Position numbers and translations under genes: made by a program. The notes under the pieces are model-generated. The model was not told the DNA's origin. It searched no databases and saw only the letters and a program-made list of their open reading frames with translations. Shown here in pieces: positions 1-64,000 of a DNA stretch of 64,000 bases. This stretch comes from Thermoproteota archaeon (lineage in GTDB: Archaea > Thermoproteota > Nitrososphaeria > Nitrososphaerales > Nitrosopumilaceae). The stretch lies in assembly GCA_003352285.1 (NCBI GenBank), contig QQVN01000003.1, forward strand, positions 186,001 through 250,000, in the 5' to 3' direction. Position 1 is the first letter of the stretch. Every line of letters starts with the position of its first letter.

Positions 1-271
1 TTTGTTTTTGATAACATGTCATGCTCTTTACAAGTCCATCTGGATTTTTTGGAGGAAGATCCTGTAATGATCTATTAAGATCCACAAACGCTCTTGCAAT
101 TTTTGCAGTGATTACTCTCTGAACTCTTTCTCCCAAGTTGTAGATTTCAAAAACATATGGATCTGAATCATCAAACAAATCGTGTTTTGTAATGCTTAGA
201 TGTTCTTGTAATTCTTTAGGTTTCTCTGTACCACCATGGGGGATTGATAATAGTACTGGATATTTTTTCAA
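1..271 (-). CDS. N-formylglutamate amidohydrolase family protein (partial, N-terminal part)
   Basis: About 90 N-terminal codons are present; the rest lies beyond the left edge. The translation carries SIPHGG near the start and DLNRS further on, the metal-site signatures of the N-formylglutamate amidohydrolase (HutG-type FGase) family, which releases formate from N-formylglutamate. The only good start is a TTG at 269-271, whose last bases form the TGA stop of the upstream gamma-glutamyltransferase gene (TTGA overlap), so translation is probably coupled. The pairing with GGT suggests glutamate recovery from glutamyl derivatives, but the true substrate cannot be read from the sequence. Confidence 0.8.
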   Translation of the reverse strand, partial: MKKYPVLLSIPHGGTEKPKELQEHLSITKHDLFDDSDPYVFEIYNLGERVQRVITAKIARAFVDLNRSLQDLPPKNPDGLVKSMTCYQKQ

Positions 272-1899
272 TCTACTCCTTCAGCTGTACCGTCTCTTCG
301 TACTTCAGCAACTCCTTGATATCCTGAACTTGTTTGTTTTTTAATTACTGCGTGAATTGCTCCATGATAAAATGAATATCTCTCTTTTTTTGTAATTGTG
401 TAACCAATGTCAGCAAGATAATCCAATAATTCGTCCTCAAATCCTCCGTCCTCAATGCTTACTACTCCTCCAATCGTACAATGAAATCTTGGTCTATCAA
501 TGGCTTCATTCATGGGTAAATTTCCGTCAATTACTCTGGAAAGAAAATGACTAATGGCTGAAAATATTCTTTGACTGCCTGGACTACCTACAACCATCCA
601 TAATTTTCCTCTATGAAAAACCAAGGCAGGAGAAACCGAAGTCCAAGGAATTGCATTGGGTCTGATAAAGTATGGGTGATTTGGATTTGTAAATTCAAAT
701 GCAGACATGTAATTGTTGTAGAGAAATCCTAGTCCATCAGCTGCAGCTTTTGAACCATATGCAAGCTCAATTGATTGCGTAATCCCTACTGCGTTTCCTT
801 CATCATCCATAACTGACAAATGAGTTGTATCATCTCCTCCAAAAAATGGTTCTTCCATGGGAAGAGTAGCATCCATTTTGTTGTGAATAGAATCTGCCAT
901 CTGCTTTGCAAATCCTCGTTCAAGATGTAACTTGTCTTTGATCTGGTGATACGTATGAGGGTTGAAAGGTCGTTGAACTCTATGTAGAAATGCTTTCCTA
1001 AATGTTTCTGCTATAAAATGATATGAAATTGGTTTTGAGCTTCGAAGAAAACTAGAAGGAAGATGATTTAACATCATTAAAACCAACAACAAAGTTCTAC
1101 CCGCCGCAGGAGGTGGAAGCGTAACTACTGATACATGTCTGTATGCTCTACTTATCGGCGTCCTTTCTATTGGTTCAGGAATCCATGCAAGATCTTCAGC
1201 ACGAATCAATCCTTTATTTTTTCTCATGTCTTGATCAATTTTTTTTGCAATCTGACCATGGTAAAATGTTCTATACCCATGAGCTGCTATGTATCGTAAC
1301 GTGTCTGCCAAATCTTCTTGAATGAATTTTTCTCCGATTTCATATGGTACTAGTCCATCTTTGAGAAAATACTTTGCACCTGATTTTGATTTAACTTTTT
1401 TAAAATTCTTCATTTCTCTAACTTGCAAATCATGTTGGAGTTTTGTAATCTTGTAACCCTTTTCTGCAATTCGTATTGCAGGTCTAACGATTTTTGGCCA
1501 TTCTAATCTTCCATATCTCTCATGAAGAAATCCTAAAACTGCAACAGTGCTTGGAACTGTGGTTGCTCGATACCCGATGAGACTTTTACTCTTTTTTTGA
1601 TATTTTAGAGAATTTGCTAAAGATGGTGATCTACTAGAACCATCAATGGCTATGGATCTTCCGCCAATATGTAAAATTGCCATAGACTGACCTCCTAAAC
1701 CTGATGCCTGAGGTTCACATACGCCCAATGCTAGGGCAGTAGCACATGCTGCATCTACTGCATTTCCTCCTTTTCGAAGTATGCTTACTCCGGCCTTTGT
1801 AGCATCTGGAAATGCAGATGCTACCATGCCTTTTTTTGATTCAGAGAATTTCTTTTCAGAATTTGACTTGAAATCTCCTTCGATTTTTTCAAGATCCAT
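268..1899 (-). CDS. ggt: gamma-glutamyltransferase
   Basis: 543 residues, full length for the family. This N-terminal-nucleophile hydrolase transfers or hydrolyses gamma-glutamyl groups of glutathione-like compounds. The conserved TTH near residues 358-360 supplies the threonine that becomes the new N terminus after self-cleavage, and the glycine-rich region around residues 43-70 (RKGGNAVDAA, SGLGG) is typical. The N terminus is hydrophilic with no signal peptide, unlike bacterial periplasmic GGTs, so the enzyme is probably cytoplasmic. The start lies 2 nt after the K+ channel stop, and the stop overlaps the TTG start of the next gene. It therefore sits inside an operon. Confidence 0.92.
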   Translation of the reverse strand: MDLEKIEGDFKSNSEKKFSESKKGMVASAFPDATKAGVSILRKGGNAVDAACATALALGVCEPQASGLGGQSMAILHIGGRSIAIDGSSRSPSLANSLKYQKKSKSLIGYRATTVPSTVAVLGFLHERYGRLEWPKIVRPAIRIAEKGYKITKLQHDLQVREMKNFKKVKSKSGAKYFLKDGLVPYEIGEKFIQEDLADTLRYIAAHGYRTFYHGQIAKKIDQDMRKNKGLIRAEDLAWIPEPIERTPISRAYRHVSVVTLPPPAAGRTLLLVLMMLNHLPSSFLRSSKPISYHFIAETFRKAFLHRVQRPFNPHTYHQIKDKLHLERGFAKQMADSIHNKMDATLPMEEPFFGGDDTTHLSVMDDEGNAVGITQSIELAYGSKAAADGLGFLYNNYMSAFEFTNPNHPYFIRPNAIPWTSVSPALVFHRGKLWMVVGSPGSQRIFSAISHFLSRVIDGNLPMNEAIDRPRFHCTIGGVVSIEDGGFEDELLDYLADIGYTITKKERYSFYHGAIHAVIKKQTSSGYQGVAEVRRDGTAEGVD

Positions 1900-1901
1900 A
1901 A

Positions 1902-2699
1902 TTAATCAATTATCTCCTTACCACAATGGGGACAGTTTTTTGATGCATTTTTCTTTTTTCTCATTTCTTCAGTAAATGCTGATGCCATTATTCCAGTAGG
2001 TATTGCATACACAGCTATTCCTAGAATTGCTACTCCAGCTGCAACTAGCTTACCTGCAGGGGTTACTGGGTATGTATCTCCATAACCAATTGTTGTTAAC
2101 GTTACTACTCCCCACCACATTGAAGTTGGAATACTTGAAAAAGCTTCAGGTTGGGCTTCATGTTCTACATGATACATTAGACTAGATGCAAAAATTAACA
2201 CAATAAATAAAATAAAGAATGCTACTGCCAAATCTCCCATCTTTGATTTTAAAACTTCTCCTAATGTTTGCATGGGTTCTGAGTATCTTGCCAATTTGAA
2301 TAGTCTGAATAATCTCAATAGTCGAATAATTCTGATAAATCTCAAATCTGTAACGATAAATGGCAAAAAGAATGGTAGGATTGCTGCCAAATCGATTAAC
2401 ATCATGGGAGTTAAAGCAAATCTTATTCTTGCAAATTTTTTACCTTCATACTTTGGATTAAGTGGGCATAGTACAATCCTTCCAATATACTCAATTGTAA
2501 AAATAACAATTGAAAATAATTCAAATGTATAAAATAGTGTTGAAAATTGAGAAGCTACTACTTCTTCTGTCTCAACAATTACCATTAACACATTTAATGA
2601 AATTAAAACCACCATGAAAATTTGAAATCCTCGTGAAACGATGTCGTTAGTAGTACCTTCTACAATTTCATAGGATCTTGTAATAGCTTTATTTGTCAT
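1902..2699 (-). CDS. Voltage-gated potassium channel with C-terminal zinc ribbon
   Basis: 265 residues. Six membrane segments are expected: S1-S3 in roughly residues 25-115, an S4 sensor at 119-138 with Arg or Lys at every third position, and a pore loop with the K+ selectivity filter TIGYGD at 203-208 between S5 and S6. This matches archaeal KvAP-type channels. The cytosolic tail ends in a small CPHCGKEI half zinc ribbon, an unusual addition. It lies 3 nt after the CorA-like gene and 2 nt before ggt, so ion transport and glutamyl metabolism share a transcript. Confidence 0.93.
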   Translation of the reverse strand: MTNKAITRSYEIVEGTTNDIVSRGFQIFMVVLISLNVLMVIVETEEVVASQFSTLFYTFELFSIVIFTIEYIGRIVLCPLNPKYEGKKFARIRFALTPMMLIDLAAILPFFLPFIVTDLRFIRIIRLLRLFRLFKLARYSEPMQTLGEVLKSKMGDLAVAFFILFIVLIFASSLMYHVEHEAQPEAFSSIPTSMWWGVVTLTTIGYGDTYPVTPAGKLVAAGVAILGIAVYAIPTGIMASAFTEEMRKKKNASKNCPHCGKEIID

Positions 2700-2702
2700 C
2701 TT

Positions 2703-4349
2703 TTAGACCCACTTTCTACTCTTAAACCATATCATCATTACTACAACTATTATCACCATTACTCCCAGCATGACAAAGTAACTTCCTTCCCACTGTAGCT
2801 CAGGAATGTATGTGAAATTAGTACCATAGATGCCAGCAATGAATGTAATTGGAATGAAAATGCTCGCTATTACCGTTAATGTCTTCATGACCTCATTCAT
2901 TTTGTTGCTCACACTTGAGAGGTAGGTGTCCAGCATTCCGCCAATCATGTCTCTTAGGCCTTCTATGTTGTCCATCACTTGAACGGTATGGTTGTAGACA
3001 TCTCTGAGGTACTTTCTTGTAGACTCATCAATGAGTTGTGAATCCATTCGTTCAAAGCTATCTACGACTTCTCTCATTGGCCAAATGGATTTTCTTAATG
3101 CCACCATCTCTCTTTTTAGAACATGGATGGATTGTAATGTTCTGGGTGTTGGGTTGTCCATCAACTCTTCTTCTAATTTCTCAGTTGCAATGCCAATGCT
3201 TTCTAAGACTACGTAAAAATGATCTATTATGGCATCCGCTAATGCATAAGCAAGATAATCCGTCTGCCTTGCTCTAATAACTCCGATTGATTTTTCTAAC
3301 CTGTCTCTAATGGAATCAAAAGCATCATCTTCTGTTTCTTGAAATGAAAGCACATAATTTTTTCCTATCACTAAACTAATGTCTTCTAAAAATAATCTTC
3401 CTGAATCTTTCAAAATATGAGGTAATTTTAAAATTACAAACAAATGATCATCATAGTTTTCAATCTTCGGTCGTAACTCAGTATTCATAATGTCAGCTCG
3501 TGTTAAAATGTGTAGGTTGTAATATTCTCCTATCTTTTCAATCACATCTGGTTCATGCAGACCAACAACATTTGTCCATGTGATTGTGCTCTTATCTTTT
3601 GAGTTTAGACATTCTTCTACAGTAGCGGGCTCTCTTTTAATGAAAGTCTTTTCATCAAATTCAATTTGCTCAAATGTGACTTTCTCAACATGTTGTTTCC
3701 CAACATGCACCAGTGCCCCTGGATGCAGACCAACAAGGTCTGATGATGTCTTGGTTTCTTTCTGAATGTTTTTTACAATCTTTGCAATATCTGCAATATT
3801 TGTTATCCCTACATCCTTGGTCAACTCTTTAACTTTTCCAGCCTTACCAGCTACTCCTACCACAATAAATCCTGCCACAATTGAAAAAATTATACTAAGG
3901 GTTAATGGCGTAAAGTCTCCAATACTTGCAGCTTCGTATATTGCAAGGACATCTGTTGTTGATCCTGGAGGAACAAAAACTCCTATAGCCAAATCCAGTA
4001 GGAAGAACAAAAATGAAATTGATGCTCCTACTATTATTGCTGTAATGACTGTGATCCTTGGTGGAATATCAATGTCTTTCTCACCTTTGTATGGCGAAAT
4101 GAATTTCTTGTATCGTACAATTAGTAGTGCAATTGCTGTAATTACTATTGTTGAGATAATCCACCATATGATGAATACCGCCCCCTGTTCGCTTTCGTAC
4201 TGCTCTATTCCTGAAACTAAATCTTGAATATTTCCTGTTAAAGGTAGAGAAAAAATTGATGTTGCAATACCGACAATTATTTGGTAAACAAAAGCAAAAG
4301 TGAATCCAACAGCTAGTCTGTTGACGATTATGCCGATGTTATTTTTCAA
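2703..4349 (-). CDS. CorA-like divalent cation transporter with extra N-terminal membrane domain
   Basis: 548 residues, against about 320-370 for usual CorA. About four hydrophobic segments (near residues 11-33, 56-78, 98-126 and 147-170) precede a typical CorA cytosolic domain (about 180-480) and the two C-terminal CorA helices. The pore signature is YGTNF where CorA/MRS2 proteins have YGMNF, so the central Met is Thr. Family members carry Mg2+, Co2+ or other divalent ions; the GMN change makes selectivity uncertain. The start is TTG with a TATA-like element 26-32 nt upstream. First gene of the run to the K+ channel, ggt and FGase. Confidence 0.88.
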   Translation of the reverse strand: MKNNIGIIVNRLAVGFTFAFVYQIIVGIATSIFSLPLTGNIQDLVSGIEQYESEQGAVFIIWWIISTIVITAIALLIVRYKKFISPYKGEKDIDIPPRITVITAIIVGASISFLFFLLDLAIGVFVPPGSTTDVLAIYEAASIGDFTPLTLSIIFSIVAGFIVVGVAGKAGKVKELTKDVGITNIADIAKIVKNIQKETKTSSDLVGLHPGALVHVGKQHVEKVTFEQIEFDEKTFIKREPATVEECLNSKDKSTITWTNVVGLHEPDVIEKIGEYYNLHILTRADIMNTELRPKIENYDDHLFVILKLPHILKDSGRLFLEDISLVIGKNYVLSFQETEDDAFDSIRDRLEKSIGVIRARQTDYLAYALADAIIDHFYVVLESIGIATEKLEEELMDNPTPRTLQSIHVLKREMVALRKSIWPMREVVDSFERMDSQLIDESTRKYLRDVYNHTVQVMDNIEGLRDMIGGMLDTYLSSVSNKMNEVMKTLTVIASIFIPITFIAGIYGTNFTYIPELQWEGSYFVMLGVMVIIVVVMMIWFKSRKWV

Positions 4350-4374
4350 TTGATTTCTTCTCTCATTTCATGGT

Positions 4375-4381
4375 CTTTAAG
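4375..4381 (-). promoter_or_regulatory. TATA-like element for the CorA/K+ channel/ggt operon
   Basis: On the minus strand the bases read CTTAAAG, 26-32 nt before the TTG start of the CorA-like gene. That spacing fits a nearly leaderless archaeal promoter and suggests the operon is transcribed separately from the ATP-grasp/M20 gene upstream. Confidence 0.45.
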
Positions 4382-4441
4382 TTTCTTGTAGGTTGTCTTT
4401 TCTTCCAAAATTTGAAAATATTTGCCTTGATAGACCAATTT

Positions 4442-6649
4442 TTATTCTGTCTTAGAACATCTATAGATAACAGATGCTAGAAGCGCTGATCTTTCAACAA
4501 TGCTATCATGAACAATAAACTCATTTGGTGAACGATACTTGTGACCGATTGGACCAAAACCATCTAATGCTGCAAGCTCTGATGGAACATTGCTAATATC
4601 AGAAGAAACTATCTGCGCATGAGGTTTTATTTTGATTTCTAAAAGATCTGCAATCTCTTTTACAAGTTCATAAAATTTTGTGTCAGCTTCCTCCTCCTCG
4701 ACAGGAGCCCTGCTGTGTATTTTATTGATCTCCACATCAATCTTTGCCATTCCAGCTTCACGTTTTTTCATAACATTTCTGATTTTTTTATCAAGTTCGT
4801 CTCCCAGTTTTTTTGTTTTGTAACTGGATACTAGCGATAATGTCGCAAAGTCTGGTGTGTGTCCATGTGACCCCTTTGAATCTACTGCTGTTGTTCTAAT
4901 TCGAAAATCTTTTTCACTCTTTGATATCTTTTCAATTGCAAGCACTTTCTTACTTAGAACAGGAATAATCCCGTGAAGGTCAATACTGTTTTTTCCAGGT
5001 GATGAAGCAAATCTAACTTGATAGTCGCTTCTACCATGGCATGTAGTGATGATTCCACCATCGATACTAGCTGATTTTAATCCAACTACATATCGGGATG
5101 ACTTTGAATATTCCTCGACAATTGTCTTACTATGCCTTCCACCTAAACTATCATCTGTAGTTAGTAAAATCCCACATTTTATTTTCTTGAGTCTCTTTGC
5201 AAATCTTAGGGCTTGTAATGCTCCCAACATGACTACTAGGCCTCCTTTACTTTCTGCAATACCTGAACCATAAATTCTATCATCATCTTCTCTATAATGC
5301 ACCAAGTCATGAGGGCCATAATGGGTATCTAGATGTGAAACAATCAGAACATCATTTTCTTTTTCTGTATGGTTGGTAAAGTAATGAAAATCGCCAATAT
5401 CATATTGCTTGTGGATGTTCTCTTCAAATCCCATATGTCTTAATCTGCGAGCAATCATTAATCCTAGTTCATTTACGTTATCGATGTTGTACACATGAGT
5501 ATTGAGGTTAACAAAATCTTCCAAGCTTTCTTTAAGTCCTTGTAAATGTCCTCTAAGATATGTTCTAGTAAGAACCCTGAGTGGTTTTGAAGTATCTGGT
5601 GCTTGTTCTGATTGTGTTATTGGATGACCAAAGTATCTGATTACAGCTACATCTAAAATTCTATTGACTAGTGATTCATATGTATATCCTGCAGTCTTTG
5701 CTGCATGAAAAAATGAACCCCCCATACCTAAGCTTGCCATTGAGTTTAATTCTAAAATGTAAAAATTCTCATCTTTATCCATTCTAATATCTACACGAGT
5801 GTAATCATTTAATCCCAAAGTGTAAAATGCATCTTTGCACAATTTTCGTAGCTCTTCAGCTTTTTCATCGGACAATGGAGCTGGACAAATTTTATCGATT
5901 CCTCCTTTCTTTACCTTGTCATCTTTTGTTTGAATTTTGTTTGGATCTCCTTCTAAATTAATTTCAACAATAGGTAATGTTTCTATTGTAGGGCCATTTC
6001 CAAGTAGTCCTACTGCAAACTCTCTACCGGGAATGAATTGTTCTACAAGTATATCTTGAGTGAATTTTTCAATTTGTTTTCGTACTGCTTCTCGAAGGTC
6101 TGGCCAATTATCAACAACTTCCATCCCCATAGAAGTTGATTCTAATTTTGGTTTTACAATTACTGGAAAAATCATATCATCGAATTTATCATCCGGTGTT
6201 CGAAATACCCAAAAACCTGGAGTTGGGATTTTATTTTTTTGTAGTACGATTTTTGTCATGACTTTGTCTTGGACAATTGCATGTCCTTCTGGGCCTGAAC
6301 CGATGTAAGGGATTCCCATCATCTCCATCATTGCAGGAACATGCGTGTACCTGTTTTGACCCTGAACTCCATATGCCATGTTAAAGACCATTCCAGGTTT
6401 TTCACCTGCAACTACTTTTGGCATGAATTCTTTTAATTCGTCAATGACATGAATGTCCCCTTCAATCACTTTGACATTATGTCCTCCTTTCTCTAGTGCT
6501 CTGGCAACTCTTTCAACTGCCTTTTTACTATAGTGCTCTTTAGTAGGCATTCCAAAAACATTGATCACATCATTTGGATCGATTTTATTTTCATTATAGA
6601 TTAGAGCCACTTTCAATTGAATCCCAAAAGAACTGGGGTTTCTTTGCAT
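4442..6649 (-). CDS. ATP-grasp ligase (D-Ala-D-Ala ligase-like) fused to M20-family peptidase/deacylase
   Basis: 735 residues, two enzymes in one chain. Residues 12-340 are ATP-grasp of the D-alanine-D-alanine ligase type: GVQGQNR (94-100), DKVMTK (128-133), VEQFIPGRE (202-210), TRVDIRMD (284-291) and ELNSMASLG (300-308) where Ddl has E-x-N-T-x-P-G. Residues about 385-733 resemble M20 metallopeptidases: HLD (439-441), GSGIAESKGG (461-470), a lid-type GSHGHTP (593-599) and RSPNE (706-710). Several M20 metal positions differ: the bridging Asp is E466, the usual Glu-Glu is D499-D500, and the last His ligand position appears to be R706, with H703 nearby. Archaea lack peptidoglycan, so a cell-wall role is unlikely. 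Formation and cleavage of a small peptide or amide is the best guess. Confidence 0.85.
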   Translation of the reverse strand: MQRNPSSFGIQLKVALIYNENKIDPNDVINVFGMPTKEHYSKKAVERVARALEKGGHNVKVIEGDIHVIDELKEFMPKVVAGEKPGMVFNMAYGVQGQNRYTHVPAMMEMMGIPYIGSGPEGHAIVQDKVMTKIVLQKNKIPTPGFWVFRTPDDKFDDMIFPVIVKPKLESTSMGMEVVDNWPDLREAVRKQIEKFTQDILVEQFIPGREFAVGLLGNGPTIETLPIVEINLEGDPNKIQTKDDKVKKGGIDKICPAPLSDEKAEELRKLCKDAFYTLGLNDYTRVDIRMDKDENFYILELNSMASLGMGGSFFHAAKTAGYTYESLVNRILDVAVIRYFGHPITQSEQAPDTSKPLRVLTRTYLRGHLQGLKESLEDFVNLNTHVYNIDNVNELGLMIARRLRHMGFEENIHKQYDIGDFHYFTNHTEKENDVLIVSHLDTHYGPHDLVHYREDDDRIYGSGIAESKGGLVVMLGALQALRFAKRLKKIKCGILLTTDDSLGGRHSKTIVEEYSKSSRYVVGLKSASIDGGIITTCHGRSDYQVRFASSPGKNSIDLHGIIPVLSKKVLAIEKISKSEKDFRIRTTAVDSKGSHGHTPDFATLSLVSSYKTKKLGDELDKKIRNVMKKREAGMAKIDVEINKIHSRAPVEEEEADTKFYELVKEIADLLEIKIKPHAQIVSSDISNVPSELAALDGFGPIGHKYRSPNEFIVHDSIVERSALLASVIYRCSKTE

Positions 6650-6708
6650 TTAAGGAAAGCCATTTTAATTCGTGTTAGTTTATTTACGGATATTTCACAC
6701 TGAACAAT

Positions 6709-6882
6709 ATGGTGGGGAAATTAGCGATTACTGCAATTACATGTGCAGTACTGTTCATTATCGGAATCCTGACATTGACTTTTGTCAATCCATTTTCTGA
6801 AGAATGGCTAATTGGGATAGGATTTATCGGTGGTGCCATTGGGCTGGTTGCCTTGACTATCTATCTGAAAGTAAGATCCTAA
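6709..6882 (+). CDS. Small two-helix membrane protein, unknown function
   Basis: 57 codons from an ATG at 6709, reading MVGKLAITAITC at the start. Two hydrophobic segments of about 18-20 residues are separated by a short polar stretch (NPFSEEW), so this is a small hairpin membrane protein. It precedes the Sec61-beta gene by 58 nt on the same strand. I do not recognise a family. Gene-like codon usage and clean membrane architecture support it. Confidence 0.6.
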   Translation: MVGKLAITAITCAVLFIIGILTLTFVNPFSEEWLIGIGFIGGAIGLVALTIYLKVRS

Positions 6883-6940
6883 ATTGTACCTAATTTACTC
6901 AATAAAGTTTTTATTCCAAAGTTCAAAATGGTGATTTATC

Positions 6941-7108
6941 ATGAGTAGTAAAAAGAAAGGCGCACCATTACCCGCATCCAGTGCTGGTTTACTACGTTTC
7001 TTTGAGGATGAAACAAAAGGATTCAAAGTTGATCCAAAGATTGTTGTATCAATTCCAATTGGTTTAATTGCTATTTCATGGGCAATGGAAATTCTTCTAG
7101 TTCCGTGA
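6941..7108 (+). CDS. secG: Preprotein translocase subunit Sec61-beta (archaeal SecG)
   Basis: 55 residues, the usual size of archaeal Sec61-beta. A polar N terminus rich in Lys, Ser and Pro is followed by the conserved SAGLLRFFEDE and KVDPKIVV blocks, then one C-terminal transmembrane helix. It forms the small tail-anchored subunit of the SecYE-beta protein-conducting channel. The next gene, DUF2070, starts 6 nt after the stop; this linkage is frequent in archaea. Confidence 0.93.
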   Translation: MSSKKKGAPLPASSAGLLRFFEDETKGFKVDPKIVVSIPIGLIAISWAMEILLVP

Positions 7109-7114
7109 ATGTAA

Positions 7115-8857
7115 ATGACTGAATCTCATGATGACGTTTCGCAGATCCAAAAACGTTATTCTCTGACCCTCCTTAACCCGTCTTCGTATTACACATCTTT
7201 AGTATTCTCTGTTGCTGTAGTGTCTGTTTTGGTAGCAGTATCTGTTTTTGCTTATCGTCAAAGCGATGATATTCTTTTTCGTTTAGCACTTGTAATTCCA
7301 ATTTTACTTGTCACACAACGTATTGATGCGTTTTTCATTAGAAACAAAGAATATTCTAAAGCCTTACACATGTCTTTGTTTGGAAATGCACTTTGGTTGC
7401 TAACTGCATTTGCAGGCATTCTTTCAGTCTTTGTTCTCTCAAAACCAGAATTACATCTCTTCTACATTACTGAAGGTATGTTTCTTTTTGCTAGCTTTAG
7501 AATCGGCATTTTCACTACTACACTGGGTGCAAGTCTGAAAAAAGCTTGGTTAGTATGTCTACTTCAGCCTTTGGCATTATTTTTTGCAATGGTTCCTTCT
7601 GATCTTTGGCTTCAAACCTTGAGTGAGCCATGGGTATTGATTATCGGTGGAGCTTTTCTTGCAATTTCTTCAATTTGGTCAAGGTGGACTGATAGGGCTG
7701 GACTACCAAATGTAAAAAGTACACACCAGCTAGTACAAGCATATCTATTCTCACTATCTAAGAATGACCCCTCCGAAGTAGAATCAATTATAGAAGAACA
7801 ATCAAAACCATCCAAAGTTAGCACAACTCAAATTAAATTTCACACTAAAGACAAAGGTGTAGATTTTAGAATTGTATTGCCTGATATCCATCCAGGACCA
7901 TTTCATCCTGTAGGTGGTAGCAACATCCCCTATTTGATTTACAAAAATCTTGATTCTTCTGCTATGGTGATGCATAGTATCTCAGATCATTCCTTGAACT
8001 TACCATCAAGAACAGAAGTGAATAATTATCTACAAAGTCTCTCTGCTGGTTCAGTAATAAATGAAGGAATAACTAGTACAGAACCCGTCACTATACAGAT
8101 TAACAAAGCAAGGGCGGTTGGTATTTTATTTGGAAAGACGGCAATTTTGTTTTTGTCGCTGTCTCCTCACGGTATGGAAGACATCCCACTGCATATCAAA
8201 AATGAAATCGAGCGATTCTCAAAGAATCGAAATTTTGAAAAAACTTTGATTGTCGATTGTCATAATGCTATGGGAAAAGAAATCTCTCAAGTTGATGGTG
8301 AGGATTTACTTACTGCATCAAAATCAGTACTTGATACTCTAAAAGCTAAAGAGACATATCCATTGGAATTTGGTTATGCAAATTCAAGTGATATGAATCT
8401 TGAAGCTAAAGACTTGGCAATGGGAGGAATCGGAATACTCTGTTTAAAAATTAACAATAAAAAATATTTTCTTGGGTGGGCAGATGCAAATAACATGGAA
8501 AATGGAGTCAGAGAAGATGTAGTCAAGCATTTTTCAAATAATGGCTATGAACTTTTGGAGTTGTGTACTTCTGATACTCATTACACCACAATGGGTGTTC
8601 GAAATAGAAATGGCTACTACCAATTTGGATTTATCTCAAAGTCTACTGACGTTGCAAATTGGTTCTTAGACATTGCAAAAAAAGCAGAAAAAAACATCCA
8701 GCCGGCTTCATTTGAAATCATTGAACATGAAACCGATGTAAAAGTAATGGGTCCAACCATTTATCGTGATTATTCAAGAGCAATTGATCGTTCAATGAAA
8801 ATTACAAAGGCTGTCCTTTTGGGATGTATCGGCCTCTTTTTGGTATCTATGCTTTAA
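7115..8857 (+). CDS. DUF2070 family membrane protein
   Basis: 580 residues. The first about 195 residues hold several hydrophobic helices; residues about 200-555 form a soluble domain with a conserved DIHPGPFHPVGGSN motif that looks like a metal or ligand site, and a single helix closes the chain (LLGCIGLFLVSML). This matches the archaeal DUF2070 family, function unknown. It follows secG by 6 nt, so a role linked to membrane protein handling is possible but unproven. Its 3' end overlaps the convergent nuclease-like gene by 11 nt. Confidence 0.85.
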   Translation: MTESHDDVSQIQKRYSLTLLNPSSYYTSLVFSVAVVSVLVAVSVFAYRQSDDILFRLALVIPILLVTQRIDAFFIRNKEYSKALHMSLFGNALWLLTAFAGILSVFVLSKPELHLFYITEGMFLFASFRIGIFTTTLGASLKKAWLVCLLQPLALFFAMVPSDLWLQTLSEPWVLIIGGAFLAISSIWSRWTDRAGLPNVKSTHQLVQAYLFSLSKNDPSEVESIIEEQSKPSKVSTTQIKFHTKDKGVDFRIVLPDIHPGPFHPVGGSNIPYLIYKNLDSSAMVMHSISDHSLNLPSRTEVNNYLQSLSAGSVINEGITSTEPVTIQINKARAVGILFGKTAILFLSLSPHGMEDIPLHIKNEIERFSKNRNFEKTLIVDCHNAMGKEISQVDGEDLLTASKSVLDTLKAKETYPLEFGYANSSDMNLEAKDLAMGGIGILCLKINNKKYFLGWADANNMENGVREDVVKHFSNNGYELLELCTSDTHYTTMGVRNRNGYYQFGFISKSTDVANWFLDIAKKAEKNIQPASFEIIEHETDVKVMGPTIYRDYSRAIDRSMKITKAVLLGCIGLFLVSML

Positions 8858-9476
8858 TCTCCTTCATCTGATCCAAATTTCCGTAAAATTCATCGACAAA
8901 AGATGCAAACTGATGAATTGGCACTATTGGAACTTTTTTGATAAAGTCTACTCTGTCTTGATACAATGTCACAATGACTGGTACTGCAATAGCTCCAGGA
9001 GTTTTTGCAATGTAGTGCTTTGTCCTATCAATTTGCTTTTGGACTACTGTCTGCATTGCAGAAAAGCTGGTTTTCTTCCAATGTTTACAATCAATTAACA
9101 TCGCAAGGCCCATCTTGATACCTATGATGTCTATCTCCATTCGTGGCTTTGTCAAAACTAAATTTTGTACTACTGCAAAGTCATTAATGCGTAAAATTTC
9201 TCCAACAAGACCCTCAAAATCCTTCCAATCTATCTTCTCAGATACTTCTTCTATTGTTGCCCCTTTCTCAAGAGTCATTAACGCAAATTTTAGTTTGTCA
9301 CCTTTAGCAAAAAAATACATACCGTCTTTTTTTGCACCGATCTGATTTTTAGCTAAATCCTCTAGAATTCTTTCTGCAGTATTGGTATCTGTTTTTGCCA
9401 CCATGGAAAAATCCTTTACTGAAATTCCATCTTGTATGATTCCACTAATCCCATTGAGTAATGTTTTCAACTGCAA
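8847..9476 (-). CDS. Restriction-endonuclease-like (Mrr/PD-(D/E)XK) protein with N-terminal helical domain
   Basis: 209 residues. The N-terminal about 80 residues look like a winged-helix domain. Residues 85-150 resemble the Mrr-type nuclease fold: GEIL with E93, then EIDIIG with D116, then LIDCKHW with D129 and K131. The motif is D-x12-D-x-K, with Asp where many relatives have Glu or Gln. It may be a DNA-repair or Holliday-junction-type nuclease rather than part of a restriction system, since no methylase or ATPase is nearby. The start is TTG; no ATG is available before an upstream in-frame stop. Confidence 0.7.
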   Translation of the reverse strand: MQLKTLLNGISGIIQDGISVKDFSMVAKTDTNTAERILEDLAKNQIGAKKDGMYFFAKGDKLKFALMTLEKGATIEEVSEKIDWKDFEGLVGEILRINDFAVVQNLVLTKPRMEIDIIGIKMGLAMLIDCKHWKKTSFSAMQTVVQKQIDRTKHYIAKTPGAIAVPVIVTLYQDRVDFIKKVPIVPIHQFASFVDEFYGNLDQMKEIKA

Positions 9477-9580
9477 TATGTTCCAAAATTCATTTTTGTT
9501 TTTTAAATCTTCAATTTCTTTAGAAATGATCTCGTGTCAATATGAAAGACCTTTAATTATGACTAATGTAATTACAACCT

Positions 9581-12064
9581 ATGAGATTTTTGCTAGTCTG
9601 TTTACTAGCAATAATTGTAATCCCTTTAAGTGCAAATTCAATTTATGCAGAACAAGGAACTTACGTAAATAAAATAAAATTCATTCAATATCTTGATGAA
9701 AATACTGCACTTGAGGAAGTAAAAAATGGCAATCTTGATTTTTACTACTACCGAATATCTTCTGACAGAATTGAAAATACCAAATCACGAGAAGGAATAA
9801 ACGTCTATGATTCTACTGGTGGTTCTTACAGTATATTGGTAAATCCTGCAGAATCTGAAAAATTCAACCCCTTTTCTATTCGTGATGTAAGGTTTGCTTT
9901 GAATTATCTCATTGATAGAAAACTTATCGTCAATGAATTAATGGGTGGTTTTGGAACTACTATGATTTCAAATTACGGACCTTTTGATACTGATTACCTA
10001 TTGATTCTGAATCAATTAGAAGAGTTTCAATTCCGTTATAACCCTTCACTTGCTGACAAAATGATATCTGACGCTTTAGAAAAAAACGGCGCAACTAAAA
10101 TTAACGGTAAATGGTTTTACGGGGAAGATCCAATAACTGTCACAATTTTCATTCGAAGTGATGATCCTGTGAGAAAATCCATAGGTGAAATCTTAGCTTC
10201 CAATCTTGAAAAGATTGGTTTTACAGTCACAAAAGATTTTGGTGATTTGAATAAAGCATTTGTTGTCGTTTATGGTTCTAATCCATCTGATCTAAAATGG
10301 AATTTGTATACTGAAGGGTGGGCTGGGCGCTCTGCCTTTGTCAGATATGACTCCCTTGGTTTGGCACAAATGTACTCCCCATGGTTCTCAAACATGCCTG
10401 GATTTAACGACCCATCATACTGGAACTACAAAAATGATTATCTTGATGGAATAACTCAAAGAATCTACACTGGAAATTTTTCTTCATCTGATGAACGAAC
10501 TAGCTTAATTCAAGAGGCGACCACTGAAGCAATAAATGAATCGGTAAGAATTTTTCTAGCAAGTAAAATTGATCAATATGTTGTAAATGAAAATGTCTTG
10601 GGAGTTGTAAATGATTTTGGAGCAGGAGTGCCAAGTCGTTTTACTGCAATAAACTCAAGATCTTCATCTGATACTCTTAACATTGGTGTAAAGCAGATTT
10701 ATCAAGGAGCATGGAACCCTGTGATGGGACTGGGTGATAGTTACAGTACTCAAATCTGGTACACTATTTTTGATCCTGCACTGTTTAAACATCCCTACAC
10801 CGGAGAAACATTCCCCATTAGATCAAATTGGAATGTTGAAACTGCAGGACCAAACGGAAAACTAAGTGTTCCATCAGAGGCAATTATTTGGAATCCTAAT
10901 ACAAAATCTTGGGTTGAAGTCAAAGACGGCACAAAAGCCACAAGTAAAGTTAGATTCGATTTGACTCTTGGTAACTGGCATCATGGTAGGCCAATGGATA
11001 TGAATGACATCTTACATTCAATTTATTTTACGTTGGAGTGGGGCTCACAAAAACAAGATGATGATAAAACTTTTGATACAGAATTTACCCCAAGAGCCGC
11101 ACAGGTGGTGAATACTCTTGTGGGAATTGTACCTGTTGATGATGATACTATTGACGTGTATGTGGATTACTGGCACTTTGATGATGCCGAGATTGCTGAC
11201 TGGGCCTCCATGTGGAGCAGTATGCCATGGGAAATTTTTGCTTCTATGGAACAGGCTGTAATGGATGGTAAAGTATCCTTTTCGCGCTCCGGGGCTGTCA
11301 GTAAAAATGTAAACTGGCTCTCTTTGATTATTCCAAAGGATTCCAATATCATTAAGGAATACTTGGAAAAATTCCGAGACTCTGACTTTATTCCAAAATC
11401 ACTTGAATCTTTTGTATCTGATGGAAATTACTTTGAATCTAGATATGTGTCCTCGATAAACTGGATTGAAAAGTATGATCATGCTGTAATTAGCAATGGC
11501 CCATATTACCTAGAGGGCTATTCGCCTGAATCTAGAACAATTCAGGTTAATGCATTTGCTGATGAATCATATCCCTTTGGAGTCGGTTACTGGAAGGAAT
11601 TTGAGAATGTTCAATTTCCAAAGATTATAGGCGTTGATGTGCCTGATTTTGTTATAAGGGGTGAAAAATCCACATTTTCAATTCAAACAGATTCTGCCTC
11701 TCAGATCCAATTCTTCATATCTAATCCTCAAGGCCTTGTAGTCTCTGCTGGTACACTTGAAATCCCTGATAATTTAGTAAATCTTGAGTTATCTCCAGAG
11801 GATACCTCTTTGCTTGGAGTTGGTGCTAATAATATCAAATTATTTGTTATATCTGATTCTGTACTGAGACCAGATATTTTAACAACCAGCTTTTTGGCTG
11901 TAGATGATCCTGAGCAAGTAATTCCTGAAACCATTGTCGATAATAGTTTGTCTGATTCTACAATAGGTGATTCATACATCTATGTCATTTTGATTATTCC
12001 AACTATTGTCATTATCTTAATTTTATTTTTCTTTAGAGAAAAAATTAAAACTTTAAAACATTAA
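9581..12064 (+). CDS. Membrane-anchored extracytoplasmic solute-binding protein, peptide/nickel (SBP_bac_5) type
   Basis: 827 residues. A clear N-terminal signal peptide (about residues 1-23) leads into a solute-binding fold of the dipeptide/oligopeptide class, with segments such as NPFSIRDVRFALNYLIDR and WHHGRPMDMNDILHSIYF that match SBP_bac_5 proteins. One C-terminal helix followed by basic residues (residues about 795-827) anchors it in the membrane. It is larger than the usual 500-600 residues. No permease lies beside it; an Opp-type ATPase sits at 41467-42435. Substrate may be peptides or a metal chelate. Confidence 0.85.
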   Translation: MRFLLVCLLAIIVIPLSANSIYAEQGTYVNKIKFIQYLDENTALEEVKNGNLDFYYYRISSDRIENTKSREGINVYDSTGGSYSILVNPAESEKFNPFSIRDVRFALNYLIDRKLIVNELMGGFGTTMISNYGPFDTDYLLILNQLEEFQFRYNPSLADKMISDALEKNGATKINGKWFYGEDPITVTIFIRSDDPVRKSIGEILASNLEKIGFTVTKDFGDLNKAFVVVYGSNPSDLKWNLYTEGWAGRSAFVRYDSLGLAQMYSPWFSNMPGFNDPSYWNYKNDYLDGITQRIYTGNFSSSDERTSLIQEATTEAINESVRIFLASKIDQYVVNENVLGVVNDFGAGVPSRFTAINSRSSSDTLNIGVKQIYQGAWNPVMGLGDSYSTQIWYTIFDPALFKHPYTGETFPIRSNWNVETAGPNGKLSVPSEAIIWNPNTKSWVEVKDGTKATSKVRFDLTLGNWHHGRPMDMNDILHSIYFTLEWGSQKQDDDKTFDTEFTPRAAQVVNTLVGIVPVDDDTIDVYVDYWHFDDAEIADWASMWSSMPWEIFASMEQAVMDGKVSFSRSGAVSKNVNWLSLIIPKDSNIIKEYLEKFRDSDFIPKSLESFVSDGNYFESRYVSSINWIEKYDHAVISNGPYYLEGYSPESRTIQVNAFADESYPFGVGYWKEFENVQFPKIIGVDVPDFVIRGEKSTFSIQTDSASQIQFFISNPQGLVVSAGTLEIPDNLVNLELSPEDTSLLGVGANNIKLFVISDSVLRPDILTTSFLAVDDPEQVIPETIVDNSLSDSTIGDSYIYVILIIPTIVIILILFFFREKIKTLKH

Positions 12065-12066
12065 AT

Positions 12067-12726
12067 TTATTTTGTTCCCGTAATGAACAACGTTCCTAAC
12101 TCTCTTTTCCATTTCCTATTTCCTTTTACATTTTTAACATGTTTTGTTTTTACTTTAAAACCTGCATCTGAAAATAATCTTTTCCATTCTGATTCTGAAT
12201 AAAGATGCATAGTTACACCCATTTTTTTTGACCAATTTGTAGTTGCTTTATTTTCTTTGTAAAAATCCGTTCCACAAAAAAATTGTCCTCCGTCTTTAAT
12301 TATCTTGTAAATTTTCTTTAAAGCATTTTCTACTGATTCTGAATAATATAGAGATTCCATCGAAAAAACGTAATCATATTTTTCTTTTGTATTCCATGAC
12401 TCAATATCTGCTTGAATGAATTTTTCTTTATTCGATATTGATTTTAGTTTTGCATTCTCAATCATTTTTTTGCTCTTATCTATTCCAACTGCTTTTTGGC
12501 ATAATTCATTACTTGATATCTTTCTAATTACCCAACCGTTTCCACATCCAACATCTACAAAACTAAACTTTTTTTTGAATTTTATTGTATTGATAAATTT
12601 TAGAACTGTTTTTGCATGTTCCTTTTCCATTAATTCAGAGCGACCATTTTTTGCCCAATCATCAAATGTTTTTTGAATTTTGTCCAATATGTAATTTTTA
12701 GATTCATGTAATTTCAATGTAGTCAT
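12067..12726 (-). CDS. SAM-dependent methyltransferase (class I)
   Basis: 219 residues with the SAM-binding motif FVDVGCGNGW near residue 57, a following acidic residue after GIDKS, and a DYVFSMESLYY motif typical of type 11/25 methyltransferases. Substrate unknown. The gene ends 2 nt from the convergent solute-binding protein gene. Confidence 0.85.
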   Translation of the reverse strand: MTTLKLHESKNYILDKIQKTFDDWAKNGRSELMEKEHAKTVLKFINTIKFKKKFSFVDVGCGNGWVIRKISSNELCQKAVGIDKSKKMIENAKLKSISNKEKFIQADIESWNTKEKYDYVFSMESLYYSESVENALKKIYKIIKDGGQFFCGTDFYKENKATTNWSKKMGVTMHLYSESEWKRLFSDAGFKVKTKHVKNVKGNRKWKRELGTLFITGTK

Positions 12727-12798
12727 TAGTAGCTTTGATATGAACGAGTTCTACGTTTATCTTATATTCAATTTTTCAAAATTCATTTTGAAAAGAAA

Positions 12799-13017
12799 TT
12801 GCCAGATGAATCATGCAGATTGTGCGGGGGAGTACTCAATGATTGTACTCAGTGCGCTCAATGTAAGGAAGTCATTAGTATGATTTGTCGTAATTGTGGT
12901 ACAAGAACACCTGAGCAATTTCATAATTCTTGTATGTACCATATTGAAAGCATCCAGACCGACCGCGTGCCAAATACCGGTGATGGCAACTACCTTGCTG
13001 TGGTTGCCATCACATAA
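12799..13017 (+). CDS. Small multi-cysteine zinc-binding protein
   Basis: 72 residues from a TTG start. Four CxxC-like pairs (CRLCGG, CTQC-CAQC region, CRNCGT) plus a further Cys and His (SCMYH) suggest one or two zinc ribbons. No recognised catalytic domain. It stands alone between a divergent methyltransferase gene and the large secreted protein gene. Confidence 0.65.
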   Translation: MPDESCRLCGGVLNDCTQCAQCKEVISMICRNCGTRTPEQFHNSCMYHIESIQTDRVPNTGDGNYLAVVAIT

Positions 13018-13108
13018 TTTACATGAAAATTGTCTGAAATGTAAAGCAATAAGCGAGGATTATCCACAATTAGTATAATTTTATAGTATGTTTTAAGTAT
13101 GATTTGCT

Positions 13109-16102
13109 GTGTCTGAAATCGCAGTGTATCGGCACACTTCGGTCATAGTATTCTCTATTCTACTCTTAATGCCAGTCTATGCTAACGCGCAAACCTCAAA
13201 AATCAGCTTACTTGATAATTTCGGGGATTTCCAGAAAGGTGAGTCTCTCTTTATTTTTGGAAATATAGCATTAATTGATCCAGAATCTTTTCTAATTTTA
13301 CAAATAATCAACCCAAACGGAGACATTTGCCAAATTCAACAAATATCTCCATTGCCTAGTGGTGCTTTTGTAACTGATAGTATTCCATTAAAGGGAAGCA
13401 TATGTGGACTTTCTGGAGATTACACTGTCAAACTGTTTTATGGTGAAGAGATCTCCACTGCATCTTTTAGGGTTCTGACTACCGTATACAAAGAATCCTC
13501 CTCTCAAGAATATTTTGAAAACGCAAAAAATCTAATCTCTGAAAAAATTGTATCCCTAAACGAGAAAACTACTGTAAACACTTTGGTTTATAGCGAAAGG
13601 TTGAACGCAGTTTCCTTTGGTACATCCTCGCTGCAAGAATTAGAGGCACTGTATGCAGATTTATGGGTTGATTTTTTCATTGAAGATGAATTATTTGAAA
13701 TTGATCCAAAGTTTAGGCCGGTAATTACTTCATCTCTTGATGCTACTTCTTCCTTGATTGAATCTAGTAAACTATCCTTTGATCTTGCAAAAAATATAGA
13801 CAAGGATACTTTTTCTGCACTATTCTATTATGAAATCGGTGATGCAAAGACTGCAATTGAAAAAATTAAAGACGTATTTGTCTCAATACAAAACGTTGAT
13901 CCCGTAAAGATAACTCCTACAAAAATTCGAACCTTTGAGGAGTTAGAAGAGACTCTTCTGAATCTCATGAAGAAGACTGGTTCTATTATGAATCGTAATG
14001 TCAAAGAAGAGATTGCATTCATCTTTGCAAGAGGTACTGCCCCTGTTTATGCTACTGAATTAAATGACTTGCTTGACTTGTTATCTGAATCAAGATATCT
14101 AGATGTTATCTCAAGAAAGGATAACTCTCTTTACAGATTAGTAAATTCAAACTGGGAAAATACTCGAGAATCCCTACTAGATAAAGAAACAATTGAGGAA
14201 CTTCTAGAATCAAAAGAGCGGGTAGGAAAACTATATTCTGCATCCCTCCTTTTGCGAGACTTGGAAAATGTTGATCGATTTATCACATCTGACGTTGATA
14301 ATAACTCAGAGCTGGCAAATTTGATTATGCCTTCTTGGGATGATCTCCAATCACGACTGGAGCTTGCATCTTCAGTTGATGATATTCTTGATTCAAGAAC
14401 AGATATTGAGGATATGAAGAACGTAATTGACATCTCCTCCAGAATTTCCAAGGCCGTGGAAATCTCAAATGAGAGCCAAATTGACTCTGCAATGACAGCA
14501 GGTTGGAAATCTCTTCTAGAAGAGGTACAAAATGCAAGCTCTGTTGATGAGATTTTAGATATCGTATCTGAATTTGATTCCTCAATTAACGAGTTAAGAG
14601 AAAAAAGAAACCCACTAAACATTTTGAAATTTCAATATGAGACAATGAGAACTAAGGCAGAACTACAGGCCGATACAAAGAATCTCTATTTGATTGATAA
14701 TGCATTAAAAATACTAGATACAGCTCAGAAGCTTGAAGATGGAAATCCAACAGTAAGCAAAATTGATAGAATTGAGGTGTTACTTGCTTGGGTAAGTGCA
14801 AAGGCACCAGAAATTAAAAATGAACTTGATTCATACTCTAAAGATGCATACAAAGTTAGGGCCTCTGACATTTTACAGAGAGCAAAATCAATTGAAAATC
14901 TTGTTGACCTAAGCTTGAGAAAAAACAGATTCCTTCCTGGTTACACTGATTTCACTGATTCAATGAATGAACGAATTGATGTGGCAAGAAATCTTGTAGT
15001 AAAAAATGATTTAGATGCAGCTGATAACATGGTTCGAGAATTGTTTGAAGAGTGGCGACAGGTATCTGAGGCATATGCTGATGATCCTTTTGGTTCTGAT
15101 GTTGGATACAGCAAAGATGAATTACGGCGTATAGAGTTCAGGGAGAAGTTAGATTCCTATTCCCAAGTCGTTGCCAATTTTTACAATGCTGATTTTGATA
15201 AGCGTTCATCTGAGTACAATAGGATGACTGATGATGCATACGATCTATTAGAGCATGGAAACTTTGTTGATGCAGAGACCAAGATTAACGAGATAGGCAA
15301 TTACCTGAGTGAGTACTTGGCACTAAACAATGACAAGATAATTTATGACATATCCTATGATCCTGAACAAGACATTTGGGTGATGTCTGGATTTGTAGAC
15401 AAACCAATCTTTGATAGAAGGGAGAATCTATATCTCACAGTTTACGAGATGGATGGGACAACCCATAGCAATCTAAAGTTCACTGATACAAAGGAAGGCG
15501 TATTTTTCACACAATGGGAGGCTCCAGTAGAACCTGGATTATACGTTGTCATGCTTCAGTATCAAAATCAAAAGGCATCTCAAATTGTTAATGTAGAAGA
15601 GAAAGTTGACCGCAAGTATTCCTCTCAAGACCTTGATATGGTAGAATTAGCTAGAGAATTTGAAGAACTACAATCCTTTGTTGAAAGATTTGGTGGTGAT
15701 AACTATGCTGCCAATAACCAAAGATTTGCATCTGTAATTAATGACATTGAGCTTGCCCTCAAGGAAAAGAATCCTGAAAAGACAAGTGATAAACTCTCAG
15801 AACTAAATCGATTAATTGAGAGATACTTACCATCACGATCCCGCTCAGCTGTAATTGAGGTACAGTATGAAGACAACAAACTATTGCTCTCTGGAGCTGT
15901 TCAAAAGACACTGTCTTTTAGTGAAGATCTCTTTGTTGATATCTTCAATCAGAAAGGAGAGCGTGTTTATGAAGTTGGATTGAAGGATACTTCCTCTGGT
16001 CACTTTAATGAAGTGTTATCAAAACCATTCTCCTCTGGAACATATGTTGCACAACTAGAATATCATGATCTGATTGTTAATGACTTTTTTGTCATACCAT
16101 AA
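13109..16102 (+). CDS. Large secreted/cell-surface protein with helical core and three beta-sandwich-like domains
   Basis: 997 residues from a GTG start. A signal peptide covers about residues 1-28 (ending YANAQ). An N-terminal beta-rich domain (about 30-125) is followed by a long, charged, mostly helical region (about 130-740). Two further beta-rich domains (about 745-850 and 905-997) are similar to each other, with matching features such as LYLTVYEMDG / LFVDIFNQKG and GLYVVMLQY / GTYVAQLEY. The N-terminal domain has the same layout (LILQIINPNG, DYTVKLFYG). No PEFG tail or membrane anchor is seen at the end. Probably extracellular; function unknown. Confidence 0.75.
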   Translation: MSEIAVYRHTSVIVFSILLLMPVYANAQTSKISLLDNFGDFQKGESLFIFGNIALIDPESFLILQIINPNGDICQIQQISPLPSGAFVTDSIPLKGSICGLSGDYTVKLFYGEEISTASFRVLTTVYKESSSQEYFENAKNLISEKIVSLNEKTTVNTLVYSERLNAVSFGTSSLQELEALYADLWVDFFIEDELFEIDPKFRPVITSSLDATSSLIESSKLSFDLAKNIDKDTFSALFYYEIGDAKTAIEKIKDVFVSIQNVDPVKITPTKIRTFEELEETLLNLMKKTGSIMNRNVKEEIAFIFARGTAPVYATELNDLLDLLSESRYLDVISRKDNSLYRLVNSNWENTRESLLDKETIEELLESKERVGKLYSASLLLRDLENVDRFITSDVDNNSELANLIMPSWDDLQSRLELASSVDDILDSRTDIEDMKNVIDISSRISKAVEISNESQIDSAMTAGWKSLLEEVQNASSVDEILDIVSEFDSSINELREKRNPLNILKFQYETMRTKAELQADTKNLYLIDNALKILDTAQKLEDGNPTVSKIDRIEVLLAWVSAKAPEIKNELDSYSKDAYKVRASDILQRAKSIENLVDLSLRKNRFLPGYTDFTDSMNERIDVARNLVVKNDLDAADNMVRELFEEWRQVSEAYADDPFGSDVGYSKDELRRIEFREKLDSYSQVVANFYNADFDKRSSEYNRMTDDAYDLLEHGNFVDAETKINEIGNYLSEYLALNNDKIIYDISYDPEQDIWVMSGFVDKPIFDRRENLYLTVYEMDGTTHSNLKFTDTKEGVFFTQWEAPVEPGLYVVMLQYQNQKASQIVNVEEKVDRKYSSQDLDMVELAREFEELQSFVERFGGDNYAANNQRFASVINDIELALKEKNPEKTSDKLSELNRLIERYLPSRSRSAVIEVQYEDNKLLLSGAVQKTLSFSEDLFVDIFNQKGERVYEVGLKDTSSGHFNEVLSKPFSSGTYVAQLEYHDLIVNDFFVIP

Positions 16103-16107
16103 TTGAT

Positions 16108-16482
16108 TCATGGTCCACTTTTTGTTTCAATTTTTTCAACTAATGCTTCAATAGGAAATCCTTTTTGTACAATTTCAATTTTATCCTTGAAATTGTGAAA
16201 CACAGACTTTAACTTCTCTGCTTCATATGCTGAAATAATTAGAATACTTTGATTCGGTTCTGTTGAAAGAATTTGTTTTACGACTTCGTCTCCATTTTTT
16301 TGCGGCATACTATAATCTAGAATCACTGCATCAAACTTTCTATTTTGAATCCAATTGGTCTTGAATTTTGTTATGCATTCATTACCGTCATTTGTTGTGG
16401 TAACCGTATGACCCCTTTTTGAAAAAGCATCTGCATAAATTTTTCTAGTAAACGAATTATCATCTGCTATTAAAATAAGCAT
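16108..16482 (-). CDS. Stand-alone response regulator (CheY-like receiver)
   Basis: 124 residues, a single receiver domain with no output domain. Acidic pocket D7-D8, phospho-acceptor D56 in VILDYSMP, and conserved K107 in IVQKGFP are all present. It is similar in layout to the other single-domain receiver at 50474-50854. No kinase lies next to it. Confidence 0.9.
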   Translation of the reverse strand: MLILIADDNSFTRKIYADAFSKRGHTVTTTNDGNECITKFKTNWIQNRKFDAVILDYSMPQKNGDEVVKQILSTEPNQSILIISAYEAEKLKSVFHNFKDKIEIVQKGFPIEALVEKIETKSGP

Positions 16483-16493
16483 AATACCAGTAA

Positions 16494-16513
16494 CATAGTA
16501 TTACAATATTATG
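16494..16513. promoter_or_regulatory. Imperfect dyad upstream of receiver gene
   Basis: A 20-nt near-palindrome (16 of 20 positions symmetric; arms CATA-n-TATT and AATA-n-TATG) lies 12-31 nt upstream of the start of the receiver gene, over the expected promoter. It could be an operator or merely an AT-rich chance dyad. Confidence 0.25.
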
Positions 16514-16600
16514 CTTGGATGTTTATCTCAAACAAACGAATTGGTATATGTCATATTGTTTTAGCAATACTGGGCTTATCCGGTCCATGTTTTCATGAAA

Positions 16601-16620
16601 TTCAAGGATAAATCCTTGAA
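16601..16620 (-). terminator. Hairpin just downstream of the geranylgeranyl-reductase-family gene
   Basis: A perfect 8-bp stem TTCAAGGA / TCCTTGAA with a TAAA loop lies 5 nt after the stop codon of the minus-strand flavoprotein gene. A run of five T follows on the plus strand and only three T on the minus strand. It could end transcription or protect the mRNA end. Confidence 0.4.
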
Positions 16621-16624
16621 TTTT

Positions 16625-17905
16625 TCATCTTTTGACCACATCTTTTACCATGTTGAAAAGCTGTCTTACGGCAATCTTTGGATGGTGTGTGGCAAGCCTT
16701 ACAACATTTGAGAGGCCAAAATCTGCTTTAATAAAGTCCAAAAATTCTTCGGCAGACAATTCCTTGATGATGTCTAATTCTTTATCCCACTCTTTATCTG
16801 ATAATCCAATCCACCTTGCTTGGACCTTTCCAGCTGATGTAATCTTTGACTGGATGGCTTCTTTCCAAACCTCTTCATATTCTCGCAAATTTTTTTCCGA
16901 TGTATCGTTTGATCCTATTGCTTTTGCTGCTACTTGTCCAGCTACTCGACCAAATCTAATCGCATATCTAATTCCTTCAAGTACCAGTGGATTTGCTTGA
17001 CCTGCAGAATCTCCAACTAAAATCAAATTATCATAAACAGTCTTACGGGTTAATCCATCATTAGGAATTAAGCCGTAATGGAATTCTATCTTGTCTATCT
17101 TGCCTAGTTCTTTGATTGGACCTAATTTTTTTTCAATTATTTCATTCAATCTTTCTGTCGGGTCCACCGCAGATTCTGGTTTTCCAATGCCTACTCCTAT
17201 CCTGACTTTTTTTCCACCAACAGGAAAAATCCATGCATAACCTGCAGGAGAATATTCCTGACCTACCATCAACCACCATGTGTCTTGGACTACCTTCTCT
17301 GCATTTACTTCGTATTCTGCCCCTACCCCAAATCGCTTCCATTTTGTTGTGTATCCTAGGGACTTCGCAACAACTGTTCCAAACCCGCTTGCATCAATGA
17401 ACACCTTTCCATAAAACACAACATCTCCATCTGGAGACGATGCTCTCACCCCGATAATTCTTCCATCTGAATCCTTTATTGCATCAATCACATTTGTTTT
17501 TGTAAATAATTCAGTTCCTTCACTTTGGGCCTGTTCTACTAACCAGCGATATGTCTTTCTAACGTCTAAGACTGCAGCCCTTGGAGTATCATCTGAAATA
17601 GTAACAACATTGTTTGGAGAACAGAATGAAAAATTCTTTATTGGATTATAGCAATCTTCTGGAACTCCAAAAGAGTCCATATCTTTAATCCATGTGACTC
17701 CACTAGTTCTCACCGATTGGGAAACCACATCTTCTTTTTCTAATAGTGCAACTTTACATGAATTCTTTGAAGCCATGTATGCAGATGATGAACCCGCTGG
17801 ACCTGCACCGACGACTACAACATCATAATGAAACTCTTTTGTCACTTTGAAGTTGATTTTAAACCAAAATAATAATTTTGAGGGTTTTTTAGGCATGAAT
17901 TCCAT
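16625..17905 (-). CDS. Geranylgeranyl reductase family FAD-dependent oxidoreductase
   Basis: 426 residues. The FAD-binding VVVVGAGPAGSSSA motif is near residue 30, and GDSAGQANPLVLEGIRYA near the middle to end matches the second FAD motif of geranylgeranyl reductases. In archaea these enzymes saturate isoprenoid chains of membrane lipids or quinones. The first 20 residues before the FAD domain are atypical, and an internal GTG at 17843-17845 could be the real start; with the ATG at 17905 only 8 nt separate it from the divergent neighbour's start. Confidence 0.87.
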   Translation of the reverse strand: MEFMPKKPSKLLFWFKINFKVTKEFHYDVVVVGAGPAGSSSAYMASKNSCKVALLEKEDVVSQSVRTSGVTWIKDMDSFGVPEDCYNPIKNFSFCSPNNVVTISDDTPRAAVLDVRKTYRWLVEQAQSEGTELFTKTNVIDAIKDSDGRIIGVRASSPDGDVVFYGKVFIDASGFGTVVAKSLGYTTKWKRFGVGAEYEVNAEKVVQDTWWLMVGQEYSPAGYAWIFPVGGKKVRIGVGIGKPESAVDPTERLNEIIEKKLGPIKELGKIDKIEFHYGLIPNDGLTRKTVYDNLILVGDSAGQANPLVLEGIRYAIRFGRVAGQVAAKAIGSNDTSEKNLREYEEVWKEAIQSKITSAGKVQARWIGLSDKEWDKELDIIKELSAEEFLDFIKADFGLSNVVRLATHHPKIAVRQLFNMVKDVVKR

Positions 17906-17913
17906 CCTATTTC

Positions 17914-18315
17914 ATGAGTACCTTTGAGAATTTTTCACAGGAAAACTATGATCGTCTGAAAATTTTCCTCATCTCGAATTTTAGCCTGATCTTTCAACCT
18001 GGTGATTCTCCAGGTGTGGATGAATCATTTGAAATAACTACAAACTCTGGTAAGGTTATTGGGAGTTATGGGAACAATGTCATTACTATGATGCATCAAA
18101 ACTCTGAAACCGAACATCAAAAAATCATTAAACAAATTCAAGATGAATTTCCTCACTCCAAAAAAATTCAAGAAAAAAATTCTGATTCCCCTGTTGATGA
18201 AAAGGCTACTTTCGATTATGCATCTATCTCAAAAAAATTCTATGATCATATCATGTCGTGTGATGAATGTCGAAATAAATTTGAATATATATGGAAACAT
18301 GCTAAGTTCTCATAG
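17914..18315 (+). CDS. Hypothetical protein with C-terminal CxxC motif
   Basis: 133 residues, soluble, no recognised family. The C-terminal part carries HIMSCDECRNKF, a CxxC arrangement preceded by His that could bind a metal, similar in look to zinc-finger anti-sigma segments. The start lies 8 nt from the annotated start of the divergent flavoprotein gene. The end overlaps the convergent TPR gene by 6 nt. Confidence 0.65.
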   Translation: MSTFENFSQENYDRLKIFLISNFSLIFQPGDSPGVDESFEITTNSGKVIGSYGNNVITMMHQNSETEHQKIIKQIQDEFPHSKKIQEKNSDSPVDEKATFDYASISKKFYDHIMSCDECRNKFEYIWKHAKFS

Positions 18316-18801
18316 AACTATTTTTTTAAATTCATTTCTTGTTTTGATTTCTTGAAAATCAATATCTCTACTTGCTTTTACTTTGTATGAAAAATCTATC
18401 TTTATTGCTTTCTTTAAATGTTCTAATCCTTCATTAATTTTGTTTTGTTTTACGAGGCTTGATGCTAAATTGTATGATGCAATTGCACTATCTGGATTTT
18501 TGTCTAAAATTATTTTATAGCATTTTATTGCATCATCATATCTTTCTAGATAATGTAACGCAAGTCCTTTATTGATTAGAGCAAGTGCATCATAACCGTT
18601 TATTTCTAATACCTTATCGTAATGTTCAATTGCTTCAGTATATTTTCCATGCTTGCCTAATATGTTACCAATTTTTAATTGGGCCTTGACATCATTTGGG
18701 TCGATATCTAAAATTCTATTATAATGTACAAGTGCTTCTTTTGTATTTCCTAAATTGAAGCTTCTCTGTCCTAAATTATGTAATTCTTCTATTTGGTTCA
18801 T
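18310..18801 (-). CDS. Tetratricopeptide repeat protein
   Basis: 163 residues made almost entirely of four TPR units (for example LGNTKEALVHYNRILDIDP and HGKYTEAIEHYDKVLEING). TPRs mediate protein-protein contacts. No signal peptide. The partner is unknown; a second, larger TPR protein is at 57885-59006. Confidence 0.88.
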   Translation of the reverse strand: MNQIEELHNLGQRSFNLGNTKEALVHYNRILDIDPNDVKAQLKIGNILGKHGKYTEAIEHYDKVLEINGYDALALINKGLALHYLERYDDAIKCYKIILDKNPDSAIASYNLASSLVKQNKINEGLEHLKKAIKIDFSYKVKASRDIDFQEIKTRNEFKKIVL

Positions 18802-18826
18802 TAACGAAAATAATTTCGAATGAAAG

Positions 18827-19033
18827 TTATTTTAAAATTGGTTTACCTTTTGCATCATTGGTTCTTTCTGGGTCAAAGGTATCCATGTGTTGATAATCCC
18901 TATGCATGTAGCTTTGAGTCTCTCCCTCTTTTTTCCTACAGAATTTCTTATGGATTGCTTCTTCTATCTTTAAAGTGGTCTCATTTTCATGAAATAGGCG
19001 TTTTCCACAGTCTTTACAGATTATCTCAGGCAT
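18827..19033 (-). CDS. Small zinc-finger-like protein
   Basis: 68 residues. The N-terminal IICKDCGKRL half-ribbon is followed by an H-x3-C pattern (IHKKFCRKK), giving a plausible C2HC zinc site, then a polar tail. The minus-strand frame is favoured over the overlapping plus-strand frame because of this motif and its polar composition. Confidence 0.6.
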   Translation of the reverse strand: MPEIICKDCGKRLFHENETTLKIEEAIHKKFCRKKEGETQSYMHRDYQHMDTFDPERTNDAKGKPILK

Positions 19034-19089
19034 GTTTTTTGTAGATTTTCAAATGTATTTAGATGTTTAATTTCTTGGATATTATTAGG

Positions 19090-19215
19090 ATGAACGAGTC
19101 TGATCTTATCCCTTTTGCCACTTGGGCTGCTATTGCTGGACTAATAATATCGATTTCAGCATTAAGCTATAGATCATTTTTGAGGAAGAAAAAAAATGAG
19201 ACATCTGCATCTTGA
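19090..19215 (+). CDS. Very small single-helix membrane protein
   Basis: 41 residues from ATG 19090: a short acidic N terminus, one hydrophobic helix (about residues 9-26) and a basic Arg/Lys-rich tail. Its 3' end overlaps the start of the DUF99 gene by 20 nt in another frame, suggesting translational coupling. Function unknown. Confidence 0.55.
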   Translation: MNESDLIPFATWAAIAGLIISISALSYRSFLRKKKNETSAS

Positions 19216-19762
19216 GAAAAAAGGTATACGCGGACTAGCCATTGCAGAAAGTTTTACTCAACATTCAAAAAAATCCATTCTGGCTGGCGTCGTGATGAGA
19301 CGTGATCTCATCATTGACGGATTTGTTATTGGAAAAACAACCCTTTCTGGGGATGATGCAACAGATGAAATTTTACGCATGTATGAAAAACTAAACAGAC
19401 CTGATGTCAGTTATGTTTTGATTTCTGGAGTTATAATCTCTCTATACAATATAATTGACATACAAAAATTATACAAAAAATTACAAATTCCTATCATTGC
19501 AATAACCTATAATGATTCTTCTGGGATTGAAGATGCGTTAAAGTATCATTTCAATGATGCACAATCAAAGATTGATGAATACAAAAAACTTGAAGAAAGA
19601 ACCAGAATTAAATTAGATACAAATTTTGATGTATACATTAGAAATGAGGGTTGCACTCTTTCTGATGTACAAAAATTATTAAATGAATTGACTCCTCAAG
19701 GTTCAATACCTGAACCAATAAGAGTGGCTCAACTTCTTGCAAGAACTATTTTGCTTGATTAA
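19196..19762 (+). CDS. DUF99 / UPF0215 family protein (endonuclease V-like fold)
   Basis: 188 residues. The opening KKGIRGLAIAESF and the central VSYVLISGVIISLYNIID and IPIIAITY blocks match the archaeal DUF99 family, related to endonuclease V. Members are proposed to act on damaged nucleic acid. The start overlaps the upstream small membrane ORF. It shares a 4-nt TTAA tail overlap with the convergent dehydrogenase gene. Confidence 0.8.
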   Translation: MRHLHLEKKGIRGLAIAESFTQHSKKSILAGVVMRRDLIIDGFVIGKTTLSGDDATDEILRMYEKLNRPDVSYVLISGVIISLYNIIDIQKLYKKLQIPIIAITYNDSSGIEDALKYHFNDAQSKIDEYKKLEERTRIKLDTNFDVYIRNEGCTLSDVQKLLNELTPQGSIPEPIRVAQLLARTILLD

Positions 19763-20520
19763 CCTTCTGATGCTGACTTTCCACCGTCTACATCAATTAT
19801 TGAACCTGTAATCCAATTTGCTTCATCAGATGCCAAGAATAACGCTGTGTTAGCAACATCAATTGGTTCACCAATTCTGTTTAACGGTAATCTTTCTTCT
19901 AAGACTTTTCTTGCCCCTGGATCATCAAGGTATGGCTTTATCATTCCAGAGTTAATGATTCCAGGATTGATACAGTTACAACGAATGTTTCTTCTAGCAT
20001 ATTCTATGGCAATTGATTTTGTGAACATGTTGATTGCTGCCTTTGTAGATGAATATGCTGCAAGGTGCACTCTTGGGACTGCCCTTTCTGCAGAGACTGA
20101 ACCTATGTTGATTATTGCCCCTTTCTTTACTTCGTACATTTTACCCAAAACAGCTTTGGATGGAAAGAATACTCCAAGCATATTAACATGAATGAGGTTC
20201 CTAATGTCTCCTGATTGCATGTCATGAAAATGAACAGGATCGTTGATTGCCCCGGCACCATTAACTAAAATGTCGATTTTTCCATATTTGTCCATAACCT
20301 GATTTACTGTTTGGTTTACTTGAGCCTCATCAGTAATATCACAAGTCATTGGCACTGCTGAATCTGGTTTCCCAGTTGACTGTCTAACTTTTTCCAAGGA
20401 ATCCAGGTTTCTTCCTAAAAGAACAACTTGAGCTCCTTCATCAACAAATCTTTTGGCAATACTAGCACCAATATCACTTGAGGCACCGGTGATAATTGCA
20501 ATTTTATCTTGTAATCTCAT
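19759..20520 (-). CDS. Short-chain dehydrogenase/reductase (SDR)
   Basis: 253 residues, classical SDR. The cofactor loop reads TGASSDIG (usually TGxxxGIG), NGAG is present, and the catalytic Ser (IGSVSAE) and Tyr-x3-Lys (YSSTK) are intact. The C terminus GSIIDVDGGKS is typical. Substrate may be a 3-oxoacyl-ACP/CoA or a sugar/alcohol. Upstream on the same strand, 27 nt away, is another NAD(P) dehydrogenase, so they may act together. Confidence 0.9.
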   Translation of the reverse strand: MRLQDKIAIITGASSDIGASIAKRFVDEGAQVVLLGRNLDSLEKVRQSTGKPDSAVPMTCDITDEAQVNQTVNQVMDKYGKIDILVNGAGAINDPVHFHDMQSGDIRNLIHVNMLGVFFPSKAVLGKMYEVKKGAIINIGSVSAERAVPRVHLAAYSSTKAAINMFTKSIAIEYARRNIRCNCINPGIINSGMIKPYLDDPGARKVLEERLPLNRIGEPIDVANTALFLASDEANWITGSIIDVDGGKSASEG

Positions 20521-20547
20521 GATATTGGTAATGTGTCTTGTCTTAAA

Positions 20548-21435
20548 TTAATTTTGTATATTCTCGGAATTCGTACTGGATTTTAGGTATGCAAGAATTC
20601 CGGTATAATCCAGATCTCCAAATCCCTTGTTAAGCGCTTGCTGATACACCTGTTCGGCACTGGTTGTCATCGGCAGGGAAATTCCATAAGATCTTGCAGT
20701 CTCATTTATCGTCTTGAGGTCTTTCTTTAGATTTTCAAGTGTGAATGTAGGGGTAAACTCATCTTGGATCATTTTGTAACCTTTGTTTTCACTCATTCCG
20801 GTTTTAAAGTAGGTCTCATTGAGTATGTCCAAAAAAATTTTTGGATCTATGGATGCTCCCCTTGCTAAAGTTATGCCTTCAGAGATTGATAATGCAAGCA
20901 TGGCAATTTGTAAATTCATTGTCAGCTTTACTGTATGGGCAGTACCATTTTCTCCAAGATAGAAAACTTTGTGTGCAATAGTTTCTAAAATCTTCTTATG
21001 TTTTTCAAATGTTTTTGAATCTCCGGATGCCATTAAAACCAACTTTCCATTAATTGCCACATTTGGTCCTCCCATTACTGGAATGTCTAGCATCTCGATT
21101 CCATTTTTTTTATACTCTGAGGATATCTCTCTTGAGGATATGGGGTTGATTGTACTCATATCTGCAATAGTCAGGTTTGAATGTATTCCATGAATGATTC
21201 CATTCTCCCCAAATGATACTTCTTTTACTGCATCTGCATCTTTGACACAGGTGATAACAAAATCTGATTTTTCTGCAACCTCCTTTGGTGAGTCAACTAC
21301 TTCTGCCCCATGACTAGCTAATTCATCTGTTCTATTTTTCGTTCTATTGTATGCGACTAGTTTGAAATCTGAATCTAAGAGGTGCAGTCCTACAGCATTT
21401 CCTAGCATACCAGTTCCTATGAGGCCTATTTTCAT
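20548..21435 (-). CDS. NAD(P)-dependent beta-hydroxyacid dehydrogenase (3-hydroxyisobutyrate dehydrogenase family)
   Basis: 295 residues. The Rossmann motif GLIGTGMLGNAVG is at the N terminus, the substrate motif DIPVMGGPN is near residue 118, and the catalytic Lys sits in AHTVKLTMNLQ. Family members reduce or oxidise small beta-hydroxyacids such as 3-hydroxyisobutyrate, tartronate semialdehyde or glyoxylate/succinic semialdehyde. The exact substrate is not readable. Confidence 0.9.
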   Translation of the reverse strand: MKIGLIGTGMLGNAVGLHLLDSDFKLVAYNRTKNRTDELASHGAEVVDSPKEVAEKSDFVITCVKDADAVKEVSFGENGIIHGIHSNLTIADMSTINPISSREISSEYKKNGIEMLDIPVMGGPNVAINGKLVLMASGDSKTFEKHKKILETIAHKVFYLGENGTAHTVKLTMNLQIAMLALSISEGITLARGASIDPKIFLDILNETYFKTGMSENKGYKMIQDEFTPTFTLENLKKDLKTINETARSYGISLPMTTSAEQVYQQALNKGFGDLDYTGILAYLKSSTNSENIQN

Positions 21436-21483
21436 TAATGAGTTTCAGCTGCATAAAACGTATTTTAGTTATTTGATTGGAAA

Positions 21484-21870
21484 TTATCTTCTCTCTTCTG
21501 CTTTAATCTTCCAATTATCTTTTCCAAATCTAGAAGACTCAAATTCAATATGTCCTATCACTTTGTCTCCCCTTCTTACCATTCCGTAATCTGATTTTTT
21601 CATATGAAAGATTTTTTCCTTTGTCTTGTATCCCCCCTCGATAACTTTAACTTTGAATCTTTTACTAGCTTTGATAATCAATTTTCTTGCCGATTGAACA
21701 TTTCCAATCCATGAAAACATTTCAAAAGAACCAAAATTGTCAGTATCTAAATCATATCCATATAATCTTGCTTCAAATTTAAGATCATTTTCTTGTGATT
21801 GCTCATTTAACCAGTCGACTACTTTCTGACCAAATCCTTTCTCTACGCCAAATGTCTCTGAATCTCTCAT
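21484..21870 (-). CDS. Conserved-looking hypothetical protein
   Basis: 128 residues, soluble, mixed alpha/beta pattern with many aromatic and charged residues (FEARLYGYD, FEMFSWIGN, KVKVIEGGYK). No recognised domain. It lies 48 nt upstream of the dehydrogenase gene on the same strand. Confidence 0.6.
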   Translation of the reverse strand: MRDSETFGVEKGFGQKVVDWLNEQSQENDLKFEARLYGYDLDTDNFGSFEMFSWIGNVQSARKLIIKASKRFKVKVIEGGYKTKEKIFHMKKSDYGMVRRGDKVIGHIEFESSRFGKDNWKIKAEERR

Positions 21871-22026
21871 AATTCATGGTTGATTTTACACTAGATGAAT
21901 AATCATGTCATAATCCGTTTTGCCTTTTGTTAAACTAAATGCCCTTGTAATATAGCAAAAATTTGAAACTATGTTGTATTTTTGATACATACATGATTCT
22001 TTATCTCTGATCTGGACTATCTTGTT

Positions 22027-22155
22027 ATGGCAATCACTTATTGTCATTCTTGCCGAGAGGCAGTCAAGAAATGTGTTGATGTCAAAGAAGAACATGACTA
22101 TGCAATGAAGACATTACATTTGAAGTGTCCAAGTTGCGGTAGAGATGTTGTTTGA
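22027..22155 (+). CDS. Very small C4 zinc ribbon protein
   Basis: 42 residues from ATG 22027: two cysteine pairs, CHSC near the start and CPSC near the end, separated by about 25 residues, the layout of a minimal zinc ribbon. First of three small zinc-binding genes within about 1 kb. Possibly an RNA- or protein-contact module. Confidence 0.6.
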   Translation: MAITYCHSCREAVKKCVDVKEEHDYAMKTLHLKCPSCGRDVV

Positions 22156-22209
22156 CTCACATTCTAATTTTTTGACTAGACTAAAATAACGATATTTTCT
22201 CATCTCTTC

Positions 22210-22575
22210 ATGCTTACAATAGACTGCAAAGATATTGAATCAATAAAGCATGAACTTTTAGTATATGTCTCAGATCAAGTTGCCGCTATACCTGCATTAA
22301 AAATACATGAATTTGTGTTATCTCCAATTGATGATGAGATAATTGATAAAAATCTGGTAATCTCATCAATTAAAGAATTCTTAGACTCTATTGGGGAAGG
22401 AAGAAATTTTGCTGTAATTTCAACTGGTGACATTATCTCAGTCAAGTCTGTCTCGGGTAAAATCATAGAAAGAAATCCTCCTCCTCCTGCCCAAATGTTT
22501 TCTTGCCCTCATTGCGGATTCCTATCACAGTATGAAGTAGAGTATAACAATCACAAAAAAATCCATTATCTATAA
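22210..22575 (+). CDS. Hypothetical protein with C-terminal classical C2H2 zinc finger
   Basis: 121 residues. A soluble alpha/beta N-terminal part (about 1-90) is followed by a proline stretch and PAQMFS, then a C2H2 finger with spacing C-x2-C-x12-H-x3-H (CPHC ... HKKIH). The N-terminal domain is not recognised. A similar PP-x-QMFS sequence ends the unrelated protein at 60650-60934. Confidence 0.7.
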   Translation: MLTIDCKDIESIKHELLVYVSDQVAAIPALKIHEFVLSPIDDEIIDKNLVISSIKEFLDSIGEGRNFAVISTGDIISVKSVSGKIIERNPPPPAQMFSCPHCGFLSQYEVEYNNHKKIHYL

Positions 22576-22869
22576 TTTTTTTAAAATTTGTATCATTGCT
22601 TTACTCTTCATTTTTGGCATGAAATATTCTATGGCAAAGTTGTAATTTGGAAATGATTTCTCATACTCTCTTAGAAAACTATATGCAACCTCTTGAGTTT
22701 GAAAGCTACTTCTAATCTCTTTTAGATTTATTTGGTTGCCTCTCTTGTCTTTAACTATAATTGAGTACTGCTTTGGTCGTTGATAATATTTTGCAGTAAA
22801 AAACCACACGGCAGTAAACATGCAAACAAAAATCCCGGTGATGATTTTATCTAAAAAACGATATTGCAT
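22570..22869 (-). CDS. Hypothetical membrane-anchored small protein
   Basis: 99 residues: one N-terminal membrane helix (about residues 9-27) followed by a charged soluble domain. No family recognised. The tail overlaps the convergent zinc-finger gene by 6 nt. Confidence 0.5.
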   Translation of the reverse strand: MQYRFLDKIITGIFVCMFTAVWFFTAKYYQRPKQYSIIVKDKRGNQINLKEIRSSFQTQEVAYSFLREYEKSFPNYNFAIEYFMPKMKSKAMIQILKKL

Positions 22870-22890
22870 ATCGTAATATTCAACAGGATC

Positions 22891-22897
22891 TTTATAA
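22891..22897 (+). promoter_or_regulatory. TATA box for the small C2H2 gene
   Basis: TTTATAA lies about 26 nt upstream of the ATG at 22920, the ideal archaeal spacing for a leaderless or near-leaderless transcript. Confidence 0.6.
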
Positions 22898-22919
22898 GGA
22901 CAAACGTGAAATCCCTATC

Positions 22920-23105
22920 ATGACTGATTTCAAAAAAAGAACAAACGTAAACAAAGTTTATTGTTCTAAATGTGATCTTGTCTTTGATTCAAGAAGTGAA
23001 TTTGAGAAACATTTGCAAAGACATTCAGGTTCCACTACGTGTGATGCCTGTCCTATTGACACAGTCATAAACAAACTACTTGGGTTTTTCAAGAAAAATA
23101 ACTAA
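22920..23105 (+). CDS. Small C2H2 zinc-finger protein
   Basis: 61 residues. A classical finger with spacing C-x2-C-x12-H-x3-H (CSKC ... HLQRH) is followed by CDAC and a basic tail. It looks like a single-finger nucleic-acid or protein-binding protein, a type unusually common in this lineage. A consensus TATA box precedes it. Confidence 0.75.
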   Translation: MTDFKKRTNVNKVYCSKCDLVFDSRSEFEKHLQRHSGSTTCDACPIDTVINKLLGFFKKNN

Positions 23106-23130
23106 GTTTTGAGAATAATTTGGAAGAAGT

Positions 23131-23138
23131 TTTTTAAG
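23131..23138 (+). promoter_or_regulatory. TATA-like element for the DsbA operon
   Basis: TTTTTAAG lies 21-28 nt before the ATG of the DsbA-family gene, consistent with an archaeal core promoter and a very short leader. Confidence 0.45.
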
Positions 23139-23158
23139 TCGTATCTAAATCCCAATCA

Positions 23159-23830
23159 ATGTTGAAAAAGAAAGCTCCCATTTTGGGTGGTATTGCAGCA
23201 GCAGTAATTATCGTTATAATTGCAGCTTCTGCATCACTTGGCTCTGCGCCTGAAACCGTAAATCTTGACATGTCACGATCATATGGTACGGTTTTAACAT
23301 CTATGGGATCTCCTATTGCAGGAAACCTTGATGCTCCAATTACAATAATCGAATTTGGTGATTATCAGTGCCATCAATGCAAGAATTGGTTTCACAATAC
23401 CAAACCTGCAATATTTGAAAACTATATCGACACTGGAAAAGCTAAACTAATCTTTGTCGATTTGGCATTTTTGGGTAGAGACTCCCCTGTAGCAGCACAG
23501 GCTAGTTATTGTGCAGATGATCAAGGGGCATATTGGGAGTATCATGATTTACTCTATACGTCACAGCAAGAAATTGATGATGGTTGGGCTAATAAAGAAA
23601 GATTGAGAGCATTTGCGTTTAGCTTGGGATTAGACATGGAACTGTTTAACAGCTGCCTTGATTCAGGGAAATACCAAAAAAGAGTTCAAACAAACATTGC
23701 AGAATCTCAAAAACAGGGTGCAACTGGAACTCCCACTTTTGTTATTGTAGCACCTAACGGTCAACAACAAAAAATTGTTGGCGCACAGCCATACTCTGTG
23801 TTCCAAAATGTATTTGATTCCATGATCTAA
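23159..23830 (+). CDS. DsbA-family thioredoxin-fold disulfide oxidoreductase, membrane anchored
   Basis: 223 residues. An N-terminal hydrophobic segment (about residues 8-25) acts as anchor or signal, then a DsbA/DSBA-like thioredoxin fold with active-site C71-H-Q-C74 and the cis-proline loop TGTPTF near residue 190. It probably forms or isomerises disulfides outside the cytoplasmic membrane. The next gene starts 1 nt later and encodes a membrane protein that may recycle it. Confidence 0.9.
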   Translation: MLKKKAPILGGIAAAVIIVIIAASASLGSAPETVNLDMSRSYGTVLTSMGSPIAGNLDAPITIIEFGDYQCHQCKNWFHNTKPAIFENYIDTGKAKLIFVDLAFLGRDSPVAAQASYCADDQGAYWEYHDLLYTSQQEIDDGWANKERLRAFAFSLGLDMELFNSCLDSGKYQKRVQTNIAESQKQGATGTPTFVIVAPNGQQQKIVGAQPYSVFQNVFDSMI

Positions 23831-23831
23831 G

Positions 23832-24314
23832 TTGAATACATTTTCTCTTGTGTTTTCGAATCCAAAATACATTCTTCTTGGAGGAATAATTTTTGTAGGT
23901 CTCTTAATTCCGTTGTTGATCCTCTCAGAGTATTTATTTTTAGAGCCATATGTCGTCGGACATGTCCCAAAGGATACTGAATTGGGATTTTCCTTAATTG
24001 TAATACTGTCTGGACTTGCTGCATTAGTGTTACCAATGAATGTCTATAGAATTAATTTTCTAAGACATTCTAAGAAAAAACTTGGTGGTGGAGTATTTGG
24101 ATTGATAGTGGGAGCTGCTGCTGGTGCATGTGGGTGTGGACCCGTAGGTTTTGCAATAGTCTCTACATTTGGTAGCATTGGAAGCGTGGCCTCTTCATTT
24201 TTAATTACTTATGAAATTCCAATCCGAATGGCAGCCATTGGCATATTGGTTCTGAGCTACTTTACTACTATACGATCATTAAAAGTTGAATGCAAAATAA
24301 ATTCAGATAATTAG
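23832..24314 (+). CDS. Polytopic membrane protein paired with DsbA-family gene
   Basis: 160 residues from a TTG start 1 nt after the dsbA stop. About four hydrophobic segments; between two of them is a small-residue stretch with the vicinal motif CGCG (GACGCGPVG), a plausible redox or metal site. The sequence is not a clear DsbB, VKOR or CcdA. Operon position suggests electron or thiol transfer to the DsbA-like protein; this is inference. Confidence 0.65.
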   Translation: MNTFSLVFSNPKYILLGGIIFVGLLIPLLILSEYLFLEPYVVGHVPKDTELGFSLIVILSGLAALVLPMNVYRINFLRHSKKKLGGGVFGLIVGAAAGACGCGPVGFAIVSTFGSIGSVASSFLITYEIPIRMAAIGILVLSYFTTIRSLKVECKINSDN

Positions 24315-24371
24315 GATTTGTCTCGTCCTTACAAACACCGAGATAGGACGAAAGCTTTGACGAGACAATCC
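24314..24371 (+). ncRNA. Strong hairpin with alternative pairings (possible structured RNA or 3' element)
   Basis: Arms GGATTTGTCTCGTC (24314-24327) and GACGAGACAATCC (24359-24371) pair over 13 bp with one bulged T, around a 31-nt loop. The left arm can instead pair with AGGACGA (24345-24351, 7 bp via TCGTCCT) or with CGAGA (24339-24343, 5 bp). It starts at the last base of the membrane-protein stop codon. No T run follows. It could be a processed 3' UTR element, a terminator-like structure or a small RNA. Confidence 0.45.
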
Positions 24372-24614
24372 CGTTGAATAAATATACAAATCATAATGAG
24401 CATATCAGAACATGCATGTAGCATTCACACAAGCTACGAATACAATTGATCAAATCTATTAGAAATTACCAAAAAGGCAAACTTTTGTAACCTAATTACG
24501 TATCACTCACGGAAAAAACCTCTTCATGTTGACTGTGATTTACGTGCCTACAAGACCTACCAAAAAAACATCAGAGGCCGATGAATTAGATGACTCTCAG
24601 GATCGATAATATTT
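24315..24614. other. Long intergenic region between convergent genes
   Basis: 300 nt between two converging stop codons, the longest gap in the window. It holds the hairpin at 24314-24371 and one possible 27-codon ORF near its right end. I see no tRNA, no repeat shared with other parts of the window and no other coding signal. Confidence 0.7.
24526..24609 (+). CDS. Possible 27-residue peptide gene
   Basis: ATG at 24526 to TAA at 24607-24609. The peptide starts MLTVIYVPTRPTKK and ends in an acidic stretch (EADELDDSQD), which looks more gene-like than random AT-rich DNA. There is no clear promoter or ribosome-binding site, so this is tentative. Confidence 0.3.
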   Translation: MLTVIYVPTRPTKKTSEADELDDSQDR

Positions 24615-25541
24615 CTAGAATTCTTTGATATTTGCGTGAGAGTTTTCAGGTAGTACTATGCCTGCAAATTTCTCTGGATGTATGATCTTTGCTAGAATTT
24701 CTACCCCTGTTATCGTTCTTATGCTTGGTTTACTAAAACATGAATTTGCATCCACTGCAAAGACTTTTTGATCCTTTACTGCTCGAAGATTATTCCATCT
24801 TTGGTTTTTACTCAAAAATTTATTGTATTCTTCAATAGTTCTTTTTGTATCAAAACCACATGGCATTAGAATAATCATATCAGGATCTGCATTTATGATC
24901 TCATCAAGATCCATTCGTCTTGAATGCTCTCCGATTTTACTTATCATGTTTATCCCTCCTGCATATTCTATCATTTGTGGTACCCAATGCCCAGCTGTAA
25001 AAAATGGTTCAATCCATTCAATCGCTAAAACTTTGTGCCTTTTTTCATGGTGTGTATTTTGAATTTTTTCTAGTCTTTGTTCTAAAGATTTACAAATTTC
25101 TTGTCCCTTATTCTGCACACCAATAATTTCCGCAAGATCTTTAACACTTTGTAAAATCTCTGATAAATTATGTGGGTCCATCGAATGTATCTGTGGCTTT
25201 TTTTCTAAACTTTCAACTGCTTGTTGCACAAGATTTGTGTGAGCAGCACAAACCTCGCATGTAGTTTGTGTGACTATCAGATTTGGATCTGCATTTTTTA
25301 AATTCTCTTTGTTTAGTTTGAAAATATCTTTTCCTTCCTTGAGTAACTTTGATGTCATGACGTCAATTTCCTTACTATCTAATTTTTCTGGGTCTATCAC
25401 AGAAGTAATGATTCGAGGCTTTTTCTTTGCATCTTCTGGATATAGGCATTCATGCGTTACACCATAAAGCATATCTTGTGCTCCTAATTCAAATAATAAT
25501 TCGGTTGCACTAGGAAGAAATGAAATAATTCTTTGTGTCAA
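24615..25541 (-). CDS. BtuF-like periplasmic-binding-fold protein, apparently cytoplasmic
   Basis: 308 residues. Typical features of cobalamin/Fe-siderophore binding proteins (helical-backbone SBP fold): RIISFLPSATELLFELG at the start, TQTTCEVC near residue 93, LAIEWIEPFFTAGHW and ADPDMIILMPCGFD. There is no signal peptide or lipobox; the fold begins at residue 4. It therefore probably acts in the cytoplasm, perhaps in corrinoid handling. No permease or ATPase partner is adjacent. Confidence 0.8.
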   Translation of the reverse strand: MTQRIISFLPSATELLFELGAQDMLYGVTHECLYPEDAKKKPRIITSVIDPEKLDSKEIDVMTSKLLKEGKDIFKLNKENLKNADPNLIVTQTTCEVCAAHTNLVQQAVESLEKKPQIHSMDPHNLSEILQSVKDLAEIIGVQNKGQEICKSLEQRLEKIQNTHHEKRHKVLAIEWIEPFFTAGHWVPQMIEYAGGINMISKIGEHSRRMDLDEIINADPDMIILMPCGFDTKRTIEEYNKFLSKNQRWNNLRAVKDQKVFAVDANSCFSKPSIRTITGVEILAKIIHPEKFAGIVLPENSHANIKEF

Positions 25542-25641
25542 TACTTTCTTGATAAAATCACAACTTTAAACATCTTTGTTGATTATCGGTCAACTGTTTT
25601 TTCAAGACAACTTAATACTCTAATAGGATGATTCACACATA

Positions 25642-26796
25642 TTGCAAAATTCTCAAGATATTAGAAAGGCAATTGAGGCTAAATGGAGAGAACATCTATC
25701 AAAATATGGAAATTTGTTTTCATCTGATTCAGTTAGTGGGTCTAGTCCACCATCTGTATTTGTTGGCTCATATAACTATCCCAAAGTTCACGTAGGTCCA
25801 ATGGTTCCTCCAACACACGGGGATACGTCACTCTTAGATTCTCCAGAAAAATGGCTTGGAAAAAGCCTCGAAGAGATAGTAAATTTTAGACTAAATTTGG
25901 TACGTGGGATTCAAAAAGTTGCAGTTTCAGAACCCTCTGGGAGATATATAGAAAACCTGCAAGAGGTGGCAATGGCATCAAGACCCATTGATTCAGATAT
26001 TGATTTTTTCAAGTCAACTACTCCTATTACTTCCATTGATGGTGAGAGTGCCCCGTTTGGTCCAATCGGTGAGATAAAATCTGCTAAATTTTCTTCATCA
26101 TCCTCTGAAAAAAATATTGAGAGGGTATACTATGATAAGGATCTCAAAGCTCAAGATGCTGTTCTAAAACTATACAACAGTGGCATAGAGATTTCCAAAA
26201 TTCAAAAGTGCTTTAGCATTGGAATGATGGGGCAAAAGCGAAAACTCGTTCCAACAAGATGGAGTATAACTGCTACTGATGATATTATTTCAAAGTCATT
26301 GATGGAAGAAGTTTTAGACTGTCCAGTAATTGATTCACACAAAGTATTTTCTTTTGAGCATCTTGGAAACCTGTTCTCTGTTATTCTTTTCCCACATCGG
26401 TGGATGTTTGAAATGATTGAGGCTTGGTACTCAAATGGTTTGTTAGGTTTTGGTTCTGATTACGAGGATGCCAGAGGAATTGACCATCCGCCAGCTATCG
26501 CAGGTGCTTACTTTGCAGCCAAACTAGCAGTTACTGAATATCTCTCAAAAAATAAAATTCAGAGCGGAGTGCTTGTATTACGTGAAATTAGACCCGAGTA
26601 TGCAATCCCTGTAGGAGTTTGGCAAGTTCGCGAAGGCATACGTGCTGCTATGAAACAGACTCCTACTGTATCTGATACTTTTGATAGTAGTGTTTCTATG
26701 GCTTGTACAAAAATGAGTATTAGTAAAAATGAATGGTTGCTTAGGGGTCATATTACTAAACTGCTTAAACAAAAAACTCTTTCTGATTTTTTCTAG
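25642..26796 (+). CDS. nreA: DNA repair protein NreA
   Basis: 384 residues from a TTG start. Conserved blocks of archaeal NreA (COG1602) include VFVGSYNYPKVHVGPM, WSITATDDIISKSL and FPHRWMFEMIEAWY. The chain ends in QKTLSDFF, a PCNA-interacting (PIP) box. NreA is linked to repair of mitomycin-C-type damage in haloarchaea. No N-terminal zinc-finger cysteines are present here. It is transcribed divergently from the BtuF-like gene. Confidence 0.9.
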   Translation: MQNSQDIRKAIEAKWREHLSKYGNLFSSDSVSGSSPPSVFVGSYNYPKVHVGPMVPPTHGDTSLLDSPEKWLGKSLEEIVNFRLNLVRGIQKVAVSEPSGRYIENLQEVAMASRPIDSDIDFFKSTTPITSIDGESAPFGPIGEIKSAKFSSSSSEKNIERVYYDKDLKAQDAVLKLYNSGIEISKIQKCFSIGMMGQKRKLVPTRWSITATDDIISKSLMEEVLDCPVIDSHKVFSFEHLGNLFSVILFPHRWMFEMIEAWYSNGLLGFGSDYEDARGIDHPPAIAGAYFAAKLAVTEYLSKNKIQSGVLVLREIRPEYAIPVGVWQVREGIRAAMKQTPTVSDTFDSSVSMACTKMSISKNEWLLRGHITKLLKQKTLSDFF

Positions 26797-26810
26797 AGAC
26801 ATCGAAAAGT

Positions 26811-26817
26811 TATTTAC
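26811..26817 (+). promoter_or_regulatory. TATA-like element for the cupredoxin gene
   Basis: TATTTAC lies 23-29 nt before the TTG start of the cupredoxin gene, a fitting spacing for a leaderless archaeal transcript. Confidence 0.4.
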
Positions 26818-26839
26818 TTGTAATTGATGTCCATATTTA

Positions 26840-27646
26840 TTGAAATATTATCTTCTCGCAATTGTAACTTTACTTTTTGTCACTCCGGTAGCTGTCTTTG
26901 CTCAGACTACTTATGATATTAACATCCCAACTGGAGCTGCTAGTCCATCAGCGCCTTTCTTTTGGCAAACTGAAAAGGATGGAAGTACTAATGGTGAAAT
27001 TACCATTGTTGTAGGTGATTCTGTCAAGTGGAAGAATGGTGATTCTGCTGCACACACTGTAACCTCTGGCTCTGATTCCATCCCTGATGATATTTTTGAC
27101 AGTGGCTTGTTTCCTCCTTCAAAAGCATTCACTCATAGATTTACCGAAATCGGCGATTATCCATACTTCTGCATTGTGCATCCTTGGATGACTGGTATAG
27201 TACATGTCGAGCTAGGATTCCAGACATTACCAAACGTTGGTGCAAGTGTTGGTGATGGCATGACAAAGGCTGATGTCAAATACCAGTTCAATAGACTAGT
27301 GGATAAGGCAATCATTGATGAAAACACTAAATCAATAACTTTTGAATTGCGAGGTCAAACTCAAAGTGATGATCATACATTGACCTTGATCTTACCCCAC
27401 AAACTGATCAGTGGTACTTATTCTGTATCTGTTGATGGGCAAATAACATCTGATTTTGTTCAGGTGACTGAGAATGATGTTTCTACTTTAACAATCAATT
27501 CCCTAAAAGCATCTTCACAAACAGTAACTGTTACTGGAACTTCTGTAGTTCCTGAATTTGGAGCATTTGCTTCGATGATAATGGTGTTTTCATTGATAAC
27601 TGTAATTATTCTTGTTGCAAAAAGACACAGTGTTCTTAAATTCTAA
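26840..27646 (+). CDS. PEFG-CTERM cupredoxin (blue copper protein)
   Basis: 268 residues from a TTG start. A signal peptide (1-21) is followed by a plastocyanin-like domain with type 1 copper ligands H72, C111, H114 and M117 (AHTV and FCIVHPWMTG). A second beta-rich domain covers about 125-230. The C terminus has PEFG at 238-241, a hydrophobic helix and a basic tail, the PEFG-CTERM sorting signal of this lineage. The likely processing enzyme is encoded next door. Cupredoxins are probable electron carriers in ammonia oxidisers. Confidence 0.93.
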   Translation: MKYYLLAIVTLLFVTPVAVFAQTTYDINIPTGAASPSAPFFWQTEKDGSTNGEITIVVGDSVKWKNGDSAAHTVTSGSDSIPDDIFDSGLFPPSKAFTHRFTEIGDYPYFCIVHPWMTGIVHVELGFQTLPNVGASVGDGMTKADVKYQFNRLVDKAIIDENTKSITFELRGQTQSDDHTLTLILPHKLISGTYSVSVDGQITSDFVQVTENDVSTLTINSLKASSQTVTVTGTSVVPEFGAFASMIMVFSLITVIILVAKRHSVLKF

Positions 27647-27700
27647 CTAAAATTCCAAAATTTTACCAGTTATTATTTATGTACCATTTCAAGTGCATAA

Positions 27701-28633
27701 TTGATGCAAAGGAATCTAATTATTGGAATTGGAATTATTTCCAGCCCGATATTATTTGCCTTAGCATTTTATCCTGACTCTTTTAGTCTAAGCTGGAATC
27801 AAGGACGAGGAGGATTTCTTTTTGCACTAGCGTTTGTTGTTGCTGAATTATTCGGACTCAAAGTGGGAATTTCCAAGAATCGACTCATCGCAACTATTCC
27901 ACTTGCAATTCTTGTAATTGCATATCTGATATTGCTTGAAAATGGCTTTAGGACAACAATTGAAGATGCTGCTGAAACCTACTCTGTTCAATTAATCTAT
28001 TCATGGACATGGATGTGGGATTTCATAATAATGACTGCCTTTGTCATTGCCTCACTTTCAATTTATTTTGGAACTAGATGGATTCGATTAAGTCCTGCAG
28101 GCCCAATCTTTCTTGGTGGGAGTGCTATAATTTTATCATTAGATGCATTCTTCCCATATGATACACTTGGACCACTGCAATATTTCGTACCTCATCTAGT
28201 CAATCTTAACGTCTGGCTTATCAGCTTGTTTGATCTCGGTGTGGCAACCGCTAGAGACAATCTGATGTTTCTAAGGGGTGATCATGGACCATTTGCACTT
28301 CAAGTCTTTTGGCCATCTGCTGGTGTTCATAGCATCATCATTTACTCACTTGTAATGATGGCATTCCTACTAAAGATGAACATTCCTAGAAATCGTAAAG
28401 CTATATACTTTGGAGTGGGAATCCTTGGCACAATTACTGTTAATGTAATCAGAATCTTTGCATTATCTTATTATGCATTGAAAGTTACTGCTGATCCTGA
28501 ACGATGGGAAGAGTTTCATTCTGTTGCAGGAGAAATAATGTTCCTTCCTTGGCTGTTTATCTTTTTAATGATTGTAATGACAATAGAAACAAGAAGAATA
28601 AAAAAGCTAGAAGCTAATTCAAATCAAAAATAA
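27701..28633 (+). CDS. Archaeosortase/exosortase family protein (thaumarchaeal type)
   Basis: 310 residues, mostly membrane helices. The conserved exosortase pattern is recognisable: a catalytic-site segment WPSAGVHS (204-211), NVIR with R251, and EEFHSVAGE with H273. The position normally held by the nucleophilic Cys is S206. Exosortase relatives cut and reattach C-terminal signals such as PEFG-CTERM, and a PEFG-CTERM cupredoxin lies directly upstream. An ATG at 27704 is a better start than the TTG at 27701. The end overlaps the Dpo4 gene by 10 nt. Confidence 0.85.
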   Translation: MMQRNLIIGIGIISSPILFALAFYPDSFSLSWNQGRGGFLFALAFVVAELFGLKVGISKNRLIATIPLAILVIAYLILLENGFRTTIEDAAETYSVQLIYSWTWMWDFIIMTAFVIASLSIYFGTRWIRLSPAGPIFLGGSAIILSLDAFFPYDTLGPLQYFVPHLVNLNVWLISLFDLGVATARDNLMFLRGDHGPFALQVFWPSAGVHSIIIYSLVMMAFLLKMNIPRNRKAIYFGVGILGTITVNVIRIFALSYYALKVTADPERWEEFHSVAGEIMFLPWLFIFLMIVMTIETRRIKKLEANSNQK

Positions 28634-29721
28634 TTATCTATGCTTCTTTGTCCTTTTAATTCTGAAAGCTCTGACACTTTAACTCCTAATCGACGTATTG
28701 TTTTTACTTGATCATCTAGTGCTTCTTTTAGTAATTGTTCAGCAGTTTTCTCTAATTCATCTAGACTAGTTGTGGGATTTCTTAACATGCGTGATTTAGT
28801 TTTATTTGATAAATCTGAATTTACAAATTGAATTCCAACTGATTTGAACATTCTATTTTTCTTTAAAACGACTTGATGCAATTCAGAACAAATTTGCTTT
28901 AAATTCTCACTCAAAAATTTCAAATCCTTGGAATCCTCCTTGAGAGTAGAAATCTTACTGTATTGAATACTAGGTTCTCTCTCTGAAACTGGCTCCGAAT
29001 CTATTCCTCTAACTGCGTTATAGATGTAAGTTCCTGTCTTTCTTCCAAATTCTTTGTTTAGAGTAAATACATCTAATCTTCTTAAATCTCCAATTGTTTT
29101 GAAATTCATCTGAGTAAATCGCTCTTCTGTTTTTTTGCCAATCCCTGGAATGTCCCTAATTTTTAAAGGCTCTAAAAAACTGTCTACTTTTTCAGGAGTA
29201 ACAATCGTTAGTCCGTCTGGTTTTTTGTAATCGGATGCAATTTTTGAAACAAGCTTGTTTGGAGATATCCCAACCGAGCATGTGAGTTTTACATTGTCTC
29301 TGATAGAATTTTTTAATTGTTGGGCCAGATGTCCTGCACGATTGTAATCTCCTTCTGTTTTTTTTGTTACATCCAAGTATGCTTCATCTCTGCCGACATA
29401 CTCAAAAATATCTGCAAATTCTTCCATGATGTTCATAGCTTTTTGTGATATGTCTGAATAGAAATCAAAATCTGTTGGAAGAAACACCGCATCTTTTCTT
29501 TCTTCCAATTTTCTTTTAGCAAATTTAATTGGTAATCCTGATTTTACGCCGTACTTTCTTGCAGTATAATTAGCAGTAGCTATTGCACCACTATCTTCCC
29601 CTCTATCAGAAAATACACAGACACAAACTGGTTTTGTTTTTAATTCAGGTGATCTTACTTCTTCACACTGAGCATAAAAATAATCAAAATCAATGTGAAA
29701 AATCACTCTGTAATCCATCAC
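28624..29721 (-). CDS. dinB: DNA polymerase IV (Y-family translesion polymerase)
   Basis: 365 residues, full length for Dpo4/DinB. The catalytic motif HIDFDYFYAQCEE is at the N terminus, YVGRDEAYLDVT carries the second acidic pair, and the helix-hairpin-helix DIPGIGKKT follows. The chain ends in QRSIDNYF, a PCNA-interacting box. It bypasses damaged bases during replication. NreA, another protein with a PIP box, is encoded 2 kb away. Confidence 0.96.
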   Translation of the reverse strand: MMDYRVIFHIDFDYFYAQCEEVRSPELKTKPVCVCVFSDRGEDSGAIATANYTARKYGVKSGLPIKFAKRKLEERKDAVFLPTDFDFYSDISQKAMNIMEEFADIFEYVGRDEAYLDVTKKTEGDYNRAGHLAQQLKNSIRDNVKLTCSVGISPNKLVSKIASDYKKPDGLTIVTPEKVDSFLEPLKIRDIPGIGKKTEERFTQMNFKTIGDLRRLDVFTLNKEFGRKTGTYIYNAVRGIDSEPVSEREPSIQYSKISTLKEDSKDLKFLSENLKQICSELHQVVLKKNRMFKSVGIQFVNSDLSNKTKSRMLRNPTTSLDELEKTAEQLLKEALDDQVKTIRRLGVKVSELSELKGQRSIDNYF

Positions 29722-29782
29722 CTAACATAGTTACAAAATACATATTATGATATCGGGAAGATTCATCTAAATAGCAAGAAAT

Positions 29783-30043
29783 ATGATTCAAAGTATGGAT
29801 TCCCCCTTGTCTGTTGGTCCTGATGGTATTAAGATAAAACCTGAATTAATGGAGCGTGAGAAATTATATCATTGCTTATTTGATGAAAAAATCTTACTTG
29901 TCTACAAAGACAGTCAAGATGTTTTGAATTGTTATGAAGTTGAAGAAAAGGAATTAGTAGAAAATGTAAAAACAATATCAAATAGTGATGAAATTGAGAA
30001 AATATTTCAAGACTACATAGAAAAACAAAACCTCAAAAATTAA
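29783..30043 (+). CDS. Hypothetical small acidic protein
   Basis: 86 residues, acidic and soluble, no recognised domain. ATG 29783 or the internal ATG four codons later could be the start. It precedes the Alba gene by 34 nt on the same strand. Confidence 0.6.
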   Translation: MIQSMDSPLSVGPDGIKIKPELMEREKLYHCLFDEKILLVYKDSQDVLNCYEVEEKELVENVKTISNSDEIEKIFQDYIEKQNLKN

Positions 30044-30077
30044 ATAAAAGCGAATCAGTCTTTGATTAGGCAACATA

Positions 30078-30605
30078 ATGAGCGAACAAAAAAAACCTAA
30101 TGATGCAGAAGAAATTTTATCCGAGTTTCAAAAATCGCAAAACCCTAAAACTGAATCTGAAGAAATTCCAAAAGAATCTATTTCTGAATCAATCGAAACC
30201 CCGGAATCTGCACCTGAGCCTGAATTAATTTCACAAAGTGAACCTGAGCCCACAAAAGAACCCGAAACTCAACCTCGAGAAGTTAAAGCAGAAGAAGATG
30301 ACGGGGAAAATCCTGGCGGTGGTTCTAATCTTGAAAGAAATGTAATCTTTGTTGGAGTAAAACCAATCATGACTTATGTTACCGCAACACTCACACAATT
30401 AGCTGCACAACCAACAGTCACGATTAAGGCAAGAGGGAAACGAATTACTCAGGCAGTAGATGTATCCCAAATGATTGTCAAGCGAATGGATACTGTAGGA
30501 TATGTTGTTAGTGATGTTAGGATTGCATCTGATTCTCTTACATCACAAGATGGCAAGCAGCGTAATGTGTCTACTATCGAAATTGATATCACAATCAAAA
30601 AGTAA
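30078..30605 (+). CDS. albA: Alba family DNA/RNA-binding protein with long acidic N-terminal extension
   Basis: 175 residues. The last about 85 residues are a full Alba domain (NVIFVGVKPIMTYV, IKARGKRITQAVDVSQ, IEIDITIKK). The first about 80 residues are a disordered-looking Glu/Pro/Ser-rich tail. Alba dimers bind and compact DNA or RNA in archaea. The acidic extension could regulate binding or contact partners. Its 3' end overlaps the next small ORF by 23 nt. Confidence 0.9.
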   Translation: MSEQKKPNDAEEILSEFQKSQNPKTESEEIPKESISESIETPESAPEPELISQSEPEPTKEPETQPREVKAEEDDGENPGGGSNLERNVIFVGVKPIMTYVTATLTQLAAQPTVTIKARGKRITQAVDVSQMIVKRMDTVGYVVSDVRIASDSLTSQDGKQRNVSTIEIDITIKK

Positions 30606-30825
30606 GAAGAAATTCTATTTGTTATTTGGATTGCTCCCTATAATGGGAATTTTACTGGCATTTTACATTTCAGACTCGTGTGTATACCAACATGCATCCA
30701 TACTCGGTAATCTGTCTGACCTTGAAAAAAACTTTGATCCCGTAACTTGTGAAATCATTCTGGATAGGGTCATAAACTTTAATGAAAAATGTGAGCCTGA
30801 GATTGAAATTATGGATTGCGGTTAA
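30583..30825 (+). CDS. Small membrane-anchored protein overlapping the Alba gene
   Basis: About 80 residues from TTG 30583: a basic N terminus, one hydrophobic helix (FGLLPIMGILLAFYI), then a soluble tail with four cysteines (SDSCVYQ, VTCEII, EKCEPE, MDCG) that could form disulfides outside the cell. Reading further upstream would run through the Alba gene, so the TTG is preferred. The last four bases overlap the convergent LysE gene (TTAA). Confidence 0.55.
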   Translation: MISQSKSKKKFYLLFGLLPIMGILLAFYISDSCVYQHASILGNLSDLEKNFDPVTCEIILDRVINFNEKCEPEIEIMDCG

Positions 30826-31442
30826 TACAAAACATCTTGCAAAAATGTAATTCCAAAATAAATCAGCAGACCACTAATTCCTATCATGAAAATTTTATAA
30901 TTTCTATTTGATAATAACCCAGAACCTTTTTTTGATACTAGCGCTACTGACATCAACCATACATAATCCATCCAAATGTGTAGACCAAACATTATTGCTA
31001 ATCCTGCAAAAGACCAAATCTCAATGGAATCTGTGATTAGTTTTAGGCCAATGGTGAACCACCAAATAATAAAAAATGGATTTAATCCGGTAAACAACAT
31101 GCCTGCAAGAAAAGGACCGTGTCTTGATTCTGATTTTAATTGAAATTTTTCTTTGAAAATTGATTTAATTTGTAATGCTGCAAATACAAATAATGCTAGT
31201 GCTCCAACTACTGATATAATTATCCTAAATTCTGGAAACTTATCTAACGAAATTACTCCAAATCCCAATAACAAAATCAGTGGAAATTCTATTATTGTAT
31301 GGCCATATGCCACCTTTAATCCTGCTTTTGCGCCCTGTCTTATGCCATAGGTAACATTAGCAGCAAACAATGGACCTGGTGACATAACTCCAGATGATGA
31401 AATGATTATAACGGTAACAGCAAATGCAATTATCTCATTCAA
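30822..31442 (-). CDS. LysE/RhtB family exporter
   Basis: 206 residues with about five or six hydrophobic helices and the family's N-terminal SPGPLFAANVTYGIRQG motif. The family exports amino acids or other small metabolites. The substrate cannot be deduced. Confidence 0.85.
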   Translation of the reverse strand: MNEIIAFAVTVIIISSSGVMSPGPLFAANVTYGIRQGAKAGLKVAYGHTIIEFPLILLLGFGVISLDKFPEFRIIISVVGALALFVFAALQIKSIFKEKFQLKSESRHGPFLAGMLFTGLNPFFIIWWFTIGLKLITDSIEIWSFAGLAIMFGLHIWMDYVWLMSVALVSKKGSGLLSNRNYKIFMIGISGLLIYFGITFLQDVLY

Positions 31443-31486
31443 TTTTTATTCAAACTACTGTTAGGGGAGAACAATAAAAACGAGAA

Positions 31487-32203
31487 TTATTGATAAATTC
31501 CTTCTTTAAGATTTTTAGCCTCAGTGTCTGTTTCTTTAATTATTTTCTCTGCTCTTTCTGCCTCTTTGTTCAGAGTTGAAATATCGCATGATGCTCCAGG
31601 GACTAGTTTTGAAATTGCCATACACAACTGCGCACTAGACTTGAAATCTGGTCCTTGTTCCATTGAATTGAAGAGCACTGCAATGACATTTTGTCCATTT
31701 ATCATTCCTTGATTAAGCAAAGATCCTGGAATACCTGGTATTGTTCCATGCTGTAAAACATGAATTCCTACTTCCTGAATCTTTTTTCTTGCCTCCTTAG
31801 TACTGCCTGCAGCAATAATTTGTTCTGATTGATTTGGTGCACGTACTCCAATGCTAGTTATGATGTACTTTATTCCATGCTTCTTTGCCCACGAAAGCAT
31901 GAATCTGGCCATCTGCTTGTGGAGTGATTCATGTAATGTTAGATATGATGAAAAAACTGCTACATTTAGCTCGTTTTGTACAAAAATACGTGTTGGGTAA
32001 TTAGGCTCTCCATCTTTGATCAAACTCACTGGAGGAAAAGTATCTGAATCTATTATAGCTGCAACTTCAAAACCTGTAGTATTGATTAATGATTCAGAAG
32101 CTATAGCACTAGCAAATCCTGCCGAGGGGAACCCATCTACTAAAAAACCATCCTTTACACTAATGGGTCTTAACTCCTTAATCTTAAACCTAGGCTGATT
32201 CAT
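31487..32203 (-). CDS. PAC2 family protein (proteasome assembly chaperone-like)
   Basis: 238 residues. The opening block KDGFLVDGFPSAGFASAIAS and later TSIGVRAPNQSE and GTIPGIPGSLLNQG are typical of the archaeal PAC2 / proteasome assembly chaperone family (COG2047/COG1938 type). Some members chaperone proteasome alpha rings; the role in archaea is not settled. A helical tail ends the chain. Confidence 0.85.
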   Translation of the reverse strand: MNQPRFKIKELRPISVKDGFLVDGFPSAGFASAIASESLINTTGFEVAAIIDSDTFPPVSLIKDGEPNYPTRIFVQNELNVAVFSSYLTLHESLHKQMARFMLSWAKKHGIKYIITSIGVRAPNQSEQIIAAGSTKEARKKIQEVGIHVLQHGTIPGIPGSLLNQGMINGQNVIAVLFNSMEQGPDFKSSAQLCMAISKLVPGASCDISTLNKEAERAEKIIKETDTEAKNLKEGIYQ

Positions 32204-32298
32204 AGTTGGTTTAACTTAACATAGAATAATAGGTTTATTCCTTATTGTGTGCATTAGCATTATAATTTTAGAAAAAAGAAAAATAAAATTAAATTCTA

Positions 32299-32349
32299 TT
32301 AATTATTTGGTGGTGGATTTGATTGTGATTTTCTTTGTTTTTTTGACAT
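32299..32349 (-). CDS. Possible 16-residue basic peptide gene
   Basis: On the minus strand an ATG at 32347-32349 opens a 16-residue ORF starting MSKKQRKSQSN and ending in Pro and Asn. A GAGGTG ribosome-binding-site-like sequence stands 6 nt upstream, rare in this mostly leaderless genome. The tiny size keeps confidence low. It lies inside a 290-nt gap that otherwise shows no coding signal. Confidence 0.35.
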   Translation of the reverse strand: MSKKQRKSQSNPPPNN

Positions 32350-32493
32350 TTTGACACCTCTGATGATAAGATGAGATGCAAATTATTATGATTACACATC
32401 ATACTGTGGTATGCCTTTTTCTTATTTAGCATGACAAATTACTCTAGTATATTTTCTCTCAAGATTCAATAGTGGTTTATTTTTTTAAAAAAT

Positions 32494-32982
32494 ATGGCTA
32501 CAGAGATTGCATTGACATATGGAATCATTTCAATTATTATCGCTGCCGCTGTGTTTATACTTGTAAAACAAATTATCAAGATTAAATTTAAAAAACTAAA
32601 AGGCTCTGGTAAGCTTTTGGGTCTTGCTGGTTTGGGAATTGGTTTATCTGAATTAGTATTTCTTGGAATTAACTATGGCATATTTGGATTCGCACTTGAA
32701 ATTATTACTTCTATTGGTGTAGGAATGGTTGTCTTTGGTATTGCCTTACAACATCAGCTAAAAAACATCGCAGCCGGTCTTAGCTTATTTTTTAATAAAG
32801 AAATTGACGTGGGTGATGTTTTACGAATTAAGGACGATAAGGGTGTGATAATAGAAATTCATCTGACACATACTGTTGCACTCACAGATAAAGGAGAGAG
32901 AATTTTAGTCCCAAATCAAAAATTTGCTGAAGATGTAGTGATAATAAATCATAGGCCAAAAAAGAACTATGAAGAATTTTGA
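32494..32982 (+). CDS. Small MscS-like mechanosensitive channel protein
   Basis: 162 residues: three hydrophobic helices, then the MscS-like pore-lining and beta-domain motif GIALQHQLKNIAAGLSLFF and IDVGDVLRIKDDKG, ending ERILVPNQKF. The large C-terminal vestibule domain of MscS is mostly absent. It probably releases solutes on hypo-osmotic shock. Confidence 0.8.
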   Translation: MATEIALTYGIISIIIAAAVFILVKQIIKIKFKKLKGSGKLLGLAGLGIGLSELVFLGINYGIFGFALEIITSIGVGMVVFGIALQHQLKNIAAGLSLFFNKEIDVGDVLRIKDDKGVIIEIHLTHTVALTDKGERILVPNQKFAEDVVIINHRPKKNYEEF

Positions 32983-33033
32983 TTGCACTAAATATGATTA
33001 TAAGACCCCTGACCACATTAATGGTGAATAATT

Positions 33034-33423
33034 TTGTTGACAGAAAAACAAGTAAAAGAACTCGAAAAAGCTTGTACTGAACTTTTAAAATTAGATAAAG
33101 TTCGTCATGTCGGTGTCATAAACAAACTAGGTCAACGTGTGGCTGGTGGCTTTAAGAAAGGTGTAAAACCTCTTGTCAATGAAAAACAACTTCGAATGGT
33201 ATACATGCAAATGCGTTTGGATTTTGAGATGAGAAAAGAATTAGACAAAATTCTAGGCCCTATTGATTACATTGCTTCTCGTCGCACAAATCAACTCATA
33301 ATTAGCGTGCCAGATCGTGATGATATCGTTTTGATATCTGCTGAGCCTGATGCTGACGATAAGGTCATCATAAAGAAGGCCGAGGAGTTATTTGACGATA
33401 TTCACATTAAAACCGTAAAATGA
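33034..33423 (+). CDS. Conserved archaeal hypothetical protein (DUF6659-like)
   Basis: 129 residues from one of two consecutive TTG codons. A helical N terminus is followed by a compact alpha/beta domain (VRHVGVINKLGQRVAGGF, QLIISVPDRDDIVLISA) that recalls roadblock/profilin-like folds. I recall this as a lineage-specific family (DUF6659) but have not verified it. Function unknown. Confidence 0.65.
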   Translation: MLTEKQVKELEKACTELLKLDKVRHVGVINKLGQRVAGGFKKGVKPLVNEKQLRMVYMQMRLDFEMRKELDKILGPIDYIASRRTNQLIISVPDRDDIVLISAEPDADDKVIIKKAEELFDDIHIKTVK

Positions 33424-33472
33424 TTCGAATAGAATAAATCTATGTTATTTACTATATTTGCAATAACTGTTA

Positions 33473-34126
33473 ATGACCGATTCTCATTCACGTGCCCAAG
33501 TAATTGTTCGAACTGTCACTCACGATGACATTCCAAAAATTGTAGAACTTCAAAAGGCTTCTTTCCCTACAATGGCAGCTGAAGGTGTTTATTGGAAACC
33601 TGATCAGCTAGCTGCTCATCTCAAAGTTTTTCCAGAAGGACAGTTCTGTGCAGAGTATAAAGGAAATATTGTGGGCTCTTGCAGTAGTTTGATTATCACA
33701 CTAGAGCCAGAATACAAAGAACATACTTGGAAAGAAGCTTGCGGGACAAGCATATTTGAAAATCACGATCCCAAAGGAGATTCATTATATGGTGCAGATG
33801 TATCAACACATCCTGATTACCGACGACTGGGTATTGCTACAAAGATTTACAATGCAAGAAAAGATCTTGCAATAAAACTAAATCTACGAAGAATAATTGC
33901 TGGTGGAAGACTCTTCAATTACTGTGACTATGCAAAACAATTCTCTCCTGAAGAATATGTAAAGAAGGTCAAAAAACACGAAATCAAAGAACCTGTCTTG
34001 TGTTTTCAATTGCGAAACGGTTTTAAATTTATCAAAATTCTCCCAAATTACATGAAAGATCCCAGATCATTAAACTATGCAACTTTTATTGAATGGAAAA
34101 ACCCACACTTTAAGGAAAAATCATGA
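33473..34126 (+). CDS. GNAT family N-acetyltransferase
   Basis: 217 residues. The acetyl-CoA-binding motif is DVSTHPDYRRLGIATKIY, with the R-x-x-G-x-A loop, and the family N terminus VRTVTHDDIPKIVELQKASFP is clear. Its ATGA overlap with the next amidohydrolase gene implies coupled translation and a shared pathway. Substrate unknown. Confidence 0.87.
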   Translation: MTDSHSRAQVIVRTVTHDDIPKIVELQKASFPTMAAEGVYWKPDQLAAHLKVFPEGQFCAEYKGNIVGSCSSLIITLEPEYKEHTWKEACGTSIFENHDPKGDSLYGADVSTHPDYRRLGIATKIYNARKDLAIKLNLRRIIAGGRLFNYCDYAKQFSPEEYVKKVKKHEIKEPVLCFQLRNGFKFIKILPNYMKDPRSLNYATFIEWKNPHFKEKS

Positions 34127-34923
34127 TTATAGACTGCCACGTTCACGTAAATCAGTATGAACTTCTACAAAATGTTCCTTCATTAGAAGAACGACTAAAC
34201 ATGTTGCAAATTGAGATGGCAAGTAACAATGTAGATTATGCACTCATTCTATCATCTTACAAGGTTAATTCTGAACGACCTTCAACTAAACAAATTATTG
34301 ATGCAATAAAAAAATATGATAATCTAGGAGTGGTAGCTGGAGTTACGGTTGATAATCACACTGATGAAGAATTCCAACTATACAAACAATGGATTAAGGA
34401 TGGCTTGATAAAAGGACTAAAGATTTACGCAGGATATGAACACTATTATCCTTACGATGAACGATATAACCGAGTCTATGACGCATGTCAAGAATTCGAC
34501 ATTCCAGTAATGATTCATACTGGTGATACTTACTCTCCAACAGGTAAACTTCGATATTCCAGACCTCTCAACTTAGATGATGTTGCAGTAGAACATCCTG
34601 ACGTTAAGATTGTGTTATGCCATCTTGGAAATCCTTGGATTCAAGATGCACAAGAAGTCATTTACAAAAACAAGAATGTGTATGCAGACATATCTGGACT
34701 TGTAGTGGGCGATTTTGATCACTATTTTGAAAAGATGATGAAAGAAAAGGTGGCAGAGCTAATCAACTATGCTGGCGAACCAAAATATTTGATGTATGGA
34801 ACTGACTGGCCAATTAGCACAATGGATTCATATCTTAATTTTGTCGCAAAATTAAAGATCAAAAGAGAGTATAGAGATCTTTTGATGTATCAAAATGCAA
34901 AGGATCTATTTAGAATATCTTAG
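34123..34923 (+). CDS. Amidohydrolase family metal-dependent hydrolase (Amidohydro_2)
   Basis: 266 residues, TIM-barrel type. Metal-site motifs are present in order: DCHVHV at residues 3-8, IHTGD near 130, CHLGNPW near 165 and YGTDWPIS near 226. This layout fits the ACMSD/Amidohydro_2 group of decarboxylases and hydrolases. ATGA overlap with the GNAT gene suggests that an acyl or amide substrate is shared. Confidence 0.87.
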   Translation: MIIDCHVHVNQYELLQNVPSLEERLNMLQIEMASNNVDYALILSSYKVNSERPSTKQIIDAIKKYDNLGVVAGVTVDNHTDEEFQLYKQWIKDGLIKGLKIYAGYEHYYPYDERYNRVYDACQEFDIPVMIHTGDTYSPTGKLRYSRPLNLDDVAVEHPDVKIVLCHLGNPWIQDAQEVIYKNKNVYADISGLVVGDFDHYFEKMMKEKVAELINYAGEPKYLMYGTDWPISTMDSYLNFVAKLKIKREYRDLLMYQNAKDLFRIS

Positions 34924-34927
34924 AAAT

Positions 34928-35866
34928 TTATTTTAATTTCGCAAGCAATGCCGCATATAAGAACGGAAGAATGGTTGTTACTTCTGCATGTAATGTAGAT
35001 TGCATAGCTTTTTGCGTAACCTTTCCCCATGAAATCGCTTCTCTGACTAGCGCTCCACTTAAACTACCATCAAATTCTTGTGCCGTTGTAATGTATAGTG
35101 CATAGTCTAATCCTTCTCTATACTGATTCCACCACAATGTATGGTGTTTAGAAATCCCCCCTCCTAGCATGAGTGAGCCAGATTTTTCTGCCTTGAAGAT
35201 TAATCCTGATAGTAAATCTGCATCTGCAACAAGATTTAATTTAAAATCTGAATGTTTTTGAGAAAATAACCAAATTTGACTGCCGACTGCTCCATCCATA
35301 ATTCCGGGAACAACAACTGGGATGTTATTCTTGTATGCCCAATGCAAAAATGAATCCTCACCCAAATGTTTACCAATCATTCTTGTAATGTCTGCAGTGG
35401 ACATTTCCTTTACTCCTGACTTGTATTCTTCTTCCAGAAATTTTTGCATTTTTTCTTCTATAAGTGGACCATAACTCTCCATTGGAACCAACACATTTCC
35501 TAATCTGTGAATATTCTGATTTGCTAATTCATTATCGTCCATAGTAAATGATCCTTCTTTGTAGTTAGAATAATGCCTGGCAATATCATGATCAAGTGCC
35601 CCACACGTTGTAATTGCAACATCAAACCATTTGTTTTTGAGCATATCTTTGATTATGCCTCGTAATCCTGTAGATACAATAGCCCCTACAAATGAAACAA
35701 ACTTTAGGCATTTTTTATCTGAAATCATTGAAGTTAAAATTTCCAAACCCATAGAAAGATTCGTCGATTCAAAACCTCCTGACTTTGATAATTCATCAAA
35801 GATTTGTAGAATGTCCGAGTCTGATTTAATTTCTATGTCCTTGACTGGATTACCTGGTTCAATCAT
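34928..35866 (-). CDS. dys: Deoxyhypusine synthase
   Basis: 312 residues. It transfers the aminobutyl group of spermidine (or a related polyamine) to a lysine of aIF5A. The active-site Lys lies in GGGISKHH, followed by YITTAQEFDGSLSGA and SWGKV, all characteristic. Transcribed divergently from the inositol phosphate synthase gene. Confidence 0.95.
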   Translation of the reverse strand: MIEPGNPVKDIEIKSDSDILQIFDELSKSGGFESTNLSMGLEILTSMISDKKCLKFVSFVGAIVSTGLRGIIKDMLKNKWFDVAITTCGALDHDIARHYSNYKEGSFTMDDNELANQNIHRLGNVLVPMESYGPLIEEKMQKFLEEEYKSGVKEMSTADITRMIGKHLGEDSFLHWAYKNNIPVVVPGIMDGAVGSQIWLFSQKHSDFKLNLVADADLLSGLIFKAEKSGSLMLGGGISKHHTLWWNQYREGLDYALYITTAQEFDGSLSGALVREAISWGKVTQKAMQSTLHAEVTTILPFLYAALLAKLK

Positions 35867-35946
35867 AATAGAAAATTTTGTCCCGAGTATAAAATTCTGT
35901 CTTGGAATAATATGACTTGATTAATTCATGAACCCTTTTAGGAAAA

Positions 35947-35953
35947 CTTTAAA
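35947..35953 (+). promoter_or_regulatory. TATA-like element for the inositol-phosphate synthase gene
   Basis: CTTTAAA lies 26-32 nt before the ATG of the inositol-3-phosphate synthase gene, consistent with a leaderless archaeal promoter. Confidence 0.5.
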
Positions 35954-35978
35954 CCTTGTCTGATAACACAAACTGCGA

Positions 35979-37079
35979 ATGGTTGAAAAGATCAAAGTAG
36001 GTCTTGTGGGAATTGGAAATTGTTTTTCGGGTTTAATACAAGGAATTGAATACTATAGACAAAACCCCTCTCAGCAAGTAATAGGAATTATTCATGAAAA
36101 ATTAGCAGGTTATGGAATTCATGATATTGAATTTGTAGTTGGATTTGATGTTGGAGAAAATAAAATTGGAAAAACAATCAATGAAGCAATTTACGAATAT
36201 CCAAACATGGTTACCTGGATTCCAAAAGAGAATATGCCAAAAACAAATGCCAAGGTCTTTGAGAGTCCAATCTTAGATGGTGTAGGATTATGGGTTGAAA
36301 ATAGAATTAAACCAATTAAGAGTAACAAAACAGATGAACAACTGGCAGAAGAGATAAAAAAACAAATTAAAGAATCTGGGGCAGAAATTCTTGTCTCATA
36401 TCTTCCTGTAGGATCAGATAAAGTTACACAGTTTTGGGCACAGATGTGCCTTGATACTGGCACTGCATTTGTTAATTGTATACCCTCTTTCATTTGTTCA
36501 GATGAAACTTGGGGTAAAAAATTTGCAGAAAAAGGAATTCCAGTAATTGGTGATGATATTAAAGGGCAAGTAGGTGCAACAATAGTTCATCGAACTCTTG
36601 CTAGATTGTGTAATGATCGTGGAACTAAGATTGAGAAGACATATCAAATCAATGTTGGAGGAAATACTGACTTTTTGAATATGAAAGAACAAGACCGACT
36701 TGTCAGCAAAAAGATTTCTAAAACTGAAAGTGTCCAAAGTCAATTAGATGAAAGATTAGACGATGACCAAATTTACGTTGGACCTTCTGATTTTATACCC
36801 TTCTTAGGAAATACCAAACTCATGTTTATGAGAATTGAAGGAAGGCAATGGGCAAATATTCCATATAACATGGAAGTTAGGCTTGAGGTTGATGACAAGG
36901 CAAACTCTGCAGGTATTGTCATTGATGCCATCCGTTTAGCAAAGATTGCACTTGACAGAGGTATTGGCGGTCCTATCTATCCTGCCAGCGCATATTTGAT
37001 GAAACATCCTCCAAAACAAATGACTGATCCACAAGCAAAGGCTTCATGCGAAGAATTTGTTTCAGGAAAATCTAACTAA
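35979..37079 (+). CDS. ino1: Inositol-3-phosphate synthase
   Basis: 366 residues. The NAD-binding start VGLVGIGNCFSGLIQG, the central GDDIKGQVGATIVHR and NVGGNTDFLN blocks identify archaeal myo-inositol-1-phosphate synthase, which converts glucose 6-phosphate to inositol 3-phosphate for inositol phospholipid head groups. It ends 8 nt inside the convergent nitrilase-family gene. Confidence 0.93.
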   Translation: MVEKIKVGLVGIGNCFSGLIQGIEYYRQNPSQQVIGIIHEKLAGYGIHDIEFVVGFDVGENKIGKTINEAIYEYPNMVTWIPKENMPKTNAKVFESPILDGVGLWVENRIKPIKSNKTDEQLAEEIKKQIKESGAEILVSYLPVGSDKVTQFWAQMCLDTGTAFVNCIPSFICSDETWGKKFAEKGIPVIGDDIKGQVGATIVHRTLARLCNDRGTKIEKTYQINVGGNTDFLNMKEQDRLVSKKISKTESVQSQLDERLDDDQIYVGPSDFIPFLGNTKLMFMRIEGRQWANIPYNMEVRLEVDDKANSAGIVIDAIRLAKIALDRGIGGPIYPASAYLMKHPPKQMTDPQAKASCEEFVSGKSN

Positions 37080-37812
37080 ACTTATTTTCATCAGAAAATC
37101 TTGATGCTCTGCTTTTCTTATGTTTTGAGAGAGTAAACTCCTGAGTAACTGATGAATTTGGTTTATTCAAAATTTTGTTCTTTGGTAAGTATACTTGTGA
37201 CTTTTCATGAAGATCTACAATTATACTCTTTCCGCCAAATTTTTGGTTCAAAACATTAGCCGCAACGATTGGAATTCGATTCTCCAAAGCCCTAGTCTGA
37301 ACATAAAGATGCCAAGGAGTTATTCCTCTTTTAACAATCCTGCTTGGTGAGAAGATAACTTCTGCGCCCTTTCTTGCCAATGAGTTTACTACCTTAGGAA
37401 ACACCATGTCGTAGCAGATTACAATGCCAAACTTACAACTGGTTTTGAAAATTTTTGCTCTATCTCCGGGTCTTATCAGACGTCTTTCATAATCAAAAGG
37501 GTGAATTTTTTCTTGTTTTCCAATAATCTCCCCTTTAGGATCGATTACTGGTGCAGAGATGATGAGTTTGTTTTTAATTTTTTCATAAAACGCTCCAGGA
37601 ATAATAGTCATAGAGTAATCTTTTGCGATCCTTTGAAATTCTAAAAATTCCTTCTCAAAATCATTAATGTTGTTATTTTTTAACCACTGTTCAGGAAGGC
37701 ATACAATATCAGTCTCTTTCTTTCCCAACCGTAAAAGGATCTGTACTATTTTACAAATTCCTGCTGAATTGGAAGAAATCTGACCAGTCTGAATTATTCC
37801 TAATTTTACCAT
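37072..37812 (-). CDS. Carbon-nitrogen hydrolase (nitrilase superfamily)
   Basis: 246 residues. The Glu-Lys-Cys triad is visible as CLPEQW (Glu), GKQEKIHPF (Lys) and IVICYDMVFP (Cys). Members cleave amides such as omega-amides or N-carbamoyl compounds. The C-terminal about 25 residues are unusually basic. Substrate unknown. Confidence 0.88.
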   Translation of the reverse strand: MVKLGIIQTGQISSNSAGICKIVQILLRLGKKETDIVCLPEQWLKNNNINDFEKEFLEFQRIAKDYSMTIIPGAFYEKIKNKLIISAPVIDPKGEIIGKQEKIHPFDYERRLIRPGDRAKIFKTSCKFGIVICYDMVFPKVVNSLARKGAEVIFSPSRIVKRGITPWHLYVQTRALENRIPIVAANVLNQKFGGKSIIVDLHEKSQVYLPKNKILNKPNSSVTQEFTLSKHKKSRASRFSDENKFS

Positions 37813-37945
37813 GATATTCTAGTCTAATTCTGTAATAAGTAGGCACGCTCATTACGATGGAATTGCGAACCCTACAATAATTCTCATCATGGTCAACTAA
37901 ACTTGTTAACAATCGATTATCCAACCAAAATGGAAAAAATAGTCA

Positions 37946-40900
37946 TTGGTTCATATCAAAAAAGTAGAGATCTTTGGATTCAAATCATTTGGTTTTAAAA
38001 ACACTATTGTAGATTTTCAGCCTGGACTAGTATCGATCTCTGGACCAAACGGATCAGGTAAGAGCAACATCCTAGATGCAATAATTTTTGCAATGGGTGA
38101 AAATCGTCCTAAAACAATGCGAGTTGACAAATTAAGATCTTTAATGCATGATATTGAAGGAAATCGACGTGGACCAAAAATGGCACGAGCAAGTGTTCAC
38201 TTTGATAACACTGATCGCAAAATACCCGTAGATTCTGATAATGTCGAAATCACAAGAGAGATGGATGATAAAGGTGAAAATAATTATTATCTAAATAAGA
38301 AAAAAACAAACAGAACTCAAATTTTAGATCTTTTAGATGTCGCAAATGCTGGATTAAACCAATTAAACGCAGTCCAACAAGGAACCGTAACAAGAATATC
38401 TGAATTTACCCCAGAAGAAAAAAGACAAGCCATTGAAAACTTAATCGGTTTGTCATATTTTGATGAAAAGAAAGCAGAATCTCAAAAACAACTAGAAGAA
38501 GCAGACAGACGTCTCGAAATTGCTCTTGCCAGAATGGATGAAATTAAAAAACGAATTGACGAGCTTGAAGAAGAAAGAAATCTCAAAATGCGTTATGATT
38601 TTCTAGAGCGAGAGCTGAATCGACTAAACGCAATATCGGCTGCAAACAAAATGAGAACAGTCAAATCTGAAAAACTAACCAAAGAAAAATCATTTAATGA
38701 GATTTCTGCCGAAGTAACTAAACTATCTGAAGAGCGGGAAATTATTCGAAAAGAGATTCAAGAACTTGATGAGAAGAAACTAAAATTCATGGATGAAGTT
38801 AATGCATACAATCAGGCCAAAGCCACAATTGATACTGAACTAAGTGACGCAATGCAGCAGTTTGAGGAGACAAATAGCGGAATAGTTACTGCCCAAAAAC
38901 GAATTCAGCAAATCGATTCTCATATTCCTGAGATAAAGCAGGAAATCCAAGAAATTCACCAAAAACAGGATTCTATTAAGACCGAAACCAATGAACTATC
39001 TGATTCTATTAGCCAAACTAACACTGAAAAGCAAAAACTCGAGGCTGACATACTTCAGCTTGATGCGCAACGAAACAAAGTTCTCCAAGAACAATCTCAT
39101 GTTACTGCAAAAAAAGTTGAAGTAGATAGAAAAATTAAAGATCTTAGGGAAAAACTAAACTCTGCAAAGCTTGCCCTATCCCAAGTAGAATCTGAAATTC
39201 AGGATATTGATAACAAAATTGTAACAAATAATAACAAAAAAGCAACTTATGAAGTTGAATCACAAAAACTTTCTGGACTAAAAAACAAATTAGAATCAGT
39301 ACAAGCAAATCATCAAGCATCAATTACCGAACTAAAATCTCGAATATCTCAATTAATATCAAAACGAGAAAAATTTGAAAAAGATATTGAAGATTTATCA
39401 TTAATCTTAGACAAGTCAAGTAATGCTGCAGCACAATATGAAGCAAAGATCAAAGTTGTCAAAAGTGTAATGCATGAAGATTACTCAATTGCAAAATTAA
39501 AAGAAGAATCTGACAAGTTGGGCATTGAGGGTCTTGTATACGAAATGATTACTTGGGATAAACAATATGAGCGTGCAGTCTTAGCTGCCGGTACTGATTG
39601 GATTAAAGCTATAGTTGTAAAAGACTTTGCAACTCTTCTTAGCCTTGCGGAAGTAGCACGTGATAAAAAACTACCAAAGTTAAAAATTATTCCACTAGAT
39701 GCAATTCCAAACTTTAAACTTGATTTACCCCAAGACAAAGGAATCATTGGAATATTATCTGATTATGTGAAATGTGACTCTCAATATTCTGCATTAAAGA
39801 CATTTTTGTTTGGTAATGTTATTTTGACTGACTCTAGATCCTCTGCATACCGAATATCAAAGGCCGGTTACAAAGCTGTTACGGTAGAAGGTGAATTCTT
39901 TGAGTCAAAATCAAGTGCAGTAATTGTTGATATTAATTCAAAAATTTCCAAACTCACAAAAATTATTTCCATGAGTACTTCTGTTGATGGCCTACTTAGC
40001 TCAATCAGTCTTCTCAAACGATACATCCAGAAAAAGAAGACCTCATTGAAAAAACTTGATGATACTATAGAAAATCATAGGGAGCGACTTTCCACATCTG
40101 AAACCGGTTTGGCTACAACAAAACAAAGTTTGAATGACTTAATCTGGAAACTAAATGGTACCTCCCAAATGAGTGTGCAATTAGGCACAAGAAACGCTGA
40201 TTTGGAACAGAAAAAATCAAGCCTGAAAACAGAGATCGTCCAAAAAGAGTCCTATGTATCCTCTTTGGAGGAGCGCATTGAGATGGTTCAGGAGAACTAT
40301 GCTGAAGGCGAGCAAACAAGGATTGCAAATGAGCTTTCCAGACTAAATGAGAGAAAAGCATCTCTTGATTCAAAAATGACTAGCATAATGGCTGAATTTA
40401 GAGAAAAATCATCAAAGCTTGCATCCCTTAATGCTCAAGAATCAAAAGAAGAGAGCACAATACGTAACCTTAACGATGAAATTTTAACATTGGAATCTGA
40501 AAAACAAGATTTAACATCACGAATTGCAAATCTTGAACAAGAGAAAGTTGCAAAAAATGAATCCTTAATCAAACTAAGAGAAAAAGAACAAGAATTAATT
40601 TCTACTTCTGGAACGTCTGTATCTCAACTAAAAGAATATGATGATAAATTAAAAGAACTAAACGATCGTGACCGTTCATTGACAAAAGACATCAACTCAT
40701 ATGAACGACAAACTGATTCTCTATCTCGTGATCTACGTGACCTAACCGAAAGTGAAACCAAACTCAATAAATTATTAGAGACATTTGGTTTTGATGAGAG
40801 TATCTCAACATTTGATGTAGAACCTCTACTCATAGCATTGTCTTCGGAACAAAGATCATTAACAGCATTAAATGCAAAAGCACCTGAAACATACATTGAA

Positions 40901-41470
40901 GTATCTGATGGATACCGTTCAATGTCTACTAGAAAGAATTCCTTAGAACAAGAACGTAACTCCATTGTAAAATTCATTGAAGAAATTGAAAAAGACAAAA
41001 GACAAACCTTCCTTGATGCCTTTGATAAGGTGGATAAGGAAATACGTCACATATTTACAAAAATGACTGGAGGAAATGCTTGGTTAGAATTACAAAATGA
41101 GGATGACATATTTAATTCTGGAATTTCTTACCTTATCCAATTCCCCAATAAGCCAAAACGTGAATCAACATCAATCAGTGGTGGTGAAAAAACACTTGCT
41201 GCAATTGTATTTGTTTTGGCATTACAAAAACTAAAGCCTTCTCCGTTCTATCTCTTTGATGAAGTTGATGCACATCTTGATGCTCCAAACTCAGAAAGAC
41301 TCTCTAAAATTTTAGAAGAGCGTTCCAAAGAAAGTCAATTCATTATGGTGTCTTTGAAAGACTCTGTTGTACAAAAGGCTCAACTAATCTATGGTGTTTA
41401 TCCAAAGAATGGTGTTTCTCAAGTGGTAACTTACAAAGACAAACGATTGCCATCAATGGCTAAAACCTAG
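37946..41470 (+). CDS. smc: Chromosome segregation protein SMC
   Basis: 1174 residues, full length, from a TTG start. Walker A (GPNGSGKSN) near residue 33, long coiled coils, a hinge around residues 510-680, signature motif SISGGEKTLA and Walker B FYLFDEVDAHLD near the C terminus are all present. It organises and compacts the chromosome. No ScpA/ScpB gene is adjacent. The stop shares CTAG with the convergent ATPase gene. Confidence 0.97.
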   Translation: MVHIKKVEIFGFKSFGFKNTIVDFQPGLVSISGPNGSGKSNILDAIIFAMGENRPKTMRVDKLRSLMHDIEGNRRGPKMARASVHFDNTDRKIPVDSDNVEITREMDDKGENNYYLNKKKTNRTQILDLLDVANAGLNQLNAVQQGTVTRISEFTPEEKRQAIENLIGLSYFDEKKAESQKQLEEADRRLEIALARMDEIKKRIDELEEERNLKMRYDFLERELNRLNAISAANKMRTVKSEKLTKEKSFNEISAEVTKLSEEREIIRKEIQELDEKKLKFMDEVNAYNQAKATIDTELSDAMQQFEETNSGIVTAQKRIQQIDSHIPEIKQEIQEIHQKQDSIKTETNELSDSISQTNTEKQKLEADILQLDAQRNKVLQEQSHVTAKKVEVDRKIKDLREKLNSAKLALSQVESEIQDIDNKIVTNNNKKATYEVESQKLSGLKNKLESVQANHQASITELKSRISQLISKREKFEKDIEDLSLILDKSSNAAAQYEAKIKVVKSVMHEDYSIAKLKEESDKLGIEGLVYEMITWDKQYERAVLAAGTDWIKAIVVKDFATLLSLAEVARDKKLPKLKIIPLDAIPNFKLDLPQDKGIIGILSDYVKCDSQYSALKTFLFGNVILTDSRSSAYRISKAGYKAVTVEGEFFESKSSAVIVDINSKISKLTKIISMSTSVDGLLSSISLLKRYIQKKKTSLKKLDDTIENHRERLSTSETGLATTKQSLNDLIWKLNGTSQMSVQLGTRNADLEQKKSSLKTEIVQKESYVSSLEERIEMVQENYAEGEQTRIANELSRLNERKASLDSKMTSIMAEFREKSSKLASLNAQESKEESTIRNLNDEILTLESEKQDLTSRIANLEQEKVAKNESLIKLREKEQELISTSGTSVSQLKEYDDKLKELNDRDRSLTKDINSYERQTDSLSRDLRDLTESETKLNKLLETFGFDESISTFDVEPLLIALSSEQRSLTALNAKAPETYIEVSDGYRSMSTRKNSLEQERNSIVKFIEEIEKDKRQTFLDAFDKVDKEIRHIFTKMTGGNAWLELQNEDDIFNSGISYLIQFPNKPKRESTSISGGEKTLAAIVFVLALQKLKPSPFYLFDEVDAHLDAPNSERLSKILEERSKESQFIMVSLKDSVVQKAQLIYGVYPKNGVSQVVTYKDKRLPSMAKT

Positions 41471-42435
41471 ATTTCAACAAAACAGGCGACTTTGCGACCA
41501 AATTTTGATTCTAATTTTGGTTCATCCTTGCATTTTTCGATTGCATAGGGGCATCTTGAACGAAATCTGCATCCGTGATATTGCTCAACATTCGCAACTG
41601 GTTCATTGATGCGAATTTTTTTCTCTTTGTGAAGGTTTTCTGGATCTGGTTCTGATATTGCATCAATTAATGCTTGAGTGTACGGATGTTTTGGATTCAA
41701 AAGAACTTCTTTGATTGGACCTTGCTCAACAATTTGCCCCAAATACAAAATTGCAATTGTATCTCCAAAATATTTTGCCGTTGCTAAATCATGTGTAATG
41801 TAGATAAATGTAATCTCATATTTTTTCTTGAGTTCCTCCATTAGCTCTAACATTTCTGCTCTGATGGAAACATCCAACATAGATACAGGTTCATCTGCAA
41901 TCAAAATCTTGGGCTTTAATGCCAAAGCCCTTGCTAAAACAATTCTTTGTCTTTGCCCACCTGATAACATATGGGGATATTTATTGACAATATTTTCAGC
42001 AGGTTCCAATCTGACTTCTTTTAAAACTTGTAGCACCCTTGCTTCAATCTCTTTTTTGGTTCCAAAATTATGTATCTCTAATGGTTCTGATATGATATCT
42101 AAAATTTTCATTCTCGGATTTATTGAGTCATATGGGTCCTGATGGATCATTTGACATTGCATTCGTATTTCATTGATACTTTTTTGCTCATCAGTGATTT
42201 TCTGTGATTGTAAGATGACATTTCCTTCATCTGGTTGAATTGATTTAAGAATTAATTTTGCAATTGTTGTTTTTCCGGAACCTGATTCTCCTGCTAGCAC
42301 AAAGACTTCTCCTTTTTTTACTTCAAATGAAACGTTATCTACTGCGTGTACCGTAGATGACTTTGAAATAAAAATACTCTTTTTGGTAAAATATTTTTTT
42401 AAATTTTCAACTTGTAATATGTAACTCAATACCAT
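41467..42435 (-). CDS. ABC transporter ATP-binding protein, oligopeptide/dipeptide (OppF/DppF) type
   Basis: About 322 residues from the ATG at 42433-42435; an upstream in-frame ATG would add 12 atypical residues. Walker A GESGSGKTT, signature LSGGQRQR and Walker B ILIADEPVSMLD are intact, and the Opp/Dpp-specific C-terminal Cys-rich segment (GCRFRSRCPYA) is present, which in relatives binds an iron-sulfur cluster. No permease is beside it; the solute-binding protein at 9581-12064 could be its partner. Confidence 0.92.
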   Translation of the reverse strand: MVLSYILQVENLKKYFTKKSIFISKSSTVHAVDNVSFEVKKGEVFVLAGESGSGKTTIAKLILKSIQPDEGNVILQSQKITDEQKSINEIRMQCQMIHQDPYDSINPRMKILDIISEPLEIHNFGTKKEIEARVLQVLKEVRLEPAENIVNKYPHMLSGGQRQRIVLARALALKPKILIADEPVSMLDVSIRAEMLELMEELKKKYEITFIYITHDLATAKYFGDTIAILYLGQIVEQGPIKEVLLNPKHPYTQALIDAISEPDPENLHKEKKIRINEPVANVEQYHGCRFRSRCPYAIEKCKDEPKLESKFGRKVACFVEI

Positions 42436-42517
42436 GTGTATATTTTTGCAGTATATCAAGAAATTGTACAAAATTTAGGATAAGGCATTTATTTACAAAA
42501 AAATTCACTTTGAATAC

Positions 42518-43546
42518 TTGCACTCAAAAACAATATTACAAGAATTAGGATACAACCTACATGAGGTCAATCCTAGATTACATTATTTTAAGCCAAATAC
42601 ATCAAAAACAGAAAAAACATTTGCTGAAGAGATTTCATACAGTTTAACCCAAAATTCCAAATTTATTCATCCAAAATTCTTCTATGATCAAACCGGCTCG
42701 CGCCTCTTTGAACAAATTTGCCACCTACCGGAGTACTATTTAACCCGAACCGAGATTTCAATCTTAAAATTTCTTAAAAATGAACTACCTCAGTTTTTAG
42801 ATAAATCCTATAGGTTAGTTGAATTAGGTAGTGGCTCATCCACCAAAACAAAACTATTGTTGGACATTTTGCATGATTTACAAGAGCGTGTAGAATATTT
42901 TCCAATAGACATATCTGATATTCTCAAAGAAGGTTCTCAATCTTTATTGGAATCATATGAAAATTTACACATTACTGGAGTAATTGACACATACGAGGGT
43001 GGCCTAAAGTTTATCAAATCATTTGATAATACTCCAAATCTAGTTGCATTCTTGGGTTCTAGTTTTGGAAATTTTGAATATGATGATAGTATAAGATTTC
43101 TTCATGACGTAAATTCTACAATGAAGCAATCCGATTTGTTTTTAGCTGGTATTGATCTTGTCAAGGATAAAAAAATACTTGAAGATGCGTATAATGATTC
43201 ACGTGGGGTTACTGCACAATTCAACCTCAATGTTTTACAAAGAATTAACAATGAACTTGATGCAAATTTTGATATTGACAAGTTTTATCACAAGGCTGAG
43301 TTCAATGAGAAAGAAAATCGAATTGAAATGTATCTTCGCTCAAAAGAAGTACAATCTGTAAATATTCCTAAAGCAAATTTGAGTATAGATTTTGTTAAAG
43401 ATGAGTTAATTCACACTGAACACTCTCACAAATACACTGTATCTCAAATTGAAAACATGATGGATGAAACAAATTTTGAAATTAAAAAAATATGGCAAGA
43501 TCCTTACCAAAATTATTCTATGATTCTTGCATCAAAGATTTTCTAA
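42518..43546 (+). CDS. egtD: L-histidine N-alpha-methyltransferase (EgtD-like)
   Basis: 342 residues from a TTG start. PKFFYDQTGSRLFEQICHLPEYYLTRTE-type N terminus, SAM motif ELGSGSSTKT and AFLGSSFGNFE match EgtD, which trimethylates histidine to hercynine in ergothioneine synthesis. It converges on the EgtB-like gene with a 4-nt shared stop overlap (CTAA). Confidence 0.93.
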   Translation: MHSKTILQELGYNLHEVNPRLHYFKPNTSKTEKTFAEEISYSLTQNSKFIHPKFFYDQTGSRLFEQICHLPEYYLTRTEISILKFLKNELPQFLDKSYRLVELGSGSSTKTKLLLDILHDLQERVEYFPIDISDILKEGSQSLLESYENLHITGVIDTYEGGLKFIKSFDNTPNLVAFLGSSFGNFEYDDSIRFLHDVNSTMKQSDLFLAGIDLVKDKKILEDAYNDSRGVTAQFNLNVLQRINNELDANFDIDKFYHKAEFNEKENRIEMYLRSKEVQSVNIPKANLSIDFVKDELIHTEHSHKYTVSQIENMMDETNFEIKKIWQDPYQNYSMILASKIF

Positions 43547-44862
43547 ATATCTTGAGCGCATCTAAATCCTGAAAACAACCATCTTTCATCTAATCTGAAA
43601 AAATTCCTGTAACTAGATCTGATTGACATCTTTGGTGTACCAAAAGATCCTCCTCTGAGAACTTTTTGATTTGTAAACCACTTATCATTATATTCATCAA
43701 ATCCTGATTTGAATCCTGGATATCCTATAAATTCTGATGATGTCCATTCCCAAACATCACCTATCATCTGATAGCATCCATAGTGACTTTTCCCTAATGC
43801 AAATGAACCAATTTCTGTAGTATTCCATATGTATGACTCTAGCAAATTTGCGTGATCTTCTGTTGGCTTTTCATTCCCCCATGGAAATAGTGTTTTTCTT
43901 TGTTTTTTCTCATCCCAACAAGCTGCTTTTTCCCATTCTGCTTCAGTTGGGAGTCTCTTTCCTGCCCATCTGCAATAGGCATCAGCTTCATAGAAACTTA
44001 CATGACATACAGGTTCGTTTGGATTAATTTTTCGTTTTCCCAAAAAATCATGAGTCTTCCACTCTCCATCCTCGTGTAGCCAGTACATTGGGGCTGTCCA
44101 ATTATTCTCTTTTACTTTTTCCCAACCATCAGATAACCATAATTTGAAATTTTGATACCCGCCATCTTCTATGAATTTGAGATAATCTCCATTGGATACT
44201 GGTACTGAATCAATTTTAAAATCATTAAGGTACACCTGATGTTCGGGTAATTCAATATCATAACAGAACTCATGACCTGAATATCCCATAGTGTATAATC
44301 CCCCATCAATTTTGATGGACTCTTTTGTGACATGAGTAGAACTTTTCGGTATGTTTTTTTGAATTGGTTGATATGCATCTGCAAGTAGATGTTGTAAATC
44401 ATATACCAATAATTCTTGATGTTGACATTCGTGGTTCAGACCCATAATAAACAAATTTTTGATTTTATCGTCTGCCGGATTTTTTTCAAGAAAATCCGAA
44501 ACGCGTTTGTTAATAATATGATAATACTGAATTATTTCATCTACGGTGGGTCTGGAAATAATACCTCTTTTGTCTTTATCATGTGGCTTTCCAAATTGTT
44601 GGTAATACGAATTGAGATACTCTGAAAATTTTTTTGAATAAAACTCATAGTTATCAGTAATTTTGCTTAAGATCACTTCATACAACCAACTAACGTGTCC
44701 CAAGTGCCACTTTGGAGGACTCATGTATGGCGCAGTCTGCACTACATAGTCATCTTTTTCTAAATTTTTTACAAGATTTAATGTCCTATTTCTTGTTTCG
44801 ATAAACTCATCTAATATTGAAATCTGTTCTGACTCTTCTGATACTGCCGTCATGATTTTCAA
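43543..44862 (-). CDS. egtB: Ergothioneine/ovothiol-type sulfoxide synthase (EgtB-like)
   Basis: 439 residues: an N-terminal DinB-like four-helix domain and a C-terminal formylglycine-generating-enzyme/sulfatase-modifying fold. The iron ligands are H56 (WHLGH), H144 and H148 in HECQHQE. It joins hercynine (or histidine) and a thiol with O2. No EgtA, EgtC or EgtE gene is seen, so it may use cysteine directly as fungal Egt1 does. Start could be the ATG at codon 1 or codon 4. Confidence 0.9.
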   Translation of the reverse strand: MKIMTAVSEESEQISILDEFIETRNRTLNLVKNLEKDDYVVQTAPYMSPPKWHLGHVSWLYEVILSKITDNYEFYSKKFSEYLNSYYQQFGKPHDKDKRGIISRPTVDEIIQYYHIINKRVSDFLEKNPADDKIKNLFIMGLNHECQHQELLVYDLQHLLADAYQPIQKNIPKSSTHVTKESIKIDGGLYTMGYSGHEFCYDIELPEHQVYLNDFKIDSVPVSNGDYLKFIEDGGYQNFKLWLSDGWEKVKENNWTAPMYWLHEDGEWKTHDFLGKRKINPNEPVCHVSFYEADAYCRWAGKRLPTEAEWEKAACWDEKKQRKTLFPWGNEKPTEDHANLLESYIWNTTEIGSFALGKSHYGCYQMIGDVWEWTSSEFIGYPGFKSGFDEYNDKWFTNQKVLRGGSFGTPKMSIRSSYRNFFRLDERWLFSGFRCAQDI

Positions 44863-44890
44863 AAAACCATTTCAGACTATATATTTTGGG

Positions 44891-46330
44891 TTAATATCCT
44901 CTGGCAAATAATGGCATCATCACGCTTTGTTCGTGACAAAAAATACATTTTTTTGTAGAATCTTCAGAATCAAAAGGAATCACTCTGATATCTGCCCCTG
45001 TTTCATCTTTGATTTTCTCTTCACATGACTTTTTTCCACACCAAGGTGCCTTGAAGAAACCTCCTTTCTCAATATTGTTTTTTAGCTCATCGTATTCTGA
45101 AATTGTCTTTATCATGGATTCTAGAATTTTTCTTCCTTCTTGGAGCATAGCATCTTGAATATTATCTAAAATTGCTGGAATTGAGTCAATAGCAGAAAAT
45201 TCAACATCTAGTTTTTCTTTATTGTGACGTTTTGCAATAACAACTTTATTCTTTTCAATATCTTTTGGACCTATTTCTATTCTGAGTGGTATGCCTTTTA
45301 ATTCCCAATCATGAAACTTGTATCCTGGTGTGATCTCTTTTCTATTATCTACGTGAATTCTGAGATTTTTTACTTCTAACTTTTCTTTTATTTCTGTGGC
45401 TTTGGTCATAACTTTGCTCTCATCCTCATCTGAATAATAAATTGGAACAATTACAATTTGTATTGGAGCAACCTTTGGTGGTAAAACTAATCCTTTATCA
45501 TCACCATGTGTCATTATCATTGCTCCAATTAGTCTCCATGATACTCCCCATGATGTCTGCCATGCGTTATGTTCCACATTATCTTTATCGGCAAATTTGA
45601 CATCAAATGGTATAGAAAAATTCTGTCCTAGAAAATGCGATGTTCCCATTTGGAGTGCTTTGCCATCAGGCATCATTGATTCCATCGTTGTCGTATACAC
45701 TGCTCCAACAAATTTTTCTTTTTCACTCTTAACACCTGTTATTACTGGAATAGCTAACTCTTCTTCTACAGTTTTTTTATAAATTTCAAGAATTGCAAGC
45801 ACTTCTTTTTCAGCTTCTTGCTGTGTTGTGTGAACTGTATGCCCTTCTTGCCATAAGAATTCTGATGTTCTAAGAAAAGGTTTGGTAGCTTTAATCTCTG
45901 CACGAAGTGCAGTATTCCAGAAGTTTATCTTCAAAGGAAGATCTCTCCAACTTTTTATCCATTTGGAGTACAACGAGTAGGCCAATGTTTCTGAAGTTGG
46001 ACGTAATGCTAGTCTGTCTCCAATCTCATTTTCACCCGAGTGGGTTACCCAAAAAACTTCTGGGTTAAATCCGGAAAAATGTTTTTTTTCTTTTCCTAAA
46101 AGTGATTCCGGAATTAATACTGGTAGAAATCCATTACGAATATCTCGCTTTGAGAATTTTTCATCAAAAGTTTTTTTTAATGATTCCCAAATGGCATAAC
46201 CATCTGGTCTAAGTACGATTAATCCTTTAACTGGTGCGTAATCTGCAAGATGTGCTTTCAGTACTACTTGTGTATACCATTCACTGAAATCGTCATTTTT
46301 TTTGGCAGTTATGCCTACTTCCTTACTCAA
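44891..46330 (-). CDS. proS: Prolyl-tRNA synthetase (archaeal/eukaryotic type)
   Basis: 479 residues, class II synthetase. Motif 2 area FLRTSEFLWQEGHT, the C-terminal zinc-binding cysteines (CGKKSCEE, CIFCHEQ) and the terminal FARGY are typical of archaeal ProRS, without the bacterial editing insertion. It charges tRNA-Pro. Confidence 0.96.
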   Translation of the reverse strand: MSKEVGITAKKNDDFSEWYTQVVLKAHLADYAPVKGLIVLRPDGYAIWESLKKTFDEKFSKRDIRNGFLPVLIPESLLGKEKKHFSGFNPEVFWVTHSGENEIGDRLALRPTSETLAYSLYSKWIKSWRDLPLKINFWNTALRAEIKATKPFLRTSEFLWQEGHTVHTTQQEAEKEVLAILEIYKKTVEEELAIPVITGVKSEKEKFVGAVYTTTMESMMPDGKALQMGTSHFLGQNFSIPFDVKFADKDNVEHNAWQTSWGVSWRLIGAMIMTHGDDKGLVLPPKVAPIQIVIVPIYYSDEDESKVMTKATEIKEKLEVKNLRIHVDNRKEITPGYKFHDWELKGIPLRIEIGPKDIEKNKVVIAKRHNKEKLDVEFSAIDSIPAILDNIQDAMLQEGRKILESMIKTISEYDELKNNIEKGGFFKAPWCGKKSCEEKIKDETGADIRVIPFDSEDSTKKCIFCHEQSVMMPLFARGY

Positions 46331-46388
46331 GCTGGTTTTTGTTGAGAATTTTCACTAATGAGCCTTTCGTGGATAGTTATGACTTTGG

Positions 46389-46676
46389 TTATTTCAGAGG
46401 GTCCCCTTTACAGAGAACATTGCCCATAACTCTGCTCTGGAAATTTGAACAAACAAAACATTGTATGAAATGTGTACCGTCACCTAAAATTGGGCAGTCG
46501 ACATATTCTTGTTTCATTCGTTTGAGCATTTTTGGACTAACTCCTTTTAACTTTAGTTTTCCTTTATCGTCCATCATTCCAGATTCCTTCAATTCTGCTT
46601 TTACGTCATCTGGAATCTTTTGTCTTTTCTCAGTTGATTTTACTTCAACTTCGTATTTGTGTTCAAGTTCGTCCAT
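46389..46676 (-). CDS. Small hypothetical protein with four-cysteine motif
   Basis: 95 residues from the ATG at 46674-46676 (four codons after another ATG that would add MVFF). A charged N-terminal half is followed by C-x11-C-x2-C-x12-C in the last 40 residues, a possible zinc or Fe-S site. No family recognised. Transcribed divergently from the phosphoserine phosphatase gene. Confidence 0.6.
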   Translation of the reverse strand: MDELEHKYEVEVKSTEKRQKIPDDVKAELKESGMMDDKGKLKLKGVSPKMLKRMKQEYVDCPILGDGTHFIQCFVCSNFQSRVMGNVLCKGDPLK

Positions 46677-46779
46677 GAAAAATACCATAATTATGTTCGA
46701 TTTATTACTAGCGGTCCCGATCCAAAATTGAATTTAAACTTTAATATAATTAATTTTTTGAGATGAAATCAGAAAACAA

Positions 46780-47430
46780 TTGTTGGCAATTTTCGATGTT
46801 GAAGGCGTACTCTTTGATGCTGAATACTTACCGATTCTCGCAGAAAAATTAAACAAAGAAGACGAAATTTGGGAAATCACCAAAAAAGGAATTCAAGGAG
46901 CTATTAACTGGGAAGAAGGTCTTAAGACTAGAGTTGAAGCATTACGTGGATTAAGTTATGAGACATGTGAATCCGTTGCAAATTCTTTACCAATAATGAC
47001 TGGTGCAAAAGAGGCTTGTAGGATTCTCAAGTCTGCTGGTTGGAAGATTATGGCAGTGTCTGGCGGTTTTACAATAATGACTGATAGATTAAAAGAAGAA
47101 TTGGGCCTTGATCATGTTTATTCAAACGAATTGATTTTCAAAGACGGAAAACTTGATGGTGTCAAGATTCATGTTGATTCTGATAAAGCCAAATCCGCTA
47201 GAATTAAAATTAGTGAATGGAATGAAAAAAAAGACGATATTGTTGTAGTTGTGGATGGTGCCAATGATATCAAACTGTTTGATATCTGTGGATTGGGTAT
47301 AGCATTTAGAGCTCAGGATAAAGTTAAGGACCTTGCAACAACCACTCTTGAAGAAAAGGATCTTTCCAAGATTCTTGATATTATCAACAAGCACTACAAT
47401 ATGAAATTAGAAACCCCGACATTAGCATAA
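46780..47430 (+). CDS. Phosphoserine phosphatase-like HAD hydrolase
   Basis: 216 residues from a double TTG. HAD motif I reads FDVEGVLFD, with Glu in place of the usual second Asp general acid/base; motif II/III residues (AVSGGF, VVDGANDIKLF) are present. The overall layout matches SerB-type phosphatases for the last step of serine synthesis. The Glu change occurs in some archaeal and ThrH-like relatives, so substrate could differ. Confidence 0.82.
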   Translation: MLAIFDVEGVLFDAEYLPILAEKLNKEDEIWEITKKGIQGAINWEEGLKTRVEALRGLSYETCESVANSLPIMTGAKEACRILKSAGWKIMAVSGGFTIMTDRLKEELGLDHVYSNELIFKDGKLDGVKIHVDSDKAKSARIKISEWNEKKDDIVVVVDGANDIKLFDICGLGIAFRAQDKVKDLATTTLEEKDLSKILDIINKHYNMKLETPTLA

Positions 47431-47464
47431 ATCACATTTTATACCCTGAACTATTCTACAGATC

Positions 47465-48193
47465 ATGCAAGTAATACCGATAAAAATCAAACATGAGATA
47501 GAAGAAAATGAAAATCTTGTTAATTTAATAAAAAATTTCAAGCCTGCTATAGAGGATGGGGATATCTTGATTGTGTCACAAAAAATTATTTCTAAAATGG
47601 AAGGACGTCTTATTCATCTTAACTCTGTAATTCCATCTCTTCTTGCTGTAGGAATTGCCTCTTCTTATGATAAAGATCCTAAATTAGTTCAAATCATACT
47701 ATCTGAATCAAAGCGCATTATACGCATGGAAAATGGAATTTTGATTGTAGAGACAAACTTGGGTTATGTCTGTGCAAATGCTGGCGTAGATGAGAGCAAT
47801 ATTGAGAAAGGATTTGCAGCTTTATTACCAAAGAATCCTGACGAGTCTGCAAGAAAGCTACGTGGTGAAGTACTCTCTGCCACAGGAAAAAATATTGGAA
47901 TAATAATATCTGATACATTTGGTAGGCCTTTTAGAATGGGACAGACTGATTGTGCAATTGGTGTATCTGGCCTTGATCCAATAATTGATTATGCAGGAAA
48001 AAAAGATTCATTTGGAAAAACTTTACGTGTTACTGCAATTGCAATTGCTGATGAATTATGCAGTGCCGCAGAATTAGTTAGAGGTAAAACCCAAAATTGC
48101 CCTTTTGCAATAATACGGGATTTAAAGTATGAACAAACCGATGGAAACTCTTCTGGGTTAATTCGTAAAGAGAATGAGGATTTGTTCCGTTAA
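47465..48193 (+). CDS. cofE: Coenzyme F420-0:L-glutamate ligase (CofE)
   Basis: 242 residues. DGDILIVSQKIISKMEG, ISDTFGRPFRMGQTDCAIG and FGKTLRVTAIAIADEL are signature blocks of CofE, which adds glutamates to F420-0 using GTP. It lies 34 nt after the phosphoserine phosphatase gene. Other F420 biosynthesis genes are not in this window. Confidence 0.94.
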   Translation: MQVIPIKIKHEIEENENLVNLIKNFKPAIEDGDILIVSQKIISKMEGRLIHLNSVIPSLLAVGIASSYDKDPKLVQIILSESKRIIRMENGILIVETNLGYVCANAGVDESNIEKGFAALLPKNPDESARKLRGEVLSATGKNIGIIISDTFGRPFRMGQTDCAIGVSGLDPIIDYAGKKDSFGKTLRVTAIAIADELCSAAELVRGKTQNCPFAIIRDLKYEQTDGNSSGLIRKENEDLFR

Positions 48194-48246
48194 GTTCAGA
48201 CAAAGATTATAACATATATGTACTGATTTTTTTTAAACAGACTGTC

Positions 48247-49164
48247 TTGGAGCAATTAAGGACCGAACTTCATTGCCATAATGAATTCTCAAATTTTCAT
48301 GTTGGTAAACTTGATGCACCGTATGATTGTAACATTACCATACAAGAACAAATTGAAAAATCATATCAGCTAGGTCTTGACTCTCTCTTTGTAACTAATC
48401 ATAATACATTGGATGGATACAGGGAATTACTAAATTACAAAAACGATCATGAAAAATTCAAAAATATTCAAATTTACCCTGCTGAAGAAATTTCTACCAA
48501 CGATGGTTCTCATATAATCGCATATGGAATATCTGAACCAATTAAAGCTGGTTTATCCTTTGAAGAAATTTTAGATGAAATAAAAAAACAAGATGCTATA
48601 TCTTCTGCTCCACATCCGTTTAGTCTTTTAGATGCGCTTCGGGATAAAGCACAAAATTGTGATTTGATTGAAGTATTCAATAGTAATAATGTTGATGTTT
48701 TAGCAAATACCAAGGCCACTATTTTTGCACAAGAGCACAACATTACAGGAGTTGCAGGGAGTGATTCACACGTCCTTTCAACTTTGGGTAGGTGTGTAAA
48801 TGTGATTGAATCTGAGAATAACCTAGATTCAATTTTATCTGCTATGAAACATAAGAAAATATCTATTCAACAAACTGGTTATGCTACTGCTAAAGAAACA
48901 ATTGATCACTTGCGGTACAAAATTGATAACTCTACTGAATTCATTCATGACTATATGACACAGTTTTATCCAAAATCAAAAAAAATTTTTTCATTGCTGC
49001 TAGAATTATTTGAGCGTAATCCTAATAGCTACCTGTGGATTTTATTTTACAAATTTGCAATTTTTGCAATGAAGAGAATATCTCGTAAAATAAATTTCCA
49101 AGATTATGATCCTTTTCCCATGAAGGATAGAAACATTGGTTCAATGTTGAAGATGGCATTTTAA
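48247..49164 (+). CDS. PHP-domain metal-dependent phosphoesterase
   Basis: 305 residues from a TTG start. Metal-binding PHP motifs appear in order: ELHCHNEFS, VTNHNTLDGY, AEEISTNDGSHIIAYG, SAPHPF and GSDSHVLSTLG. The C-terminal about 80 residues are extra and basic/aromatic, perhaps membrane-associated. Substrate unknown; PHP enzymes hydrolyse phosphoesters or nucleotides. Confidence 0.85.
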   Translation: MEQLRTELHCHNEFSNFHVGKLDAPYDCNITIQEQIEKSYQLGLDSLFVTNHNTLDGYRELLNYKNDHEKFKNIQIYPAEEISTNDGSHIIAYGISEPIKAGLSFEEILDEIKKQDAISSAPHPFSLLDALRDKAQNCDLIEVFNSNNVDVLANTKATIFAQEHNITGVAGSDSHVLSTLGRCVNVIESENNLDSILSAMKHKKISIQQTGYATAKETIDHLRYKIDNSTEFIHDYMTQFYPKSKKIFSLLLELFERNPNSYLWILFYKFAIFAMKRISRKINFQDYDPFPMKDRNIGSMLKMAF

Positions 49165-49233
49165 TGAAGTAGGACAAGCTAAACTCGAATAGATTTTAAT
49201 ATGACAAAACGTGATTAATGCTGTATAATTAAC

Positions 49234-49467
49234 ATGTCAGAATCAGAAAAAAAATTAGATGCCACTGGTTTGTTTTGTCCAGAACCTGTGTTTAGAACAA
49301 AAATTGAAATTGAAAAAATGCAAGTAGGTCAGACTCTTACAGTTTTGGCTGACGATCCTGCAGCAGAAGACGATATTTCCAGATGGGTTACAAGAAATGG
49401 TCATCAACTATTAAGTATGAAAAAAAACGATAATGTAATTGAATTCTCCATTAAGAAAGTGAAATAA
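49234..49467 (+). CDS. tusA: TusA/SirA-like sulfur carrier protein
   Basis: 77 residues. The core LDATGLFCPEPVFRTK holds the conserved Cys (C15) and CPxP motif that carries persulfide in TusA proteins. It lies 3 nt upstream of a cysteine-synthase-family gene, so the two are cotranscribed and sulfur transfer between them is likely. Confidence 0.92.
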   Translation: MSESEKKLDATGLFCPEPVFRTKIEIEKMQVGQTLTVLADDPAAEDDISRWVTRNGHQLLSMKKNDNVIEFSIKKVK

Positions 49468-49470
49468 TAA

Positions 49471-50472
49471 TTGGCCACAAAAACAGTATCTGATGAAGAA
49501 GTACTCAGTAGAGTTGGCAACACTCCTCTTGTGAAATTAGAATCTCTCTCATCTGAAAATAAAGATTATTTTGCAAAACTTGAAGGTCATAATCCCTTTG
49601 GTTCTGTAAAAGACCGAGCTGCGTATTGGATGATAAAAGATGGAGAAGAAAAAGGAATTCTAAAACGAGGTCAGAGTATAATCATTGAACCTACTTCTGG
49701 AAATACTGGCATTGCCTTGACTGGAATAGCAAATTTACTTGGATACAAAACCGAAATTGTAATTCCTGAAAAAGCTAGCAATGAAACTAAAGACATCATA
49801 AGATCTTTGGGTGCTAAAGTCTATGAGACAAGTGATGATCTATGCCCAAAGGTTGGAGCAGGAACTGATCAAAGCATTGCATTAGCAACATCTATTGCAT
49901 CATCAAGACCTGACACATATTATTCTCCAAACCAGTATGCTAATGAAGCAAATTTTATGGGACATTACAAAGGAACCGGTCCTGAAATTTGGAAACAAAC
50001 TGCAGGTAAGGTAACTCATTTTTTCACTGGTGTTGGAACCGGTGGAACGATAACCGGTATTGGGACTTTTCTTAAAGAAAAAAACCCTAACGTGAAGATA
50101 ATTGGCTGTCAGCCGCAACAAAATCACCTGATACAAGGATGGCGAAATTTTGAAGAATCTGCAAAGCCTGACTTGTTTCTAAAACGTGAAAATGTGGTGG
50201 ATGACTGGATATCCGTGACAAATGCTGAAGCCTTTGCAGTTGTAAAAGAGGTCTTCCTTAAAGATAAACTCCTTATCAGCCCGTCATCTGCAGCAGTATA
50301 TGCTTCGATGAAAAAATACTCTATAGATGATAATGCATGCGTCGTTGGTATATTTGCTGATGATGGCAGAAAATTCAAGAGCATCTACGCTCAGCAGAAT
50401 ATAATGTCAGAAGATGAATTTGATAAAAACCTGACTCAGGCAAAACATCTTTCTGATATTGTCTATATGTGA
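49471..50472 (+). CDS. Cysteine synthase family PLP enzyme (CysM/CysK-like)
   Basis: 333 residues from a TTG start. The PLP lysine sits in NPFGSVKDRAAYW, TSGNTGIALTG binds the phosphate/carboxylate, and GVGTGGTITG follows, all typical of O-acetylserine/O-phosphoserine sulfhydrylase or cystathionine beta-synthase relatives. It combines an activated serine with sulfide or a protein-bound persulfide; the adjacent tusA supports the latter. The stop lies 1 nt from the convergent receiver gene. Confidence 0.93.
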   Translation: MATKTVSDEEVLSRVGNTPLVKLESLSSENKDYFAKLEGHNPFGSVKDRAAYWMIKDGEEKGILKRGQSIIIEPTSGNTGIALTGIANLLGYKTEIVIPEKASNETKDIIRSLGAKVYETSDDLCPKVGAGTDQSIALATSIASSRPDTYYSPNQYANEANFMGHYKGTGPEIWKQTAGKVTHFFTGVGTGGTITGIGTFLKEKNPNVKIIGCQPQQNHLIQGWRNFEESAKPDLFLKRENVVDDWISVTNAEAFAVVKEVFLKDKLLISPSSAAVYASMKKYSIDDNACVVGIFADDGRKFKSIYAQQNIMSEDEFDKNLTQAKHLSDIVYM

Positions 50473-50473
50473 T

Positions 50474-50854
50474 TTAGTTCTTTTCTAGTTTATCTAGCAT
50501 ACTAGTAAGTGAAAATGGTTTTTGAAGCACTTCTAGTGATTGTTTGAGGTTCTCTGGTACTTTTAGTAAAGCATCAATATCATATGCAGATGCAAAGATT
50601 ATTCTTTGCTGGGGTGTTTTTTCTAAAATCTCTTTGGCAACTTCTGCTCCATTTTTCTTTGGCATATTATTATCTAATAATATTGCATCAAATGGAGGAT
50701 TTTCAATTGAATCAAATTCACTTAATTTTTGTTGGAATTTTTGAATACATTCTTCCCCATCTCTTGCCAAGGTAACATTGTGGCCATTTTTTTCAAGTAT
50801 TTTGTTGTACTGTTGTGCAGTAAACATGTTATCCTCAGCAACTAATATGTTCAA
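50474..50854 (-). CDS. Stand-alone response regulator (CheY-like receiver)
   Basis: 126 residues, receiver only. E7-D8 acidic pocket, phospho-acceptor D61 (ILLDNNMP) and K112 (LQKPF) are present. It lies downstream of the histidine kinase gene on the same strand, 70 nt away, and is its probable partner. Similar to the receiver at 16108-16482. Confidence 0.92.
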   Translation of the reverse strand: MNILVAEDNMFTAQQYNKILEKNGHNVTLARDGEECIQKFQQKLSEFDSIENPPFDAILLDNNMPKKNGAEVAKEILEKTPQQRIIFASAYDIDALLKVPENLKQSLEVLQKPFSLTSMLDKLEKN

Positions 50855-50924
50855 TTCTACTTGTCTCGTATGAAAAATGCAAATTAATTAGAGTGTGTTT
50901 AGTTCAGACAGACAATCGAATTCA

Positions 50925-52379
50925 TTAGTTTGGAATTATTTCCTGCTTGATTTCTTGTTTTATGGGTATGGTGATTTCAAATTCTGCACCTTGATCTTTT
51001 TTATTTCTTGCAGAAATTTTACCACCATGAGCTTCAATAATTCCTTTACACAAAAATAATCCTAATCCTGTTCCACTTTGATTTTCTGAATCTAGGTTTT
51101 TTGTCACAAATTTTTCAAAAATGTTAGGCAAAATATCTTGGGGTATTCCTTTTCCTGAATCTGAAACTAGAACCTGTAATTCATCTTTTTCCTGATTGAC
51201 ATGTGATGTTATTTCAATGGTGCCTTTTGAAGTGAATTTCATAGCATTGTTGAGCAAATTTCTAAGAACCTGCTCAATTCTGACTCTATCCAAGCTTATC
51301 TCGATATTCTCATCTAATTTTTCTTTAATTTCAATTTCATTTTGATTAAGTTTGAATCCTTTTGTGACTCCTAAAATTATGTCATTTATTCTAAGCTTTT
51401 CTAAATGTAGGATTAATCGATTGCTTTCTAATCTGCTAACATCTAAAACATCGTTAGCTAGATCCTGAAGTTTTTTTGCAAGCTCAGTAACTCCATCCCA
51501 TGCTTCATTTTGATCAATATCGCCGGATCTTGCAAGCTCTGCAAATCCAAAAATTGGTTGAATAGGACTCTTTAATTCATGTGATGCAATTCCAATAAAC
51601 TCGTCTTTCATTCTGTCAAGTTTTTGGAGTTTTTCATTTGCATTTTTCAGTTCCAGTGTTTTTAATTCAACTTCCTTTTTCAAATCACTATTGATTCTGC
51701 TTAGAAGTAAGACCAATGTTCCAGCAATCGCTCCTACTATTGTAATTATGATTACTTGACCAAATAATGCATCAGATTCATTTTGTGAAATCTGCACAGT
51801 TGTATTATCTACATAAAATGAAATTTCATCGGACATGACCTCTAAATTTTTTTGAATATTCTGACCTTGACTGATCAAATTTACTCTTGCTGATTCTATC
51901 TCTTGAGAATTTAAGCTAGTGATTTTTGATAAGGTATTTCCAGCTTCAATATCATATAATATGTGATCATTTTTTATCTCCCCAATTCGTTCATCTAAAA
52001 CTTGAAAATTTAGATTTGATTCAAACGTATCTGCGGTTTTCTGACCTGCTTGAATAATTTTTTTTGCTTTGGAGAATTCTGAATCTATTACTCCACTACT
52101 AAACCAAAACTCTTCTTTAGCTTCATTGGCTAATTCTTCATTACCATTTAATGTATACATGAAAATTTTTTCTATGTTAGAGTCTTGATTTGCTTTTTGA
52201 TTTCTGATGTTTGATAACGTGTCTTGCAATGGTGAATAACTTTCTGCAATAGTAACTATGTCCTGACTTATTTTTGACATCTGATAAATTCCAAACATAA
52301 TTGCAATGCCTAGTAGTAAAATCATGATTCCTATCATCCCTCCAATTTTAAAACTAGTTTTTGTGTTATTTGCTAGCAA
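50925..52379 (-). CDS. Membrane sensor histidine kinase
   Basis: 484 residues. TM1 (about 12-34) and TM2 (about 208-229) frame an external, mostly helical sensor domain like the four-helix-bundle chemoreceptor type. HisKA follows with phospho-acceptor H267 (IASHELKSP), then HATPase_c with N, G1 (DSGKGIP) and G2 (GTGLGLF) boxes. It probably phosphorylates the receiver encoded just downstream. Confidence 0.93.
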   Translation of the reverse strand: MLANNTKTSFKIGGMIGIMILLLGIAIMFGIYQMSKISQDIVTIAESYSPLQDTLSNIRNQKANQDSNIEKIFMYTLNGNEELANEAKEEFWFSSGVIDSEFSKAKKIIQAGQKTADTFESNLNFQVLDERIGEIKNDHILYDIEAGNTLSKITSLNSQEIESARVNLISQGQNIQKNLEVMSDEISFYVDNTTVQISQNESDALFGQVIIITIVGAIAGTLVLLLSRINSDLKKEVELKTLELKNANEKLQKLDRMKDEFIGIASHELKSPIQPIFGFAELARSGDIDQNEAWDGVTELAKKLQDLANDVLDVSRLESNRLILHLEKLRINDIILGVTKGFKLNQNEIEIKEKLDENIEISLDRVRIEQVLRNLLNNAMKFTSKGTIEITSHVNQEKDELQVLVSDSGKGIPQDILPNIFEKFVTKNLDSENQSGTGLGLFLCKGIIEAHGGKISARNKKDQGAEFEITIPIKQEIKQEIIPN

Positions 52380-52464
52380 ACCTTAGATTACAAAATAACA
52401 AAAAATGGTATCTGTAGATGTTTGTTCTTTCTGAACACACTGCGCTGAATTACTGAATTTTTGC

Positions 52465-53454
52465 TTACTCTTCACCAAGATATCTATCGACATCAATTGC
52501 TGCCATGCATCCATAACCTGCAGCCGTAATCGCTTGTCGATATCTGTGATCATGAACATCTCCAGCAGCAAAGACTCCTGGGATGTTTGTCTCTGTTCTA
52601 TTTTTTAAAATAATGTAACCCTGTTTATCTAAATCGATTTGATTTGTAAATAATTTTGTGTTAGGATCATGGCCTATTGCTACAAAGACTGCTCCTGCAG
52701 TTATTGTTTTATTTTCATTATTTTTGGAATTTTTTAGAGTTACTTGCTGAACTTTCTGGTCTCCCTTGATCTCTTCTATCTCTGAATTAAAATGAAATTT
52801 GATTTTTTCATTATCAAATGCTCTCTCTTGCATTACTTTACTTGCACGCAATTCCTCTCTTCTGTGAATGATGTGTACTTTGGTAGCAAATTTTGTTAGA
52901 AATGTCGCTTCTTCCATTGCAGAGTCGCCTCCTCCTACAACTACTATCTCTTGATTTCTAAAAAATGGGCCATCACATGTTGCACAGTATGATACTCCCT
53001 TCCCAGAAAATGATTGCTCACCTGTTACTCCTAATTTTCTTGGACTTGCCCCTGTGGCAATTATTACTGCTTTAGCTTCATACTCCTCAGTTGCTGTTAA
53101 AACCTTGAATGGTTTGTGTTTGAAATCAACATTAACCACTTCATCATCTATGATTGTAGTTCCCATTCGTTCAGTCTGTTTTCTCATTGTGATCATTAAA
53201 TCTGGTCCCATGATTCCATTTTCAAATCCTGGATAATTCTCTACATCCGTAGTGTTGACTAGTTGTCCTCCAGGTAAAATTCCTGAGAGAATTAAAGTGT
53301 CGTGTCTTGCACGAGAACAATATATTCCTGCAGTGTATCCTGCAGGACCTGCACCGATAATTATTACATCAAACTTTGTCTTTTTTTTGTCAGGCATCTT
53401 TGGGGAATCCTCTTTTCGTTCTAAAACTGTGGAACCAGAAGAATCTGACATCAT
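52465..53454 (-). CDS. trxB: Thioredoxin reductase
   Basis: 329 residues. FAD motif GAGPAGYTAG, redox-active C157-A-T-C160 and NADPH motifs GGGDSAMEE and HRREELRAS are intact, and the C-terminal GVFAAGDVHDHRYRQ is typical. It reduces thioredoxins with NADPH. The first ~25 residues are an extra Ser/Lys-rich tail. It lies 33 nt after the archaemetzincin-like gene and 85 nt before the kinase gene. Confidence 0.95.
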   Translation of the reverse strand: MMSDSSGSTVLERKEDSPKMPDKKKTKFDVIIIGAGPAGYTAGIYCSRARHDTLILSGILPGGQLVNTTDVENYPGFENGIMGPDLMITMRKQTERMGTTIIDDEVVNVDFKHKPFKVLTATEEYEAKAVIIATGASPRKLGVTGEQSFSGKGVSYCATCDGPFFRNQEIVVVGGGDSAMEEATFLTKFATKVHIIHRREELRASKVMQERAFDNEKIKFHFNSEIEEIKGDQKVQQVTLKNSKNNENKTITAGAVFVAIGHDPNTKLFTNQIDLDKQGYIILKNRTETNIPGVFAAGDVHDHRYRQAITAAGYGCMAAIDVDRYLGEE

Positions 53455-53487
53455 GTTTCAACGAACTTTTTCATTAATTTAAGTCAT

Positions 53488-54255
53488 TCACAAATTTTCT
53501 AGGACTCTTTGATGCTTCTCACAAAGTCTTCCTACTTCTAATTGTGAATATAGGAGGTCTTTTTGCCAATGGGCGTTGTGTAATCTACATTCAAGTGAAT
53601 CACAAAATGCCTCGCCTGTGATATAGTAAAACATTGCTTGCAAAACATACCCTTCTACAATTTTATCAAGACGCTTATCGTGATATTCTAGATATCTTCC
53701 AGAATATTTTCTCTTTACTGATTCCAAGTTTAATCCTTGTGTCATGTTGGAAATTAATTCCATGTAATACTCTCTAGGTTTTGCAGGTGCTTCAATAATT
53801 CCCGTTGTTGAGATAATTGATGGATTCGAACCAATCAAGGCTCTTCCATGATATCTATAGTCATTGTAATCATAAGTACACATTAGCTTATTTGTAAACG
53901 CAATGTGTAGGTTTTCAAAGGTCTGCTCTTCTTTAGGAATTAATTCTGAAATAATATTCTGAAACTCAAATCCATCATACATGATTATGTTTTCTGTAGT
54001 TGCCGAATCTGATTCGTTTCTTACCTCAAACTCTATTTCTTCCTGAGTTGGATAATGCCTTTCAAAAGGCCTTCTTGGATTAAAAACCCTACACGAAGCA
54101 ATCCTTTCTGCAATACTGTCATCCCCAAAACTTAGAATGTTTTTCTGAATTTTTACATCAATACCAAATATTTCCCTGATGAAATCTGAAACGTGTTTTA
54201 TGTTAATCTCAGGAACAGAAGGCTCATCATAAAGAAAAACTTGTGATATCTTCAA
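53488..54255 (-). CDS. Archaemetzincin-like protein lacking the catalytic zinc ligands (DUF6775-like)
   Basis: 255 residues. RYHGRALIGSNPSIISTTGI and IEAPAKPREYY resemble the core of archaemetzincin metallopeptidases. Where archaemetzincins have H-E-x-x-H-x-x-G-x-x-H-C-x4-C-x-M, residues 207-225 keep the Gly (214), the two Cys (218, 223) and the spacing, but all three His and the Glu are lost (AMFYYITGEAFC) and the Met is Leu. A downstream C245-x2-H248 could complete a structural zinc site. It is probably not a protease as it stands. It starts 15 nt after the Thi4 gene. I recall a DUF6775 family of this kind but have not checked. Confidence 0.65.
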   Translation of the reverse strand: MKISQVFLYDEPSVPEINIKHVSDFIREIFGIDVKIQKNILSFGDDSIAERIASCRVFNPRRPFERHYPTQEEIEFEVRNESDSATTENIIMYDGFEFQNIISELIPKEEQTFENLHIAFTNKLMCTYDYNDYRYHGRALIGSNPSIISTTGIIEAPAKPREYYMELISNMTQGLNLESVKRKYSGRYLEYHDKRLDKIVEGYVLQAMFYYITGEAFCDSLECRLHNAHWQKDLLYSQLEVGRLCEKHQRVLENL

Positions 54256-54270
54256 TCTGAATTTTATTGA

Positions 54271-55089
54271 TTATGTTCCTAATTCTTTTATCTTTGCTGC
54301 AGTTATCTCTGCTGCTCTTTTACCTGAAAACAACATTGAACCAAATGTTGGTCCCATTCTTGCTAGTCCATGAGTTTCAGTAACTGACATTCCTGCAATA
54401 ACCAGCCCTGGAAATATTTCACCAGTCTTTCTTACTACTGCATCTTCTCCTTCTGCAACATACATGGGATTCATTCCTTTCCATTCTACTAACCCTCTGT
54501 CAACTAGACGCTTTACTGCCACAGAGTCATGACCTGATGCATCAATTATCATTTTTGCTTCAAGTGCTACAGGATCAACACATGTGATGTTTCTTGGCAG
54601 TGCAGATACTGGCATCCAATTAACAACAATTCCAGCTACTCGACCATCTTTTAAAACAAGATCATCAAATTTTGTAAGATTCAAAAACTTTACACCTGCA
54701 TCACATGCTCCTGCAATTAATTTAGATACTGCATGTGGACCCGGTGTCAGATACAATCCTTCTCCAACTTTTTTGTATGGCACTCCTAATTCGTCCCAAA
54801 CTTTTTGCGCAGGTTCTCTGACCGTGACTGGGTTCATCATGTATCCTCCTAACCAGTAACCTCCTCCAAGATAGTTATTTTGCTCAATCACTAAAACTTT
54901 GAAACCCATGTTTGATAATTCTCTACTTGCTGTTAATCCTGCAGGTCCTGCACCAATAATTATTACATCAGACTCTGCCCTGTCCATAAAAACTGAATTA
55001 AACTCAGCTGCTATTGCTCTGGTGATGTCTACTTCGCGAACATCGGTAAAGATCTTTTCATCTTTTTGAGCACTAGCAGCTTCTTGCAT
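54271..55089 (-). CDS. thi4: Thiazole synthase Thi4 (thiamine biosynthesis)
   Basis: 272 residues. FAD/NAD motif IIIGAGPAGLTAS, YLGGGYWLGGYMMN, ASGHDS and METHG-type MSVTETHGLARMGP identify Thi4, which makes the adenylated thiazole of thiamine from NAD and glycine. The residue at the sulfur-donor position is C170, in ITCVDP; sulfide-using methanogen enzymes have His there, while yeast-type enzymes have Cys and lose its sulfur. First gene of a minus-strand run with the archaemetzincin-like protein and trxB. Confidence 0.93.
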   Translation of the reverse strand: MQEAASAQKDEKIFTDVREVDITRAIAAEFNSVFMDRAESDVIIIGAGPAGLTASRELSNMGFKVLVIEQNNYLGGGYWLGGYMMNPVTVREPAQKVWDELGVPYKKVGEGLYLTPGPHAVSKLIAGACDAGVKFLNLTKFDDLVLKDGRVAGIVVNWMPVSALPRNITCVDPVALEAKMIIDASGHDSVAVKRLVDRGLVEWKGMNPMYVAEGEDAVVRKTGEIFPGLVIAGMSVTETHGLARMGPTFGSMLFSGKRAAEITAAKIKELGT

Positions 55090-55242
55090 GAAAATTTACT
55101 TTAGTCAAACACATTAATACTTTCGCAAAGATTTTTGAAAAAAATTAGGTCCTACTAAGATGCAACTCCTTCTGACGACTAGTTGTAGGCAAATAAAGTA
55201 CATATTTGAACTCATTTAGGCTAAAATTCCTCGTTTCAAAAA

Positions 55243-55248
55243 TTTATA
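55243..55248 (+). promoter_or_regulatory. TATA box for the sulfite/nitrite reductase operon
   Basis: TTTATA lies 28-33 nt upstream of the TTG start of the reductase gene. The 186-nt divergent region to thi4 also holds a short inverted repeat (CAACT 55163-55167 and AGTTG 55181-55185), but no TPP riboswitch sequence. Confidence 0.5.
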
Positions 55249-55275
55249 TCCAAACTCAAAGAAGTTGTCATAGTA

Positions 55276-57084
55276 TTGACGGTATCTAATCTAAAGCAAT
55301 CTAGACCCGAGTCAAACTTACCTAAAATTAACTGGGCTAGAATGGAAGAAGCTGATAATTTTGCAAAAACTGTAAAATTATTCAGACAGGGAAAATATGA
55401 TGAAGATAGTTTCAGACGCTTCAGATTACAACATGGTGCATATGGTACTAGAATGACTAGCGATTATGCCATGGTTCGAATAAAACTTCCTGCAGGAGAA
55501 GTTTATCCAAATCAACTCGATAAAATTGCAGAACTTAGTGAGGCGTTCTCTATTGGAAGTGCACATTTTTCCACTCGTGAAAACATTCAGCTACATTGGG
55601 TTGTTTTAGAGGATGTATCTGAAATTATGCGTGGGTTAGCAGAAGTCGGATTAACATCTAGAGAAGCATGTGGTAACTCTGTAAGAAATGTAATGTGCAG
55701 TCCACTTTCTGGCGTTTGTTCTTCAGAAGAGTTTGATGCAACACCATATGCACTAGCAACTGCAAAATTTTTACTCCGAAATCCCATGAATCAAAATCTT
55801 CCTCGTAAATTCAAATTCAATTTTACTTGCTGTGAAGAACATGGAATGGTACGAATGGTAGATGTGGGATTAATTCCACAAATTAGAGAAATTGATGGGA
55901 CAAAGCAGCGTGGCTTTAAAATTTTCCTAGGTGGTGGTCTTGGTAATAGATCCTTTGTTGGTCATCAATTAGAAGACTTTACCCCTGAAGATGATTTACT
56001 CTACACTTCGATTGCTGTTATTCGAATTTTTGATAGACTAGGAGATAGGAAAAATCTTGCAAGAAATAGAATGCGTTACCTTGTTAATGACATGGGTTGG
56101 GAAAACTTTCAAAATCTTGTTCTAAAAGAAAGAGCTATTGTTCGTGCCACTCAATCAGTTATTGTTGATCTTGATGTGGATACAACTCCAAATGAAATCA
56201 AATCTCCTATACGAGTCAGTGATGAATCTGGAGCTACAAACTCTGATGGATATGCTAGGTGGTACAAAACAAATACCATCAAACAGAAACAAGATGGATT
56301 CCGAACCGTATTTCTCACACTCGAAGCTGGTGATATTACCGCAAATCAACTTCATGCAATTGCTGATGTCTGTAGAAACTTTTCCTCAGAAGGAATGGGA
56401 CGTGCAGGATTTAATCAAAACATTGCATTTCGTTATGTGCGTGAAGATGATCTTCCTCGATTGTACTCGAAATTACTTGAAGTAGGATTGGCAAATTCCG
56501 GTGGTCTAACCATGGCTGCCCCAATTGGATGTTCAGGTACAACCTCGTGTAATTTGGCATTGACTAATTCCCATAGGCTTGCAAAAGAGATTCAACGTAA
56601 ATTCTTGGAACTAAAATTCGATGAAGATGATGATCTACGTGACTCTACGATTAAGATAAGTGGATGCCCTAATTCATGTGGGCAACATGGGATTGCAACT
56701 ATCGGATTTTTTGGTGGCGGAGGACGAGTTGGAAAAGATATGTATCCAAATTATCAGATGTCTCTTGGTGGTCGTTCTGATGGTGAAACAATGCTTGGCG
56801 TTAACTGTCTTCGTGTTCCTGCAAAACGAGTTATTCCTGTAATCTTAAAGATTATTGAGATCTTCAAGAAAAACAAAAAGGATAATGAAACTTTAAAGTC
56901 GTGGATACACCGTGTGGTATCAGGCAATGAATCATCTGAGATAAAATCTGTAAATGATATCAAAAATGCATTATCTTCTCTTATTGCTCCTCCTCCAAAG
57001 AATGAGGATGCAGACTTTTACTCTGATTACGGAAGTGGTGAGAGCTATCACACCAGAACCGGTAAAGGTGAATGTGCTGCTTGA
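55276..57084 (+). CDS. Siroheme/4Fe-4S sulfite or nitrite reductase
   Basis: 602 residues, two tandem ferredoxin-like plus siroheme half-domains as in NirA/SIR. The four cluster/siroheme cysteines are C419 and C425 (IGCSGTTSC) and C464 and C468 (SGCPNSC). It reduces sulfite to sulfide or nitrite to ammonium by six electrons, with ferredoxin as donor. The rhodanese gene, overlapping by 4 nt, favours a sulfur role. Start TTG. Confidence 0.9.
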   Translation: MTVSNLKQSRPESNLPKINWARMEEADNFAKTVKLFRQGKYDEDSFRRFRLQHGAYGTRMTSDYAMVRIKLPAGEVYPNQLDKIAELSEAFSIGSAHFSTRENIQLHWVVLEDVSEIMRGLAEVGLTSREACGNSVRNVMCSPLSGVCSSEEFDATPYALATAKFLLRNPMNQNLPRKFKFNFTCCEEHGMVRMVDVGLIPQIREIDGTKQRGFKIFLGGGLGNRSFVGHQLEDFTPEDDLLYTSIAVIRIFDRLGDRKNLARNRMRYLVNDMGWENFQNLVLKERAIVRATQSVIVDLDVDTTPNEIKSPIRVSDESGATNSDGYARWYKTNTIKQKQDGFRTVFLTLEAGDITANQLHAIADVCRNFSSEGMGRAGFNQNIAFRYVREDDLPRLYSKLLEVGLANSGGLTMAAPIGCSGTTSCNLALTNSHRLAKEIQRKFLELKFDEDDDLRDSTIKISGCPNSCGQHGIATIGFFGGGGRVGKDMYPNYQMSLGGRSDGETMLGVNCLRVPAKRVIPVILKIIEIFKKNKKDNETLKSWIHRVVSGNESSEIKSVNDIKNALSSLIAPPPKNEDADFYSDYGSGESYHTRTGKGECAA

Positions 57085-57884
57085 GTCAACAAAAAAACAC
57101 TCGAATTACAATTGATTCTGATTCGTTACGATCTGAGATTCGTGATAAAAGTGTAAGAGTAATTGACGTAAGACGAGAAGAAGACTATAAACAAAATCAT
57201 ATTCCATCATCGGTAAATCTTCCTCTTGCGAATTTATTATCTGATGATTCTCCTGAACGCGTTTTAAAACTATTTCAAAACATGGGCATTGATGATGAGA
57301 CTCCAGTTGTGGTGTATGATGATACATTTGGCGCACTTGCATCTCGTGTTGCTTGGACGTTGGAGTATATCGGACACAATGAGGTTTCACTTTTAGATGT
57401 CACATATGGCCAATGGAAATCCCTTGGTCTTGAAAATGACTCTCAAATTCCATCTATATCATCAAAATCACACAAATTATCACTGCGTCCAGACATCATG
57501 GCAACAGCTGACTATTTGGAGAAATCCAAAGAAAAATCTGATGTAACACTATTGGATAATCGTGAGCGACTAAATTATCTAGAACAGCATATTCCAGGAG
57601 CAATTAATCTCCCTTACAGAACGCTTGCGACAAAGGAAAAAATCCTCCGTCCAAAAGATGAAATGAAAAGATTACTTGAAAATCGAGGAGTTACTCCGAA
57701 TTCTGAGATTATTACTTACTGTGGTAGTGTTGGCACTTTATCTGGTTTGGCGTATTATGCTCTCAAATCAGTAGATATGCCAAATGTAAAATTGTATGTT
57801 CGCTCTTTTAAAGAATGGAAGAGTTTGGAAAAACCTATTTCAAAACAAGAATATGCAAATTACTGGGATCTTTCAGCCGAGTAA
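57081..57884 (+). CDS. Sulfurtransferase with two rhodanese domains
   Basis: About 268 residues from the TTG that overlaps the reductase stop (TTGA at 57081-57084); an ATG 9 nt earlier is the alternative. Two rhodanese domains: the first (about 15-125) has VVVYDDT with Asp where Cys would be and is inactive, the second has the active Cys in IITYCGSVGT (residue 214 or 217 depending on start). It moves sulfane sulfur, for example from thiosulfate or mercaptopyruvate. Coupling to the siroheme reductase implies shared sulfur metabolism. Confidence 0.9.
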   Translation: MSQQKNTRITIDSDSLRSEIRDKSVRVIDVRREEDYKQNHIPSSVNLPLANLLSDDSPERVLKLFQNMGIDDETPVVVYDDTFGALASRVAWTLEYIGHNEVSLLDVTYGQWKSLGLENDSQIPSISSKSHKLSLRPDIMATADYLEKSKEKSDVTLLDNRERLNYLEQHIPGAINLPYRTLATKEKILRPKDEMKRLLENRGVTPNSEIITYCGSVGTLSGLAYYALKSVDMPNVKLYVRSFKEWKSLEKPISKQEYANYWDLSAE

Positions 57885-59006
57885 TTAGGCAATCTCATTT
57901 CTGAGTTGCTTTGTAACTGATACTTCAATATTATCAAACATTGTTAGCATTTTTGTTTTGTTATCTTTGATGTAATCGACTCCATGATCTTTTAGTCTAA
58001 TTTTCCAGAGACGAATTTCTCTATGCTCTTCAAAGAATTGTTCAATCATTTGCTGTCCGCATTTATCTGTGTTAATAAACGAATCAAAAATTTCTAGCGT
58101 TTTGTCTACATCTTCTTCTTCAATTGATGCCTTTACTTGTTGAATTGCCTGACTAAGTTCTTTGAGATTTTGCACAGCACCTGGCAGCTTCTTTCTTTTA
58201 ATTCCAAGCAAACTTTTCTTTTCTGTTCCAACTTTACTGGCAATTTCTGGCGCTAAATCATACATTGGTATTTTGTGTAATCCTTCTCGTTTTTCATTTT
58301 TTACAATTAATCCTTTTTCTAATAATTTTCTTAATGATTCTTCTGCGTCTGCTTTGTTAAGAAATGTCGTCCAAACTATTGAACCAATTGTATGGTATCC
58401 TTGTCTAATTGATTCTAAAACTACAACTTCAATTATTCTTCTAAATCCTTCCTCAACTCTGACATTTGTAAAGTCTTTATCTTTGACTGCTTTTCTTGCA
58501 TTCTTTACATCAATTTCTATTGAACGCTTTAGTGCATCAATTGATTCCGGTATTTGTGACAACAATGACAGAAAACATGCTTTGTTGTACCATGCCATAC
58601 CATAAGTTGGATCTGACTCAATAGCTTTTTCAACACTGTTCAAAGCTTTTGAATAATTCTTTTGTTCATAATGAACCAAAGCTTTTAGATTCCATGCTTC
58701 TGCATTTGTTACATCGATATCTAAAATTCGATCATAGACCCTTAATGCTTCGGCATGATCATCTAAATGGAATCTGGCATATCCTAATTTTAGTAATGTT
58801 TCAACATGATTGGGATCAAAGCGTAAAGCCTGCTCAAATGCTAGTGATGCCTCCTCTAACTTTTCATCTGCCATTAGATTGATGCCTTTTTTGAATAATT
58901 TGCGTCGTTGATAGTCAGAATCTGTGAGGCTGGTCTCTTCCTTGTTTGATATCTCGTTCTTATCTGGCAGCTCTGGCTTGGATTTTTTTGAAAAAGGCTT
59001 TTTCAT
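57885..59006 (-). CDS. TPR protein with C-terminal winged-helix-like region
   Basis: 373 residues: a charged Lys/Glu/Ser-rich N terminus, about four TPR units (residues about 35-165, such as DEKLEEASLAFEQALRFDP), then a helical segment that looks like a winged-helix (IGSIVWTTFLNKADAEESLR and LLEKGLIVKN, about 205-250). Possibly a transcription-linked adaptor; function unknown. The stop lies directly beside the rhodanese gene's stop with no gap. Confidence 0.8.
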   Translation of the reverse strand: MKKPFSKKSKPELPDKNEISNKEETSLTDSDYQRRKLFKKGINLMADEKLEEASLAFEQALRFDPNHVETLLKLGYARFHLDDHAEALRVYDRILDIDVTNAEAWNLKALVHYEQKNYSKALNSVEKAIESDPTYGMAWYNKACFLSLLSQIPESIDALKRSIEIDVKNARKAVKDKDFTNVRVEEGFRRIIEVVVLESIRQGYHTIGSIVWTTFLNKADAEESLRKLLEKGLIVKNEKREGLHKIPMYDLAPEIASKVGTEKKSLLGIKRKKLPGAVQNLKELSQAIQQVKASIEEEDVDKTLEIFDSFINTDKCGQQMIEQFFEEHREIRLWKIRLKDHGVDYIKDNKTKMLTMFDNIEVSVTKQLRNEIA

Positions 59007-59088
59007 TCGAGACTAGAAGCCATTTTTCTAGTTAAATACCATTACATGGGTTTTTACAAAATTTAGCCTTAGAATACTCAAATCCTGT

Positions 59089-60612
59089 TTGAAAATACAG
59101 AAATACTTCATATTTACATCATCGATAGTGTCTAGATCTAACGATAAATTAGAAATTCATGGTTCTGCACCATTTAGGCAATCTGGAGTATTTGAAGTAA
59201 CTATCTCATTAACTGATTCAAAACCTTCTGAAGAAAGTATTCGTGCTAAAAATTTCCCTACTCTCTGGAAAGATAACTACCATTTGCGAGTAAAGGATGG
59301 TCAATTTACTGAAACATTAGGAACATCATCAAAACCCATTCCGCAATCTGTACTTGATTCTGAATCCGTTTGGGTTGTCATAATGGACCAATTCTCCTCA
59401 CTGCACACAGTCTTTGAGGTTAAAGTTGGCAAAAGTGATTCAAAGAAAACAACTGATGAGCCAAAACCCGAACCAAAGCCATCCCCTCCATCTCCAAAAC
59501 CTACACGTTCTAGTTTTTCAGAAAAGACACTTTCTGATTCATTTAGTTTTTCAAGTGACAAGACTGTTTCTAATCAACGCGGTTTACCTGGTGGAAAAGG
59601 TCCATCTGGTCCACCTGGTCCACAGGGTGACAAGGGTCCATCTGGTCCACCTGGTCCACAGGGTGACAAGGGTCCAACCGGTCCTCCAGGTGAACGAGGC
59701 TCTACAGGTCCATCTGGTCCACAGGGTGACAAGGGTCCAATCGGTCCAAAAGGAATTACTGGTGATAAAGGAGATAGAGGTGACAAGGGTCCAACCGGCC
59801 CTCCTGGTCCACAAGGTGAGAAAGGTCCAACAGGACCTGCCGGTGAACGCGGTCCAACAGGTCCACGTGGTCCAATTGGAGAGAAAGGTGACAAGGGTCC
59901 ACAAGGTCCCTCTGGTGAGAAAGGCCTAACCGGTGAACGCGGACCGCAAGGTGGTAAAGGAGAGACAGGTCCACAAGGTCCATCTGGTGAAAAAGGAATT
60001 CAAGGTCCACCTGGTGAGAAAGGACCTAGAGGTCCTGATGGTCCAATTGGAGAAAAAGGTCCACAAGGTCCACCAGGTCCATTAGGTGAACCCGGTCCTG
60101 AAGGTCCACAGGGTGTAGCTGGTGACAAGGGTCCACAAGGTCCACAAGGTCCCTCTGGTGAGAAAGGTCTAACAGGTGTTCCTGGTCCACAAGGCGAGAA
60201 AGGAGAGAAAGGTCCACAAGGACAACAGGGAGAAAAAGGTCCACATGGTCCACCTGGTCCACCCGGTGACAAGGGTCCACAAGGTCCACAAGGTCCACAA
60301 GGTGAACGAGGTCCACAAGGTGCACCCGGTGAGAAAGGTCCACAAGGTCCACAAGGAATTCAAGGTCCACAAGGTGAACGCGGTCCATTAGGTCCAATTG
60401 GTCCTGCAGGTGAACAAGGTCCACGTGGTGAACAAGGTCCAGTTGGTCAGGCAGGTCCTAGGGGTCCACCCGGTCCACCGGGAGAGAAAGGCCCCTCAGG
60501 TGGTATGTCTTCTGAACAAAAAGCATTATTCAAAGAACTATTAGAAATTCTAACAAACAAGAATATTATTACTACTGAGGAACAAATCAAACTGATGAGC
60601 TACCTGTACTAG
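59089..60612 (+). CDS. Collagen-like protein with long Gly-X-Y domain
   Basis: 507 residues. An N-terminal globular domain (about residues 20-125, beta-rich, ending FEVKVG) and a Ser/Pro/Lys linker lead into 102 uninterrupted Gly-X-Y triplets (residues 165-470), rich in [10 protein letters not shown] and GDKG. A 37-residue helical C-terminal cap ([11 protein letters not shown]) may promote trimerisation. Lys-Gly-Glu/Asp pairs can stabilise triple helices without hydroxyproline. There is no clear signal peptide or PEFG tail. The start may be the TTG at 59089 or GTG at 59128. Confidence 0.92.
59581..60498 (+). repeat. Gly-X-Y collagen repeat (102 triplets)
   Basis: A 918-nt run in which every third codon is Gly. 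The codons repeat in nine-base units such as GGTCCACAA, which makes the antisense strand look coding in several frames; those antisense frames are low-complexity by-products. Confidence 0.9.
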
Positions 60613-60649
60613 TGGTCATCTTAAAATATCAAAACGCTTTTTACAAATC

Positions 60650-60934
60650 ATGAGTGAAAACAAAGAAAAAATTGAATTTAAGATGCTTGATTACTCAAGA
60701 CTCGAAAATGAATTTGTATCATTTAAGCTTGAAGATGGAACCATTGTTAAAGTCAAAGTAGATCTTGACAGAGTTGGGAAAGCAACTAATTTTACAAATC
60801 CTGATGGAACGCCACACTATGCGATTAACACCTCAGTGAAACTATCTATAATTCCATCTGAAAGAAAATTCTCTGTAGAAAAAACTTCTGTCAAAGGAAA
60901 ACAATCGAATCCGCCTGGTCAGATGTTTAGTTAA
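60650..60934 (+). CDS. Hypothetical small soluble protein
   Basis: 94 residues, beta-rich (FVSFKLEDGTIVKVKVDLDR, KLSIIPSERKFSV), no recognised family. The C terminus NPPGQMFS resembles the segment just before the zinc finger of the protein at 22210-22575. It lies 37 nt after the collagen-like gene on the same strand, with a TATA-like TTAAAATA about 28 nt before its start. Confidence 0.7.
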   Translation: MSENKEKIEFKMLDYSRLENEFVSFKLEDGTIVKVKVDLDRVGKATNFTNPDGTPHYAINTSVKLSIIPSERKFSVEKTSVKGKQSNPPGQMFS

Positions 60935-61007
60935 AAAACAATTATGAATTTAGAAAAAGGTAAACAAATCGTCAACTTAATTGACGATTGTTAATTTTTT
61001 GACGAAA

Positions 61008-61244
61008 TTATCGTCGTCTTGCTTTTCTTTTTGGAGCAGCTTTCTTTTTGCCACCAGTTGACTTTCGTCTCTTAGCGCCGCCTTTCTTTGCTGCGGTTCT
61101 CCTTTTTGGAGCAGCTTTCTTTTTGCCACCAGTTGACTTTCGTCTCTTAGCGCCGCCTTTCTTTGCTGCGGTTTTTCTTTTACTAGCTGCTTTTCTTTTT
61201 GGAGCTGCTCGTCTTTTTGGAGCTGCTTTTCTTTTTGTAGCCAT
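61008..61244 (-). CDS. Very basic Ala/Lys/Arg-rich histone-H1-like protein
   Basis: 78 residues, almost only K, R, A, P, G, S and T, with motifs like KKAAPKR and AKKGGAKRRKSTGGKKKAAPK. This resembles the basic tails of histone H1/Hc1-like proteins and is expected to bind DNA or RNA without a fixed fold. It contains a duplicated 25-residue unit that is identical at the DNA level over 72 nt. In archaea with Alba and histones, its role could be chromatin or ribosome related; this is inference. Confidence 0.8.
   Translation of the reverse strand: MATKRKAAPKRRAAPKRKAASKRKTAAKKGGAKRRKSTGGKKKAAPKRRTAAKKGGAKRRKSTGGKKKAAPKRKARRR
61027..61173 (-). repeat. Perfect 72-nt tandem direct repeat inside the basic protein gene
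   Basis: Bases 61027-61098 and 61102-61173 are identical, with a period of 75 nt (25 codons). Identity over all 72 bases with no synonymous change indicates a recent duplication or gene conversion. Confidence 0.9.
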
Positions 61245-61361
61245 TGAGAATTCGACATTTTCATTACTTTTCTATAGTTAAAATGAAGAAAATTACACAA
61301 AATGATAACAATTTATCAACGAAATTTTTTTGAAAAACAAATTTTTTTGATCGTAAAATGA

Positions 61362-61577
61362 TCAATAAACACTTTCAGCTGATGGACGACGACCTGGTAA
61401 CCAACTTGTATGTCCGCAAATTGTACATTTGAAACGTCTTTTACGTTTGTAAGTTGCCATTTCAGGTAGAAAAATCAGTTCTTGTCGTGTTGTATCGATG
61501 CAAAACTTACACCAACGTTGTTCAAAACTCTGATCCATCTTATCTTCATTTTTCTTATCTTGATTACTTTTTTTCAA
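61362..61577 (-). CDS. Small zinc-ribbon protein
   Basis: 71 residues: CKFC near residue 23 and CTICGHTSW near 51 form a C4 zinc ribbon, embedded in a Lys/Arg-rich background. The start may be the first ATG or MDQSFEQ 13 codons later. It is 5 nt downstream of the DRG GTPase gene, so it is in that operon. Confidence 0.75.
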   Translation of the reverse strand: MKKSNQDKKNEDKMDQSFEQRWCKFCIDTTRQELIFLPEMATYKRKRRFKCTICGHTSWLPGRRPSAESVY

Positions 61578-61582
61578 AAAAA

Positions 61583-62683
61583 TTACCGTGATTTGATAAT
61601 TGTTAAAACATCTTCATCTTGTAAAACATGTGTTATTCCAACACGTTGACCACCAAACTTTACACTTTTTCCCCATACCATTGCATAACGAAAGTCTTTT
61701 CTCATGTTACGATGAAGTTTATCACAAATATCTCCAATCGTGGAACCGTCTCTTGTGATTAAAGGTTCTTTAAAGTCTGTTTCTCCACCTTTTGGTCTCA
61801 TGTAAATTCTAATGAAACGGAGTTTTTCATAAATTCTTTCTTTTAACAAATCAATGTTAACGTTGGAATCTGCTGAAACCTCAATAAAGTCTGATTTAAT
61901 TTTAGTTCTTAATTCCTTAAGAAATGTCTCATCTACTAGGTCAATTTTGTTAATGATTGTTAGGGCCTTGGAATATGTTTTACTGCCAGAAATAAAATCA
62001 ATTAACTGCTCTGATGTAATATCTTCCCTAATGACTACTCTTGCACTGGTCATTCCATAGACATTCAATATGTCCTTTAGAAGTTTCTCAGACATTTTTG
62101 TGAGTTTAATCTGTTGTGCAACTGCTATGCCTCCGGTGTGAGTTTTTTCTACAACAATATTTGGGGGGTCTTGATTAAGTCTGATTCCTATATTGCCCAA
62201 TTCGTTTACAAGCACATCTTCATGATATGGTTGAAATACATCTAAAACCAAAAGAACCAAATCAGCATTTCTTGCTACTGACAAAATTCTTTTTCCTAAA
62301 CCCTTCCCACTTGATGCTCCTTTAATAATTCCAGGTAAATCAAGTACTTGTATGCGTGCACCCTTGTATTCCATCATTCCTGGAACTACTGTTAATGTTG
62401 TGAATTGAAATGCACCTACCGCAGATTTTGCACCAGTAATTCGATTCAGTAGGGTTGATTTTCCAACACTTGGTAATCCGATAAACACAACTGTCGCATC
62501 ACCAGCTCTTCTTACATCAAACCCATCAGTGGTTGAACCTTTTTTTGATTTACCTTCTTCTTGCTCTCGTTTTAGCTTTGCAATTTTTGCACGTAATAAT
62601 CCCAAGTGATGTTCAGTAGCCTTGTTGATCTGAGTCTTTGCCATCTCATCTTGTATGGCTTTGATCTTCTCTGGAATTCCCAT
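61583..62683 (-). CDS. DRG-family GTP-binding protein (Obg-like, with TGS domain)
   Basis: 366 residues. The helical N terminus, G1 GLPSVGKST, G3 DLPGIIKGAS, G4 NKIDL and a C-terminal TGS domain (about 290-366) match archaeal/eukaryotic DRG, a ribosome-associated translation GTPase. Its start overlaps the DUF504 stop (TAATG), so translation is coupled. Confidence 0.95.
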   Translation of the reverse strand: MGIPEKIKAIQDEMAKTQINKATEHHLGLLRAKIAKLKREQEEGKSKKGSTTDGFDVRRAGDATVVFIGLPSVGKSTLLNRITGAKSAVGAFQFTTLTVVPGMMEYKGARIQVLDLPGIIKGASSGKGLGKRILSVARNADLVLLVLDVFQPYHEDVLVNELGNIGIRLNQDPPNIVVEKTHTGGIAVAQQIKLTKMSEKLLKDILNVYGMTSARVVIREDITSEQLIDFISGSKTYSKALTIINKIDLVDETFLKELRTKIKSDFIEVSADSNVNIDLLKERIYEKLRFIRIYMRPKGGETDFKEPLITRDGSTIGDICDKLHRNMRKDFRYAMVWGKSVKFGGQRVGITHVLQDEDVLTIIKSR

Positions 62684-62913
62684 TAGTTGTTTGACCTCCT
62701 TTGAAATACTATTTTGGATTTTCGAATCACTGCTTTTATCCTTGATGCAGGAATTGATTGAAAATTATTTGATTCTAAAACAAAATCATCTAAATTCATC
62801 TCTATATCCTGATTGTAATCTCTGTAAATCACTTTGTAAATGGAAGGTTCATCTGAAAACCTAGCTTTACTAAAAACTTCATCAAGAATTCCTTTTTTTG
62901 TCATGTTAAACAT
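62683..62913 (-). CDS. DUF504 family protein (MJ1316-type RNA cyclic-end recognition domain)
   Basis: 76 residues. GILDEVFSKARF, YKVIYRDY and FQSIPASRIKAV are typical of the DUF504/UPF0248 family, which I recall as an RNA 3'-end recognition domain in RNA repair proteins. The start may be the ATG three codons later (MTKKGIL). It heads the operon with the DRG GTPase. Confidence 0.8.
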   Translation of the reverse strand: MFNMTKKGILDEVFSKARFSDEPSIYKVIYRDYNQDIEMNLDDFVLESNNFQSIPASRIKAVIRKSKIVFQRRSNN

Positions 62914-62980
62914 ATCTTTTTTTTAGTTTTGAATATTTCTTTACGTAGCAAATATTATCTTCTTTAATTTTAGTCATCCT

Positions 62981-63673
62981 ATGACTCGAAAAACTTTTGC
63001 AGTAGACATTGACGGAACTATTACTGAAAATGGAGGTGGAATAATCCATTTGGAGGCACTAAATGCACTTAGGCACCTAAAGAATCAAGGTCATAATGTG
63101 ATCTTTGTATCTGGTCGTTCCTCAGTAGAAGCATATCTTTTATCAGTATTTGGTGGGACGACTAACATTGCTGTAGGAGAAAATGGCGGGTGCATCACAA
63201 CTGGCTCAAATAAGCACATATTGTTAGGTGATATCAAAATATGCAAAGATGCATTGTCATTAATTCAGTCAAAAATTGAAAATGTAGTTGAAAAACCAGT
63301 TTTTCCACGATTAACTGAAGTAGTACTTCAAAGAACATTTGATATAGAATCTGCTAAAAAAATTCTTGCAGAAAATAAGTGTGATGTAATATTATCCGAC
63401 AGCCAATATGCATTTCATATTAATTCACATGGGATAAACAAGGCTACCGGATTTGAGAGGGTTATGAAAGATTTGGGCATTAAACGTAATGATGTAATTG
63501 CAATTGGTGATAGCGAAACCGATATACCGTTATTTGATCTTGCACACACAAGTATAGCATTGGGAAATTCTTCTGAACATGTTAAATCAAAAGCATCAAT
63601 AACGGTGTCTGGGAATGCAGGTGATGGTGTTATTGAGGCATTGGATAAACTAGCGCCAACATTTACGGAGTGA
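62981..63673 (+). CDS. Phosphoglycolate phosphatase-like HAD hydrolase (archaeal type)
   Basis: 230 residues. HAD motif I VDIDGTIT, motif II VSGRS, Lys in GINKATG and motif IV IGDSETDIPLF are all intact, with a C2-type cap. This fits archaeal phosphoglycolate phosphatase (TA0175-like); sucrose-phosphate-phosphatase-like function is the alternative. The ArgRS gene starts 2 nt after the stop. Confidence 0.87.
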   Translation: MTRKTFAVDIDGTITENGGGIIHLEALNALRHLKNQGHNVIFVSGRSSVEAYLLSVFGGTTNIAVGENGGCITTGSNKHILLGDIKICKDALSLIQSKIENVVEKPVFPRLTEVVLQRTFDIESAKKILAENKCDVILSDSQYAFHINSHGINKATGFERVMKDLGIKRNDVIAIGDSETDIPLFDLAHTSIALGNSSEHVKSKASITVSGNAGDGVIEALDKLAPTFTE

Positions 63674-63675
63674 TA

Positions 63676-64000
63676 ATGATGTCTATGAGGAAAATCCTTG
63701 AAGAAATTGAATCCAATCTTGGAGTGATTTTAAAAAAACTTGGATTTCCAAATGTTTCATTTAGTGTAGAGCCTGCAAAGCCCGGCTTTGGAGACATTTC
63801 ATCCAATGTGTCTTTCTTGCTAGCAAAGGAGTTGAAAAGAAAACCATTTGAAATATCTCAAGCTATCTCTCAAGAATACAATAATTCTCCGGGAAATTAT
63901 ATATCAAAAGTTGAGCCTCATCCATCTGGTTTTGTTAATTTTTTAATAAAACCAGAGCAACTTTGTAAATTAGTTTTAAAAAATTCAACCACTCCTGATT
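63676..64000 (+). CDS. argS: Arginyl-tRNA synthetase (partial, N-terminal domain)
   Basis: 108 codons before the window edge. The start has three close ATG codons (63676, 63679, 63685). The Arg_tRNA_synt N-terminal domain is recognisable from GDISSNVSFLLAKELKRKP and EPHPSGFVNFL. Cotranscribed with the HAD phosphatase. Confidence 0.85.
   Translation, partial: MMSMRKILEEIESNLGVILKKLGFPNVSFSVEPAKPGFGDISSNVSFLLAKELKRKPFEISQAISQEYNNSPGNYISKVEPHPSGFVNFLIKPEQLCKLVLKNSTTPD

Follow-up and report, generated by a model that had tools for sequence, protein, structure and literature searches.

Some pathways combine a ligase of the ATP-grasp type and a hydrolase of M20 fold; examples are LysX and LysK of the LysW carrier pathway, and carnosine synthase and carnosinase. 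In these systems the two partners are separate, active proteins, whereas the gene described here, in a 64,000-nucleotide stretch of a Nitrosopumilaceae contig (QQVN01000003.1; hereafter the window), unites the two folds in one chain in which the M20 metal site is lost. Its N-terminal half shares with the Ddl/Van ligases (PF07478) the fold and the ATP and Mg2+ residues, and the same acyl-phosphate ligase chemistry is expected of it. Its C-terminal half shares with the M20 enzymes, here represented by carboxypeptidase G2 (CPG2; PF01546; 1cg2), the two-domain fold and the HxD and KGG motifs. A literature search returned nothing relevant on a fused ATP-grasp and M20 protein.

Both halves are encoded by a single uninterrupted open reading frame at positions 4442-6649; it lies on the minus strand, the plus strand of this interval being full of stops. 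As listed, the frame opens at an ATG at 6649 and specifies 735 aa, the length given in the preliminary description of this DNA. The first residue shared with the homologous fusions is residue 12, a TTG codon in the window copy, and translation probably begins at this TTG, at 6616 (coding sequence 4442..6616, minus strand), giving 724 aa; the single frame of that description is thus retained and its length revised, and residue numbers below follow its 735-residue frame. Pfam matches cover both halves, with Dala_Dala_lig_C at residues 157-332 (E=6e-32) and Peptidase_M20 at residues 436-729 (E=4.6e-12; 46.7 bits against a gathering score of 24.6). In an AlphaFold2 model of the full chain (mean pLDDT 85.7, pTM 0.54), the N-terminal half (residues 12-342; 5624..6616, minus strand) fits Ddl structures (DdlB 1iow, 8evz) with a target TM of about 0.84 and 27% identity, and the C-terminal half (residues 374-735; 4445..5530, minus strand) fits CPG2 with a Foldseek target TM of about 0.73. 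The pTM of only 0.54 means that the model does not fix how the two halves sit against each other, nor any channel or docking between them. The structure prediction and superposition proposed as a check on the earlier claim therefore agree with it that a ligase and an M20 fold are joined in one chain.

In a sample of 400 genomes of the class, the fusion is present, complete or in pieces, in about 48, and every one of these belongs to the Nitrosopumilaceae. We take this family name from two relatives that carry names: Nitrosopumilus sp. b1, at 98% identity, and a Nitrosarchaeum MAG, at 74%. A sample of 300 phylum genomes contained no fusion beyond the family; the restriction covers this phylum sample, a plasmid collection and one pattern-based contig scan, the last of which yielded just a pair of close archaeal relatives and a single biotin-carboxylase-like match. 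The homologues form two sequence groups, about 73% and about 55% identical to the window protein. Over 163 pairwise comparisons the median dN/dS is 0.05 for the N-terminal half and 0.083 for the C-terminal half, low values that indicate strong purifying selection on each half. Conservation in 48 genomes together with this selection argues against an assembly join, and we regard the fusion as real with practical certainty; it is a genuine joining of a ligase fold and a hydrolase fold, as unusual as the preliminary description held it to be. In one genome (G176), a fusion copy is interrupted by a stop codon (L029), with an intact second copy beside it.

Judged by its residues, the N-terminal half is a putative Ddl-fold ATP-grasp ligase and not a D-Ala-D-Ala ligase. 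The catalytic residues of ATP-grasp enzymes (two Lys, Arg, Asp and ExN) are all present: the ATP/Mg2+ residues K133, K166, E170, D287, E300 and N302 are invariant in the fusion family, and Arg285 is found in a DYTRVD motif. The NCBIfam Ddl cut-offs are missed (149.1 against 245.65 bits for TIGR01205; 165.4 against 243 bits for PRK01372). Alignment with Yersinia Ddl, combined with residue counts over the fusion family, places the residues that we take to bind D-Ala (Y216, S281 and L282 in DdlB numbering) at V/K/L/M246, G311 and S312; the D-Ala-binding residues are not conserved as such. Further differences from the Ddl/Van ligases are the missing conservation of the product-loop G276, the clade-specific motifs DVIN..FG, EHY and RYFG, and the archaeal host. 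The substrate-binding residues and the missed cut-offs lead us to reject a D-Ala-D-Ala ligase, and for this reason the contrast previously drawn with the absence of peptidoglycan in archaea is uninformative.

The register of the C-terminal half was fixed by alignment to CPG2 and five canonical M20 proteins. For CPG2, we take D141 to be the bridging ligand, E175 the general base, and E176, E200 and H385 zinc ligands, with H112 a further metal ligand. H112 is the only one of the metal ligands retained, as His439 (5333..5335, minus strand, as are all codons that follow). The bridging Asp is replaced by Glu466 (5252..5254), the general base and the adjoining zinc ligand by Asp500-Ser501 (5147..5152), E200 by Lys525 (5075..5077) and H385 by Arg706 (4532..4534), so that four of the five ligand positions have changed. 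E466, D500 and K525 are invariant in 40 family sequences; S501 and R706 are each present in 39 of the 40, the exception at R706 being a Lys. Asp441 and Lys468 are retained, the lid-domain His motif of M20 enzymes is absent, and the whole domain, unlike CPG2, is fused behind a ligase. The E466 and R706 substitutions reported earlier hold in this register; the proposed D499-D500 for the Glu pair was one residue off, Asp499 being the conserved Asp that precedes the pair, and K525, S501 and the loss of the lid His had been missed. A standard M20 enzyme in some other alignment register, which would have overturned the earlier claim, is excluded by CPG2 and the five canonical sequences.

Of the five ligand positions four have changed, two of these to basic residues, and a shorter Asp stands in for the general base. 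Metallo-hydrolysis is therefore unlikely, and on this comparison the C-terminal half is very probably not a zinc hydrolase. The window genome has two other M20 genes, both scoring higher than the fusion, so that the cell need not rely on the fusion for M20 activity. Purifying selection on the C-terminal half (the median dN/dS of 0.083) indicates a functional non-canonical domain and not decay. The protein is thus a clear example of a pseudo-metallohydrolase in a fusion, in which Lys and Arg have taken the places of two metal ligands.

In the window, the fusion heads an operon of five genes, all on the minus strand. It is followed by a CorA-family divalent-cation transporter (2703..4349), a voltage-gated-type ion channel (Ion_trans; 1902..2699), a gamma-glutamyltransferase (GGT)-fold Ntn hydrolase (268..1899) and an N-formylglutamate-amidohydrolase-like protein (FGase; PF05013), whose 5' part lies at 1..271 and which continues outside the window (L053:9499-10272). 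The last two are the core partners, the order in most loci examined being fusion-(CorC)-CorA-channel-GGT-FGase or fusion-GGT-FGase. Of the 48 fusion genomes, 45 have a GGT of the partner type, which at the threshold used occurs in no fusion-negative genome; the FGase occurs in 45 of the 400 class genomes, namely 44 of the 48 fusion genomes and one other. Fisher tests over the 400 genomes give p of about 1e-56 (GGT) and 1e-52 (FGase) for association with the fusion, values that ignore shared ancestry. The three fusion genomes lacking the GGT (G077, G190 and G219) are assemblies of about 100-190 contigs, for which fragmentation is a possible cause, and some extra fusion copies lack GGT and FGase neighbours. 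We conclude with high confidence that fusion, GGT and FGase constitute a co-inherited three-gene module.

The partner GGT keeps the nucleophile Thr that follows the autoprocessing site (T358, corresponding to E. coli T391), which is invariant in 18 sequences. The gamma-glutamyl-binding residues R114, Q430 and D433 of the E. coli enzyme are replaced by S, Y and A/C/S in all 18 archaeal partner GGTs, which disfavours canonical gamma-glutamyl chemistry and makes a gamma-glutamyl compound an unlikely substrate. The FGase scores 165.3 bits to PF05013 against a gathering score of 28.9, and its DCHS and EMNR motifs are conserved in 14 sequences; no paper was found in the literature on an ATP-grasp together with an N-formylglutamate amidohydrolase. 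A distant lysine-2,3-aminomutase-like archaeal gene was considered as a pathway member and rejected, as it is equally present in fusion-negative genomes. At one locus, a fusion gene and a GGT gene are separated by three genes in a row for short hexapeptide-repeat (left-handed beta-helix) proteins (L056:11274-12533).

The better reading of the C-terminal half is a putative conserved binding pocket rather than a zinc hydrolase. Of the 8 former catalytic columns 6 are invariant, an excess over the 40/362 elsewhere (p=3e-5), and by homology E466, D500, S501, K525 and R706 would cluster beside His439. The ligand replacements in the CPG2 register are in line with the earlier suggestion of a regulatory half with altered metal ligands, and for the pseudo-M20 domain to have a ligand-binding or regulatory role we see about an even chance. 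The best-placed alternative, though rather unlikely, is that the half binds no ligand and has a purely structural or dimerising function, as a scaffold for the GGT, the FGase or the ligase. Dimerisation by way of the lid domain is common among M20 enzymes, and conservation outside the pocket would look similar under a purely structural or dimerisation role. Protein-protein contacts are also the way in which many metallopeptidase pseudoenzymes work, according to a review (PMC11266112). Yet a pure scaffold would not require the invariant residues to gather, as they do, at the former active site.

We consider it improbable that the M20 half has kept hydrolase activity through a modified metal site (with, for example, one metal bound by His439, E466 and D500) and acts as the proofreading or release module that the preliminary description envisaged. 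The M20 fold is intact, His439, Asp441 and Lys468 are retained, and E466 and D500 are still acidic; but the zinc ligands corresponding to E176, E200 and H385 have become Ser, Lys and Arg, which puts two basic chains in the metal site, the lid His motif is lost, and the operon supplies two other candidate bond-breaking enzymes. Slightly more doubtful still is the conversion of the former zinc site to a new metal-free catalytic site, such as Ser501/Lys525/Asp500. The invariance of D500 and K525, the near-invariance of S501 and the purifying selection on the C-terminal half would all suit such a site, but the G007 homologue (L036:5670-7886) has Phe at the S501 position and keeps the whole fusion-GGT-FGase operon, implying that the Ser is not essential as a nucleophile. 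The chance of an assembly or sequencing join, or of a decaying pseudogene, is negligible: nothing about the window copy favours it, the internal stop in one homologue notwithstanding, and dozens of independently assembled genomes, some of them single-contig, carry the identical architecture with both halves under strong purifying selection.

Relatives of the ligase half occur in rhizobia. Stand-alone ATP-grasps on rhizobial plasmids are 39-46% identical to the N-terminal half of the fusion; in the plasmid collection only such stand-alone relatives were found, and no locus covered 80% of the fusion query. The search for split homologues proposed earlier thus yielded the ligase half without an M20 half. 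The rhizobial ATP-grasps form the sister clade of the fusion ligases relative to other archaeal ATP-grasps (support 1.0). Plasmid pBb323S2b of Bradyrhizobium barranii carries an operon (L073:4282-9047) encoding a lysine 2,3-aminomutase, an atypical GGT, a 287-aa membrane protein and the ATP-grasp; many further rhizobial plasmids have related stand-alone ATP-grasps. This ATP-grasp shows 45.6% identity to the ligase half of the window protein and has the same motifs; the GGT shows 41.6% identity to the window GGT, against about 32% for other plasmid GGTs, and features H, Y and T at the positions of R114, Q430 and D433, with pocket motifs as in the window GGT. The closest relatives found of the ligase half and of its partner GGT therefore lie together in the Bradyrhizobium operon. 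Compared with the archaeal module, this operon has a stand-alone ligase, no pseudo-M20 domain and no FGase, and has in addition the lysine 2,3-aminomutase and the membrane protein; pseudo-M20 and FGase are seen only in the archaeal version of the pairing. Since ligase and GGT are paired in both rhizobia and archaea, the link between these two types of protein spans Bacteria and Archaea. By annotation and order, bll8232-bll8230 of strain USDA110 correspond to the first three genes of the B. barranii operon. They appear in a list of genes whose expression differs in the course of soybean nodule development (PMC8632152), in the only paper found in a literature search on the rhizobial cluster.

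Other arrangements of related ligases were observed in the phylum. In other Nitrososphaeria families (L045:4843-9126; L043, L044 and L046), a KamA-like radical SAM protein, a Ddl-fold ATP-grasp and a GNAT protein are encoded together, with a second ATP-grasp on the opposite strand; their content suggests a biosynthetic cluster, whose product might be an acetylated beta-amino-acid peptide. At L049:3586-5571 and L052:3942-5906, a methyltransferase domain is fused ahead of a Ddl-fold ATP-grasp (about 655-660 aa), and several other genomes of the phylum carry related ATP-grasps in similarly long open frames of 650-710 aa.

It is proposed that the ligase half joins a carboxylate, through an acyl phosphate, to an amine in an ATP-dependent reaction, its product probably being an amino-acid-derived small molecule other than D-Ala-D-Ala. 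The M20 half would no longer hydrolyse; the pocket that appears to replace the zinc site next to His439 may be a binding site for substrate, product or a related acyl-amino acid, through which this ligand is docked to the ligase or the ligase is regulated. Cleavage or transfer would then take place in trans, by the GGT-fold N-terminal-nucleophile hydrolase/transferase and the FGase-fold amidohydrolase, in a pathway order that we infer. The CorA and channel genes hint faintly at a context of ion or osmotic homeostasis. Taken as a whole, a Ddl-fold amide- or peptide-bond ligase carrying a C-terminal metal-free pseudo-M20 domain, with cleavage left to separate co-inherited enzymes, is a reasonably probable account.

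The module of ligase-pseudohydrolase, GGT-fold and FGase-fold proteins marks an uncharacterised small-molecule pathway in abundant ammonia-oxidising archaea, and the likely annotation names of its members (Ddl, M20 peptidase and gamma-glutamyltransferase) are probably misleading. It also links these archaea across domains to a rhizobial operon in which three of four genes, judged from their USDA110 counterparts, have expression differences recorded during soybean nodule development (PMC8632152). Much more tentatively, ammonia-oxidising archaea and rhizobial symbiosis plasmids may have in common an undescribed pathway where a non-peptidoglycan amide is made by a ligase of Ddl fold; in the archaea, a pseudo-M20 domain might control this ligase, or even process it further, the zinc centre of that domain having given way to a conserved pocket of Lys, Arg, Asp and Glu that may support new chemistry without a metal.
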